47,279 nucleotides of DNA, taken from contig CANRCB010000014.1 of assembly GCA_947629015.1 (NCBI GenBank), positions 1 to 47,279 on the forward strand, read 5' to 3'. A model generated the notes under the pieces. The model saw only the letters and a program-made list of their open reading frames with translations, made no database searches and was not told the origin of the DNA. Source of the stretch: an uncultured Gemmiger sp. GTDB lineage: Bacteria; Bacillota; Clostridia; Oscillospirales; Ruminococcaceae. Positions 1-47,279 of the stretch are shown here, piece by piece (within the stretch, counting starts at the first letter, position 1; each line of letters opens with the position of its first letter). The position numbers and the translations under genes are program-made.

Positions 1-45
1 AAGGAGGATCCTTTTTCCATATCGACGCTTCCGCTCCCTCCATCC

Positions 46-72
46 CCACACGCGTAGCGTGTGGTTGTTATT
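46..72 (+). terminator. Possible terminator hairpin of an upstream gene
   Basis: An 8-bp perfect stem (46-53 with 57-64, loop GTA) is followed by the T-rich stretch TTGTTATT. It could end transcription of a plus-strand gene lying left of the window. No coding frame in the first 60 bases can be assigned, because two of the three plus frames stop within 72 bases and the window edge hides the rest. Confidence 0.4.
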
Positions 73-81
73 AGAATGTGC

Positions 82-118
82 CGCACACCGCGCAGGGGCG
101 TGCGCGGTGTGCGTTTTT
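82..118 (+). terminator. Rho-independent terminator, plus strand
   Basis: A 13-bp perfect stem (82-94 with 101-113, loop GGGGCG) is followed directly by five T residues at 114-118. It points rightward, so it ends a plus-strand transcript coming from outside the window and insulates it from the convergent TetR gene. Confidence 0.75.
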
Positions 119-272
119 CGGCGTTTTGCGCGGCGCGCAGCTTTTTGGTGCCCTTGAGAGCATGGCAGCCGCCGAGCTGCCCGCCAGCAGAGGCTGCGTC
201 CCGGCGCCGGTGCAGGCACCCATCATGGCGCCAAATGCCGCCGAGCCGCCAAAGGCCGGTATCATCGCCGCC

Positions 273-908
273 TCACGCTCCATACTGTGCGGGGCGCGCC
301 GCGAGCGGCCGCAGGCCCTGCGCCGTGCCGCCGGGCAGGATACACTGCATGGTGAGGGCGATGACATCGTCGATGGGCATATTGCAATCCCCGCGCAGCC
401 ATTGCGCGACGATGGCCATCAGGCCGGCGATGTAAAAGGAGATGACGTAGGGCTTGTCCTTTTCCGCGAAGCGGAAGCGGTCCAGCACCGGCGAGAACAC
501 CTTTTTAAACAGCGCGTCAAAGGTGCTTTGGGTATCCAGGCCCCCGCGGCGGGAGAGCACCGCCCTGAAAAGCGGGCGGTTCTCGCGCACGAACTCAAAA
601 TACGGGCGCAGGTAGGCCGGCGAAATGAACACCAGCTCCTCCAGCTCCGCCGTGGCCAGCCGCCCGGCGACATCGGCGTATTCCCGGCTGTAACGCTCAA
701 AGCAAAGGCGGTTGCAGTAGGCGGCACATTCGGCGAGCAGGTCGCCCACCGTCTCGTAGTGCAGATAAAACGTCGAGCGGTTGACCCCCGCCGCCGCGCA
801 CAGCTCCTTGACGGTGATGTACATGAAATCCTTTTTCTCGAGCAGCCGGAGCAGCGCCCTGTCCATCTTTTCGGCGGTGCTGCGGTAGCGGCTTTCGGAG
901 CGTTGCAC
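273..908 (-). CDS. TetR/AcrR family transcriptional regulator
   Basis: A DNA-binding repressor-type regulator. The N-terminal helix-turn-helix spans about residues 31-50 (ITVKELCAAAGVNRSTFYLH), which is the classic TetR pattern. The remaining 150 or so residues are a helical ligand/dimerisation domain with the YLRPYFEFVRENRPLF segment typical of TetR C-terminal domains in Firmicutes. Total length is 211 aa, normal for the family. I chose the GTG at 908 because GAGGTGGGG lies just upstream; a GTG three codons earlier (917) is also possible. The gene sits 12-21 nt after the small membrane protein gene and is probably cotranscribed with it, so that protein may be its regulatory target. The ligand is unknown. 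Confidence 0.85.
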   Translation of the reverse strand: MQRSESRYRSTAEKMDRALLRLLEKKDFMYITVKELCAAAGVNRSTFYLHYETVGDLLAECAAYCNRLCFERYSREYADVAGRLATAELEELVFISPAYLRPYFEFVRENRPLFRAVLSRRGGLDTQSTFDALFKKVFSPVLDRFRFAEKDKPYVISFYIAGLMAIVAQWLRGDCNMPIDDVIALTMQCILPGGTAQGLRPLAARPAQYGA

Positions 909-929
909 CGGCCCCACCTCGCTTTGTGC

Positions 930-1292
930 TTATTCTTCCCCGGCGGCGGTGATCTCGGCGGCAAGGCGCACGATATCGCCGGCGTACTTTTCCTTGCGGG
1001 CTTGCAGCAATTTTTTGTACAGCGGATAATTGACACACGCCCCCGCCAGGCCCAAAACGCCCAGCGCAACGCCCAGCACGGTACACAGCGTGCCGCCGTC
1101 GCCCAACACCTGCATGGCAAAGCACATACCGGTGCCCAGCAGCAGCGCCGAGGCGATGCCGAAGGCATACGCAAACACCAGCGCCGGCAGCCTGGCGGCG
1201 CGGTCCAGTTTTTTGAGCGCCACCACCTTGGACGCTTCCTTTTTGGAATACTCGTTGGCGATGGACTCGGCGTAAATTTTATCGGTGTTCAT
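930..1292 (-). CDS. Small two-helix membrane protein, conserved in Clostridia
   Basis: A 120-aa protein with a charged N-terminus (YAESIANEYSKKEASKVVALKKLDRAAR), two hydrophobic segments at about residues 36-60 and 65-88, and a basic/acidic C-terminal tail. I recognise the overall pattern from clostridial membrane proteins of unknown role, some of which carry unreliable enzyme names in databases; I assign no function. The start is supported by GGGAGG 8 nt upstream and by an extended -10 box (TGCTACAAT) 30 nt upstream. It is the first gene of a two-gene operon with the TetR regulator. Confidence 0.75.
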   Translation of the reverse strand: MNTDKIYAESIANEYSKKEASKVVALKKLDRAARLPALVFAYAFGIASALLLGTGMCFAMQVLGDGGTLCTVLGVALGVLGLAGACVNYPLYKKLLQARKEKYAGDIVRLAAEITAAGEE

Positions 1293-1321
1293 AAAAATAC
1301 CTCCCGTGATTTGGTATTTTT

Positions 1322-1352
1322 ATTGTAGCAGACACCGGCGGGGAACAAAACG
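1322..1352 (-). promoter_or_regulatory. Extended -10 promoter of the TetR operon
   Basis: Read on the minus strand, TGCTACAAT (TGn plus TACAAT, bases 1330 to 1322) lies 30 nt upstream of the start codon at 1292. The -35 region (TTTTGT, 17 nt upstream) matches poorly, as is usual for extended -10 promoters. Confidence 0.55.
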
Positions 1353-1376
1353 ACACGGCCCCGCGTTTGTGTCGAT

Positions 1377-1787
1377 TCAAACGCCCCCGTCCTTTGGCAG
1401 CCTTGCCGCCCAGGCATCGGCCCAGCGCTCGGTATAAAAGGCGTAGTAGTCAAGGCCCTTTTCCCGCCGCAGGCGGCGCAGTGCCGGCAGGTTGTACCAC
1501 ACCGCGCTCGGCAGCGCTACCACCGGCAGGTACAGCGGCCCCAAAACGAGGGATTGCAGGCAGTGGCCGTATTCGTGCCGCAAAAGGCGCGCGTCGGCAA
1601 ACCCCGGCACGAACACGAACAGCCCCAGCGACATGCCGGAGCACCCGCCCCACGCGCTGGCCGCCGCGCCGCGGTACCCCCGCCGCGGCCAAGCGCGGGC
1701 GCGGCCCCACAGCCACACCGCAAGGCCGGCCAGCGTTTGCGGCGCGCCCCAGGTGCATTGCAGCAGGACAAACAAAATGCGGCCCAT
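1377..1787 (-). CDS. Small membrane-associated HExxH protein (putative zinc metallopeptidase)
   Basis: A 136-aa protein with an N-terminal hydrophobic segment (residues 2-28), a second hydrophobic stretch (about 52-62) and the motif HEYGH at residues 71-75. This is the gluzincin HExxH zinc site, and the downstream TERWAD near residue 119 could supply the third ligand. The segment after HEYGH is strongly hydrophobic (SLVLGPLYLPVVALPSAVWYN). It is far shorter than M48 or M50 peptidases, so a non-proteolytic role cannot be excluded. The start at 1787 is chosen because AAAGGAGGGGG lies 4 nt upstream; the longer open frame upstream has no ribosome binding site. Confidence 0.65.
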   Translation of the reverse strand: MGRILFVLLQCTWGAPQTLAGLAVWLWGRARAWPRRGYRGAAASAWGGCSGMSLGLFVFVPGFADARLLRHEYGHCLQSLVLGPLYLPVVALPSAVWYNLPALRRLRREKGLDYYAFYTERWADAWAARLPKDGGV

Positions 1788-1839
1788 CTTTCCCCCTCCT
1801 TTTGCGCTGCCCGGGGCCATTTGCCCCGGCCACAAAGCC

Positions 1840-1848
1840 ATTGTACCA
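1840..1848 (-). promoter_or_regulatory. Possible extended -10 box of the HExxH gene
   Basis: Minus-strand TGGTACAAT lies 53 nt upstream of the start at 1787. No good -35 box is visible. A GC-rich hairpin (CCGGGGC...GCCCCGG, about 1811-1830) lies in the leader. Confidence 0.4.
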
Positions 1849-1921
1849 TATTTTGCCGCCCCGGGGAACCGGGCGGCGGGCGGTTTGTGGCCCTCCGGCG
1901 GTTTTCGGCACCCCTCTGCCC

Positions 1922-1950
1922 TTGCATATTTTCCGCGCCGGCTTTATAAT
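1922..1950 (+). promoter_or_regulatory. Sigma-A promoter of the racemase gene
   Basis: TTGCAT (1922-1927), a 17-nt spacer and a perfect TATAAT (1945-1950) lie 33 nt before the ATG at 1984. Confidence 0.8.
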
Positions 1951-1983
1951 GAAGGAAAACCTGTACCAAAAGGGGGCGGCGGC

Positions 1984-2703
1984 ATGGCGGAAGGCGGCAG
2001 GCCGGTGCTGGGCATCCTGGGCGGGCTGGGGCCCGCGGCCAGCGGGTATCTGTACCAGCTGCTCATCGAGCACACCCCCGCCGCCTGTGACCAGGACCAT
2101 CTGGACGTCATCCTCTCCTCCCGCGCGTCGACGCCCGACCGCACCGCCTTTATCACCGGGCGCAGCAAGGCCGACCCGCTGCCGCTGATGGTCCATGACG
2201 CCAGGGCGCTGGTCGATTACGGCGCCACCGTGCTGGCCATCGCCTGCAACACCGCGCATTATTTTTACGAGCAGATCGCGGCCGCCGTGGCGCCGGTGCC
2301 GGTGCTGCATATGCCGGCGCTGGTGGCCAAAGAGGCGCAGGCCCGCGGCTGCCGCAAGCTGGGGCTGCTGGCCACCGACGGCACCCTGCAGGGCCTGACC
2401 TACCAGCTGGCCTGCCGGCAGGCGGCGCTGCCGTGGGCGGCGCCCGGCGAGGCGCACCAAAAGGCGCTGATGCGCGTTATCTATGAGGACATCAAGCGCG
2501 GCCGCCGCGCCGATATGGCCGCCTTTAACGCCGCCGTGGAGGACTTGAAGGCGCAGGGCTGCACCCACGCGGTGCTGGGCTGCACCGAGCTGAGCCTTGT
2601 CAAGCGGGACGAGCACCTGCCGGACGGTTTTTTCATCGACAGCACCGAGGTGCTGTGCCGCGCGGCCCTTGCCGCCTGCGGCAAAACGCCTGTGGGGCTT
2701 TGA
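1984..2703 (+). CDS. Aspartate/glutamate racemase family protein
   Basis: A cofactor-independent amino-acid racemase that would interconvert L- and D-aspartate or a related acidic amino acid using two cysteines. The family signature GILGGLGPAAS is at residues 10-20, the first catalytic cysteine is in ACNTAHYF (C88) and the second in GCTEL (C200). Length is 239 aa, usual for the family. The start ATG is preceded by AAAGGGGGCGG and by a clear promoter. It is a single-gene transcription unit; the stop codon is followed at once by a heptad element. It could equally act on glutamate or another substrate, because specificity is not readable from these motifs. Confidence 0.85.
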   Translation: MAEGGRPVLGILGGLGPAASGYLYQLLIEHTPAACDQDHLDVILSSRASTPDRTAFITGRSKADPLPLMVHDARALVDYGATVLAIACNTAHYFYEQIAAAVAPVPVLHMPALVAKEAQARGCRKLGLLATDGTLQGLTYQLACRQAALPWAAPGEAHQKALMRVIYEDIKRGRRADMAAFNAAVEDLKAQGCTHAVLGCTELSLVKRDEHLPDGFFIDSTEVLCRAALAACGKTPVGL

Positions 2704-2812
2704 AAAGTGTTGAAAGTGGAACGTGGAAAGTGGAGATATTGACATCATTTTAAACCCGTGCCCGAAGGGCACACAAAAACTCCACTTTCCAAACTCCACT
2801 TTCCAAACTTCC
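2704..2812. repeat. Heptad element, copy 1 (racemase-metG gap)
   Basis: A left purine arm of 7-nt units (AGTGGAA, CGTGGAA, AGTGGAG) at 2714-2735 leads into the core TTTTAAACCCGTGCCC (from 2748) with its partner GGGCAC (2768-2773). A pyrimidine arm (CTCCACT, TTCCAAA) follows at 2780-2809. The terminal sequence AAGTGTTGA begins 2 nt after the racemase TGA. The arms are mutually complementary, so the element can fold as a long hairpin. Confidence 0.75.
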
Positions 2813-2843
2813 CTCGGATACTAATTGGGAAAGGAAAATACCC

Positions 2844-4832
2844 ATGGAAAATAAACGTTTCTACATCACCACCCCCATCTACTACCCCTCGGATCGGCTG
2901 CACATCGGGCACGCGTATTGCAGCGTGGCCACCGACGCGATGGCCCGCTACAAGCGCCTGCAGGGGTATGACGTGCTGTTTTTGACCGGCACCGACGAGC
3001 ACGGCCAGAAGATCGAGGAGAAGGCCAGGGCCGCCGGGGTGACCCCGCAGCAGTTCGTGGACAACATCGTCGAGGGGCCGCGCGGCGTCAAGGATCTGTG
3101 GCGGCTGATGGACGTCAGCTATGACCGGTTCATCCGCACCACCGACAGCTACCACGTCACGGCCATCCAGCGCATCTTCAAAAAGATGTATGACAAGGGC
3201 GATATCTACAAGGGCACCTACAAGGGCAAGTACTGCACCCCGTGCGAGAGCTTTTGGACCGAGAGCCAGCTCGTGGACGGCTGCTGCCCCGACTGCGGGC
3301 GCCCCGTCGTGGACGCCGAGGAGGAGGCGTATTTCTTCCGGCTTTCCAAGTACGCCGGCCGCGTGCGGGACCTGCTCGTCAACACCGACTTTTTGCAGCC
3401 CCGCAGCCGCGTGAACGAGATGGTGCACAACTTCATCGACCCCGGCCTTGAGGATCTGTGCGTCTCCCGCACGAGCTTTTCATGGGGCATCCCGGTGGAT
3501 TTTGACCCCAAACACGTCGTGTATGTGTGGATCGACGCGTTGTTCAACTACACCACCGCGCTGGGGCTGTGCAACGACCGGTACCCGGCAAGCGATTATG
3601 AAAAATTCTGGCCGGCGGACGTGCATTTTGTCGGCAAGGAGATCGTGCGCTTCCATTCCATCATCTGGCCGGCGATGCTGATGAGCATGGAGCTGCCGCT
3701 GCCCAGAAAGGTGTTCGGGCACGGGTGGCTGAACTTTGACGGCGAGAAGATGAGCAAATCCCGCGGCAACGTCGTCGACCCCTATGTCCTGGCCGAGCGC
3801 TACGGCGTGGACGCGCTGCGGTTCTTTTTGCTGCGCACCTTCCCCTTTGGCTCGGACGGCAACTTCTCCAATGAATTGCTCATCCAGACCATCAACACCG
3901 ACCTTGCGAACGACCTGGGCAACCTGCTCTCCCGCACGACGGCGATGGCGGAGAAATATTTTGGCGGCACGCTGCCCGCCAGCCAGGCCGAAGGCCCCGA
4001 GGACGCGCCGCTGCGGGAGATGGCGGGCGCGCTGCGCGACCGGTACGAGGCGGAGATGGAAAAATTCGCCTTCCAGAACGCTTTGGGCGAGGTGTTCGCC
4101 GTCATCGCGCGCGCCAACAAGTATATCGACGAGACGGCGCCCTGGGTGCTGGCGAAAAACGAGGCGGACCGCCCCCGCCTGGCGCGTGTGCTGTACAATT
4201 TGGCCGAGACTTTGCGCATCTGCCTGGTGCTGCTGCGGCCCTTCCTGCCCGGCACCTGCGCGAAAGCCTTTGCCCAGCTGGGCGTGGGCGAGGCCCTGCA
4301 AAGCTGGGAAAGCGCCGCTGTTTTCGGCGCGCTGCCGGCCGCGGCCGCGCTGCACAAGGGGGAGAACCTGTTCCCGCGGATCGACGCCGCCAGGGAGCTG
4401 GCCGCGCTGGACGCCCTGACGGCGGCCCAAAAGCCGTCCGAAGCCCCCGCGCCGGCCGACAAGCCCGCCGCCCCGGCCGCCGACATCGGGGAGCACAGCC
4501 CCGAAATCAGCTTTGACGAGTTCTGCAAGGTGGAGATGCGCGTGGCCGAGGTGCGCGCCGCCGAGCGCATGGCCGAGAGCAAAAAGCTGCTCAAGCTGAC
4601 GGTGTTCGACGGCGAGCGGGAGCGGTGCATCCTTTCCGGCATCGCCAAGTGGTGGGCGCCGGAGGCCCTGGCGGGCAAAAAGGTAGCCATTGTGGCGAAC
4701 CTTGCCCCGCGGCCGATGCTGGGCGGCAAATATGTGAGCGAGGGCATGCTGGTGGCGGCCGACACGCCGGACGGCGGCTGTTCCATCGCCTTCTACCCCG
4801 ACGACCTGCCAGCCGGCAGCAAGATACACTGA
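2844..4832 (+). CDS. metG: Methionyl-tRNA synthetase
   Basis: Charges tRNA-Met with methionine in the cytoplasm. The class I HIGH motif is H20-H23 (LHIGHAY) and KMSKS is at residues 302-306. The connective-peptide zinc knuckle has cysteines C131, C134, C148 and C151. The anticodon-binding domain is followed by an Ala/Pro-rich linker and a C-terminal EMAP-type tRNA-binding/dimerisation domain (about 553-662: FDEFCKVEMRVAEV, GKKVAIVANL). At 662 aa it is full length. The ATG is preceded by GGGAAAGG. In many Firmicutes metG is followed by tatD, as here, but in this genome 800 bp of repeats have accumulated between the two. Confidence 0.97.
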   Translation: MENKRFYITTPIYYPSDRLHIGHAYCSVATDAMARYKRLQGYDVLFLTGTDEHGQKIEEKARAAGVTPQQFVDNIVEGPRGVKDLWRLMDVSYDRFIRTTDSYHVTAIQRIFKKMYDKGDIYKGTYKGKYCTPCESFWTESQLVDGCCPDCGRPVVDAEEEAYFFRLSKYAGRVRDLLVNTDFLQPRSRVNEMVHNFIDPGLEDLCVSRTSFSWGIPVDFDPKHVVYVWIDALFNYTTALGLCNDRYPASDYEKFWPADVHFVGKEIVRFHSIIWPAMLMSMELPLPRKVFGHGWLNFDGEKMSKSRGNVVDPYVLAERYGVDALRFFLLRTFPFGSDGNFSNELLIQTINTDLANDLGNLLSRTTAMAEKYFGGTLPASQAEGPEDAPLREMAGALRDRYEAEMEKFAFQNALGEVFAVIARANKYIDETAPWVLAKNEADRPRLARVLYNLAETLRICLVLLRPFLPGTCAKAFAQLGVGEALQSWESAAVFGALPAAAALHKGENLFPRIDAARELAALDALTAAQKPSEAPAPADKPAAPAADIGEHSPEISFDEFCKVEMRVAEVRAAERMAESKKLLKLTVFDGERERCILSGIAKWWAPEALAGKKVAIVANLAPRPMLGGKYVSEGMLVAADTPDGGCSIAFYPDDLPAGSKIH

Positions 4833-4860
4833 CCGGGGGGCGTTATGCGGCGCTCCCGGT

Positions 4861-5072
4861 AAGGCCGTAGGGGGCGGCGTCCCCGACGCCCCGGCCCTTG
4901 CCGCAAATGCCATTTCTGGGCAATTTGTAGGGCGGGCGTTCACGCCCGCCGTAGCGGGATGAGGGCATCCCGCCCTACGGGGATACGAGGAAACGTACCG
5001 TTTACTCCGTAGGGGCCGATTACAATCGGCCCGCAAGTCGCGAGAAACGTATCGCCCATCTGTAGGGCGGGG
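4861..5072. repeat. GTAGGG palindromes (R4) and an R6 module after metG
   Basis: R4 units are hairpins bounded by GTAGGGCGGG and CCCGCCCTAC. One unit spans 4928-4978 with two internal hairpins, and a GTAGGGGGCG variant is at 4868. R6 (4991-5072) starts AAACGTACC, contains the hairpin GGGCCGAT-TACA-ATCGGCCC and ends GAGAAACGTATC...TGTAGGGCGGG. Two further R6 copies are at 14462 and 46944. No gene is present here. Confidence 0.7.
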
Positions 5073-5095
5073 TCTTTTGTCAAGACCCACATAGG

Positions 5096-5240
5096 TTTTG
5101 CCCGCGGCGCCATGCGCCGCGCAAAGCAAATTTTTATCGGGCGATAAAAATTTGCTTTGGCAAAAACGTCCCGGAGCGTAGCGAAGCGGAGCGAGGGCGT
5201 TCCGAAATGGGCGGCGCGCGTACGCGCGCCATAAGGGGAT
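5096..5240. repeat. R1 repeat, copy A (145 nt)
   Basis: A 145-nt block shared almost base for base with 14026-14170. It contains the hairpin GCGGCGC-CAT-GCGCCGC, a long AT-rich stem (AAGCAAATTTTTAT pairing with ATAAAAATTTGCTT), the tail CGTCCCGGAGCGTAGCGAAG and a terminal stem GGCGCGCG/CGCGCGCC. The tip of the AT-rich stem differs between copies by a C-G to T-A exchange, so pairing is kept. Confidence 0.8.
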
Positions 5241-5332
5241 ATCGGGCACCCGTTTGCGCTGCGGCGGGCCCAAGGGCCCGCCCTACACCCGGGATATACG
5301 TCTCCGACGCCCGGAATCGCCATTCCATTCCC

Positions 5333-5459
5333 CCCCATCAGTCAGCGCCTTGCGGCGCTGCCAGCTTCCCCCAGAGGGGGAAGCCTTCCGAGGTATCTCA
5401 CTCTTAAAGCCTTCCCCCTCCGGGGGAAGGTGGCCGCGCAGCGGCCGGATGAGGGGCCG
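5333..5459. repeat. R5 repeat (CCCCTCATC-hairpin-AGCTTCCCCC)
   Basis: A stem CAGCGCC-TTGC-GGCGCTG (5343-5360) is followed by AGCTTCCCCC...GGGGGAAGCC, TTCCGAGGTATCTCACTCTT, a second CTTCCCCC...GGGGGAAG palindrome and an inverted hairpin copy ending GGATGAGGGG. Related copies are at 19426, 19648, 42011 and 42216, with different but still paired stem sequences. Confidence 0.7.
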
Positions 5460-5479
5460 GGGTTTTTTACCCGCTGCGT

Positions 5480-5613
5480 GGCACAGTTTAAATAAAGGAT
5501 ACCAGACCCTCTTATCTCTTATCTCTTATCTTTTATCTCTTATCTTTTATCTCTTATCTTTTATCTCTTATCTTTTATCTCTTATCTTTTATCTCTTATC
5601 TTTTATCTCTTAT
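5480..5613. repeat. Heptad element, copy 2: TTATCTY array before tatD
   Basis: An inverted core (GTGGCACAGTTTAAA, about 5478-5492) is followed by about 15 tandem 7-nt units alternating TTATCTC and TTATCTT (5508-5613). On the other strand the unit is AGATAAR, so it fits the AG-NNN-AR grammar of the AGTGGAR arrays elsewhere. The array ends 30 nt before the tatD start codon. Confidence 0.8.
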
Positions 5614-5641
5614 TTCCCCCGTTTTTGTACGGTTCAATCTT

Positions 5642-6433
5642 ATGGAAAACATCTTTGACACCCACGCCCACTATTCGAGCCGGCGCTTTGACGCCGACCG
5701 CGACGCCCTGCTCACCGCCCTGCCGGCGGGCGGGGTGTGCGGCGTGGTGGAATGCGCCACCCATTCCGGCGATGCGCGGGCGGTGCTGGCGCTGGCACAC
5801 CGCTACCCGTTCGTGTATGCGGCGCTGGGCATCCACCCCGAAAGCCTGATCGAGCAGGACGCCGCCACCGTCGCCGTCTATGGGGGGGACTGGCGCGCCG
5901 AGCTGGACGCGCTGCGCCCGCTGTTTGACGACGCGCGCGTCGTCGCCGTGGGCGAGATCGGGCTGGATCGTCACTGGCCTATCCCCGAAGAAGAACAGCT
6001 GGCGCTGTTCGAGGCGCAGCTGGCGCTCGCCGCCGGGTTGGGGCTGCCCTGCTCCATCCATGACCGCGAAGCCCACGCCGAAATGTACGCCTTGCTGCGG
6101 CGTTACCGGCCCCGGGGCGTTTTGCACTGCTACAGCGGCAGCGCCGAGGACGCCCGCTGGCTGGCCGCGCAGGGGCTGTATTTCGGCTTTGGCGGCAGCG
6201 CCACCTACAAAAACGCCCGCCGCGCGCGCGAGGTGCTCGCCGCCGTACCGCGGGAGCGGGTGCTGCTGGAGACTGACTGCCCCTACATGGCCCCCGAACC
6301 GGTGCGCGGCACCCGCAACGACAGCCGCAACATCGCCCACGTGGCCGCCGCCATCGGCACGGTGTGGGGCATGGCGCCGCAGGCGGTGCTGGACCTGACG
6401 GCGCAGAACGCCCGGGACTTGTTTGGATTGTAA
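5642..6433 (+). CDS. tatD: TatD family metal-dependent hydrolase (DNase)
   Basis: A cytoplasmic TIM-barrel hydrolase of the TatD family, members of which act as 3'-5' exonucleases or as D-aminoacyl-tRNA editing/repair enzymes. Metal-binding motifs in order are DTHAH (residues 6-10), GIHP, GEIGLD, HDREAH, LHCYSG and ETDCPY. Length is 263 aa, standard. The ATG is fixed by the DTHAH motif six residues in, yet there is no recognisable Shine-Dalgarno sequence in the 25 nt upstream (GTACGGTTCAATCTT), which follow directly on the pyrimidine repeat array. It was probably once cotranscribed with metG. Confidence 0.93.
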   Translation: MENIFDTHAHYSSRRFDADRDALLTALPAGGVCGVVECATHSGDARAVLALAHRYPFVYAALGIHPESLIEQDAATVAVYGGDWRAELDALRPLFDDARVVAVGEIGLDRHWPIPEEEQLALFEAQLALAAGLGLPCSIHDREAHAEMYALLRRYRPRGVLHCYSGSAEDARWLAAQGLYFGFGGSATYKNARRAREVLAAVPRERVLLETDCPYMAPEPVRGTRNDSRNIAHVAAAIGTVWGMAPQAVLDLTAQNARDLFGL

Positions 6434-6488
6434 TATTTTATAATAATATTACAAAACGTATAAAACAAAAAGCACAGGAGTACGCATT

Positions 6489-6722
6489 ATGAAAGCACGC
6501 ATCCCCAAACACCGCGAATTCGTCATTGACTTCCCCAAAGAGGTGCCGCAGGCGCAGGCCGACGAGGGCTGGGCCGAGCTCAACGCCATCGTGGAGGCGT
6601 ACAAGAAGGCCCACGACGGCCAGAGCGTTTTTGAGCCGACCTTCATCGAGGACTGTGAGCCCGCCGTAAAAGAGCTGCAAAAGAAGTACGGGTTCAACTA
6701 CCAAATCAAGGAGTTCAAGTAA
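6489..6722 (+). CDS. Small acidic protein of unknown function
   Basis: A 77-aa soluble protein (MKARIPKHREFVIDFP start) rich in Glu, Lys and Phe, with no membrane segment or cysteine motif apart from one Cys (EDCEPAVKEL). It looks like a compact alpha/beta protein, but I do not recognise the family. The start is well supported: AGGAG lies 7 nt upstream and the preceding 40 nt are unusually AT-rich (6431-6470, including TATAAT at 6439-6444), which probably makes it the first gene of a new transcript rather than part of the tatD message. A GNAT gene follows. Confidence 0.7.
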   Translation: MKARIPKHREFVIDFPKEVPQAQADEGWAELNAIVEAYKKAHDGQSVFEPTFIEDCEPAVKELQKKYGFNYQIKEFK

Positions 6723-6788
6723 GTTTCCGGGGCGCGGGTGCCGCATACGCCCGCGCCGTTTTTCCGCCGGGAGGGAGGTGGCCCCCGC

Positions 6789-7274
6789 GTGCCGAAAGAC
6801 GGATCAAAACTGACCATCCGCCCCGCCGCCGAGGCGGACCTGCCGGCGCTGCTGGGGCTGTACCGCTATCTGGACGCCGCCCTTGTGGAGATGCAGCCGG
6901 AGTTTTTCTGTGAGGCCCCGCGCGAGGAGGCCCTTGTGCGGGAACCGCTGCTGGCCCCCGACGCCGACTATCTGCTGGCGGAGTGGGACGGCGTGCCGGC
7001 GGGCTTTGTGCTGGTGGCCTACGCGGGCTGGACGCCGCCGTTCAGCTGCGTTTTGCCCCACCGCTATGCCGAGCTGTGTGACCTGGTGGTGGCGCCGCAT
7101 TACCGCCGCCGGGGGGTGGGCTCGGCCCTGGTGGCGACCGCCAAGCGCTGGGCGCGCGACCGCCGGTATGAGTATCTGCAGCTTTCGGTGCTGGCACAGA
7201 ACAGCGAAGCCATCGCCCTGTACGAGGCGCAGGATTTCATCGCCGCCGATTTGAGCCTGCGGTGTATGTTGTAA
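6789..7274 (+). CDS. GNAT family N-acetyltransferase
   Basis: An acetyl-CoA-dependent acetyltransferase of unknown acceptor. The acetyl-CoA pyrophosphate-binding motif A is RRRGVGSALV (residues 107-116), preceded by the beta-4 strand ELCDLVVAPHY and followed by the C-terminal SVLAQNSEAIALYEAQDF typical of GNATs. I chose the GTG at 6789 because GGGAGGGAGGTGG lies 8 nt upstream; the longer frame from ATG 6738 would add 17 residues with no family similarity. Length is 161 aa. The gene lies 13 nt upstream of the TraX-like gene, with which it is probably cotranscribed. Confidence 0.85.
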   Translation: MPKDGSKLTIRPAAEADLPALLGLYRYLDAALVEMQPEFFCEAPREEALVREPLLAPDADYLLAEWDGVPAGFVLVAYAGWTPPFSCVLPHRYAELCDLVVAPHYRRRGVGSALVATAKRWARDRRYEYLQLSVLAQNSEAIALYEAQDFIAADLSLRCML

Positions 7275-7286
7275 CGCAAAAAGGAT

Positions 7287-8159
7287 GTGAAGCCCTTGCC
7301 CCCAACCACCCGAAAACCGCGCGGCCTGGACGCCACGCAGCTTAAAACCATCGCGCTCGTGCTGATGGTGCTGGATCACATCCACTATATGTTCAGCGGT
7401 TTTGCACCCATCCCCGGCTGGTTCACCGTGGCGGGGCGGCTGGTGGCGCCCGTCTACCTGTTTTTGCTGGCCGAGGGGTTCCACTACACCCACAGCCGGC
7501 CGCGATTTTTCCTGCGGGTATGGCTGGTCTCCTTCGGGATGGAGACGGTGCAGTTTTGTATGCGGGTGCTGGGGATGTGGCGCCGCGCGGACGGGTTTGC
7601 CCCCATCAACGGCATTTTTATGAACTTCCCCATCCTGTTCTGCCTGTGGCAGGGCATCGACTGGCTGCGTGCGCGCAGCCCGAAAAAGGCCCTTTGGGGC
7701 GCGGCGGCGCTGGCGGCGCCGTGGCTGGTGCCCTGGGCCTTTCAGGGGCTGGCGCGGCTGTTCCCCGCCGCGGCGCCGGCGCTGATCTGGGTGGGGTACG
7801 CCGTTGTGCCGGATTGGCATTTCATCACCGACGGCGGCATCGTCTACATCGCGGAAGGGGTCGTGCTCTACCTGCTGCGGCAGTGGCGCGCCCCGCAGCT
7901 CTGCGCCTGGGCGGCCACGGTGCTGGGGCTGGAATTTTTTTACTACGGCTCGCTTTGGCAGGGCTGGTATACGGATTTCACGTGGGGGCAGATGTTCACG
8001 AACATCAACTACTGCCAGTGGATGAGCGTGTTCAGCGTGGTTTTGCTGGCCCTGTACAACGGCCGGCGCGGCAAGGGCCACGGGCGGCTGTTCTACCTGT
8101 TTTACCCCGCGCACGTGTACATCCTGTACGCCGTGAGCTGCGCGCTCTGCCCGCGGTAA
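7287..8159 (+). CDS. TraX family membrane protein (putative acyltransferase)
   Basis: A polytopic inner-membrane protein of 290 aa with about seven or eight hydrophobic segments. The N-terminal GLDATQLKTIALVLMVLDHIHYMF and the segment GRLVAPVYLFLLAEGFHYTHSR are the characteristic TraX start; F-plasmid TraX acetylates pilin, and chromosomal homologues are common in Firmicutes with no known substrate. No conjugation genes are nearby, so a role in pilus modification is not implied. The first in-frame start is GTG 7287, very close to AAAAAGGA; TTG at 7296 would give better spacing. The position behind a GNAT gene is suggestive but unproven. Confidence 0.8.
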   Translation: MKPLPPTTRKPRGLDATQLKTIALVLMVLDHIHYMFSGFAPIPGWFTVAGRLVAPVYLFLLAEGFHYTHSRPRFFLRVWLVSFGMETVQFCMRVLGMWRRADGFAPINGIFMNFPILFCLWQGIDWLRARSPKKALWGAAALAAPWLVPWAFQGLARLFPAAAPALIWVGYAVVPDWHFITDGGIVYIAEGVVLYLLRQWRAPQLCAWAATVLGLEFFYYGSLWQGWYTDFTWGQMFTNINYCQWMSVFSVVLLALYNGRRGKGHGRLFYLFYPAHVYILYAVSCALCPR

Positions 8160-8170
8160 CGGCACCAAAA

Positions 8171-8196
8171 GGCCCGGCGCCAAACGGCGCCGGGCC
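8171..8196 (+). terminator. GC-rich hairpin after the TraX gene
   Basis: An 11-bp perfect stem (8171-8181 with 8186-8196, loop AAAC), 11 nt after the stop codon. There is no T-run next to it; instead R2 copy 1 begins immediately. The central 22 nt of this hairpin recur identically at 8421-8442 on the far side of R2. Confidence 0.5.
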
Positions 8197-8416
8197 CAGA
8201 CTGTCGAAAGGGATATTTTAAACCTATCGCCCTTGGCGGACATGTGCCGACAAGGGCGATACCTCTAGAGCAAAAAATACCGTGCAAGTCGCCTGTAAGG
8301 CATGCGCACGGTATTTTTTGCGACGGGGTGTGTCCAAGAGAGGGGTGCAGGCGGACTGGCGCAGCCAGCTAAGCCGAACCCCTCTTTTGCCGCGTGCCGC
8401 GTGTCGCGGCACGCGG
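8197..8416. repeat. R2 structured module, copy 1 (about 220 nt, four hairpins)
   Basis: Starts CAGACTGTCGAAAGGG. H1: 8225-8234 pairs with 8252-8261 (10 bp). H2: a 14-bp stem AAAAAATACCGTGC with GCACGGTATTTTTT around the loop AGTCGCCTGTAAGGCATG. H3: an AGAGGGGT/ACCCCTCT stem enclosing CTGGC-GCA-GCCAG. H4: a 12-bp stem CCGCGTGCCGCG with CGCGGCACGCGG. It has no long open frame of its own. H2 ends in six T residues on either strand, so it could also terminate transcription. The second copy is at 38862. Confidence 0.8.
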
Positions 8417-8446
8417 AAAGCCCGGCGCCAAACGGCGCCGGGCTTT
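8417..8446 (-). terminator. Terminator-like hairpin of the repeat-protein gene
   Basis: A 13-bp stem (8417-8429 with 8434-8446, loop AAAC) lies 22 nt downstream of the minus-strand stop at 8468. The T-run is only three bases, so termination strength is uncertain. Confidence 0.5.
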
Positions 8447-8467
8447 GCTGTTTGCTTTGTGGAGAAA

Positions 8468-9289
8468 TCAGCCAAAGATGTACGCGAGGTAGGCGTCGTT
8501 CGCGGCTTCCTGCGCGGCCTTCTTCGCGGCAACGGCCTCCATGTAGGCGTCGTTCTTGGCCAGCTGGTTGGCCTTGCGGGCGGCACCCTCGGCCACAACG
8601 GCGGCGTAGTCGGCGTTCGCCTTGGCGGTGCACTTGGCGCTGTAGGCATCAACGGCATCCAGATACGCCTCGTTCTGGGCGTCGATCTTCGCCTGGTTGG
8701 CCTTCACGGCAGCCATGTAGGCGTCGTTCTTGGCCAGCTGGTCAGCCTTCTTCGCGGAGACGGCAGCCATATACGCGTCATTCTCGGCGAGCTGCGCGGC
8801 TTTGCGGGAAGCGCCCTCGGCCACGATGGCGGCATAGTCGGCGTTGGCTTTGGCGATGCACTGCGCGGTGTACGCGCTGACGGCATCCAGATACGCCTTG
8901 TTCTGGGCGTCGATCTTCGCCTGGTTGGCCTTCACGGCCGCCATGTAGGCATCGTTCTGGGCCAGCTGCGCGGCCTTCTTCGCGGAGACGGAAGCCATGT
9001 ACGCGTCGTTCTGGGCCAGCTGGTCGGCCTTGCGGGCAGCGCCCTCGGCCACAACGGCGGCATAGTCGGCGTTCGCCTTGGCGGCGCATTTCGCGGTGTA
9101 GGCATCGACGGCGTCCAGATACGCCTGGTTCTGGGCGTCGATCTTGGCCTGGTTGGCCGCGATGGCGTCAAGATACGCCTTGTTCTTGGCTTCCTGCTGG
9201 GCTTTCAGGCCGGCGGCAGAAGCGGGGATCGCAACGCTGAAGCAGGTTGCGGCGACCAGGATCGTGGCAACGATTTTGCGCAGTTTCAT
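8468..9289 (-). CDS. Secreted alanine-rich protein with three 76-residue repeats
   Basis: A 273-aa protein with a clear signal peptide (MKLRKIVATILVAATCFSVA, likely cleavage after ASA near residue 25). The mature part consists of three nearly identical 76-residue repeats (45-120, 121-196, 197-272), each starting ANQAKIDAQN and each holding one cysteine in the same place (C68, C144, C220). Within repeats, an N-x-A-Y or N-D-A-Y motif recurs every 18-21 residues, and predicted structure is continuous alpha-helix or coiled coil. No sorting signal, lipobox or membrane anchor is visible, so it is probably released or wall-associated. AAGGAGGAA precedes the ATG. I know no named family for it; a role as surface fibre or adhesin is only a guess. 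Confidence 0.85.
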   Translation of the reverse strand: MKLRKIVATILVAATCFSVAIPASAAGLKAQQEAKNKAYLDAIAANQAKIDAQNQAYLDAVDAYTAKCAAKANADYAAVVAEGAARKADQLAQNDAYMASVSAKKAAQLAQNDAYMAAVKANQAKIDAQNKAYLDAVSAYTAQCIAKANADYAAIVAEGASRKAAQLAENDAYMAAVSAKKADQLAKNDAYMAAVKANQAKIDAQNEAYLDAVDAYSAKCTAKANADYAAVVAEGAARKANQLAKNDAYMEAVAAKKAAQEAANDAYLAYIFG

Positions 9290-9482
9290 AGCGGGGATTC
9301 CTCCTTAAAAAATAGAAATAAATTTTACAGAACTCAGTGTCCAAACGCCCGTTCCGCAAAGCCGCTGCGCATGCCCGCCGTCGTTGGCGCGGATGCCGCA
9401 CATGCATCGGGCAAAGCGGAAAAGTTTTTTGGGCATTGACCTCTGGATACCGTGCATTGTGAATGCTCCGGCAACTATATGT

Positions 9483-9513
9483 AGTATACACCCCCCCCCT
9501 GCGAGATTTGCAA
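9483..9513 (-). promoter_or_regulatory. Promoter of the repeat-protein gene with a G9 tract in the spacer
   Basis: On the minus strand TTGCAA (9513-9508) and TATACT (9488-9483) are separated by 19 nt that include nine consecutive G residues (9499-9491). The optimal spacing is 17. The transcript would have a roughly 190-nt leader containing several GC-rich inverted repeats before the strong ribosome binding site at about 9300. Confidence 0.55.
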
Positions 9514-9605
9514 CAGGTTTTTTGGATTTTTTTGGTATTTTTGCGGTATTTTTTTGAAAAATTTCCCTTCCCCGGCGCGCCGGCGGGCCCCTGCGCCGCC
9601 GGGGC

Positions 9606-9634
9606 TTGCGCACGGCGGCGCCTTCTGCTATAAT
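9606..9634 (+). promoter_or_regulatory. Sigma-A promoter of the queT operon
   Basis: TTGCGC (9606-9611), a 17-nt spacer and TATAAT (9629-9634), with TGC directly in front of the -10 (extended -10). Transcription would start near 9641, at the beginning of the riboswitch. Confidence 0.75.
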
Positions 9635-9640
9635 GGGCAG

Positions 9641-9755
9641 CGTTGAGCAACTTAGGATTTTAGGCTCCGCCGGGCGCACAGGCCGTGTGCCCGGTGCCAA
9701 ACCGGTGCCCGGGCTGGCGGTCCGGGCGCGCGGTCAAAATCTATCCGCCGGGGTG
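9641..9755 (+). ncRNA. preQ1 riboswitch, class III type
   Basis: A leader directly in front of queT. It holds GAGC-AACTTAGGATTTTAG-GCTC (a short first stem whose loop carries GGATTTT), a perfect 10-bp hairpin CCGGGCGCAC/GTGTGCCCGG, and a downstream GGTCAAAATC that can pair with GATTTT to form a pseudoknot next to the ribosome binding region CCGCCGGGGTG. This order and the AACTTAGGATTTTAGGCTCC core match what I recall of preQ1-III riboswitches, known from Faecalibacterium relatives upstream of queT. Control is probably at translation initiation, since no terminator is present. Confidence 0.75.
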
Positions 9756-9759
9756 TATC

Positions 9760-10266
9760 ATGAAGGCCGTTCAGAAATTGTCCCGCGGGGCCATGGCCGC
9801 GGCACTGTATGTTGTGCTGTGCATGGCCTTCCAGTTCATGAGCTTTGGGCCGGTGCAGGTGCGCGTGGCCGAAGCGCTGTGCCTGCTGCCCGTGTTCGGC
9901 GCCGAGTATATCGCGGCCGTGACGCTGGGCTGTTTTTTGTCGAACCTGTTGTTCTCGGTCTGGCAGGACGTGGTGTTCGGCACGCTGGCCACGCTGCTGG
10001 CCTGCCTTGTGACGTACCGCCTGCGCGGCGTGCGTGTGCGCGGGCTGGCGCTGCCCGCCGCCGTGCCGCCGGTGGCGGCGAACGCCCTCATCGTGGGGCC
10101 GGAGATCGCGGTGTTTTTCGGCACCGGGCCGGCCACACTGCCGGTGGTCCTGTTCGATATGGTCACCGTCGGCGCGGGCGAGGTCATCGCCTGCATGGGG
10201 CTGGGCGTGCTGCTGGTGGCGGCCATTGAGAAAAGCGCCGCGCTGCGCGCGCTGGTCACAACGTGA
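9760..10266 (+). CDS. queT: QueT transporter family protein (queuosine precursor uptake)
   Basis: The substrate-binding S component of an energy-coupling-factor transporter, thought to import preQ1 or preQ0, precursors of the tRNA base queuosine. It is 168 aa with about five hydrophobic segments. Family hallmarks are the N-terminal ALYVVLCMAFQFMSFGPVQVRVAEALCLLPVFG and the conserved FGAEYIAAVTLGCFLSNLL. No ECF ATPase or T-component gene is nearby, so it must share a genome-wide ECF module. ATG 9760 directly follows the riboswitch, with GGGGTG at the expected distance. A HAD phosphatase gene follows 14 nt later. Confidence 0.9.
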   Translation: MKAVQKLSRGAMAAALYVVLCMAFQFMSFGPVQVRVAEALCLLPVFGAEYIAAVTLGCFLSNLLFSVWQDVVFGTLATLLACLVTYRLRGVRVRGLALPAAVPPVAANALIVGPEIAVFFGTGPATLPVVLFDMVTVGAGEVIACMGLGVLLVAAIEKSAALRALVTT

Positions 10267-10280
10267 AAGGGAGGGCCAGG

Positions 10281-10925
10281 ATGGAGCCGGAGCTTGTTTT
10301 GTGGGACTGGAACGGTACCCTGCTCGACGATGTGGACCTGTGCGTGGCCGCGCTCAACCGGCTGCTGGCGGCCCACGGGTACCCCCAGCGGTATGACCAC
10401 GCAGGCTATAAGGCCATCTTCGGCTTCCCCATCGAGGACTATTACCGCCGCGCGGGGTTCGATTTGGCAAAGCATCCCTTCCCGCTGCTGGCCGAGCGGT
10501 ATATGGCCGACTACATCCCCGCCAGCGCCGCCTGCCCGCTGGCCGCCGGCGCCGAAAACGCGCTGGCGGCGCTGCAAAAAGCCGGCGTGCGGCAGGTGGT
10601 GCTGTCCGCCTCGCCGCTGTCCACTTTGCAGATGCAGGCGGCGCAGCGCGGCGTCGCCGGGTATTTTGACCGGCTGCTGGGCCTTGACGACATCTACGCC
10701 AAAAGCAAGGTGGCGCTCGGCCTTGCCTATTTAAAGGAAAACGGCTTTGACCCCGCGCGCGCCGTGATGGTGGGCGATACCGTGCACGACCTTGAGGTTG
10801 CCCGCGCGATGGGCGTGGGGTGCGTGCTCGTCGCCTGCGGGCACCAGCCGGAGGGCGTGCTGCGCGCCGCCGGCGTGCCGGTGGCGGCAGACATCCCCGC
10901 CGCCGCGCGGCTGCTGCTGGCATAG
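10281..10925 (+). CDS. HAD family hydrolase (phosphoglycolate phosphatase-like)
   Basis: A haloacid-dehalogenase-type phosphatase. Motif I is DWNGTLLDD (nucleophile D9; note N11 where many relatives have D), motif II is the serine in VLSASP, motif III is the lysine in YAKSKVAL and motif IV is GDTVHDLEVA. An alpha-helical cap lies between motifs I and II, as in phosphoglycolate phosphatases. Length is 214 aa. ATG 10281 is preceded by AAAGGGAGG at 10265-10273; the GTG at 10263 lacks any such site. It is cotranscribed with queT, but HAD enzymes are promiscuous and no queuosine-related role is implied. In Asn-type motif I proteins the general acid is altered, so activity may be lower. Confidence 0.85.
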   Translation: MEPELVLWDWNGTLLDDVDLCVAALNRLLAAHGYPQRYDHAGYKAIFGFPIEDYYRRAGFDLAKHPFPLLAERYMADYIPASAACPLAAGAENALAALQKAGVRQVVLSASPLSTLQMQAAQRGVAGYFDRLLGLDDIYAKSKVALGLAYLKENGFDPARAVMVGDTVHDLEVARAMGVGCVLVACGHQPEGVLRAAGVPVAADIPAAARLLLA

Positions 10926-10944
10926 CTTCCCCTGCCCGGAAAAC

Positions 10945-10978
10945 GGCCCTGGCGTTTTGTGCCGGGGCCTCTTTTTTT
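10945..10978 (+). terminator. Rho-independent terminator of the queT operon
   Basis: A 9-bp stem GGCCCTGGC with GCCGGGGCC (10945-10953 with 10961-10969, one G-T pair) is followed by seven T residues at 10972-10978, 20 nt after the HAD stop codon. Confidence 0.85.
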
Positions 10979-11019
10979 GAACATTTTTTAAAAACCGCCC
11001 CGCGGTGCCCCGCGCGGGT

Positions 11020-11049
11020 TTGACACGCCGCCCCGCGCGGGTGTATGAT
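11020..11049 (+). promoter_or_regulatory. Sigma-A promoter of secA
   Basis: A perfect TTGACA (11020-11025), an 18-nt spacer and TATGAT (11044-11049), 75 nt upstream of the secA ATG. Confidence 0.8.
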
Positions 11050-11124
11050 AGTTTTTGTGTGGACCGGCCCGGCTGCCACCCGCGCGGCCGCCGCTGCAAG
11101 ATACCAAAACGGGAGTTTTCTGCC

Positions 11125-13998
<2,874 letters not shown>

Positions 13999-14025
13999 CG
14001 AAAGTGTTCCGAAATGGGCAGCGCT

Positions 14026-14170
14026 TTTTGCCCGCGGCGCCATGCGCCGCGCAAAGCAAATTTTTATTGACCAATAAAAATTTGCTTTGGCAAAAACGTC
14101 CCGGAGCGTAGCGAAGCGGAGCGAGGGCGTTCCGAAATGGGCGGCGCGCGCACGCGCGCCATAAGGGGAT
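14026..14170. repeat. R1 repeat, copy B (145 nt)
   Basis: Same length and sequence order as copy A at 5096, including the long AT-rich stem, here with the tip TTG-ACC-AA instead of TCG-GGC-GA. The segment GTTCCGAAATGGGC, which lies inside the element near its right end, also occurs just left of it (14006-14019), as if units had been tandemly added. Confidence 0.8.
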
Positions 14171-14620
14171 GCGTTGGCTGCCGCGTTCTGCCGGAATTTT
14201 GCTTTTTACCGTTCCTTTTCGTGACCGAAAAGGTCCCGCTGGTTTCGCATGCAGCGGACCCACGACCAAAGGGGGTTCCCCCCTTTGGAATCCCCCGAAG
14301 CAAGATACCCGTCCGGGTGCTTGGGCGGGCGCCATCCCCCGTCCGCCGGACGGACGCCACCTTGCGGCGCCGTCCACGCTCACGCCGCGCTGCGCGCCGC
14401 TATGGGCAGGGCGTGGATTTTGCGGGGCGTCGAGGACGCCGCCCCCTACAAGGACATCGGAAAACGTACCATCCACCCCGTAGGGGCCGGATACATCCGG
14501 CCCGCAAATGCTGAGAAACGTATCATCCATTTGTAGGGCGGGCGTTCACGCCCGCCGCGGCGGGCCCAAGGGCCCGCCCTACAACCGGGATATACGTCTC
14601 CGGCACCCCGGAAACGTCAT
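14171..14620. repeat. Stacked palindromes between secA and azlC (R4, R6 and others)
   Basis: No gene is supported here. The stretch holds a CCAAAGGGGG/CCCCCTTTGG hairpin (about 14266-14287), a GCGGGGCGTC...GACGCCGCCCCCTAC unit (about 14422-14449), R6 copy 2 (14462-14542) whose hairpin reads GGGCCGGAT-ACA-TCCGGCCC, and an R4 unit running from GTAGGGCGGG (14533) to CCCGCCCTAC (14582). Its ending CCGGGATATACGTCTCCG also ends the R4 unit at about 5289-5313. Confidence 0.65.
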
Positions 14621-14638
14621 TTCCCCCTTTTTTCTTTT

Positions 14639-14705
14639 TTCTCTCTTCTTTCTTCTCTCCACTTTCCACTTTCCACTCTCCACTTTCCAAACTCCACTTT
14701 TTTAC
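14639..14705. repeat. Heptad array before azlC
   Basis: 7-nt units YTCTTCT pass into YTCCACT (TTCCACT, TTCCACT, CTCCACT, TTCCAAA, CTCCACT). No TTTAAAC core is visible. The array ends about 30 nt before the azlC ATG and is close to the reverse complement of the array at 19317-19400, upstream of another membrane-permease gene. Confidence 0.7.
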
Positions 14706-14735
14706 ATCCATCCCATTGGGGGCTTTTTCAAAACC

Positions 14736-15449
14736 ATGCGGGAGTTGAAATTTGCCGCGCGGCAGACCCTGCCGGTGTTTTGCGGCTACATCTTTTTGGG
14801 CATCGCCTTCGGCCTGCTGCTGCAGCAGGCCGGGTATGGCTGGGGCTGGGCGCTGCTTTCCAGCACGCTCATCTACGCCGGGTCGATGCAGTTCGTGCTC
14901 GTGCAGCTGCTGGGCGGCGGCTTCGCCAGCCTTGCCTCGGTGGCGCTGACGACGCTCTCGGTCAACAGCCGGCATCTGTTTTACGGGCTTTCCTTCCTGG
15001 AAGAATTTGCCAAAATGGGCAAGGCAAAGCCCTATATGGTGTTCGCCCTGACCGATGAGACCTATTCCCTGCTGTGCGGGGTGCGCGTGCCGCCGGAGCT
15101 GGACAAAAAGCGCGCGTTTTTCCTCATCGCCCTGCTGGATCAAAGCTATTGGGTGCTGGGCGGGCTTATCGGCAACATTTTGGGCAGCGTGCTGCCCTTT
15201 GATATGACCGGCGTCGATTTTGCGATGACGGCGCTGTTCGTGGTCATCTTCCTTGAGCAGTGGCTGGCCGCCAAAAGCCATGCCCCCGCCCTGCTGGGGC
15301 TGGGGTTCGGGCTCATCTGCCTGCTTGTGTTCGGGCCGGACGCCTTTTTGCTGCCGGCGCTCGTGTGCACCGTGCTGGCGCTGGGGCTGGCGCGCGGGCG
15401 GCTGGCGCCAGCCGTGGATGCCCCGGGGGAGGAGGCGGGCACCGAATGA
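14736..15449 (+). CDS. azlC: AzlC family branched-chain amino acid exporter, large subunit
   Basis: The membrane subunit of the AzlCD exporter for branched-chain amino acids and analogues such as azaleucine. It is 237 aa with about seven hydrophobic segments. Family motifs are LPVFCGYIFLGIAFGLLLQQAG near the N-terminus and the conserved YAGSMQFVLVQLL and SVNSRHLFYGLSF, where the Asn-Ser-Arg-His stretch is a hallmark. The ATG at 14736 has only a weak ribosome binding site (TGGGGGC), and the leader consists of repeats with no visible T-box or Lrp-type site. It overlaps azlD by 4 nt (ATGA), so the two are translationally coupled. Confidence 0.92.
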   Translation: MRELKFAARQTLPVFCGYIFLGIAFGLLLQQAGYGWGWALLSSTLIYAGSMQFVLVQLLGGGFASLASVALTTLSVNSRHLFYGLSFLEEFAKMGKAKPYMVFALTDETYSLLCGVRVPPELDKKRAFFLIALLDQSYWVLGGLIGNILGSVLPFDMTGVDFAMTALFVVIFLEQWLAAKSHAPALLGLGFGLICLLVFGPDAFLLPALVCTVLALGLARGRLAPAVDAPGEEAGTE

Positions 15450-15796
15450 ACGTTTTTTTTGCCGCCCTGCCGCCGTATGCGGCGGACATCGCCATCGTGC
15501 TGGTGGTGGCGCTTTGCACCCTGCTGACCCGCGCGCTGCCGTTTTTGCTGTTTGGCCGCGGCGGCAAGCGGCCGGCGCCGTTCATTTTGTATCTGGGCAG
15601 GGTGCTGCCCGCGGCGGTGATGGCCATTTTGGTCGTATACTGCCTGCGCACGACAGATTTTGCCGCCGCGGGCGGCTTTGTGCCGCAGGCCGTGGCGGTG
15701 GCGGCCGTGGCGGCGCTGCACCTGTGGAAACGCAATGACCTGTTGAGCATCGCCGGCGGCACGGCTGTGTATATGCTGCTGCTGCGCGTGCTGTAA
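15446..15796 (+). CDS. azlD: AzlD family branched-chain amino acid exporter, small subunit
   Basis: The small partner of AzlC. It is 116 aa with four hydrophobic segments; the motif TLLTRALPFLLFGR near residues 25-38 is typical of AzlD. GGAGG lies inside the end of azlC, 10 nt before the ATG, and the start codon overlaps the azlC stop (ATGA). The pair is complete, so export of branched-chain amino acids is likely, although actual substrates in this lineage are unknown. Confidence 0.92.
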   Translation: MNVFFAALPPYAADIAIVLVVALCTLLTRALPFLLFGRGGKRPAPFILYLGRVLPAAVMAILVVYCLRTTDFAAAGGFVPQAVAVAAVAALHLWKRNDLLSIAGGTAVYMLLLRVL

Positions 15797-15807
15797 AGGA
15801 GCTGCGG

Positions 15808-16200
15808 ATGGAAAAAGGAAACGGGCCCTGCGCGCTGGTTTGGCGCTTTGGCCCCGAGAGCCCCGGATATGGCGGGCTGCGGGCCGCGGCCGCCGCGCAC
15901 GGCGTGGCGCTGCGCTTTGTAACGGACGGCGACCTTGCCGCCCGCGTGGGCGACTTGTGTGACGGCCGGCCCGGGCCGGGCTTTGCGCCGCTGCTTTTGC
16001 TGCCGACGACGCCGGCGCTCATCGTGCGGGGGCTTGCCCCGCAGGACGGCACTCTGGGCGCCTTTTTGGACGACGTGCGCCGCGGCGGGGCGGTGTTCCC
16101 CCTGCGCGCGATGGTCACACCGACGAGCGCGGGCTGGACGCTTTTGCAGCTTTTGCAGGAGCTGGCCGCCGAGCATGAGGCGATGCGCCATGGCCGCTAG
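15808..16200 (+). CDS. DUF3783-like protein
   Basis: A 130-aa soluble protein. The C-terminal part (LRAMVTPTSAGWTLLQLLQELAAEHE) resembles DUF3783 proteins of Clostridia, which have no known function; this assignment is from memory and is tentative. The N-terminal half alternates strands and helices (ALVWRFGPESP...ALRFVTDGDL), like a small Rossmann-type fold. It begins 11 nt after azlD with AAAGGAG upstream and overlaps the apbE start by about 11 nt, so azlC, azlD, this gene and apbE form one operon. Confidence 0.65.
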   Translation: MEKGNGPCALVWRFGPESPGYGGLRAAAAAHGVALRFVTDGDLAARVGDLCDGRPGPGFAPLLLLPTTPALIVRGLAPQDGTLGAFLDDVRRGGAVFPLRAMVTPTSAGWTLLQLLQELAAEHEAMRHGR

Positions 16201-17248
16201 GCGCAGGGTGCTGCCGGCCGTTTTGGCGCTGGCGGCCGTGGGCGCTGTGCTGGCCTGGGCACTTTTGCGCCGCGACCCGCCGCAGCGCTACACGGCCACC
16301 TGGTTCGACGTGTTCGACACCGTGACGACGGTGCAGGGCTACGCTGCCAGCGAGGCGGAATGGGAAAAGCAGGCCGAGGCCCTGCACGCCGATCTTGTGC
16401 GCCTGCACCGCCTGTTGGACATCTACCACCACTACGACGGCATCACCAACCTGTATGACGTGAACGCCGGCGCGGCCTCGGCGCCGGTGGAGGCCGACGA
16501 ACTGCTGTATGATTTTCTGGGCTTTGCTTTGCAGCAGGCCCGGGACACCGGCGGCGCGTGCAACGTGGCCGCCGGCGCGGTGCTGGGCCTTTGGCATGAC
16601 GCGCGGGAGGGCGGCGTTTTGCCGGACGCGGCGGCACTGGAGGCGGCCGCCGCCCACTGTGACCCGAACGACGTGGTTTTGCAGGCCGGCACCGTCCGTT
16701 TTGCCGACCCGGCGCTCAAGCTGGACGTGGGCGCCGTGGCCAAGGGCTATGCCGTGGACTGTGCGGCCCGGTGGGCCGAGGGGCGCGGGCTGCAAAGCGC
16801 CCTGCTCAACGTTGGCGGCAGCGTGCGGGCCATCGGCCAAAAGCCGGACGGCAGCGCCTGGACGGCGGGCGTCGAAAACCCGTGGCCGGACGAAAACGGG
16901 GGCTACCATCTGGCCGACATCGTGGCCGCGGCGGCGCTTGCGGAAAAGACGACGCTGGTCATCAGCGGGGATTATCAGCGCTATACCGAGATAAACGGCG
17001 TGCGCTACCACCACCTCATCGACCTTTCCACCCTCCAGCCCGCGCGGTATTACAGCAGCGTGGCCGTGCTGGGGGTGAGCAGCGCCGTGGCGGACGCGTA
17101 TTCGACGGCGCTGTTCTGCCTGCCGCCGGACGAGAGCCGCGCGCTGGCCGAGGCCAACCCCGCCCTGGAGGCGCTGTGGATGCTGCCGGACGGCACCACC
17201 ATGCAGACCGACGGCTGGGCGCGGTACGCGCAGGCGGCTGAAAACTGA
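16190..17248 (+). CDS. apbE: FAD:protein FMN transferase (ApbE family)
   Basis: Covalently attaches FMN to threonine residues of flavoproteins such as the Rnf or Nqr subunits, outside the membrane. It is about 352 aa with an N-terminal membrane anchor (VLPAVLALAAVGAVLAWALL) and no lipobox cysteine. Recognisable segments are DVFDTVTTVQGYA, the flavin-binding LDVGAVAKGYAVD, SALLNVGGSVRAIG, and SGDYQRYTEINGVRYHHLID with the metal-binding serine and histidines. The ATG at 16190 (GAGGCG upstream) overlaps the previous gene by 11 nt; ATG 16175 in the same frame is also possible. No Rnf or fumarate-reductase-type gene is nearby, so the flavoprotein partner is elsewhere. Confidence 0.88.
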   Translation: MAARRRVLPAVLALAAVGAVLAWALLRRDPPQRYTATWFDVFDTVTTVQGYAASEAEWEKQAEALHADLVRLHRLLDIYHHYDGITNLYDVNAGAASAPVEADELLYDFLGFALQQARDTGGACNVAAGAVLGLWHDAREGGVLPDAAALEAAAAHCDPNDVVLQAGTVRFADPALKLDVGAVAKGYAVDCAARWAEGRGLQSALLNVGGSVRAIGQKPDGSAWTAGVENPWPDENGGYHLADIVAAAALAEKTTLVISGDYQRYTEINGVRYHHLIDLSTLQPARYYSSVAVLGVSSAVADAYSTALFCLPPDESRALAEANPALEALWMLPDGTTMQTDGWARYAQAAEN

Positions 17249-17287
17249 GAGGCGTTTTTTGCGGCGGGGTCAGGGGGCCCCGCCCTG

Positions 17288-17519
17288 CAAATCTACCCGT
17301 GAAAGAGCTTTTTTGACACGCAGCGCGGCGCCCTTTCGGGCGCCGCGCAGTGCAGACTGTCGAAAAACGATAGTTGCCTTATGGACGTGTGTAGGGCGGG
17401 CTCTTGAGCCCGCCGGAAAATGTCGTTGCAGCGGCAAGGAGGCACGGCGGGGGCAAGCCCCCGCCCTACAAATCTACCCGTGAAAGAGCTTTTTTGACAC
17501 GCGGCGCGGCGCCCTTTCG
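17288..17519. repeat. R3 element flanked by a 50-nt direct repeat
   Basis: R3 starts CAGACTGTCGAAAAAC (17353) and ends AGCTTTTTTGACACGC (about 17488-17502, inverted). It holds an R4 unit running from GTAGGGCGGG (17391) to CCCGCCCTAC. The block starting AAATCTACCCGTGAAAGAGC and running through GCGCGGCGCCCTTTCG is present both before (17288-17338) and after (17469-17519). A near-identical R3 core is at 42060-42180. Nothing else occupies the gap between apbE and the transporter. Confidence 0.7.
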
Positions 17520-17538
17520 CCGCGCCGCGCCGCGTTTT
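17500..17538 (+). terminator. Terminator-like hairpin after apbE
   Basis: GCGGCGCGGCG pairs with the following CGCGCCGCGC across CCCTTTCG, followed on the plus strand by TTTTGCATTTTG. It lies between the convergent apbE and transporter genes. Confidence 0.5.
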
Positions 17539-17552
17539 GCATTTTGTTTGGG

Positions 17553-18362
17553 TCAGCCTTCCTCGCGCGAGAGGAGGATGCGGTCATTGTCGAGCGCATG
17601 GCCGGCGCTCTCGGCAAAGCGGTCCAGCAGGTCGTCCACCGTCATCTTCTCCCGCTCGGTGCCGGCCACGTCCAGCACGATGCGGCCGCTGTCCATCATC
17701 AGCGTGCGGTTGCCGAAGGAGAGCGCGTCGTGCATGTTGTGGGTGATCATCAGGCAGGTGAGCTTGTGCTCGGCCACGATGCGCCGGGTCAGCGCCAGCA
17801 CCTTGTCGGCGGTGGCGGGGTCCAGCGCGGCGGTGTGCTCGTCGAGCAGCAGCAGCTTGGGGGTGACGACGGTCGCCATCAGCAGCGTCAGCGCCTGGCG
17901 CTGCCCGCCCGAGAGCAGGCCGACCGGCTGCTTCATGCGGTCCTCAAGGCCAAGGCCCAGCTCGGCCAGGCGCTCGGCAAACTGCGCGCGCTCCCGCGCC
18001 GTGATGCGGGACAGCGGCGAGGTGTGCCCCGAGGCGCGCAGGTAGGCGAGGGCGAGGTTCTCCTCGATGGTCATGCCGGGGGCGGTGCCGCGCAGCGGGT
18101 CCTGGAACATACGGCCGATGACCTTGGCGCGGCGGTAGTCCGGGATGAGGGTGATGTCCCGCCCGTTGAGCGTGACGGTGCCGGCGTCGGGGATGAAATC
18201 ACCGGTGATGGCGTTGAACAGCGTGGATTTCCCCGCGCCGTTGGAGCCGACGATGGTGGCGAAATCCCCGGGGGCCAGGTGCAGCGAGATGTTGTTGAGG
18301 GCGAGCTTTTCGTTGACGGTGCCGGGGTTGAAGGTCTTGGTCACGTTTTTCAGGTACAGCAT
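17553..18362 (-). CDS. trpZ: ABC transporter ATP-binding protein, tryptophan-type system
   Basis: The ATPase of a three-part importer. Walker A is GSNGAGKST (residues 39-47), the signature LLSGGQRQAL and Walker B LLLLDEHTAALD are intact, and the switch histidine is in MITHNM. Length is 269 aa. Its start overlaps the permease stop by 1 nt, so the two are translationally coupled. The system belongs to the PF04392 class, whose members in Clostridia have been predicted to transport tryptophan when preceded by a Trp T-box; that regulatory signal is present upstream of the binding-protein gene. The name trpZ follows that prediction and is not proven by this sequence. Confidence 0.85.
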   Translation of the reverse strand: MLYLKNVTKTFNPGTVNEKLALNNISLHLAPGDFATIVGSNGAGKSTLFNAITGDFIPDAGTVTLNGRDITLIPDYRRAKVIGRMFQDPLRGTAPGMTIEENLALAYLRASGHTSPLSRITARERAQFAERLAELGLGLEDRMKQPVGLLSGGQRQALTLLMATVVTPKLLLLDEHTAALDPATADKVLALTRRIVAEHKLTCLMITHNMHDALSFGNRTLMMDSGRIVLDVAGTEREKMTVDDLLDRFAESAGHALDNDRILLSREEG

Positions 18363-19300
18363 CAGCCCCTGCCCCCTTCCGCCTTTTCCAGCGCGGCCTG
18401 CGCTTTGGCGCGGGCGCGGCGGAAATCATAATGTGCCTTGAGGGCGGGCGCGGCGATGGCCAGCGCCACGATGACGGCCGAAATGAGCTTGAGGCTTTCG
18501 GCCGGGACGTGCGCGCGCAGGGCCAGCGCGATGATGAAACGGTAGATCACGCTGCCCGCCACGGCGGCCGCCGCCTTGAGCCAGATGCTGCTGCGGTGCG
18601 CGGTGCCGAGGATGGTCTCGCCGATGATGAGCGAGGCCAGCCCGATGACCACCATGCTGTTGCCGAGGTTGATATCGGCCGAGCGCTGGTACTGCGCCAG
18701 CACCGCGCCGGACAGCGCCGTCAGGCTGTTGGAGATGCACAGCCCGACCATGATGGTGAAAGCCGTATTGATGGAGCTGGCGCGCACCATATCGGGGTTA
18801 TCGCCGGTGGCGCGGATGGAAAGCCCCAGCCGCGTGCCCAGAAAGGCGATGAGCAGCACGCACGCCAAAAGGGTGACGGCGCCGGCCAGCAGCAGCTTGT
18901 AGGGGCTTTGTTCCCCCATTACGTCGCGCAGCAGGGTGAAGGCCGTGGCCGTTTTGAGCATCGACACATTGGAGGAAAAGCCCATCACCGCCAAGTTGAC
19001 GGTGTAGAGCCCCGTGTCGGTGATGATGCCGGCCAAAATCGACGGCACGCCCATGCGCGTTTGCAAAAGCGCCGTGATGCCGCCGGCCGCCGCGCCGGCG
19101 GCCATGGCCAGGAAAAAGCCCAGAAACGGGTGCCCGGCCACGGCGGCCGTGGCCGAGACGGCACAGCCCAGCGTGAAGGCGCCGTTGGTGGTAAGATCCG
19201 CGATGTTGAGCACGCGGAAGCTCAAAAACAGCGCCAGCGCGACCAGAGAATAGATGCAGCCCAGTTCCAGCGCGTTGAAAACGACGGCGGGGGTGAACAT
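18362..19300 (-). CDS. trpY: ABC transporter permease, tryptophan-type system
   Basis: The membrane channel of the importer, 312 aa with about eight or nine hydrophobic segments. The pattern LGCIYSLVALALFLSFRVLNIADLTTNGAFTLGCA near the N-terminus is shared with branched-chain amino acid permeases (LivH-like) and is typical for the permease partnered with PF04392 binding proteins. The start ATG is preceded by AAAGGAG (minus strand, about 19306-19312). It directly follows a purine heptad array and is separated from the binding-protein gene by 726 bp of repeats, although all three genes share strand and probable function. Confidence 0.88.
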   Translation of the reverse strand: MFTPAVVFNALELGCIYSLVALALFLSFRVLNIADLTTNGAFTLGCAVSATAAVAGHPFLGFFLAMAAGAAAGGITALLQTRMGVPSILAGIITDTGLYTVNLAVMGFSSNVSMLKTATAFTLLRDVMGEQSPYKLLLAGAVTLLACVLLIAFLGTRLGLSIRATGDNPDMVRASSINTAFTIMVGLCISNSLTALSGAVLAQYQRSADINLGNSMVVIGLASLIIGETILGTAHRSSIWLKAAAAVAGSVIYRFIIALALRAHVPAESLKLISAVIVALAIAAPALKAHYDFRRARAKAQAALEKAEGGRG

Positions 19301-19316
19301 GGGAACAACTCCTTTG

Positions 19317-19400
19317 CCAAAATCGAGAGTGGAGTTTGGAAAGTGGAAAGTGGAGAGAAAAGAGGAGAGAGAAGAAAGAAAAGAGAAGAAATGGGGGCGA
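19317..19400. repeat. Heptad array between trpX and trpY, near the trpY start
   Basis: Purine 7-nt units AGTGGAG, TTTGGAA, AGTGGAA and AGTGGAG pass into AGAAGAA- and AGAAAAG-type units. This is the reverse-complement arrangement of the array at 14639-14705. No TTTAAAC core is visible. Confidence 0.7.
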
Positions 19401-19425
19401 GATGGCGGTTGCGGGCGCGATCTCC

Positions 19426-19760
19426 CAAGGGGGAAGGCTTTTGGAGTGAGATACCTCGGAAGGCTTCCCCCCTTGGGGGAAGCTCAGACTGTCGAAAAAG
19501 GGACGCCAGATGCCTTTTGGAATGTTTGTAGGGGACGGCCTCTGGACGTCCCGCAAACTTTCTGGCGTTGCAACGTTCACGGGGCGTCGAGGACGCCGCC
19601 CCCTACGATTTGCCATATAATTGCAACCGACTTTTTTGACATACTGGGTTTCCCCCCTTGGGGGAAGCTGTCGCCGCAGGCGACTGATGAGGGGGATAGG
19701 ATGCCGGTTTGCGGGGCGTCGGGGACGCCGCCCCCTACGATTTACCCGGCAACATCATTC
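19426..19760. repeat. R5, R3 and R4 repeats stacked within the transporter operon
   Basis: An inverted R5 block (19426-19484) runs directly into an R3-like element of 163 bp (19485-19647). Its ends CAGACTGTCGAAAAAG and CTTTTTTGACATACTG are imperfect terminal inverted repeats (13 of 16 match). Inside is a GTAGGGG...CCCCCTAC unit. A second inverted R5 (GGGGGAAGCTGTCGCC to GATGAGGGGG, 19658-19696) and another GGGGCGTCGGGGACGCCGCCCC hairpin follow. The rest of the gap to 19870 shows no gene. Confidence 0.7.
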
Positions 19761-19872
19761 GTCTGCGGCGGCATGAGGGCCGCAGGGCGCCCCTGTGGGG
19801 CTGCCGCCCTGCGTTTTTGGCAGACGCATCCGGTCGGGTTGTTGGGCGGGGGCTTGCCCGCCGCGGCGGGGA

Positions 19873-19978
19873 AAAGTGGAATGTGGAAAGTGAAAAGTGG
19901 AGAAAATGGTCTTATTTAAACCGTGCCGCGCTGCGGCACACCATCGCTCCACTTTCCACTCTCCACTCTCAACACTTA
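19873..19978. repeat. Heptad element between trpX and trpY, with core
   Basis: The purine arm (AGTGGAA, TGTGGAA, AGTGAAA, AGTGGAG) leads to the core TTTAAACCGTGCCGC-GCT-GCGGCAC (19917-19939), then the pyrimidine arm (CTCCACT, TTCCACT, CTCCACT, CTC) and the terminal AACACTT. It lies about 50 nt from the trpX stop codon. Confidence 0.75.
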
Positions 19979-20026
19979 CCGGCGCCCCGCGGCGGGGCGC
20001 GACGGCTCCCCCTTGGCGTTTTTCCG

Positions 20027-21100
20027 TCACTCGGCGGCCGTGGTCACCTCAACAACGGTGTTGGCCATATCGGCAAAGGCGCTGTAGTCGGCGCCGATCT
20101 TGGCGGCGACCTCGGTGTTGACGGTGATGATGCCGCCGTCCATCACATGGTACTCGGGCACGTTGCCGGTCTGCAGGATGTCGACGAGCATATCGGCGGT
20201 GTAGGTGCCGAGCTCGGTGTAGTTGACGCCGCAGGTGGCAAAGGCACCCTCGTTGACAAAGCTGTCGGCGCCGGCGTAGTAGGCGATGCCGGCATCGGCC
20301 AGCGTCTCGCCGACGGCCGCGGCCGCGGCCATGATGGTGTTGTCGGTCGGGGTGAAGACGGCGTCGACACCGTCCGCCACAAGGGAGGCCACGGCGGTGA
20401 GGACTTCGTCGTTGGTGTTGCCGGTGGCCTCGACGTAGGCGATGTTTTTCTCATCCAGATACGCCTTGGCCTCGGCGATGGGGGTCTCGGAGTTGATCTC
20501 GGACTTGGAATAGAGCAAACCGACCTTCTGGGCATCGGGGTCAACGGCGAGCATCATCTCCATGATGTTGGGCACGTTGAGCGCGTCGGAAGTGCCGGTC
20601 ACGTTCTCAAGGCCGACCAGGTCGGCGTCGGCCGGGTAGGAGATGGCGGCAAACACGCAGGGGATGGCGCCGTTGGTGGCGTTGTACATCGTCGTGGCGG
20701 CCAGCGTGGCGATGGGGATGACGGCGTCGTAGCCGCCCTCGGCCACCTGGGTGCCGATCTGGCCCAGCACGGTGGCATCGTTCTGGCCGTTGTACTCATC
20801 GTAGAGGATCTCCACGCCCAGCTCGGCGGCCTTGGCGTCCAGCTCCGCCTCGACGGCAAGGCGGATCTCATCAAGGGAGGAATGGTCAAGCTGCTGCACG
20901 ATGGCCACCTTGTAACCCTCGGTGTTGGTGGCGCCCATATTGGGCTCGGCGGCGGGTTCCGACGCGGCAGGCTCCGACGCGGCAGGCTCGGAAGCCGGGG
21001 CGGCAGGCTCCGACGCGGGGGCGGTGGAAGCGGTGGCGCCGCAGGCGGCCAAAGACAGCAGCATGGCGGCGGAAAGGACGACAGAAAGCAGTTTTTTCAT
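20027..21100 (-). CDS. trpX: ABC transporter substrate-binding lipoprotein, tryptophan-type
   Basis: The extracellular binding protein of the importer (PF04392 class). The lipoprotein signal peptide ends in LAAC with the lipidated cysteine at residue 20, followed by a low-complexity linker of repeated ASEPA units (about 27-52), then a two-lobed periplasmic-binding-protein fold (YKVAIVQQLDHSSLDEIRLA..., GLENVTGTSDALNV, EVLTAVASLVADGVDAVFTPTDNT). It is 357 aa. AAGAGGT precedes the ATG. Expression is governed by a T-box leader with a tryptophan specifier, so tryptophan or a precursor is the most likely ligand. Its permease and ATPase genes follow after a repeat-filled gap. Confidence 0.88.
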   Translation of the reverse strand: MKKLLSVVLSAAMLLSLAACGATASTAPASEPAAPASEPAASEPAASEPAAEPNMGATNTEGYKVAIVQQLDHSSLDEIRLAVEAELDAKAAELGVEILYDEYNGQNDATVLGQIGTQVAEGGYDAVIPIATLAATTMYNATNGAIPCVFAAISYPADADLVGLENVTGTSDALNVPNIMEMMLAVDPDAQKVGLLYSKSEINSETPIAEAKAYLDEKNIAYVEATGNTNDEVLTAVASLVADGVDAVFTPTDNTIMAAAAAVGETLADAGIAYYAGADSFVNEGAFATCGVNYTELGTYTADMLVDILQTGNVPEYHVMDGGIITVNTEVAAKIGADYSAFADMANTVVEVTTAAE

Positions 21101-21237
21101 GGGAATGTACCTCTTTTCAAATGTTGTTTTTGGGGTGGATGGCGGGCTGTGAGGCGGCAGCGTCACCATCGCTTGAAATACGCCTTGTTCACGGTACGGC
21201 CTCCTTTTGGATTCGCGGCCTGTTGGGGCGGGGCAAA

Positions 21238-21515
21238 GAAAAAAGCCCCCGCACAAAGCCGCTGCTTTGTGCAAGGACAGGTAAAAGCAAAACCTGCGGT
21301 GCCACCTTGCTTGCCGCGCGTTGCTGCGCGGCCCCTCGACGGGAGCCAACACTCCCCTGCCCTGTAACGGGGGCGGCCGTCAACGGATACTGGGGGGCTG
21401 TGCCCCGTTTCCCCGTGCCCTCAGCGAACCATTTGTCTGCGCCGCTCTCCGCCCCGTTCCCAGCAGCGGGGGCTCTCTTTGGGTGCGCTCGCAGTTTTAC
21501 TCTCGCTTCAATGGT
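21238..21515 (-). ncRNA. T-box riboswitch with a tryptophan (TGG) specifier
   Basis: Read on the minus strand, the T-box sequence AAGGTGGCACCGCAGG is at 21308-21293. Stem I closes through AGCGA (21507-21503) with TCGCT (21427-21423), and above the specifier loop CTGCG pairs with CGCAG. The loop contains GAGTAAAA on one side and ACAAATGGT on the other, giving the specifier TGG at 21431-21429, the tryptophan codon. The terminator hairpin GCACAAAGC-AGCG-GCTTTGTGC is followed by GGGGGC and six T residues (21244-21239). Uncharged tRNA-Trp would stabilise the antiterminator and switch on the transporter. Confidence 0.92.
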
Positions 21516-21523
21516 TTAAAGCA

Positions 21524-21552
21524 TTTATAGCACCCTGCGGCGGTTTTGTCAA
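21524..21552 (-). promoter_or_regulatory. Sigma-A promoter of the T-box/transporter transcript
   Basis: Minus-strand TTGACA (21552-21547), a 17-nt spacer and TATAAA (21529-21524), just upstream of stem I. Confidence 0.85.
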
Positions 21553-21601
21553 GCGGGTGCGGCAAAAAAAATTTTGTTTTTATTTTTTTGGCGGACAACC
21601 G

Positions 21602-22792
21602 CTAAAATTCTTTCGCGTCCGCCTGGCGCGATACCGAAAGCACGATGCCCATCTCGCCCAGGAGCATCATCAGGCTGGTGCCGCCGGAGGAAAAAAACGG
21701 CAGGCTGATGCCGGTGTTGGGGATGGTGTTGGTGACGACGGCGATGTTCAAAACGGCCTGCAGGATGACCTGTACGACGAACCCGACGGTGAGCAGCGCG
21801 CCGAATTTGTCCCGCGCGCGCACGGCGATGGAAAGCCCGCGCAGCAGCAGCAGCGTGAACAGCAGAATGACCAGCGCGGCGCCCACAAAGCCAAGCTCCT
21901 CGCACAGGATGGAAAAGATGAAATCGTTCTGTGGTTCCGGCACATAGAGGTATTTCTGCCGGCTGTTGCCCAGCCCCAGCCCCGCCGCCCCGCCGCTGGC
22001 GATGGCGTACAGGCTTTGGATGGTCTGGTGGCCGTCGCCCAAAGGGTCAAGGAAGGGGTTTTGCCAGCTTTCCAGCCGGGACATGGCGTAGGGCACAAGG
22101 TCGGGCAGCGCCACGACGGCGGCGGCGATGGCCCCGGCACCGAGCGCCCCCGCCAGCGCGAACCACCGCAGCCCGGTGCCGCCCACGAACATGAGCACCG
22201 CGCCGATGCTCAAAATCAGCAGCGTGCCGGAGAGGTGCGGTTCCAGCAGCATGAGCACCGCCACCGCCCCCAAAATGACGCCGAACGGCAGCACGCCGGC
22301 GGTGAAGGTCTTCATCCGGTCATGGTTGAGCGAGATGATATGGGCGAACACCAGCACGACGGAAAACTTGGCGATCTCGCTGGGCTGCAGCGTGCCCAGC
22401 CCTGGGATGACGATCCACCGCTTGCAGCCGTTGTACTCCGGCATGAACAGCACGATGGCGAGTAGCACCAGGCTCAGGCCCAGCATCGGCCACGCGAGCT
22501 TGTGCCAGATGTGGTAATCGACGAGGGAGGCCGCGTACATGGCCGCCACCCCCAGCGCCGCAAACAGCAGCTGCGGGCGGATGTAGACGTAGGCATCGTG
22601 GAAGCGGTACAGCCCCACCGCGTACCCGGCCGAGAACAGCATCAGCAGCCCGAAACACACGAGCACCAGCAGCAACGCCAGGAACGGGATATCCAGCCCC
22701 GGCTGCGCGGCGACGCGGCGCAGCAACGCCCCGGCGCCCCGGCGCCTTTGCCGGGGCGCGGGCGCCGCATCCCCAAATACCTTTGTTGCCAA
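21602..22792 (-). CDS. ftsW: SEDS family peptidoglycan polymerase FtsW/RodA
   Basis: A polytopic membrane glycosyltransferase that polymerises lipid II during division or elongation. It has ten hydrophobic segments and a basic cytoplasmic N-terminus (APAPRQRRRGAG). Signature parts are GCKRWIVIPGLGTLQPSEIAKFSVV, the loop EPQNDFIFSILCEELGFVG and the C-terminal NTGISLPFFSSGGTSLMMLLGEMGIVLSV, which match FtsW more closely than RodA. Length is 396 aa. The start codon is TTG at 22792 with GGGAGGGGG 9 nt upstream. No mur or fts genes flank it, so whether it serves septation or sporulation (SpoVE-like) is open. Confidence 0.9.
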   Translation of the reverse strand: MATKVFGDAAPAPRQRRRGAGALLRRVAAQPGLDIPFLALLLVLVCFGLLMLFSAGYAVGLYRFHDAYVYIRPQLLFAALGVAAMYAASLVDYHIWHKLAWPMLGLSLVLLAIVLFMPEYNGCKRWIVIPGLGTLQPSEIAKFSVVLVFAHIISLNHDRMKTFTAGVLPFGVILGAVAVLMLLEPHLSGTLLILSIGAVLMFVGGTGLRWFALAGALGAGAIAAAVVALPDLVPYAMSRLESWQNPFLDPLGDGHQTIQSLYAIASGGAAGLGLGNSRQKYLYVPEPQNDFIFSILCEELGFVGAALVILLFTLLLLRGLSIAVRARDKFGALLTVGFVVQVILQAVLNIAVVTNTIPNTGISLPFFSSGGTSLMMLLGEMGIVLSVSRQADAKEF

Positions 22793-22883
22793 AACACCGC
22801 CCCCTCCCTGCTTATTGTACGCAAGGGCGGGGGCGGTTAGTCATCGTACCGGGCGGCGGGCCGGGGGCCGGACCGCCGCGGGC

Positions 22884-23042
22884 TTATTTGAAGGTGGCGC
22901 CTTTGCTGCACCGCTTGCACAGGTGGGCCTGGTGCATCCCGACGGCCGCAAAGACGATGGCCGTGGTGCCGATGCTGGTGGCGATGACACCCAGGATCAG
23001 GCCGACAAGGCGGAACGCGCCGCCGCGGACTTTGTTTTTCAT
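22884..23042 (-). CDS. 52-residue membrane protein with a CxxC motif
   Basis: A short gene: 52 codons from ATG 23042, with AAGGAGG 8 nt upstream, which is a near-perfect ribosome binding site. The N-terminus is basic (MKNKVRGG), residues 10-36 form one hydrophobic helix (FRLVGLILGVIATSIGTTAIVFAAVG), and the tail carries His39 (position approximate), His40 and LCKRC (C42, C45), a possible metal- or redox-active pair. It lies between ispH-rpsA and ftsW on the same strand. I know no family for it. The strong ribosome binding site and protein-like composition argue that it is real. Confidence 0.7.
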   Translation of the reverse strand: MKNKVRGGAFRLVGLILGVIATSIGTTAIVFAAVGMHQAHLCKRCSKGATFK

Positions 23043-23126
23043 ACCGGGGCCTCCTTATGCTTTGCTGTACTTATGGGGTGCCGGGCGCAGCGGGCGGCGG
23101 GGAAGGTGCCCCCCGCCCTGCGGGGT

Positions 23127-25211
23127 TTATTCGGCCGGCTTTTCGGCGGGTTCGTCGGCCGCGGCGGCGGGCGCCTCGGCTTCCGCAGCCTCGGCGGGGG
23201 CGGCCTCGGCCTCCTCCTTCAGGGCGGCGACGGTATCCGCCACCTCGGCGGCAGCCTCGGTGACCTTGTCGGCGACCTCCTCAAGGACCTCGCCGGCCTC
23301 CTCGGCCAGCTCATCCAGGCACGCCTTGATGGACAGGCTGATGCGCTTGCGGTCAAAATCGACGCCGAGCAGCTTGGCGCGGACCTCGTCGCCCACCTTG
23401 AGCACATCGCTGACCTTGTTGACGCGGTCATGGCTGATCTCACTGATGTGGACAAGGCCGTCCACACCGGGCAGGATGCGCACGAACGCGCCAAACTTGG
23501 TGATGGACACGACCGGGGCGGTAAACTCGGTGCCGACGGGGATATCGGTCTTGAGCTTCTCCCACGGGTTGTCCTCTTCCTTCTTATAGCCGAGCGAGAC
23601 CTTCTGCGTTTCGGGGTCATAGCTCTTGACGTAGACGTCGATGGTGTCGCCGACGTTGACGACCTCGGACGGGTGCTTGATGTTGGACCACGAAAGCTCG
23701 CTGATGTGGCACAGCCCGTCCACGCCGCCGACATCGACGAACGCGCCGTAGCTGGTCAGGCTCTTGACGACGCCCTGGTAGTGTTTGTCGACCTCGACGT
23801 TCTTCCAGAACTCCTCGCGCTTGACCTTGTTCTCCTCGGCGGTGACCTTGTTGATGCTGCCCACGATCTTGCGGCCGGCGCACTCGGTGATGACCAGGCG
23901 CACATGGCTGCCGACGAGTTTGGTGTAGTCCTCATCGCGGCGCAGGGTGGCCTGGCTGCGCGGCACGAACACCCGCACGCCCTTGACCATCACGACAACG
24001 CCGCCCTTGTTGGCCTCGACGACGTCGCCCTCCATCACGGTGCCGTTCTCGCACGCCTCGGACACATCCTTCATGCCCTTCTGCTCCTCAAAGCGCACAC
24101 GGGAAAGGGTATCGACGCCTTCCTGGTCGTTGGTCTTGACCACGACCAGGTCCAGCTCGTCCCCGACTTTGACCAGATCCTCCATCTTCGCGTTGGGGTC
24201 GCGGGTCATAGCCTCCAGGCGCACCACGCCGGTGTGTTTGGAGCCGTCGATGCTCACCTTGCATTCGGCGGGCGTCACCTCGACCACCTGCGCTTTGACG
24301 ATCTTGCCCACAAACAGGGGCTTGGCTTCGGATGCGTCCAGCATCTCGGCAAAGCTCATATCGTCACGGATCTCTTCATTCATAGTGCTAAGTACCTCCT
24401 CGATTACAGACGAAGGCGTGGATGCCCCGGCCGTTACCCCCACCGTCCGGGCCCCCTTCAGCCACGCGCGGTCCAAATCCCCCGCAGTTTCGACCGTTAT
24501 GGCCCGCGTGTGCTTTGCGGCGACCTGGAACAGCTTTTGCGTGTTGGAGGAATGTCGGCCCCCGATGATGACCATACGGTCACACCGTTGGCTCAAAGCC
24601 TCGGCTTCCTGCTGCCTTGTCCACGTTGCGTTACATATTGTATCAAATATTTTGAGATTTGTACACCATTTTTTTAAAGTTTCTTTGTAGTTTTCCCAGT
24701 TTTGGACGCCCAAAGTGGTTTGTGCGACGGCATAAACCGCCCCCGAAGGGGAAAAGGAGGGCAAAAATGCCGCCAAAGCCTTTTCGTCGGCAAACACGCG
24801 CACCGGCCCCGTGGCGTGCCCCACGATGCCCTGCACCTCGGGGTGGGCCTCGTTTCCGGCGACGAGCAGCAGCGCCCCGGCGGCGCCGGCCTCGGCCGCG
24901 ATGGTGTGGATCTTGGCCACAAAGGGGCAGGTGGCATCGTGCACCGTCAGCCCGCGCGCGGCCAGCGCATCGTACACCGCGCGCGGCACGCCGTGGCTGC
25001 GGATGACCACCTCGTACCCTTGCGGCACCTCCTCCACGCCGGCACACACCAGCGCGCCGCGGCTTTCGAGGTCGGCGACGACCTGCGGGTTGTGGATGAG
25101 CGGGCCGAGCGTGGCCACCCTGCGCCCCTGCGCGAGCAGCCGGTAGGTGAGCTTGACGGCCCGGTCCACCCCAAAGCAGAACCCGGCGCTTTTGGCAAGG
25201 ATGATCTCCAT
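23127..25211 (-). CDS. ispH-rpsA: IspH-ribosomal protein S1 fusion (HMBPP reductase / S1)
   Basis: A 694-aa bifunctional protein. Residues 1 to about 285 are IspH, the last enzyme of the MEP isoprenoid pathway, with the three iron-sulfur cysteines C12 (GFCFGVD), C95 (DATCPF) and C193 (ICNATW) and histidines H40 and H123 all present. Residues from about 300 to 630 hold four S1 RNA-binding repeats (for example GVVKSLTSYGAFVDVGGVDGLCHISEL and PVVSITKFGAFVRILPGVDGLVHISEI), followed by an Ala/Glu-rich acidic tail. This fusion is known from Clostridia. AAGGAGGG precedes the ATG at 25211. It is grouped with plsC, cmk and the HI0933-type gene, a conserved clostridial order. Confidence 0.95.
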   Translation of the reverse strand: MEIILAKSAGFCFGVDRAVKLTYRLLAQGRRVATLGPLIHNPQVVADLESRGALVCAGVEEVPQGYEVVIRSHGVPRAVYDALAARGLTVHDATCPFVAKIHTIAAEAGAAGALLLVAGNEAHPEVQGIVGHATGPVRVFADEKALAAFLPSFSPSGAVYAVAQTTLGVQNWENYKETLKKWCTNLKIFDTICNATWTRQQEAEALSQRCDRMVIIGGRHSSNTQKLFQVAAKHTRAITVETAGDLDRAWLKGARTVGVTAGASTPSSVIEEVLSTMNEEIRDDMSFAEMLDASEAKPLFVGKIVKAQVVEVTPAECKVSIDGSKHTGVVRLEAMTRDPNAKMEDLVKVGDELDLVVVKTNDQEGVDTLSRVRFEEQKGMKDVSEACENGTVMEGDVVEANKGGVVVMVKGVRVFVPRSQATLRRDEDYTKLVGSHVRLVITECAGRKIVGSINKVTAEENKVKREEFWKNVEVDKHYQGVVKSLTSYGAFVDVGGVDGLCHISELSWSNIKHPSEVVNVGDTIDVYVKSYDPETQKVSLGYKKEEDNPWEKLKTDIPVGTEFTAPVVSITKFGAFVRILPGVDGLVHISEISHDRVNKVSDVLKVGDEVRAKLLGVDFDRKRISLSIKACLDELAEEAGEVLEEVADKVTEAAAEVADTVAALKEEAEAAPAEAAEAEAPAAAADEPAEKPAE

Positions 25212-25234
25212 TACGCCCTCCTTAAAAGCGGGAT

Positions 25235-25459
25235 TTGGAAAACGGCGGGTGAAGAGAAAAGAGAAGCGTGAAAAGTGAAGAGAGAAGAGATTTGGTGTGC
25301 CGCAAAGCGGCACGATTTAAAAAGCCATTCTCTTATCTTTTATCTCTTATCTCTTATCTTTTATCTCTCGATCTCCCCTTGCCGCTTTTCGGCACGCCCT
25401 CACTCCACTTTCCACTTTCCACTTTCCACTCTCCACTCTCCACTTTCCACTCTCCACAC
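25235..25459. repeat. Heptad element between plsC and ispH-rpsA, mixed units
   Basis: Left arm units AGAGAAA, AGAGAAG, CGTGAAA, AGTGAAG and AGAGAAG (25252-25289) are followed by an inverted core (TGTGCCGC-AAA-GCGGCACGATTTAAA, 25296-25322). A TTATCTY array (25331-25369) is followed by a second hairpin (TGCCG-CTTTT-CGGCA) and a long (Y)TCCACT array (25402-25452). The right end adjoins the plsC stop codon (TTTTGA on the minus strand). Confidence 0.8.
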
Positions 25460-26089
25460 TCAAAACCGGTTCTGTTCGAGCAGGGCCTCCAGCTCCGCCT
25501 TGAGGGTGTTTTTCATACCGCGCAGCGCGGCCACCTTGTGGCCGGGGTCGGTGATGGCAAAGGTGTCGGCGGGGATGACGGGCCCGAAGCACAGCCGCAC
25601 CCGGCAGAAAAAGTGCATTTTGCCGTCCTTTGTGCCGTAGATGATGCGGCAGGGCAGCATGGCCGCGCCGGCCTGCCCGGCGATGAGGAACGCCCCGCCC
25701 TTGAGCGGGCCGAGCGCGCCGGTCTTTGTGCGGGTGCCCTCGGGGAAGATGAGCAGCTTTTTGCCGTTTTTGCACGCGGCGGTGACTTTATCGAGGGTGG
25801 CGGTATCGCCCTTGCCGCGGTCGATGGCCACGGCCCCCAGCTGCCGGAAAAACCACCCCAGCAGCGGGTTTTGGAACAGCTCCTGCTTGGCGAGGATGTT
25901 CATGCGGGACCAATCGCACACGGCGACGGCCACGAACACCGGATCCAGCATCGAGATGTGGTTGGGCGCGACGACCAGCGGCCCCGCAGCCCTGGCGGCC
26001 GCGAGGTTCTCTTTGCCGATGATCTCGACGCGGAACAAAAGATGCACCGCCGCCCACGCCACCAGCAGGATAAACCAGTAAAGCAACAT
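25460..26089 (-). CDS. plsC: 1-acyl-sn-glycerol-3-phosphate acyltransferase
   Basis: Transfers an acyl chain to lysophosphatidic acid, making phosphatidic acid for membrane lipids. It is 209 aa. An N-terminal membrane helix (LLYWFILLVAWAAVHLLF) is followed by acyltransferase motif I NHISMLD (the H-x4-D catalytic pair), motif II with GAVAIDRGKG, motif III FPEGTRT and a motif IV-like region LPCRIIYG. The start is taken as ATG 26089, 43 nt after the cmk stop; the ribosome binding site is weak (GCGGGTG). The longer frame upstream overlaps cmk in another frame and has no acyltransferase similarity. Cotranscription with cmk is likely. Confidence 0.9.
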   Translation of the reverse strand: MLLYWFILLVAWAAVHLLFRVEIIGKENLAAARAAGPLVVAPNHISMLDPVFVAVAVCDWSRMNILAKQELFQNPLLGWFFRQLGAVAIDRGKGDTATLDKVTAACKNGKKLLIFPEGTRTKTGALGPLKGGAFLIAGQAGAAMLPCRIIYGTKDGKMHFFCRVRLCFGPVIPADTFAITDPGHKVAALRGMKNTLKAELEALLEQNRF

Positions 26090-26132
26090 ACCCCAAACAC
26101 CCGCTTTCCGTTTTTTGCCCAGCGCGCGGCCC

Positions 26133-26807
26133 CTATCCCCGGCGGGCGATGCCCGCGGCGATGATGGCCTTGAGCGCGGCGAAGCTCTCGTCGATATCCA
26201 TGGCGCTGGTGTCCAGCAGCACGGCGTCCGCGGCCGGGCGCAGCGGCGCGATGGCGCGGTGGCTGTCCTGCCAGTCACGCGCCTTGATGTCGGCCAGGAC
26301 GGTGGCGTAGTCGGCCGGCTGGCCCTTTTCCAGCAGTTCTTTGCGGCGGCGTTCGGCGCGGGCCTCGGCGCTGGCGGTCAAAAAGATCTTGACGGTGGCG
26401 TTGGGCAGCACGACGGTGCCGATGTCCCGCCCGTCCATGAGCACGTTGCGGCTGCGCGCCAGCGCGCGCTGCGTCTCGAGCAGGAAGGCGCGCACCGGGG
26501 CAAGCGTCCCCACGGCCGAGGCGGCCATGCCGGCGGCCTCGGTGCGGATGGCGGCCGAGACGTCCTCGCCGTTGAGGTAGACGTGCTGGGTGCCGTCCAC
26601 GACGGCGATGTCGAGGCGTATTTCGGGCAGCAGCGCGGCGACGGCGGCCTCGTCATGCGCGTCGGCGCCGCTGCGCAGCGCGTACAGGCCGATGGCGCGG
26701 TACATGGCGCCGGTATCGACGTAGGTGTAGCCCAGCTCGGCCGCAAGGCGTTTGGCCATGCTGGATTTGCCGGCCCCCGACGGGCCGTCGATGGCGACGG
26801 AGATCAT
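26133..26807 (-). CDS. cmk: Cytidylate kinase
   Basis: Phosphorylates CMP and dCMP to the diphosphates in pyrimidine nucleotide metabolism. It is 224 aa. The P-loop GPSGAGKS is at residues 8-15; the CMP-binding motifs DTGAMYRAI (D31 onward) and LMDGRDIGTVVLPNA are conserved, and the LID-like region with RDWQDSHRAIAPLRPA is present. GAGGT precedes the ATG by 8 nt. A cmk gene followed by plsC and ispH-rpsA is a conserved arrangement in Clostridia. Confidence 0.96.
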   Translation of the reverse strand: MISVAIDGPSGAGKSSMAKRLAAELGYTYVDTGAMYRAIGLYALRSGADAHDEAAVAALLPEIRLDIAVVDGTQHVYLNGEDVSAAIRTEAAGMAASAVGTLAPVRAFLLETQRALARSRNVLMDGRDIGTVVLPNATVKIFLTASAEARAERRRKELLEKGQPADYATVLADIKARDWQDSHRAIAPLRPAADAVLLDTSAMDIDESFAALKAIIAAGIARRG

Positions 26808-26835
26808 AAAGCATACCTCATTCCGACGGAATTTT

Positions 26836-27003
26836 TATTATGAAAGTGGAGTTTGGAAAGTGGAGAGTGGAGAGAAAGGAATTTTTTGAAAGAGGAGCCT
26901 GGAAAGCGAGGCGTGAAAAGTGAAACACTTTTTAAACCGTGCCCGCAGGGCACACCATAATTCCACTTTCCACTCTCCACTTTCCACTTTCCACTCTCAA
27001 CAC
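26836..27003. repeat. Heptad element between the HI0933-type gene and cmk
   Basis: Purine units AGTGGAG, TTTGGAA, AGTGGAG and AGTGGAG (from 26840) are followed by divergent units, the core TTTTTAAACCGTGCCC-GC-AGGGCACACC (26931-26955) and a pyrimidine arm of about six (Y)TCCACT units (26961-26996). The terminal CAACACTT supplies the last codons TGT TGA of the neighbouring minus-strand gene. Confidence 0.8.
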
Positions 27004-28229
27004 TTGAAAAGCTGCGTGATCGCCCGCACCGCCGCCTGCGCGGTGCTCCAGGCGATCTGCAGGTTGTAGCCGCCGGTGCGGGCGTCCACATCCAGCACCT
27101 CGCCGGCGAAATACAGCCCCGGGCACAGCCGGCTCTGCATCGTTTTGGGGTCCACCCCGCGCACGTCCACCCCGCCCGCCGTGATGACGGCGTGTTCGGC
27201 ATCGCCCAAGGCACACACCGGCACGCGCCAATGCTTGAGCAGGCGCACCAGCGCGAGCTTCTGCTCCCGCGTGAGCTGGGCGGCACGCAGCGTTTCGGGC
27301 ACGCCCCACCGCGCAAGCGCCGGGGCGCGCATGCTGCGCGGCAGCAGCGGCTCCAGCAAAGCGGGGGCGTTTTTGCCGCCAAGGGCCGCCAGCTCCCGCG
27401 TGAGGCGGTCATAGAGCGCCTTTTCGTCCAGGGCGGGCTTGAGGTCGAACTCGCACACATAGGCGTGGGCGGCGGGATCCTCGACATAGGTCGAGGCCGA
27501 GAGCACCAGCGGCCCCGACAGGCCGAAATGGGTGAACAGCGCCTCGCCCTGTTCGGCAAAAAGCGGCTTTTCATCGCACAAAAGGGTCAGGCGCACGTTG
27601 CGCAGCGCCAGCCCCGCCATGCTGCGGCAGGCCGGGTCCGGGCTTTTGAGGGCGCACAGGCTCGGCTGCGGCGGCACGATGCTGTGCCCCGCCTGCCTTG
27701 CCAGGGCGTAGCCGCTGCCGTCGGAGCCGGTGGCCGGGTAGCTTTCGCCGCCGGTGCAAAGCAGCGTGGCGGCGGCGCGGCAGGCCCGGCCGTCGGCCAC
27801 GGCGCCCGCGCAGGCGCCGTTTTCCAGCAGCAGCGCGCCGGCGTGGGCGGGCAGGAAGGTGCTGCCGGCGGCATACGCGCGCAGCGCGGCCAGCACATCG
27901 GCCGCGCGGTCGCTTTGGGGGAAGACGCGGCGCCCGCGCTCGGTCTTGAGCGGGACGCCAAGGCCCTCGAACAGCTCCATCGCGGCCCGGGGCGGGAACG
28001 CCGCCAAAGCGGAGTACAAAAACCGCGGGTTGCGGCGCACAAAGGGCAAAAACGCCCGCGCGTCACAGTCACTGGTCAGGTTGCAGCGGCCCTTGCCGGT
28101 GAGCAGCAGCTTTTGCCCCGGGCCTTTGGGGTTGTGCTCCACCACCGTGGCCGAAAGCCCCGCCGCGCGCGCGGCGCCGGCGGCCATCAGCCCGGCGGCG
28201 CCGCCGCCGATGATGAGCAGATCCGTCAT
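26997..28229 (-). CDS. HI0933/YhiN-type FAD-binding oxidoreductase
   Basis: A flavoprotein of 410 aa, often annotated as aminoacetone oxidase-like or BaiN-type. The N-terminal dinucleotide-binding motif is IIGGGAAGLMAAGAARAAG; TGKGRCNLTSD, LCTGGESYPATGSDGSGY, THFGLSGPLVLS and the C-terminal FAGEVLDVDARTGGYNLQIAWSTA are all family hallmarks. The physiological substrate is unknown. The last two codons, Cys and stop, fall in the conserved end of the adjoining heptad element. The gene overlaps the SGNH gene stop by 4 nt and heads toward cmk. Confidence 0.9.
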   Translation of the reverse strand: MTDLLIIGGGAAGLMAAGAARAAGLSATVVEHNPKGPGQKLLLTGKGRCNLTSDCDARAFLPFVRRNPRFLYSALAAFPPRAAMELFEGLGVPLKTERGRRVFPQSDRAADVLAALRAYAAGSTFLPAHAGALLLENGACAGAVADGRACRAAATLLCTGGESYPATGSDGSGYALARQAGHSIVPPQPSLCALKSPDPACRSMAGLALRNVRLTLLCDEKPLFAEQGEALFTHFGLSGPLVLSASTYVEDPAAHAYVCEFDLKPALDEKALYDRLTRELAALGGKNAPALLEPLLPRSMRAPALARWGVPETLRAAQLTREQKLALVRLLKHWRVPVCALGDAEHAVITAGGVDVRGVDPKTMQSRLCPGLYFAGEVLDVDARTGGYNLQIAWSTAQAAVRAITQLFKC

Positions 28230-29326
28230 GGGGCCGCCTCCGCCGCCCAGTAGCGGGCGGTCGCTTCCATCGAGCAGTGCAGCGCGTCGTAGAAATCGTC
28301 CTCGGTCAGGCCCAGCGCGCGCGCATCGTAGCTGCCGACGGCCGCAAGGCCGTTTTCCTGCGCAAAAGCGCGGAAATACCCTTCCAGCGCGAGCTGTTTG
28401 GCGTAGCGCCCGTCGGCGGCCATCAGGTCATACATATAGGGGTTGATGGGCGGCAGCAGCAGCGTGACCTCGGTGCCGTCGGCCAGCATCTCGCGCACGA
28501 ACAGCTCAAACTGCGCCCGCAGCACGGGGGAATCTTCGTCATAGGCGCCCATGTTGCCCTCGATGTTCCACGCCGTGACCCAGCCGTTTTCCATGCGCTG
28601 CGCCGCCGTCTGGGAGCGGAAGCCAAGGTTGTAGCTGTAGCTGCCGTCGGCGCGGCGCATATCGGTCTCGGCCTCGTATTCGTCGGTGGGCAGCGGCGCG
28701 CTGGCGGCGCCGGTGCCGGATTCCAGGTACGCCAGGGCGGACTGGAAATAGGTCGGCGAGAACAGCTGGTACCACTTTTCCCGGCTGGGGGTGGTGCGCA
28801 TCTCCTGCGTGCCGGTGCGCCGGGCGAACGCGGCATAACCCTCGGTATAGGCGCGGTTGTCCAGCTTGGCGGGGTTGAAAGTGCAGTAGTCCGCCATGAG
28901 GATGACGCGGCGCGGGCGCTTGCCAAGCTCCCGGTACAGCATATACAGCGAGATGCTGTCCCGCAGATCGCCGTTGGTCACGCCGGCATTAAAAAGCGTG
29001 GGGTCGCCGGCGATGCGGGCCGTCACCTGCAAACAGCGCGAGGAACCCAGCACCAGCGTGCCGGGCGCGGCGGGCAGCAGGGCGGCGCAGTTTTGCTGGA
29101 AGGCGCGGTCATCCATGTTTTTCAGGTGGGCGGCGTTTTGGCCGCCGGCCACGATCTGTGCGGCGCGGTACTCATACCCGCGCTGGAACAGGCTGGCCGG
29201 GTCCACCGTGACGTTGACGGCGGCCACCAGCACAGCCAGCGGCACAAACAGCGCCGCCGCGCGCACAAGGCGCACCCATGTGCGCGGGCGCGGCGCGGCC
29301 GGGTTTTGGGTTGTGGTTCGCGGCAT
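28226..29326 (-). CDS. SGNH/DltD-AlgX-like partner of an MBOAT acyltransferase
   Basis: A 366-aa single-pass membrane protein: a basic N-terminus, one hydrophobic helix (VRAAALFVPLAVLVAAVNVTV) and a large extracytoplasmic domain. TLVLGSSRCLQ resembles the GxSR/GDS nucleophile block of DltD and AlgX-type proteins, and DALHCSME near the C-terminus (residues about 350-357) fits the catalytic Asp-x-x-His. Such proteins hand acyl groups from an MBOAT to an extracellular glycan or teichoic acid. AGGAGG lies 8 nt before ATG 29326, 25 nt after the MBOAT stop, so the two genes form a unit. The acceptor is unknown; no dltA or dltC is nearby. Confidence 0.8.
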   Translation of the reverse strand: MPRTTTQNPAAPRPRTWVRLVRAAALFVPLAVLVAAVNVTVDPASLFQRGYEYRAAQIVAGGQNAAHLKNMDDRAFQQNCAALLPAAPGTLVLGSSRCLQVTARIAGDPTLFNAGVTNGDLRDSISLYMLYRELGKRPRRVILMADYCTFNPAKLDNRAYTEGYAAFARRTGTQEMRTTPSREKWYQLFSPTYFQSALAYLESGTGAASAPLPTDEYEAETDMRRADGSYSYNLGFRSQTAAQRMENGWVTAWNIEGNMGAYDEDSPVLRAQFELFVREMLADGTEVTLLLPPINPYMYDLMAADGRYAKQLALEGYFRAFAQENGLAAVGSYDARALGLTEDDFYDALHCSMEATARYWAAEAAP

Positions 29327-29351
29327 AGGCCCGCCCTCCTCGGCGCAGGGT

Positions 29352-30797
29352 TCAGAACTGGAAATAGATGAAAGACGAGGTGCCCAGCTGGCCGAAGCAC
29401 AGGATGAGCAGCGCCAGCAGGTAGTACAGTGCCACGCGGGCGGCCGGGCGCCGCGCGCGCAGCCAGCCGGCCGCATCGGTGCCGGCGCGGATGGCGGCGT
29501 GCTCGACCCCGTTGTACACAAGGGCCGAAACGCCCATATACGCGAGGAATTTGCGGCCGATGCTCATCGCGCGCAGCTGTGCGACCAGGCGCCCCGGCGC
29601 CAGCAGCACATCCCAACCGGTGAACAGATGGCGGTAATAGTACAGGCAGTCGGCGGCGGTGGCGCCGGCGTTCTCGCCCACACGGAAGAGGATGAAACAC
29701 AGGCTGAACACCGTGAACACCCACACCCGCTGCCACAGCACCTGCCAGCGGGAGCCGGCATACCCCGGCACGCGCGCCGCCAGCCGGGCGCGGGCGGGCG
29801 CGGTGCATTTATCCAGCAGGTTGCACACGCCGTTGAGCACGCCCCACCACAAAAAGATCCAGCCGGCGCGGTGCCACAGCCCGCTCAGCGCGAACACCGC
29901 CATGGTGGCGGCGCACATCCGCACGGTGCCGCGGCGGCTACCGCCCAGCGGGATATACACATAGTCCCGGAACCACTGCGAGAGCGACATATGCCATCGC
30001 CCCCACAGCGCCGCAAAGCTGTGCGCGCCGAAGGGGTGGGCAAAGTTTTGGCGCAGCTCGATGCCGAACACCTGCCCCATGCCGCGGGCGATGTCGGTGT
30101 AGCCGGAAAAATCCAGGTACAGCTGGAGGCTGAACAGCGCCGCCGCCAGCACCAGCGCCGGGCCGGAGAAGGCCGCCGGCTCATGGAAGACGGGATCCAC
30201 GGCCAGGCCAAGGCCATCGGCCAGGACACATTTTTTGAAATACCCCCACAGCATATTGGTCGTGCCGCGGGCAAAACGGTCATAGTCAAACGCGCGCGGC
30301 GCGCCGAACTGGGGCAAAAGCTCCCCCGCGCGGCCGATGGGCCCCGAACTGAGCTGGGGGAAAAAGCTCAAAAACAGCGCAAAGCGCAAAAGGCTGTGTT
30401 CCGCCGGGACGGTGCCGCGGTACACATCGGCGAGGTAGCCCACCGCCATCAGCGTATAAAAGCTGATGCCCAGCACCGCCAACTGCCCCAGCGCCGTGGC
30501 GCGGCCGGTGAGCAGGTCGGCATATTTGAAGGTGAGCAGCTCCCCCAGCAGCAGCGCGGTGCCCGCCGCCAGCAGCGCCTTGCGGGCACGGCCGGCCAGG
30601 CGCTCCAGCCCGCGGCCCGCCGCGTAGGCGACGGCGATCTGCGCGCAGAGCACGCCCACCGTCCACGGGCCGGCGGCCGCCGCGTAGGCGAGCCCGGCCA
30701 AAAGCAGCAGCGCGTTCTGCCAGCGGCGCGGGGCCAGATAATACGCCGCGCACACCAGCGCCAGAAAGGCGAAAAACCGCCCCGTGAACAGGCTCAT
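29352..30797 (-). CDS. MBOAT family O-acyltransferase
   Basis: A polytopic membrane protein of 481 aa in the DltB/AlgI class. Conserved MBOAT pieces are FFPQLSSGPIGRAGELLPQF, LQLYLDFSGYTDIARGMGQVFGI, NFAHPFGAHSFAALWGRWHMSLSQWFRDYVYIPLGG and the invariant histidine in ALSGLWHRAGWIFLWWG. It would move an acyl group across the membrane for O-acylation of a cell-envelope polymer, with the downstream SGNH protein completing transfer. The start ATG 30797 is preceded by GGAGG and by a very good promoter. It is the first gene of the pair. Confidence 0.92.
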   Translation of the reverse strand: MSLFTGRFFAFLALVCAAYYLAPRRWQNALLLLAGLAYAAAAGPWTVGVLCAQIAVAYAAGRGLERLAGRARKALLAAGTALLLGELLTFKYADLLTGRATALGQLAVLGISFYTLMAVGYLADVYRGTVPAEHSLLRFALFLSFFPQLSSGPIGRAGELLPQFGAPRAFDYDRFARGTTNMLWGYFKKCVLADGLGLAVDPVFHEPAAFSGPALVLAAALFSLQLYLDFSGYTDIARGMGQVFGIELRQNFAHPFGAHSFAALWGRWHMSLSQWFRDYVYIPLGGSRRGTVRMCAATMAVFALSGLWHRAGWIFLWWGVLNGVCNLLDKCTAPARARLAARVPGYAGSRWQVLWQRVWVFTVFSLCFILFRVGENAGATAADCLYYYRHLFTGWDVLLAPGRLVAQLRAMSIGRKFLAYMGVSALVYNGVEHAAIRAGTDAAGWLRARRPAARVALYYLLALLILCFGQLGTSSFIYFQF

Positions 30798-30862
30798 ATC
30801 GGTTTGCACCTCCCCGCTGCTGCAACATCCCCGCCCGCGCCCGGGCCTGAAAATACAGAATA

Positions 30863-30891
30863 AGTATACTGTATCGCGGCATAAAATGCAA
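30863..30891 (-). promoter_or_regulatory. Sigma-A promoter of the MBOAT operon
   Basis: Minus-strand TTGCAT (30891-30886), a 17-nt spacer and TATACT (30868-30863), 66 nt before the MBOAT ATG, in a divergent intergenic region. Confidence 0.85.
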
Positions 30892-30972
30892 CGCCGTTTA
30901 TTTGCCGCCCCGCCGGGGCACACTGAGGGTGACCGTATCCCAAGCCCCGCCACGAAAAGAGGAGTGTACCGT

Positions 30973-32217
30973 ATGAACCCGTTTGAACAGAAAGCCAAAC
31001 CCGCCGACCAGTATTATTTTGACTGGCAGACCATGTACCCCCGCCCCTATGACAAAAACGAGGCCGACCCCTACACCAAGGTGCGCATCATCCTGATGAA
31101 CGGCACCGAGTATGAGGCGGTGTGGTTCTCCCAGCGGTTCCACCGCATGTGCCCGGACAATGACCTGCGCCGCGCGCTGGCGGTGCTGCGCCGCACCGAG
31201 CAGCAGCAGCAAAAGCGCATCGCCTGCTTAAAGCCCCTGGACGAGAGCCAGCTGGAGCACACCATCGCCTATGAGCAGCTGGCCGTGGACCTGACCGCCA
31301 TCCTGGCCCAGCGCGAGCCGGACCCCTATGTGGTGCAGGTGATGGACCTGGCATTGCTGGAGGACTTTGACCACCTCTACCGCTATGCCGACCTGCTGGA
31401 CCTTGAGCGCGGCATCCACGCCGAGCGGCTGGTGGGCGGCTACACCGAGCTGATGCCCGGCCGCCCCACCGTGGCGGAGCACCGCCACCCGCGGGACAGC
31501 GTGCGCCGTTTCTGTGATTTCAAGACGGCGGCGCCCCTCACCAAACTGGACACCGCCATCATCACCGCCGCCGAGCAGCAGACGATGAACTATTATATGA
31601 ACATCGCCGGGTTTTACGATTCCGACCTGGGGCGGCGGCTGTACCAGGAGATCGGCATGATCGAGGAGCAGCACGTGACGCAGTACGGCGCCCTGCTGGA
31701 CCCGAACTGCACCTGGCTGGAGAACCTGCTGCTGCACGAATACACCGAATGCTACCTCTACTACAGCGTATTCGAGGACGAGACGGACCCTTATGTGAAA
31801 AAGCTGTGGGAGCAGCATTTTGAGATGGAGCTCAGCCATCTGCACGCCGCGGCTGACCTGCTGAAAGCCTACGAGGGCAAGGAGTGGGGCGAGGTCATCC
31901 CGGAGGGGGAGTTCCCGGCGCTGCTCAAATTCGGCCCCCAGAAGGAGTATGTGCGCAGGGTGCTCAAAAACACCGTGACCAACACCGCCCTGCGCGAGGA
32001 TGTCGTGCCGCTTGCGAGCCTTGAGCCGGACGCCGACTATTTCGCCTACCAGGCGGCCGTCAACACCGACATCGAAAAGGTAGCCAGCCACAACGCCATC
32101 GAGGCGGAGATCGAGGCGATGGGCAGGGACTACCGCTTTGAGGAGAGCGGGCACCCCGTCGAGGCCCTGCGCGACCGCACGGCCGACAACACCACCCTGG
32201 CCCGCGTGCCGGAATAA
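30973..32217 (+). CDS. Ferritin-like protein with two ExxH motifs, function unknown
   Basis: A 414-aa soluble, strongly helical protein. Residues about 195-300 look like a ferritin/rubrerythrin-type four-helix bundle: E201 (AAEQQTMNYY), E231-x-x-H234 (IEEQHVTQY), E256 (LHEYTECYLYY) and E286-x-x-H289 (MELSHL) give the E, ExxH, E, ExxH ligand order of a di-iron site. A more diverged bundle may lie at 65-150 (E76, E101, E130 and H134). The C-terminal 100 residues are acidic. No metal-transport or peroxide-stress gene is adjacent. AGAGGAG precedes the ATG. The iron site is inferred from motif spacing only. It is a single-gene unit ended by a terminator. Confidence 0.7.
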   Translation: MNPFEQKAKPADQYYFDWQTMYPRPYDKNEADPYTKVRIILMNGTEYEAVWFSQRFHRMCPDNDLRRALAVLRRTEQQQQKRIACLKPLDESQLEHTIAYEQLAVDLTAILAQREPDPYVVQVMDLALLEDFDHLYRYADLLDLERGIHAERLVGGYTELMPGRPTVAEHRHPRDSVRRFCDFKTAAPLTKLDTAIITAAEQQTMNYYMNIAGFYDSDLGRRLYQEIGMIEEQHVTQYGALLDPNCTWLENLLLHEYTECYLYYSVFEDETDPYVKKLWEQHFEMELSHLHAAADLLKAYEGKEWGEVIPEGEFPALLKFGPQKEYVRRVLKNTVTNTALREDVVPLASLEPDADYFAYQAAVNTDIEKVASHNAIEAEIEAMGRDYRFEESGHPVEALRDRTADNTTLARVPE

Positions 32218-32237
32218 GGCGCCCGGCAGCGCCAACG

Positions 32238-32263
32238 GCCCCCCGCCGCGGCGGGGGGCTTTT
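32238..32263 (+). terminator. Rho-independent terminator of the ferritin-like gene
   Basis: GCCCCCCG (32238-32245) pairs with CGGGGGGC (32252-32259), followed by TTTT, 20 nt after the stop codon. Confidence 0.75.
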
Positions 32264-32312
32264 CCGGTGCGAAGGGGCGCGCCAAACTCACAAAAATCCC
32301 GCCCGTGCCCCC

Positions 32313-32340
32313 TTGCGCAACCCGCACTTTATGGTATAAT
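32313..32340 (+). promoter_or_regulatory. Sigma-A promoter of the glycolytic operon
   Basis: TTGCGC (32313-32318), a 16-nt spacer and a perfect TATAAT (32335-32340) with a TGG extension, 79 nt before pgk. Confidence 0.8.
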
Positions 32341-32418
32341 GTGGACAGGCAAGTTCCCTGTTTGCCGCCGCCTTTGTTAAAAAAGCGGCAAAGTACAGTT
32401 TCGAGAGGAGCAAAACTT

Positions 32419-33627
32419 ATGGGTCTGGGCAAAAAAACCATCGACGATGAAAACTATGCCGGCAAGCGCGTTCTGGTACGCTGCGATTTCAACGTGCCGA
32501 TGAAGGAAGGCGTTATCACCAACGATAACCGCATCAACGCCGCGCTGCCCACCATCCAAAAGCTGGTAGCGGACGGGGCCAAGGTCATCCTGTGCAGCCA
32601 TCTGGGCAAGCCGAAGAACGGCCCGGAGGAGAAATTCAGCCTCAAGCCGGTGGCCGTGCGCCTGAGCGAGAAGCTGGGCAAGCCGGTCGTGTTCGCGGAT
32701 GACGCCGAGGTCGTGGGCGAAAACGCCAAAGCCGCCGTGGCCGCCATGCAAAACGGCGACGTGGTGCTTTTGCAGAACACCCGTTTCCGCAAGGAAGAGA
32801 CCAAGAACATCGACACCTTCAGCAAGGATCTGGCCAGCCTTGCCGACGCCTATGTGGACGACGCTTTCGGCAGCTGCCACCGCGCCCACTGCTCCACCGC
32901 CGGCGTGACCGATTTCATCAAGGACACCGCCGTCGGCTACCTGATGGAGAAGGAGATCAAGTACCTGGGCAACGCCGTGAACGACCCCGTGCGCCCCTTC
33001 ACCGCCATCCTCGGCGGCGCCAAGGTGGCGGACAAGCTCAACGTCATCTCCAACCTTCTGGAGAAGGTCGACACCCTCATCATCGGCGGCGGCATGGCCT
33101 ACACCTTCCTGAAAGCGCAGGGGTATGAGATCGGCCAGAGCCTGTGCGACGACGAAAAGATCGGCTACTGCAAGGACATGATGGACAAGGCGAAGAAAAA
33201 CGGCGTCCAGCTGCTTCTGCCCGTCGACACCGCCTGCGTCAAGGCCTTCCCCGACCCCATCGACGCCCCGGTCGAGACGACCGTCGTGCCCGCCACCGCC
33301 ATCCCGGCCGATATGCAGGGCTGCGACATCGGCCCCGAGACGATGAAGCTGTTTGCCGACGCCGTCAAGGCCAGCAAGACCGTTGTGTGGAACGGCCCCA
33401 TGGGCGTGTTTGAGAACCCCGTGCTTGCCAAGGGCACGCTGGCCGTGGCGCAGGCCATGGCGGACAGCGGCGCCACCACCGTCATCGGCGGCGGCGACAG
33501 CGCGGCGGCCGTGCAGCAGATGGGCCTGGGCGGCAAGATGACCCACATCAGCACCGGCGGCGGCGCCAGCCTTGAGTACCTGGAGGGCAAGGAGCTGCCC
33601 GGCATCGCGGTCATCCAGAAAGCGTAA
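32419..33627 (+). CDS. pgk: Phosphoglycerate kinase
   Basis: Makes ATP and 3-phosphoglycerate from 1,3-bisphosphoglycerate in glycolysis. It is 402 aa. Typical segments are the N-terminal [20 protein letters not shown], the C-terminal nucleotide-binding [10 protein letters not shown] and [12 protein letters not shown] and the closing [22 protein letters not shown] is placed 8 nt before ATG 32419. It is the first gene of pgk-tpiA-gpmI. Confidence 0.97.
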
Positions 33628-33643
33628 ATCCACCGCAAATCTA

Positions 33644-33670
33644 CGGCGCGGCGGCCATGCCGCCGCGCCG
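33644..33670 (+). other. Intercistronic hairpin, pgk-tpiA
   Basis: An 11-bp perfect stem (33644-33654 with 33660-33670, loop CCATG) without a T-run, between pgk and tpiA. It may stabilise the 3' end of processed pgk mRNA; it is not a terminator by sequence. Confidence 0.5.
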
Positions 33671-33694
33671 ATTCGTGTATAAGGAGATATCATT

Positions 33695-34465
33695 ATGGAC
33701 AAGCAACACCGCAAGGCCATCATCGCCGGCAACTGGAAGATGAACAAGACCCCCAAAGAGGCCGCCGCCCTCATCGACCAACTCATCCCCGCCGTGAAGG
33801 ACGCCGGGTGTGAGGTAGTCATCTGCGTGCCGTTCGTCGACCTGGCCGTCGCGCTGGAAAAGACCAAAGGCACCAACATCCGCGTCGGCGCTGAAAACGT
33901 ACATTTTGAGGCCGCCGGCGCCTTCACCGGCGAGGTGTCCGCCCCCATGCTGGCCGAGATGGGCGTGGAATACGTCGTGGTCGGCCACAGTGAGCGCCGC
34001 CAGTATTTTGCCGAGACGGACGAGACCGTCAACAAGCGCGCCCGCGCCGCCGTCGCCGCCGGCCTCAAGCCCATCATCTGCGTGGGCGAGAGCCTTGCCC
34101 AGCGCGAGCAGGGCGTGACGGAGGAGCTGGTGCGGCTGCAGGTCAAGATCGCTTTGGGCGGCATGACCGCCGATGACCTTAAAAACGTCGTCATCGCGTA
34201 TGAGCCCATCTGGGCCATCGGCACCGGCCGCACCGCCACCGCCGAGCAGGCGCAGGAGGTGTGCGCCGCCATCCGCAAGGTGGTGGGCGAGCTGTACGGC
34301 GCCGACGCCGCGCTGGCTCTGACCGTGCAGTACGGCGGCAGCATGAACGCCGGCAACGCGGCGGAGCTTGTGGCGAAGCCGGACGTGGACGGCGGGCTCA
34401 TCGGCGGCGCCTCCCTGAAGGCGGACCAGTTCGCGGTCATCGTGGACGCCGCCGGCAAAGGCTGA
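33695..34465 (+). CDS. tpiA: Triosephosphate isomerase
   Basis: Interconverts dihydroxyacetone phosphate and glyceraldehyde 3-phosphate. It is 256 aa, a TIM barrel. Residues visible: the N-terminal AGNWKMNKT with catalytic lysine and asparagine, the catalytic histidine in VGHSERRQYF, the catalytic glutamate in AYEPIWAIGTG and the phosphate-binding YGGSMNAGN and GGLIGGASL. AAGGAGA precedes ATG 33695. A heptad element follows the stop codon after 10 nt. Confidence 0.97.
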   Translation: MDKQHRKAIIAGNWKMNKTPKEAAALIDQLIPAVKDAGCEVVICVPFVDLAVALEKTKGTNIRVGAENVHFEAAGAFTGEVSAPMLAEMGVEYVVVGHSERRQYFAETDETVNKRARAAVAAGLKPIICVGESLAQREQGVTEELVRLQVKIALGGMTADDLKNVVIAYEPIWAIGTGRTATAEQAQEVCAAIRKVVGELYGADAALALTVQYGGSMNAGNAAELVAKPDVDGGLIGGASLKADQFAVIVDAAGKG

Positions 34466-34474
34466 AACGAATTT

Positions 34475-34580
34475 TAAGTGTGGAGAGTGGAAAGTGGAGA
34501 GCCTGCCGCAGTGTTTTTTAACACGGCGCGCAGCGCCGTACCGCAACTCCACTTTCAACTTTCCACACTCCACATTATGA
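34475..34580. repeat. Heptad element between tpiA and gpmI
   Basis: AAGTGTGGAGAGTGGAAAG (34475 onward), the core TTTTTTAACACGGCGC-GCA-GCGCCGT (34513-34538), then CTCCACT, TTCAACT and TTCCACACTCCAC (34547-34575). The core hairpin here is ACGGCGC/GCGCCGT instead of GTGCC/GGCAC, a compensated change relative to the other copies. Confidence 0.75.
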
Positions 34581-34600
34581 TCAAAGAGGAGCAAACCGCT

Positions 34601-36130
34601 ATGGCCAAACGACCTGTTTTACTCTGCATCATGGACGGCTTTGGCTGGACGCCGGAGCATACCTACGGCAACGCCGTGGCCGCCGCCCACAAGCCGAACC
34701 TGGATAAGATCTTTTCCACCTGCCCCATGACCACCATCAACGCTTCCGGCATGGCCGTGGGCCTGCCGGACGGCCAGATGGGCAACAGCGAGGTGGGCCA
34801 CACCAACATGGGCGCCGGGCGCATCGTCTACCAGCAGCTGACCCTCATCACCAAGAGCATCCGGGACGGCGAGATGCTCAAAAACCCGGTGCTGCGCAAA
34901 AACATCCAGGCCGCCATTGACGGCGGCAAGGCCGTGCACCTCATGGGCCTGACCGGCGACGGCGGCGTGCACAGCCACGTCGACCACTGGTTCGGCGTTT
35001 TGGATATGTGCAAGGCCATGGGCGTGAAGGAGCTGTACCTGCACTGCATCATGGACGGCCGCGATACCGACCCCCATTCCGGCAAGGGCTACCTGGCCGA
35101 CGTGCAGAAAAAGCTGGACGAGCTGGGCATCGGCAAGATCGCCACCGTGACCGGCCGCTATTACGCGATGGACCGCGACAAAAACTGGGACCGCGAGGAA
35201 AAGGCCTACGCTGCCTTCGTCTACGGCGAGGCGCCCAGGGCCGCCGACGCCCAGCAGGCCATCCAGAAAAGCTACGACGACGGCGTGACGGACGAGTTCG
35301 TGCTGCCCGTTATCACCTGCGAGGGCGGGCGCATCCAGGAGGGCGACACCGTCATCTTTATGAACTTCCGCCCCGACCGCGCGCGCCAGATGACCCGCAT
35401 TTTGGTCGACGACGATTTTGACGGCTTTGAACGCCGGTACGGGCGCTTCCCGCTGCATTACGTCTGCATGGCGGAGTATGACGCCACCATGCCCAACGTC
35501 GAAGTCGCCTACCCGCCGGTGGATCTTGTGAACGTGCTGGGGCAGGTGCTCTCGGACAACGGCAAGACCCAGCTGCGCATCGCCGAGACGGAAAAGTACG
35601 CCCATGTGACGTTTTTCTTCAACGGCGGCGTCGAGGCCCCCTACCCCGGCGAGGATCGCAAGGTCATCCCCAGCCCCAAGGACGTGGCCACCTACGACCT
35701 CAAGCCGCAGATGAGCGCGCCGGAGGTCGCGGCCGAATGCGTGCGCCGCATCGAGAGCGGCAAGTACGACGTGGTCATTTTGAACTTTGCCAACTGTGAC
35801 ATGGTCGGCCACACCGGCGTGTACGATGCCGCCGTCAAGGCGGTGGAGGCCGTCGACAAGGCCGTCGGGCAGGTGGCCGACGCGGTGCTCGCGCAGGGCG
35901 GTGTGGTGTTTTTGACCGCCGACCACGGCAACGCCGAAAAGATGATGAACGACGACGGCACGCCCTTTACCGCCCACACCACCAACCCGGTGCCGTTCGC
36001 GGTCATCGGCGCGGGCGACGTGAAGCTGCGCGAGGGCGGATGCCTGGCCGACATCGTGCCGACGATGCTGCCCTACATCGGCCTGCCGGTGCCGCCGGAG
36101 ATGACCGGCAAGAGCATCATCGTGGGCTGA
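34601..36130 (+). CDS. gpmI: 2,3-bisphosphoglycerate-independent phosphoglycerate mutase
   Basis: Converts 3- to 2-phosphoglycerate using two manganese ions. It is 509 aa. The nucleophilic serine is in GNSEVGHTNMGAGR; metal ligands lie in LCIMDGFGW, HLMGLTGDGGVHSH and the C-terminal ANCDMVGHTG and LTADHGNAEKM; the substrate-binding MDGRDTDPHSG and FMNFRPDRARQMTR are intact. AGAGGAG is 9 nt before ATG 34601; an ATG 25 nt upstream in the same frame has no such site. It is the third gene of the glycolytic cluster. Confidence 0.97.
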   Translation: MAKRPVLLCIMDGFGWTPEHTYGNAVAAAHKPNLDKIFSTCPMTTINASGMAVGLPDGQMGNSEVGHTNMGAGRIVYQQLTLITKSIRDGEMLKNPVLRKNIQAAIDGGKAVHLMGLTGDGGVHSHVDHWFGVLDMCKAMGVKELYLHCIMDGRDTDPHSGKGYLADVQKKLDELGIGKIATVTGRYYAMDRDKNWDREEKAYAAFVYGEAPRAADAQQAIQKSYDDGVTDEFVLPVITCEGGRIQEGDTVIFMNFRPDRARQMTRILVDDDFDGFERRYGRFPLHYVCMAEYDATMPNVEVAYPPVDLVNVLGQVLSDNGKTQLRIAETEKYAHVTFFFNGGVEAPYPGEDRKVIPSPKDVATYDLKPQMSAPEVAAECVRRIESGKYDVVILNFANCDMVGHTGVYDAAVKAVEAVDKAVGQVADAVLAQGGVVFLTADHGNAEKMMNDDGTPFTAHTTNPVPFAVIGAGDVKLREGGCLADIVPTMLPYIGLPVPPEMTGKSIIVG

Positions 36131-36163
36131 AACCCCGCGCGGAACACAATACCCATACAGCCG

Positions 36164-36185
36164 CCCGCGGCCATAAGGCCGCGGG
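36164..36185 (+). other. Intercistronic hairpin after gpmI
   Basis: A 9-bp perfect stem (36164-36172 with 36177-36185, loop ATAA) without a T-run, between gpmI and the amidotransferase gene. Read-through is likely. Confidence 0.45.
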
Positions 36186-36225
36186 CCGCCCTGCCGGCCG
36201 AAACCCAACAAAAGGAGGACCGACC

Positions 36226-37344
36226 ATGCGCTACTGCAAAAAGTGTACCATGCCCGATACCCGCCCCGGCATCACCTTTGACGCCGAGGGCGTGTGCAGC
36301 GCCTGCCGCCACTATGAGAACCGCAAAAACATCGACTGGGACGCCCGCTTTAAGGAATTTGAGGCCCTGTGCAACAAATACCGCGGCTGCAACGGCCCCG
36401 GCGGGTATGACTGCGCGGTGGCCGTTTCCGGCGGGAAGGACAGCCATTTCCAGGTGTATATGCTCAAGGAAGTCATGCACATGAACCCCATCCTGTTCAG
36501 CGTGGAGGACAACTTCCCCATGACGCAGGCGGGCATCCACAACCTGAAAAACCTCAGCGAGGAATTTGGCTGCACCATCATCAGCTGCAAGCCCAACATC
36601 AAGGTGCAGAAGGTGCTGATGCGCAAATTTTTTGAGAAATACGGCAAACCCACCTGGTATGTGGACCGGCTCATCTACACCTTCCCGCTGCATATGGCGG
36701 CCAAATTCAACACCCCGCTGCTGTGCTACGGCGAGAACGTGAGCTTTGAGTACGGCGGCAACGCCGACGAGGAGACCTATTCCGCCCGCGACCAGATCGA
36801 GAACGGCGTGGCCGTGGGTATGCCGATGGAGGAGCTGCTTGGCGACGGCGTGACGGAGAAGGACCTTTCGCTCACCCTGGCGCCCGGCCCCGAGGAGCTT
36901 GCCAAGCTCGACCCCTTCTACATGAGCTATTTCGTGCCGTGGAACAGCTACCGCAACTACCAGCTGGCCAAGGCGCACGGCTTCCATGACCTGACGCATG
37001 AGTGGGACCGCACCCACCACGCCGAGAATTTTGACCAGATCGATTCCCGCGCGTATCTGGTGCATTCCTGGCTCAAGTACCCGAAATTCGGCCACGCCGC
37101 CGCCACCGACTATACCGCCCGCTACATCCGCTACGGCCTGATGACGCGGGAGGAGGCCATCCCCATCATCAAGGCGCGGGACGGCAGGCTGGATCCGCTG
37201 TGCGTGCGGGATTTCTGCGATTTCTGCGGCTACACCGAGAGCGAGTTTTGGGCCATCATGGACAGGTTCTACAACCGCGACCTGTTTGAGAAAAACGAAC
37301 TGGGCGAGTGGGTCCTCAAGGACCCCATCTGGGCGCAGGGCTGA
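36226..37344 (+). CDS. N-acetyl sugar amidotransferase (WbpG/PseA-like)
   Basis: A PP-loop ATPase that in known cases turns a sugar nucleotide carbonyl or acid into an amidine or amide during surface-glycan synthesis. It is 372 aa. The N-terminal zinc knuckle is CKKC...CSAC (C4, C7, C24, C27), the ATP PP-loop SGGKDS is at residues 68-73, and a second cysteine cluster VRDFCDFCGY is near the C-terminus (about 330). The family usually works with HisH/HisF-like ammonia suppliers in polysaccharide clusters; none is present here. A near-perfect AAAGGAGG precedes ATG 36226, 95 nt after gpmI. Its sugar substrate cannot be told. Confidence 0.85.
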   Translation: MRYCKKCTMPDTRPGITFDAEGVCSACRHYENRKNIDWDARFKEFEALCNKYRGCNGPGGYDCAVAVSGGKDSHFQVYMLKEVMHMNPILFSVEDNFPMTQAGIHNLKNLSEEFGCTIISCKPNIKVQKVLMRKFFEKYGKPTWYVDRLIYTFPLHMAAKFNTPLLCYGENVSFEYGGNADEETYSARDQIENGVAVGMPMEELLGDGVTEKDLSLTLAPGPEELAKLDPFYMSYFVPWNSYRNYQLAKAHGFHDLTHEWDRTHHAENFDQIDSRAYLVHSWLKYPKFGHAAATDYTARYIRYGLMTREEAIPIIKARDGRLDPLCVRDFCDFCGYTESEFWAIMDRFYNRDLFEKNELGEWVLKDPIWAQG

Positions 37345-37364
37345 CAGCGCCGGGAGGGTTTTGT

Positions 37365-37670
37365 ATGGTACGGCACGTCATTTTGTGGCAGCTCAAGCAG
37401 GAATATACCCCCGCGCAGAAGGCCGCCGCCGCGGCCGGGATCCGGACGGCGCTGGAGGGGCTGGCCGGGCGCATCCCGGGGCTTGTGAGCATCCGCGTGT
37501 ATACCGGCGCGCTGCCCTCCTCCTCGGGCGCCGACGTCATGCTGGACGCCGCCTTCACCGACGAGGCGGCGCTGGCGGGGTATGCCGTCCATCCGCTGCA
37601 TCAGGCGGCCGCCAACGGGTATGTGCGCCCGCACACCGAGCGGCGCACCTGCCTTGATTTTACCGTATAA
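37365..37670 (+). CDS. Dabb family (stress-responsive A/B barrel) protein
   Basis: A 101-aa dimeric alpha-beta barrel domain: MVRHVILWQLKQEYTPAQ at the start, the central LSIRVYTG-like strand (residues about 40-48) and the closing YAVHPLHQAAANGYVRPHTERRTCLDF with the conserved HPxHQ segment. Members include plant stress proteins and small bacterial proteins of unknown substrate. GGGAGGG precedes the ATG. It lies 20 nt after the amidotransferase gene and 21 nt before the amidohydrolase gene. Confidence 0.88.
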   Translation: MVRHVILWQLKQEYTPAQKAAAAAGIRTALEGLAGRIPGLVSIRVYTGALPSSSGADVMLDAAFTDEAALAGYAVHPLHQAAANGYVRPHTERRTCLDFTV

Positions 37671-37691
37671 CGCAAAAAAGGAGAAATTGCC

Positions 37692-38846
37692 ATGACCACT
37701 TTGCTGCGCGGCGGCCTTGTGCACGACGCCGTCCACCCCGCGCCCTTCCAGGCCGACATCCTGCTCAAGGACGGCAAGATCGCCGCCGTCGGCCAGGGCG
37801 CGGCCGCCCCCGCCGACGCCGAGGTGTTCGACGCCGCCGGGCTGGAGGTCTACCCCGGCTTTGTCGACGCGCACACCCACATCGGGCTGGACGGGTTCGG
37901 CATCGGCTACGAAGGGCGCGACTACAACGAGATGAACGACATCTGCTGCCCGCAGCTGCGCGGCATCGACGGCATCAACCCGATGGACGTCACCTTCCAA
38001 CAGGCGCGCCAAGCGGGCGTGACCACGGTGTGCACCGGGCCGGGCAGCGCCAACGTGCTGGGCGGCACCTTTGTGGCGCTCAAGACGGTGGGCGACCGCG
38101 TGGACGACATGGTTTTGAAAAACCCGGTGGCGATGAAATGCGCCTTTGGCGAGAACCCCAAGCGCTGCTACAAGGACAAGTGCGATTCCACCCGCATGAG
38201 CACCGCCGCCATTTTGCGCGGCGCGCTGGCCGCCGCGCGCGATTACGGCGCGCGCAAGGCCGCCGCGGGGGAGGATATCACCAAGCGGCCCAAATATGAC
38301 CCCAAGCTGGAGGCGCTTTTGCCGGTGCTGGCCAAACAGATCCCGCTCAAGGCGCACGCGCACCAGGCCAACGATATCTTCACCGCGCTGCGCATCGCGC
38401 GGGAGTTCGGCGTGGACATCACGCTGGAGCACGTCACCGAAGGGCACCTCATCGCCGGACACCTTGCCAAAGAAAACGTGCCGCTGGCCGTCGGCCCCAC
38501 GCTGACCCACGCCACCAAGTATGAGCTGCAAAACAAGAGCTGGGCCACACCCGGCGTGCTGGCGGCTGCGGGCTGCCGTGTGAGCATCATCACCGATTCC
38601 ACCGTCATCCCGCAGCAATACCTGCCGCTGTGCGCGGGCATGGCCGTCAAGGCCGGGATGGACCCCTTTGCCGCTTTGCAGGCCATCACCCTGCGCCCGG
38701 CGGAGCATATCGGCGTGGCGCAGCGCGTGGGCAGCATCGAGGTGGGCAAGGACGCCGACATCGTTGTGACCGACGGCTCCCCCTTTGAGGTGCTGACCGC
38801 CGTCAGGGCCGTGTTCATCGACGGCGTTTTGGTCCATCAGGCATGA
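37692..38846 (+). CDS. Amidohydrolase family protein
   Basis: A metal-dependent TIM-barrel hydrolase of 384 aa, similar to imidazolonepropionase- or dihydroorotase-type enzymes. Metal and active-site motifs are GFVDAHTHIG (H61, H63), KAHAHQANDI, LEHVTEGHLIAG and IITDSTVIP; the flanking small beta domain (ADILLKDGKIAAVG; IEVGKDADIVVTDGSPFEV) is complete. The substrate is unknown. GAAAAGGAG-like sequence (AAAAAAGGAGAAA) precedes ATG 37692. It is the last gene of the plus-strand run; R2 copy 2 follows 15 nt after the stop. Confidence 0.9.
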   Translation: MTTLLRGGLVHDAVHPAPFQADILLKDGKIAAVGQGAAAPADAEVFDAAGLEVYPGFVDAHTHIGLDGFGIGYEGRDYNEMNDICCPQLRGIDGINPMDVTFQQARQAGVTTVCTGPGSANVLGGTFVALKTVGDRVDDMVLKNPVAMKCAFGENPKRCYKDKCDSTRMSTAAILRGALAAARDYGARKAAAGEDITKRPKYDPKLEALLPVLAKQIPLKAHAHQANDIFTALRIAREFGVDITLEHVTEGHLIAGHLAKENVPLAVGPTLTHATKYELQNKSWATPGVLAAAGCRVSIITDSTVIPQQYLPLCAGMAVKAGMDPFAALQAITLRPAEHIGVAQRVGSIEVGKDADIVVTDGSPFEVLTAVRAVFIDGVLVHQA

Positions 38847-38861
38847 ATTTTCCGCCGGAAT

Positions 38862-39082
38862 CAGACCGACGAAAAGGGTATTTTTAAATCTATCGCCCTC
38901 GGCGGGCGTGCACCGACGAGGGCGATACCGCTAGAGCAAAAAATACCGTTCGAGTCGCCTGTAAGGCATGAGAGCGGTATTTTTTGCGACGGGGTGTGTT
39001 CAAGAGAGGGGTGCAGGCGGACTGGCGCAGCCAGCAAAGCCGAACCCCTCTTTTGCCGCGTGTCGAGACTCTCGACACGCGG
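38862..39082. repeat. R2 structured module, copy 2 (about 221 nt)
   Basis: Same order of hairpins as at 8197. H1: TATCGCCCTC (38891-38900) with GAGGGCGATA (38918-38927). H2: AAAAAATACCGTTC with GAGCGGTATTTTTT around the identical loop AGTCGCCTGTAAGGCATG. H3 is nearly identical. H4: CCGCGTGTCGAG with CTCGACACGCGG. Relative to copy 1, one pair in H1, one in H2 and two in H4 have changed on both sides, keeping pairing. No gene is present in the gap except this element. Confidence 0.8.
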
Positions 39083-39122
39083 GGGCCCGCCGGGATTTTT
39101 TGAAAAACTTTTATTTTCCCTC

Positions 39123-39153
39123 TTGACCTTCCCCCTGCTGGAAGGCGTATACT
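39123..39153 (+). promoter_or_regulatory. MerR-type promoter-operator of the membrane MerR gene
   Basis: TTGACC (39123-39128) and TATACT (39148-39153) are separated by 19 nt, the over-long spacing characteristic of MerR-activated promoters. Between them lies the inverted repeat CCTTCC-CCCTGCT-GGAAGG, close to the CueR operator core ACCTTCC...GGAAGGT. Confidence 0.8.
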
Positions 39154-39181
39154 GCCCTCAACGCCAAGGGAGGTGGACGCC

Positions 39182-39823
39182 GTGCGCATCAACGAGGCCG
39201 CGCAAAAGACCGGCATCACAGCCAAAAACATCCGCTTTTACGAGGCCGAGGGCCTTTTGGCCCCCGGGCGCGAGAGCGGCAACGGCTACCGCAGCTACAC
39301 CGACGCCGACCTGGAGCGCCTGCGCCGCATCCGGCTGCTGCGCCTGCTGGACGTGCCGCTGCCCGAGATACGCGCGGTGCTGGAAAAACGCCTGACCCTG
39401 GCGGACGCCATGCGCCGCCACACCGTGACGCTGGAGGCGCGCCGGCAGGACGTGGACGGGGCCCTGGCCCTGTGCGCGGCGCTGCAAAACGAGCCCGGGC
39501 TGGACAGTGTGGACCTTGCCGCCCTGCAGGCACAGGTGGCGGCGCAGCAGAGAAAGGGGGTACAATTTGTGGATATCGAAAAGCGGGACATCCTGCGCCG
39601 GCGCAGCGTGGGGGCCGCCATCGGGGCGGGGCTGTTCATGGCGCTGATGCTGTGGACGTTCGCGGTGATGCTGTGGGCCCAGATGGCCGACCCGCTACCG
39701 TGGTGGCTGTGGGCCCTGCTGGCCGGCATCCCGGCGGCATGCATCCTGGGCACGCTGGCCGTTTTGGTCGAACGGCTGAAAGAGATACGAAAGGATGAGA
39801 TCGATGCTTATCGTGACTATTGA
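39182..39823 (+). CDS. MerR family regulator with a C-terminal membrane anchor
   Basis: A 213-aa protein. Residues 1-70 are a MerR DNA-binding domain (MRINEAAQKTGITAKNIRFYEAEGLLAP, then the winged YRSYTDADLERLRRI), followed by a dimerisation helix (about 75-122) and, unusually, two membrane helices (143-167 and 171-197) with a short charged tail. There is no cysteine metal-sensor loop like that of CueR. The GTG start at 39182 has AAGGGAGG 8 nt upstream. Its promoter carries a 19-nt spacer with a CueR-like palindrome, so it probably autoregulates. It overlaps the YbjQ gene by 20 nt, so the two are coupled. The signal sensed is unknown; membrane stress or a hydrophobic compound is a guess. Confidence 0.85.
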   Translation: MRINEAAQKTGITAKNIRFYEAEGLLAPGRESGNGYRSYTDADLERLRRIRLLRLLDVPLPEIRAVLEKRLTLADAMRRHTVTLEARRQDVDGALALCAALQNEPGLDSVDLAALQAQVAAQQRKGVQFVDIEKRDILRRRSVGAAIGAGLFMALMLWTFAVMLWAQMADPLPWWLWALLAGIPAACILGTLAVLVERLKEIRKDEIDAYRDY

Positions 39824-40118
39824 GAACATCCCCGGCAAAACCTACGAGGCGCTGGGTTTCGTCAAGGGCAGCGTGGTACACTCCAAAAACCTCGGCAAGG
39901 ACATCATGAGCCAGTTCAAGGGCCTGGTGGGCGGCGAGATGGTCGCCTACACCGAGATGCTCAACGAGGCGCGGCAGATCGCCGTGGGCCGCATGGTGGA
40001 GGACGCCGCGCAGAAGGGCGCCGACGCCATCGTGGGGCTGCGGTTCGCGAGCTCTGCCATCACCGCCGGCGCCGCCGAGGTGATGGCCTTCGGCACGGCG
40101 GTCAAATTCACCGCCTGA
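39804..40118 (+). CDS. YbjQ family heavy-metal-binding-domain protein
   Basis: A 104-aa homopentamer-type small protein (UPF0145/YbjQ): MLIVTIENIPGKTYEALGFVKGSVVHSKNLGKDI at the start, then AYTEMLNEARQIAVGRMVEDAAQKGADAIVGLRF and the closing EVMAFGTAVKF. Function is not established; the family name comes from a distant resemblance to metal-binding domains. ATG 39804 has AAAGGA 8 nt upstream, and the ATG three codons earlier is less well placed. It overlaps the membrane MerR gene and is followed by a strong terminator, so the two genes form a complete operon. Confidence 0.9.
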   Translation: MLIVTIENIPGKTYEALGFVKGSVVHSKNLGKDIMSQFKGLVGGEMVAYTEMLNEARQIAVGRMVEDAAQKGADAIVGLRFASSAITAGAAEVMAFGTAVKFTA

Positions 40119-40148
40119 GCGTTTGCCGCCTGGTACCCATACGGCGCT

Positions 40149-40196
40149 GCGGCCCCCGCGCGGCATATGCCGCGCGGGGGCCGCAGGTGTTTTTTT
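40149..40196 (+). terminator. Strong Rho-independent terminator of the MerR-YbjQ operon
   Basis: A 16-bp perfect stem (40149-40164 with 40169-40184, loop ATAT) followed by AGGTG and seven T residues. Confidence 0.88.
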
Positions 40197-40209
40197 CCGC
40201 TGTTTGCCG

Positions 40210-41820
40210 TCAGCCCTGGCTCACGCCGAGGGTGACGTCGATATTCATGAGGTGGCCGTCGCGCTCGATCTGCAGCGTGACCACGTCGCCGACCTCTTTC
40301 TGGGCGAGATAGCCGGTAAGGTCGTCGTTCTGGTTGACCGGCACGTCGCCGACGGCGGCGATGCGGTCGCGCACCTGGATGCCGGCCTTTTCGGCGCCGC
40401 TGCCTTTGTCGACCTCAAACACATACACACCGTAGCTGCTCACGCCGTATTGCAGGGCAAGCTCCTGGGTGTTGATGGTGCGCACCGTGACGCCCAGCAC
40501 CGCGCGCTGCACATGGCCGACGTCGATGATATCCTGCGCGATGTCCATCGCCGTGTTGATGGGGATGGCGAAACCGAGGCCCTCGGCGTCGGTCAGGTTG
40601 CCGGAACTGTCGGCGGAGCTGCTCTTGGCGTTGACGATGCCGATAAGCTCCCCGTTGGCGTTGAACAGCCCGCCGCCGGAGTTGCCGGGGCTGATGGCGG
40701 CGTTGGTCTGGATGAGCGTCATCTGCTTGCCCTCGACCTTGATCTCGCGGTTGATGGCGCTGACGATGCCGTCCGTCACGGTGCCGCCCAGCTGGCCCAG
40801 CGGGTTGCCGACCGCCAGCACCACCTCGCCGACGGCGAGCGCGTCGGAATCGCCCAAAACGGCGGGCACCAGGCCGGACGCGTCTATCTTGAGGACGGCG
40901 ATGTCGGCCGCGGAATCTCCCCCGACGATGGTGGCCGTATATTCCGTGCCGTCGGAAAGGTCGACCTTGACGTTCTGCGCCCCGCTCACGACGTGCGCGC
41001 AGGTGAGGATATACCCGTCCTCACTGATGACCACGCCGGAACCGGCCCCGCTGGCGACATAGCCGCCGCCGAACCAGTTGTAATAGCCGCTGACCATCTG
41101 CTCGGTGGTGATGGCGACGACGCTGGGCGTGACCATGGCCGACACATCCTGCAGCGAGAGCGTGGCGCCCACGGCGCTGCCCTGGGCGGTATCGTCCTGC
41201 GGCAGGCGCTGAACCTGCTGCACCACGACGTTGTTGCCCGTCAGGCCCAGGCGGCTGGCGGCCACGGCGCCGCCAAGGCCCCCCGCAAAGCCCAGCGCCA
41301 GCACGCAGATGCCGGCCAGGATGCGCAGCAGCACCTTTTTGGCGCCGCCCTTTTTCTTCTTTTTGGCGGGCGGGGCGGGCGGCGTGCTCGTGTAGCTGTA
41401 GCCGTTGTAGCCCCCGGCATTGGCGGTGTAATAGCCGCCCGCGGCGGGGCGGGGCGCCGCCGCGCCGTAAGAAGCGGCGCCGGTGTTGCCCTGCCGGTTG
41501 TACACGGGGCCGGCGCTTTCCGCGGCGGCGGGCTGCGTGTAGTCGGTCCGGGCGGTGTTGGCGGTGTTGGCCCCGCTGCTGCCCACGTTGGGGTAGGCCG
41601 AGGGCGCCGGTGCGGCGGGCGCGGGCTGTGCGGGTGCCGCCTGTGCCGGTGCGGCGGCGGCGGGCGCGGCCGGTGCGGCGGCCGGAGCCGGTGCGGCCTG
41701 TGCGGCCGGAGTTTCCGCGGGCGTTTGGGCCTGCGGCGGCTGCGGCGTTGCCTGCGGGTGTTCCTGCGGCGGCTGCGGCTGGGTGCCGTACATACCGCCA
41801 TATGCATATTCGTTTTCCAT
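40210..41820 (-). CDS. htrA: HtrA/DegP-like serine protease with PDZ domain
   Basis: A membrane-anchored envelope protease-chaperone of 536 aa. The cytoplasmic N-terminus (about 1-160) is low-complexity Pro/Gln/Ala, then Tyr/Gly/Asn-rich, ending in a KKKKKGGAKK cluster; one membrane helix follows (LLRILAGICVLALGFAGGLGGAVAA). The trypsin-like domain has H276 (TCAHVVSG), D306 (AADIAVLKI) and S381 (GNSGGGLFN), and a PDZ domain occupies about residues 425-530 (VFEVDKGSGAEKAGIQVRDRIAAVGDVPV). AAAGGGGA precedes ATG 41820 by 8 nt. The long N-terminal tail is typical of clostridial HtrA proteins. It degrades misfolded exported proteins. Confidence 0.93.
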   Translation of the reverse strand: MENEYAYGGMYGTQPQPPQEHPQATPQPPQAQTPAETPAAQAAPAPAAAPAAPAAAAPAQAAPAQPAPAAPAPSAYPNVGSSGANTANTARTDYTQPAAAESAGPVYNRQGNTGAASYGAAAPRPAAGGYYTANAGGYNGYSYTSTPPAPPAKKKKKGGAKKVLLRILAGICVLALGFAGGLGGAVAASRLGLTGNNVVVQQVQRLPQDDTAQGSAVGATLSLQDVSAMVTPSVVAITTEQMVSGYYNWFGGGYVASGAGSGVVISEDGYILTCAHVVSGAQNVKVDLSDGTEYTATIVGGDSAADIAVLKIDASGLVPAVLGDSDALAVGEVVLAVGNPLGQLGGTVTDGIVSAINREIKVEGKQMTLIQTNAAISPGNSGGGLFNANGELIGIVNAKSSSADSSGNLTDAEGLGFAIPINTAMDIAQDIIDVGHVQRAVLGVTVRTINTQELALQYGVSSYGVYVFEVDKGSGAEKAGIQVRDRIAAVGDVPVNQNDDLTGYLAQKEVGDVVTLQIERDGHLMNIDVTLGVSQG

Positions 41821-42010
41821 AAAACGGTTCCCCTTTCCGCCGGCGGGCTTGGGCGGGGCCGGCGCTTTGCATTTGCGGGGCATTGCCCTTTTGTTGACCC
41901 TATGCCCACAGTGTACCCGCCAATTGTGAAAACCGTTTTTGGCGCCGGTGAAAAAACGGTGAAAAACGCGGGGCAGGAACGCATCGCCTGCCCCGCAAAC
42001 GGTATCCCAT

Positions 42011-42311
42011 TCCCCTCATCCGTCGCCTTTGGCGACAGCTTCCCCCGGAGGGGAAAGCCCAGACTGTCGAAAAAACGATAGTTGCCTTATGGATGTGTGT
42101 AGGGCGGGCTCTTGAGCCCGCCGGAAAACGTCGTTGCAGCGGCAAGGGGGCGCGGCGGGGGCAAGCCCCCGCCCTACAATCTGCGGGAACGTATCGTCTG
42201 TCCCGCAAACGGCATCCCATTCCCCTCATCAGTCGCCTTTGGCAACAGCTTCCCCCGGAGGGGGAAGCCTTCGGGAGCATCTCCCTCTTAAAGCCTTCCC
42301 CCTTGGGGGAT
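42011..42311. repeat. R5-R3-R5 repeats between htrA and the YcxB-like gene
   Basis: R5 (42011-42058: CCCCTCATC, hairpin GTCGCC-TTT-GGCGAC, AGCTTCCCCC...) joins an R3 core (42060-42180) nearly identical to 17353-17474, then a full R5 (42216-42311) whose right end carries the last codons of the YcxB-like gene. The remaining 41821-42010 is the htrA leader and shows no gene. Confidence 0.7.
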
Positions 42312-42848
42312 CGCGCCCGCGCACCGGCCGATGCGCGCGCGCAAAAGCGCGGTGAAGCCCGCCAGGGCGGCGGCATCGGCAAAGGCGCTTCGCGGGATGA
42401 CGAGCGCCGCCCCGCTGCCGCTGTTGTAGACGAGCAGGCCGTCCGGGGTGGTGCGCAGGGTATCGTAGGCCGTGTAGGGGGCGTACAGGCGGCCGCCGGG
42501 GCGGGTGAGGTAAAGGCCGTCCGCCGTGAGGGTGACGATCTGCGCCCCGATGAGGCTTTGCAGGTTGAGCGGGTGCCGCATACGCCACACCCGGGTGCCC
42601 AGCGCCAACACCAGCAGGGTGAGCGCCGGCAGCCACCCGGCCGCCCACCACAACCCGCCCGCCGCCGCGAACGGCAGCGCCCAGCCCGCCCAGTGGCGCC
42701 GCCAGTAGGCCGCCGTGCGCAGCACGCCGGTGTTGAGCTGCCAGTACAGCGCGCACGCCTGCGCCTTTGTGACCGTAAAGTGCAAAACGCCGCCGCTGGG
42801 CGTAGGCTCCCAGCGGCCGGTGCCGGCCGTGCCCGCAGTGCGCTGCAT
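42288..42848 (-). CDS. YcxB-like membrane protein
   Basis: A 186-aa protein with two hydrophobic segments (about residues 55-90: WAGWALPFAAAGGLWWAAGWLPALTLLVLALG) and a C-terminal beta-rich part, IVTLTADGLYLTRPGGRLYAPYTAYDTLRTTPDGLLVYNSGSGAALVIPRSAF, that resembles YcxB-like domains. Function is unknown. The start at 42848 is chosen for the GCGAGGGG upstream and the good promoter; GGGGGG lies just before it. The last eight residues (AIPQGGRL) and the stop are encoded by the adjacent R5 repeat, which suggests that an insertion replaced the original C-terminus. Confidence 0.7.
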   Translation of the reverse strand: MQRTAGTAGTGRWEPTPSGGVLHFTVTKAQACALYWQLNTGVLRTAAYWRRHWAGWALPFAAAGGLWWAAGWLPALTLLVLALGTRVWRMRHPLNLQSLIGAQIVTLTADGLYLTRPGGRLYAPYTAYDTLRTTPDGLLVYNSGSGAALVIPRSAFADAAALAGFTALLRARIGRCAGAIPQGGRL

Positions 42849-42870
42849 CCCCTCGCCCCCCTTTTTTGCC

Positions 42871-42899
42871 ATTATAGCACGCACGGGGGGCGCTTGCAA
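42871..42899 (-). promoter_or_regulatory. Sigma-A promoter of the YcxB-like gene
   Basis: Minus-strand TTGCAA (42899-42894), a 17-nt spacer and TATAAT (42876-42871) with TGC extension, 22 nt before the start codon. Confidence 0.85.
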
Positions 42900-42925
42900 T
42901 CGGCCCCGAAACGCGCTACTATAAT
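42894..42925 (+). promoter_or_regulatory. Probable promoter of prfC, sharing the palindromic -35 box
   Basis: TATAAT at 42920-42925 on the plus strand. The best -35 candidate is the palindrome TTGCAA (42894-42899), 20 nt away, which is also the -35 of the divergent gene. A leader hairpin GCCGGGC-GTTTTA-GCCCGGC lies at 42960-42979. Confidence 0.5.
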
Positions 42926-43011
42926 AGGGTATGCGGCGGGGCGGCACCCGCCGCAGGGCCGCCGGGCGTTTTAGCCCGGCCCGGTGCCCTGTCTTGGAGA
43001 GGAGAGTTTTT

Positions 43012-44634
43012 ATGCCCATCGACCCGGCCCTGGCGGAGCGGATCAACAGCCGCCGCACCTTCGCCATCATCAGCCACCCCGACGCCGGCAAAACCACCCT
43101 GACCGAAAAGCTGCTGCTCTACGGCGGGGCCATCCAGGCCGCCGGTTCCGTCAAGGGCAAGCAGAGCGCAAAGCATGCCGTGTCGGACTGGATGGAGATC
43201 GAAAAGCAGCGCGGCATCTCGGTCACCTCGTCGGTGCTGCAATTCCGGTACGCCGGCAAGTGCATCAACATCCTGGACACCCCCGGCCACCAGGATTTCA
43301 GCGAGGATACCTACCGCACGCTGATGGCGGCCGATTCCGCCGTGATGGTCATCGACGGCGCCAAGGGCGTGGAGGCGCAGACCATCAAGCTGTTCAAGGT
43401 ATGCACGCTGCGCCACATCCCCATCTTTACCTTTATCAACAAAATGGACCGCGACACGCGCGACCCGTTCGAGCTGATGGACGAGATCGAGACGGTGCTG
43501 GGCATCAAGACCTATCCGATGAACTGGCCTATCGGCAGCGGCAAAGGCTTCAAGGGCGTGTTCGACCGCGGCACCCGCCGCGTGCTGGCCTTTGAGGGCG
43601 ACGGGCGCGCCAACGGCGTGCGCAAGGTGACGGAGATCGAGGCCGCGCTGGGTGACGCGGGGCTGGACGCCCTCATCGGCGCCGACAACCACCGCCAGCT
43701 GGCCGACGACATCGAGCTGCTGGACGGCGCCGCGGAGGAATTTGACCTTGCCGCCGTGCACGGCGGCCGGCTTTCCCCGGTGTTTTTCGGCTCGGCTTTG
43801 ACGAATTTCGGCGTGGAACCGTTTTTGAAGGAGTTCCTGCGCCTGACCCCGCCGCCCCTGCCCCGCGCCGACGCCGGGACGGGCGCGCTTGTGGCGCCCA
43901 CCGACGAGCGGTTCTCGGGCTTTGTCTTTAAGATCCAGGCCAACATGAACAAAAACCACCGCGACCGCATCGCCTTCCTGCGCATCTGCTCGGGCAAGTT
44001 CACGCGCGGCATGGAGGCGTTCCATGTGCAGGGCGGCAAGACCATCAAGCTGGCCACCGGCACGGCGCTGATGGCGGATGACCGCGCCATCGTGGACGAG
44101 GCCTGGGCCGGGGACATCATCGGCCTGTTCGACCCCGGCCTTTTTTCCATCGGCGATACGCTGTGCACCGGCAGGGAGCACGTGCGCTTTGCCGGCATCC
44201 CCACCTTTGCGCCGGAGCATTTTGCCCGCGTGGGCCAGGTGGACACGATGAAGCGCAAGCAGTTCGTCAAGGGCATGGAGCAGATCGCCCAGGAGGGCGC
44301 CATCCAGATCTTCCGCGACCTCGGCGCCGGCATGGAGGAGGTCATCGTCGGGGTGGTGGGCGTTTTGCAGCTGGAGGTGCTAGAATACCGCCTGAAAAAC
44401 GAGTACGGCGTCGATATCCGCCTGCAGCGCCTGCCGTATGAGCATCTGCGCTGGATCCTCAACGACAAAGACAGCCTTGACCCCAAGACGCTGGACCTGA
44501 CCAGCGACACCCGCCCCATCGAGGACCTCAAGGGCAACCGCCTGCTGCTGTTCGGCAGCCCGTGGAGCGTGGATTGGGCCGAGAAACACAACCCGGAGCT
44601 GCGGCTCTCGGAATTTGGCAACCTGACCTTCTGA
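43012..44634 (+). CDS. prfC: Peptide chain release factor 3
   Basis: A GTPase that recycles RF1/RF2 from terminating ribosomes. It is 540 aa. The G-domain motifs are HPDAGKTTL (residues 22-30), the switch II region DTPGHQDFSEDTYRT and NKMDRDTRDP; RGISVTSS is the switch I pattern of RF3/EF-G-type factors. Domain II (FKIQANMNKNHRDRIAFLRICSGKF) and the C-terminal domain III (QLEVLEYRLKNEYGVDIRLQRLPYEHLRWI) are intact. GGAGAGGAG precedes ATG 43012. The AAA-ATPase gene follows after 20 nt. Confidence 0.96.
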   Translation: MPIDPALAERINSRRTFAIISHPDAGKTTLTEKLLLYGGAIQAAGSVKGKQSAKHAVSDWMEIEKQRGISVTSSVLQFRYAGKCINILDTPGHQDFSEDTYRTLMAADSAVMVIDGAKGVEAQTIKLFKVCTLRHIPIFTFINKMDRDTRDPFELMDEIETVLGIKTYPMNWPIGSGKGFKGVFDRGTRRVLAFEGDGRANGVRKVTEIEAALGDAGLDALIGADNHRQLADDIELLDGAAEEFDLAAVHGGRLSPVFFGSALTNFGVEPFLKEFLRLTPPPLPRADAGTGALVAPTDERFSGFVFKIQANMNKNHRDRIAFLRICSGKFTRGMEAFHVQGGKTIKLATGTALMADDRAIVDEAWAGDIIGLFDPGLFSIGDTLCTGREHVRFAGIPTFAPEHFARVGQVDTMKRKQFVKGMEQIAQEGAIQIFRDLGAGMEEVIVGVVGVLQLEVLEYRLKNEYGVDIRLQRLPYEHLRWILNDKDSLDPKTLDLTSDTRPIEDLKGNRLLLFGSPWSVDWAEKHNPELRLSEFGNLTF

Positions 44635-44654
44635 CAGAAAAGGAGCGGTAGACG

Positions 44655-46718
44655 ATGAACCTGGAAGACCGGTACGAAGCGTTTGTCAGGGGCCTGGCGG
44701 GGGCCTCCCGCGTGCCCTCGCAGGCGCAGGCCGACGCCGCTGCGGAAGCGATGCGCGCCATGCAGGCCCAGCTGGACGCCCTGAGTGAGGCGGGCGCCCG
44801 CCGCGCCCAGGCGGCGGAGGCCGTCTCGGCGGTGCAGAAGGCGGGCATCGAGGCCGCGCAGGCCACGGCGGAGGACGTGCGCCGCATGAGCAGCGAGCTG
44901 ACCCGCACCCTGCAAAGCGACGGGCTGCTCTCGGGCGCGGCGGCGCCCGCCCCGGCACCCGCCGCCGTGCCCGCCCACGCCGATTTTGACGGCCTGGCCG
45001 ACGAGGTGCGGGAGCAGGTGCTTGGGCAGGATGCCTTCGTGGGGGCCGTGGTCAAGGCGTTCCGGCGGCCGTTCATCCTGGGCGGCACGGACACCGGCCG
45101 CGCCCGCAGCGTGATGCTGCTGTGCGGCCCCGCAGGCACCGGGCGGCACTACGCGCTGCAATGCGTGGTGGACGCCATGGCCAAACGCGGGCTGCTCACC
45201 AGCGGCGAGGTGCGCACCCTTGACCTTTCGCTCTACCCCGGCCCCGCGCAGGAAAAGCTGTTTTTGCAGGATCTGTACGCGGCGCTGCAAAGCCCGGCGC
45301 AGGTGCTTGCGTTCGACAACTATGCCGGCTGCGCGGCCAATTACCTGAATATGCTCGCCACCCTGGCCATCGAAGGCACGCTGCCGCTGGCCAGCCGCTA
45401 TGTGCTGCAGCGCGGCATCCTGGTGGACGTGGGCACCGCGCTGGCGCCCGGCGCCATCGGGGAGCTTTCGGCCGGGGGCAAGTATTTCGTGTTCTTCTCC
45501 ACCAGGGACGAGGCCGACCTGGCCGACCGGTTCGGCGCGCGCTTTGTGGACGCGCTGGGCGGCGATATCTGCCGCACCGAGGCGTTCACCCCGCAGGCGC
45601 TCACCGCCGTGGCGGGGCGCATCCTGAACGGGCTGGCGCAGCGCGCGCAGGCCCACTGCCATCTGACGCTCAGGATGGGCAGCGACGTGCGGGACCTTGT
45701 GTGCGCGCAGTACGGCAGATCCAGCGGTATGCAGGCCATGCAGGACTATGCCGACAGCGTGTTCCGCGCGCTGGCCGAATATGTGCTGGACGCCGACCCC
45801 GCGCCCAAGCCGGGCGCCGCGGCGGTGCTGGCGGCGGACGGCGGCAGGCTGACCGCCGCGGTGGCGGGCGGCGAGCCGTTTGACCTGCTGGCGCTCCTGC
45901 CGCAGCAGTACCGCGGCGACGTCGATGCCGTGGAGGCGGAGCTGGACGGCATCGTGGGCTTGGACGAGATCAAGACCTATGTGCGGGACATTGCCAAAAA
46001 CGTGCAGGCCCAGCAGCGCCGCAAGGCGCAGGGCCTCAAGGTGGCGGAGCTCAATATGCACATGCTCTTTACCGGCAGCCCCGGCACCGGCAAGACCACC
46101 ATCGCCCGCATTTTGGCCAAGTACCTCAAGGCCATCGGCGCGCTGAACGGCGGCCAGCTGGTCGAGGTGACCCGCGCCGACCTTGTGGGCCGCTATGTGG
46201 GCCACACCGCCCCGCTGACCAACACCGTGCTGCAGAGCGCGCTCGGCGGCGTTCTGTTCATCGACGAGGCGTACAGCCTCTACCGCGGCCATGACGACAG
46301 CTTTGGCCTGGAATGCATCGACACCCTCGTCAAAGGCATCGAGGACCACCGGGACGACCTTGTCGTCATCCTGGCCGGCTACACCCACGAGATGCAGGTG
46401 TTCCTCACCGCCAACAGCGGGCTGGCGAGCCGTTTCCCCAACCAGATCGAATTCCCGGATTATACCGCGGAGGAATTGTGGCGCATCACGCTCTGCCTCG
46501 CCAGGAGCAAGGGCTATGTGCTGGACCCCGCGTGCGAGGCGCCGCTCACGGCGTATTACGCCCGCAAACAGAAGGAGGACGCCGCCAAAAACGGCAACGG
46601 CCGCATGGCCCGCAACGTGCTGGAAAAGGCCATCCTCAACCAGGCCCGCCGCCTTGTGGCCGACCCCGACGCCAGGCTCGACACCCTGCTGCCGGGGGAT
46701 CTTGACATGGACGATTGA
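44655..46718 (+). CDS. Two-domain AAA+ ATPase: degenerate Clp-type plus CbbX/SpoVK-type
   Basis: A 687-aa protein. Residues 1-90 are an Ala-rich coiled coil, 91-110 an Ala/Pro linker. Residues about 112-385 resemble the second AAA domain of ClpB/ClpC (GQDAFVGAVVKAFRRPF), but the Walker A reads GPAGTGRH (158-165) without lysine and the Walker B ends AFDN (219-222) in place of DE, so it probably does not hydrolyse ATP. Residues about 425-687 are an intact CbbX/SpoVK-type AAA domain: Walker A GSPGTGKT (474-481), pore loop GRYVGHT (512-518), Walker B VLFIDEA (533-539), and arginine finger in ANSGLASRFPN. AAAAGGAG precedes ATG. Its client is unknown. Confidence 0.88.
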   Translation: MNLEDRYEAFVRGLAGASRVPSQAQADAAAEAMRAMQAQLDALSEAGARRAQAAEAVSAVQKAGIEAAQATAEDVRRMSSELTRTLQSDGLLSGAAAPAPAPAAVPAHADFDGLADEVREQVLGQDAFVGAVVKAFRRPFILGGTDTGRARSVMLLCGPAGTGRHYALQCVVDAMAKRGLLTSGEVRTLDLSLYPGPAQEKLFLQDLYAALQSPAQVLAFDNYAGCAANYLNMLATLAIEGTLPLASRYVLQRGILVDVGTALAPGAIGELSAGGKYFVFFSTRDEADLADRFGARFVDALGGDICRTEAFTPQALTAVAGRILNGLAQRAQAHCHLTLRMGSDVRDLVCAQYGRSSGMQAMQDYADSVFRALAEYVLDADPAPKPGAAAVLAADGGRLTAAVAGGEPFDLLALLPQQYRGDVDAVEAELDGIVGLDEIKTYVRDIAKNVQAQQRRKAQGLKVAELNMHMLFTGSPGTGKTTIARILAKYLKAIGALNGGQLVEVTRADLVGRYVGHTAPLTNTVLQSALGGVLFIDEAYSLYRGHDDSFGLECIDTLVKGIEDHRDDLVVILAGYTHEMQVFLTANSGLASRFPNQIEFPDYTAEELWRITLCLARSKGYVLDPACEAPLTAYYARKQKEDAAKNGNGRMARNVLEKAILNQARRLVADPDARLDTLLPGDLDMDD

Positions 46719-46721
46719 CCG

Positions 46722-46759
46722 CCCGCCCCCAGGGCCCTGCGGAGGGGCCCTGGGGCGGG
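46722..46759 (+). terminator. GC-rich hairpin after the AAA ATPase gene
   Basis: CCCGCCCC (plus one bulged C) AGGGCCC pairs with GGGCCCT GGGGCGGG across the loop TGCGGAG, 3 nt after the stop codon. There is no T-run, so intrinsic termination would be weak. Confidence 0.45.
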
Positions 46760-46778
46760 TATGATAACAGGCCATTCT

Positions 46779-47040
46779 TCCCGCAGGGGCCGATCATGAC
46801 CGGCCCGCAAAAGGGTTGCCGTTTGCGGCGGCATGAGGGCCGCCGCCCTACGGGGATGTGGGGAAATGTATCCTTTATTCCGTAGGGGCCGATTGCCCCC
46901 GCCGCGGCGGCATGAGGATATGCCGCCCTGCGGAGATATAAGAAAACGTACCATACACCCCGTAGGGGCCGATTACAATCGGCCCGCAAATCGCGAGAAA
47001 CGTAGCATCCATTTGTAGGGCGGGGTCTTGACCCCGCCGT
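46779..47040. repeat. R4/R6 palindrome stack at the right end
   Basis: Partial R6 hairpins at 46783 (GGGGCCGATCATGACCGGCCC) and about 46882, an R4-like GGCGGCATGAGGGCCGCCGCCC unit, a full R6 (46944-47024) whose hairpin GGGCCGAT-TACA-ATCGGCCC matches the copy at 4991, and a GTAGGGCGGGGTC...GACCCCGCC hairpin (47015-47039). From 47041 to 47205 I see no gene or repeat. Confidence 0.65.
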
Positions 47041-47209
47041 GCGGCCTCGCCGCTGCTGCAACGTTTCCCGGCGGGCGCAAAAGCCCGGCCTGCGCGCTTC
47101 CCAAAGGCAGTCTCGCCAAAGCGGCAAAGCCCACCTGCTCCTTCCCGCTGTATCGTGCCTGCGGGCAGCCCCCTCGCCTCCATCCCTTTCGCGCACCGGC
47201 CGGCGGTGC

Positions 47210-47238
47210 TTGCCATTTTCGCCGGCTTCTGGTATAGT
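47210..47238 (+). promoter_or_regulatory. Sigma-A promoter for a transcript leaving the window
   Basis: TTGCCA (47210-47215), a 17-nt spacer and TATAGT (47233-47238) with a TGG extension. Only about 34 nt of the transcript are in view; they contain no start codon with a ribosome binding site, so a structured RNA or a leader is as likely as a gene start. Confidence 0.7.
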
Positions 47239-47279
47239 ATTATTAGAGACTTCGCCTATGGTGTCCTTACTTGTGGAAC

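Follow-up and report, generated by a model that had tools for sequence, protein, structure and literature searches.

Among the described systems closest to the DNA analysed here are the 23S rRNA intervening sequences, the heptamer repeats (in cyanobacteria, Elhai's repeats and the STRRs), the REP/REPIN sequences with RAYT, and the MITEs. The 23S rRNA intervening sequences of Leptospira and Coxiella combine an S23p gene with paired flanks; in Coxiella, as described in PMC4990558, the S23p ORF lies behind three tandem heptamers whose number varies between strains, RNase III excises the sequence from the RNA, and S23p is suggested not to be made in vivo. The heptanucleotide LSSRs (Mrazek 2007), such as GGGAATC and GGGGAYT in Xanthomonas and Nostoc, TAACTGA in Beggiatoaceae, and the cyanobacterial STRRs, are also of period 7, intergenic, patchy, and sometimes inverted, and the heptamer excess and the idea of a polymerase footprint behind it are Mrazek's, as told in PMC4679880 and PMC4692102. 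According to the same sources, repeat differences between two Cyanothece strains are mostly 7-nt steps (PMC4679880), and Rehm et al. generally do not find their own heptamers with mobile elements (PMC4692102). REP/REPIN sequences, according to PMC3733652, are likewise short, dispersed, intergenic palindromes in many copies, and MITEs are ORF-less, with inverted ends and an apparent parent element.

The window, by which we mean the whole stretch of 47,279 nucleotides that was analysed, is contig 14 of a 2.21 Mb assembly that is 87% complete. Its hairpins carry tandem 7-nt units above chance, as the heptanucleotide LSSRs do, and, unlike those repeats as the available parts of the literature describe them, have a core hairpin and a link to S23p. 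In contrast to the 23S rRNA intervening sequences, which lie inside 23S genes, the units considered here are intergenic, and their copies in the window have no ORF; S23p is encoded in relatives with like arms and was not found in the host genome. The window hairpins differ from REP/REPIN in lacking a GTAG tag and a flanking RAYT gene and in having long heptad arms, and from MITEs in that no transposase was identified; the relatives are too diverged to define exact junctions, an empty site, or a target duplication. Literature titles and abstract openings yielded no report that ties S23p genes in general to heptad arms, Coxiella being one case.

The initial annotation had marked eight intergenic sites with tandem 7-nt units, and such units are present at all eight (Table 1). 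The sites all lie between protein genes, none of them within a 23S rRNA gene, and the adjoining genes include those for MetRS, TatD, SecA, an IspH/S1 fusion, cmk, an HI0933-like flavoprotein, TIM, and iPGM. In the full elements the ends pair into a long stem, which they do not in the half forms; the strand 26836-27010, taken as RNA, has a folding energy of -79.6 kcal/mol, with a z score of -10.6 relative to 200 shuffles. Triplex DNA was considered as a description and rejected, since the motifs described in PMC4666352 differ in shape from the window hairpins. The half forms, two in the window and others at L177 7415-18345 and L184 6333-6430, have a single arm of TGG followed by AAR units, and these arms end in a common G-rich tail (ATGGGGG..); the half forms are a second repeat type in the host genome. 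The window also holds other dispersed GC-rich palindromic repeats of the CCGTAGGGGCCG.. and CTTCCCCC..GGGGGAAG types (4970-5021, 14441-14492, 46843-46974, 5362-5425, 19411-19484, and 42246-42309), a tandem repeat of 2.9 copies of 228 nt at 8489-9158 in a region open on both strands, and a PreQ1-III riboswitch at 9645-9753 (Rfam RF02680); at gathering scores, Rfam gave one match in the window and none at the hairpin sites. Palindromes of GTAG type, as judged by eye, lie apparently in frame inside RAYT-like reading frames at L178:10117-10602, L197:5170-5712, L198:5135-5629, and L199:5158-5661.

Table 1. Coordinates of the heptad elements in the window
Feature	Position	Strand	Description
Full palindromic element	26842..27006	+	between cmk and HI0933-like flavoprotein gene
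Arms of the 26842..27006 element	purine ~26842-26930, pyrimidine ~26961-27006		pyrimidine arm ending CAACACTT
Core hairpin of the 26842..27006 element	26931..26958	+	TTTAAACCGTGCC..GGCACACCAT; reverse complement GGTGTGCC..GGCACGGTTTAAA
Element with degenerate AGTGGAR arms	2702..2812	+	core from 2748; flanked by racemase and MetRS genes
AGATAAR array	5470..5613	-	14 strict units (15 by TRF), in 14-nt higher-order repeat
Surroundings of the AGATAAR array	5470..5613	-	core-like hairpin at left edge; ahead of TatD gene
Half form	14627..14697	-	AGTGGAR then AGAAGAR/AGAAAAR units; second arm absent
Half form	19326..19392	+	AGTGGAR then AGAAAAR/AGAAGAR units
Full element	19873..19978	+	purine arm, core 19915-19945, pyrimidine arm
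Composite of two elements	25227..25461	.	AGAGAAR/AGTGAAR arm, core, AGATAAR arm, second core, AGTGGAR arm
Element with variant core	34475..34572	+	core TTTTTTAACACGGCGC..GCGCCGTACC; between TIM and iPGM genes

Six of the eight sites have chains of three or more strict AGNNNAR units (5511-5608, 14629-14684, 19342-19390, 19947-19967, 25332-25366 with 25403-25451, and 26961-26995), the chains at 2704 and 34475 being shorter or degenerate, and several arms contain units that break the rule (TTTGGAA, ACGTGGA, AGTGTTG). The window has six arrays of period 7, four of period 14, one of period 11, and none of periods 5, 6, 8, or 9, and 20 first-order shuffles of it gave no period-7 array. Among short periods only 7 carries real weight, in the window and beyond it: stretches of the host genome selected for holding arrays (395,174 bases) contain 38 period-7 and 17 period-14 arrays, with four at 6, three at 9, one at 11, eight at 12, and none at 4, 5, 8, 10, or 13. 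Three successive AGNNNAR units match 192 times in these stretches, and the same letters spaced at units of 6, 8, and 9 match 0, 0, and 5 times, respectively; a reversed-pattern control gave 70 matches against 150 and is not independent, because the reversed pattern also fits AGTGGAR arrays. In 50 strict arrays, TGG occupies the middle of the unit 141 times, ATA 44, AAA 32, AAG 28, TGA 13, and AGA 12, with rarer others, and direct changes between units run 12 times from TGG or CGG to an A-initial triplet and never the reverse, with five changes from other triplets to TGG or CGG. By a strict unit list, 20 of 43 host sites read purine then pyrimidine and none the other way round, while 14 have purine units only and nine pyrimidine units only. 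The higher-order repeat at 5509-5613 (7.5 copies of 14 nt, 98%) looks like what slippage by two units leaves, and together with the published strain differences it lends support to slippage in 7-nt steps, slippage being one of the two processes that the initial annotation had proposed for the growth of the arms.

Three successive AGTGGAR units match 66 times in the host genome and in none of 34 congeners, and elsewhere in the 297 family genomes only in G144 (15), G231 (3), and G222 (1); the exact core, which on the opposite strand reads GGTGTGCC-loop-GGCACGG-TTTAAA, has five copies in the host genome and none in the 34 other genomes of the genus. The expansion of AGTGGAR and the core would therefore be recent or imported. 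One flanking protein, scanned against relatives, matched two Gemmiger genomes at 78% identity and one of the Oscillospiraceae at 48%, and very near genomes may be missing from the set. The junction between the flavoprotein stop and cmk was readable at 29 of 30 loci, the host's included, and 25 of the 29 spacers are without a heptad array, two of them (L117, L134) with other inserts and the rest short. Four genomes share the layout at this junction with different letters, namely AGTGGAR in the host, ATTAGGA/ATGAGGA in G033, and AATAATA/AAGAATA in G007 and G015; the window, taken together with 31 stretches around the flavoprotein gene of at most 20 kb each (583,289 bases in all), holds 14 period-7 arrays, all in these four genomes, with none at periods 4, 5, 6, 8, 10, or 13, three at 9, one at 11, two at 12, and four at 14. 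Period and layout are thus common across species and the heptad letters are local. In G007 and G015 the AATAATA arms, with two inner hairpins, enclose a complete ORF of PF05635 (23S_rRNA_IVP), the small four-helix protein S23p of 23S rRNA intervening sequences. Between mnmE and mnmG an S23p element is present in G007, G015, and G003 and absent in G014, a close relative with 96% identity to G007 over the MnmG piece; the locus was available in 30 of 35 genomes and the anchor found in 28, of which no others reached 16 of 21, and exact junctions could not be defined because the spacers are too different. These comparisons rest on one genome per species.

The association with S23p is not confined to these loci. 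A profile built from eight of the proteins matches 2rld at E 1.1e-50 and 2gsc weakly (E 0.022), and family search places S23p in five of 35 genus genomes and none of 14 control genomes, with arms on both sides at four of the five genus loci and on one side in G005. Within the wider family, S23p occurs in 47 of 297 genomes (43 above the cut-off), and 64 of 76 places were examined, the 12 short or weak ones being excluded. S23p genes were picked by family membership alone for the array counts, and within 350 nt of them a period-7 array occurs in 60 of 128 flanks (59 of the 125 flanks of at least 150 nt), as opposed to 0 to 2 flanks for each other period from 5 to 12; 41 of the 64 loci have an array on at least one side, and 23 have none at this stricter cut. 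Gene controls, which come from one genus, gave 3 of 56 flanks for the flavoprotein (28 loci) and 0 of 12 for Y1 transposases (6 of 10 loci). A tblastn search returned 25 plasmid records with S23p, 14 of which were taken for host variety before their flanks were inspected (four from Nostoc, and one each from Dolichospermum, Euhalothece, Planktothrix, Anabaena, Gloeocapsa, Pseudanabaena, Treponema saccharophilum, Bernardetia, Chlorohelix, and Monoglobus); a period-7 array lies within 400 nt in 20 of 28 flanks and at 12 of 14 loci, the misses being Nostoc L295 and Monoglobus L283, the latter narrowly failing the cut at 15 and 16 of 21, and the positive loci therefore span Cyanobacteriota, Spirochaetota, Bacteroidota, and Chloroflexota. 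Viral S23p genes gave 17 of 24 flanks of 400 nt and 11 of 12 loci, with 0 or 1 at other periods in the plasmid and viral flanks together. Over all 90 S23p loci, which the distance control spans, arrays occur in 94 of 173 segments within 350 nt and in 14 of 444 farther away (5/169, 6/169, and 3/106 in the next three distance bins). On plasmids, S23p often lies inside putative defence operons: L291 (cas2/cas1), L294 (csx2/cas1), L283 (hsdS-hsdR), L285 and L290 (helicase and methylase genes), and L293 (DUF1156 and HEPN genes).

At a slightly looser cut (16 of 21), 40 of the 90 loci are two-sided, 22 have an array only 5', seven only 3', and 21 have none. Arms at two-sided loci are inverted in 36 cases and direct in four, and the mean pairing energy is -26.4 kcal/mol between the two arms of one locus and -6.7 where the arms come from different loci, 111 of 1560 cross-locus pairings being as good. 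Two layouts can be distinguished: in layout 1 the order is arm, hairpin, S23p, hairpin, and inverted arm, and in layout 2 both arms lie 5' of S23p, often behind a tRNA gene. For layout 2, ARAGORN finds at 13 of 19 loci (L244, L245, L247, L248, L252, L260, L263, L264, L267, L269, L270, L271, and L281) a same-strand tRNA gene whose end is no more than about 260 nt 5' of S23p; the arrays surround the terminator hairpin of the tRNA gene. Upstream of position 1501 in L228, a truncated second S23p start stands beside an intact gene with AATTCGG arrays, which looks as though one element landed inside another. The AG-NNN-AR pattern, which the initial annotation had offered as the grammar of the family, fails as a general rule and is local: of the 69 heptads from S23p loci, 12 (17%) conform to it when any rotation is allowed, no better than letter-shuffled heptads (20%, with 10% for random ones), and relatives use the same layout with other heptads (ATTAGGA, AATAATA, and others). 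A tight bond between heptads and S23p lineage was likewise rejected, the similarity of S23p and that of the heptads being only weakly correlated (Mantel r 0.22, a value that 2 of 5000 permutations attain, with 69 of the 90 loci used) and the signal likely mixed with host descent.

The core joins the window to these loci. It is present at 2704, 19873, 25235, and 26836 and occurs as a variant at 34475, and 11 of 13 loose matches in the host stretches adjoin heptads; the congener stretches (536 kb) and the 26 plasmid and viral S23p loci have no match. Loose matches at S23p loci of the family number three, each flanked by the 5' array on one side and the start of S23p on the other. A stricter form of the core occurs at 20 places in seven of the 297 family genomes, and every one follows an array (15-20 of 21 matches; 16 of the 20 at 17 or more), so that the earlier view of a single hairpin family, with the core accompanying arrays elsewhere, is supported. 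At three places (G170, G239, and G288) the core stands directly ahead of an S23p gene; in G173 the S23p gene that follows it is broken and scores under the family cut-off. The order of array and core is accordingly the same in gene-bearing and gene-less places. The two differ in the position of the pairing array, which in G170, G239, and G288 is found 5' of the first array and behind a tRNA gene, and in the window on the far side of the core. The inner hairpins (ATGGTG...) at the two-sided S23p loci of the genus resemble the core by eye only, and a covariance model, R1, had four pairs only and was set aside.

We think it probable that the window hairpins are related, as MITE-like forms without an ORF, to a small selfish element that carries S23p, and their kinship with S23p elements is fairly well supported: heptad arms flank S23p in distant bacteria, and the window hairpins therefore look like gene-less copies. 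Their arm letters and core are shared with S23p loci of other genera, and the main heptads of the window recur at S23p loci L222 of G144 (AGTGGAA/AGTGAAA) and L215 of G069 (AGATAAR); no parent was found in the host genome. Counted against this reading are the failure to find S23p in the 87%-complete host assembly, the 21 loci without an array and the 29 one-sided ones among the 90 at 16 of 21, the weakness of the correlation between S23p and heptad similarity, the lack of a known catalytic function of S23p and the suggestion that in Coxiella it is not made in vivo, and the occurrence of the exact window core at only three S23p family loci; that these three have layout 2 weakens the reading further. 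The heptad hairpins could instead arise by themselves, through replication slippage (7 nt suiting the polymerase) with hairpin-templated correction, and be kept as terminators or stabilisers of mRNA ends, with S23p genes as guests that insert there. Such an origin, which we hold to be unlikely, draws on Mrazek's heptamer excess and polymerase idea (Mrazek 2007, as told in PMC4679880 and PMC4692102), on the wealth of arrays without S23p in the host genome and G033, and on the tRNA genes and terminators ahead of 13 of the 19 S23p loci tested; yet same-locus arms match far better than arms of different loci, arrays concentrate within 350 nt of S23p, the core hairpin is common to S23p loci and ORF-less sites, and the core and the AGTGGAR arrays are present in the host and in none of 34 congeners.

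Movement of REP/REPIN-type repeats by a RAYT (Y1) transposase appears very improbable. RAYT-like proteins (NCBIfam NF047646 at 57 to 83 bits, only that of G033 exceeding the cut-off of 80) do occur in all four genomes that have a hairpin at the flavoprotein-cmk junction (the host, G007, G015, and G033), and also in G014, G025, and G027. The core, however, has no GTAG tag, and the nearest arrays lie 1.3 kb (host), 2.1 kb (G033), and more than 4 kb (G007, G015) from the RAYT-like gene. The RAYT genes inspected carry other palindromes, of GTAG type as judged by eye, inside or beside them, and because RAYT-like genes go with these, this form of mobilisation was set aside. That the hairpins are non-mobile structured regulatory RNAs or terminators would agree with their strong folding and their intergenic, post-stop positions, and is nevertheless a poor prospect, given that Rfam has no match at the sites at gathering scores and that most orthologous junctions of congeners are without a hairpin.

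If the window hairpins are indeed kin to S23p elements, the complete form of the element would be an S23p gene beside pairing heptad arms and short hairpins. Slippage would set the length of the arms, with gain and loss in 7-nt steps, and the arms may stay pairable because RNase III could cut the RNA stem, the way it excises 23S rRNA intervening sequences; release of the insert by this enzyme could in turn make insertion between genes tolerable. ORF-less copies might then spread in trans via a relative that encodes S23p and that has presumably since been lost from the host genome or was not assembled. S23p, a relative of Avd, is not known to have a catalytic function. The proposal in the initial annotation of a mobilising agent outside the window gains a candidate, the S23p element of relatives, which may act as such an agent.

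What is new here is the association of S23p genes with period-7 arms, in the host family, on plasmids of four other phyla, and on viral contigs. More tentatively, and with somewhat more doubt than belief, we suggest that bacteria may carry a hitherto unrecognised, phylum-spanning class of mobile elements made up of an S23p gene, pairing arms of 7-nt repeats, and ORF-less offspring, a class that could include many unexplained heptamer repeats (the cyanobacterial STRRs and those of Beggiatoaceae, Xanthomonas, and the present host) as well as the 23S rRNA intervening sequences, with S23p recognising or making the arms. The link between S23p and heptads joins two questions, why heptamers dominate among the long simple repeats of many bacteria and what the S23p or 'four helix bundle' proteins do, and, as membership of the S23p family predicts where heptads lie, it renders both testable. 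The heptads become candidate binding or processing sites for S23p, a family with solved structures (2rld, and 2gsc as a weak match).
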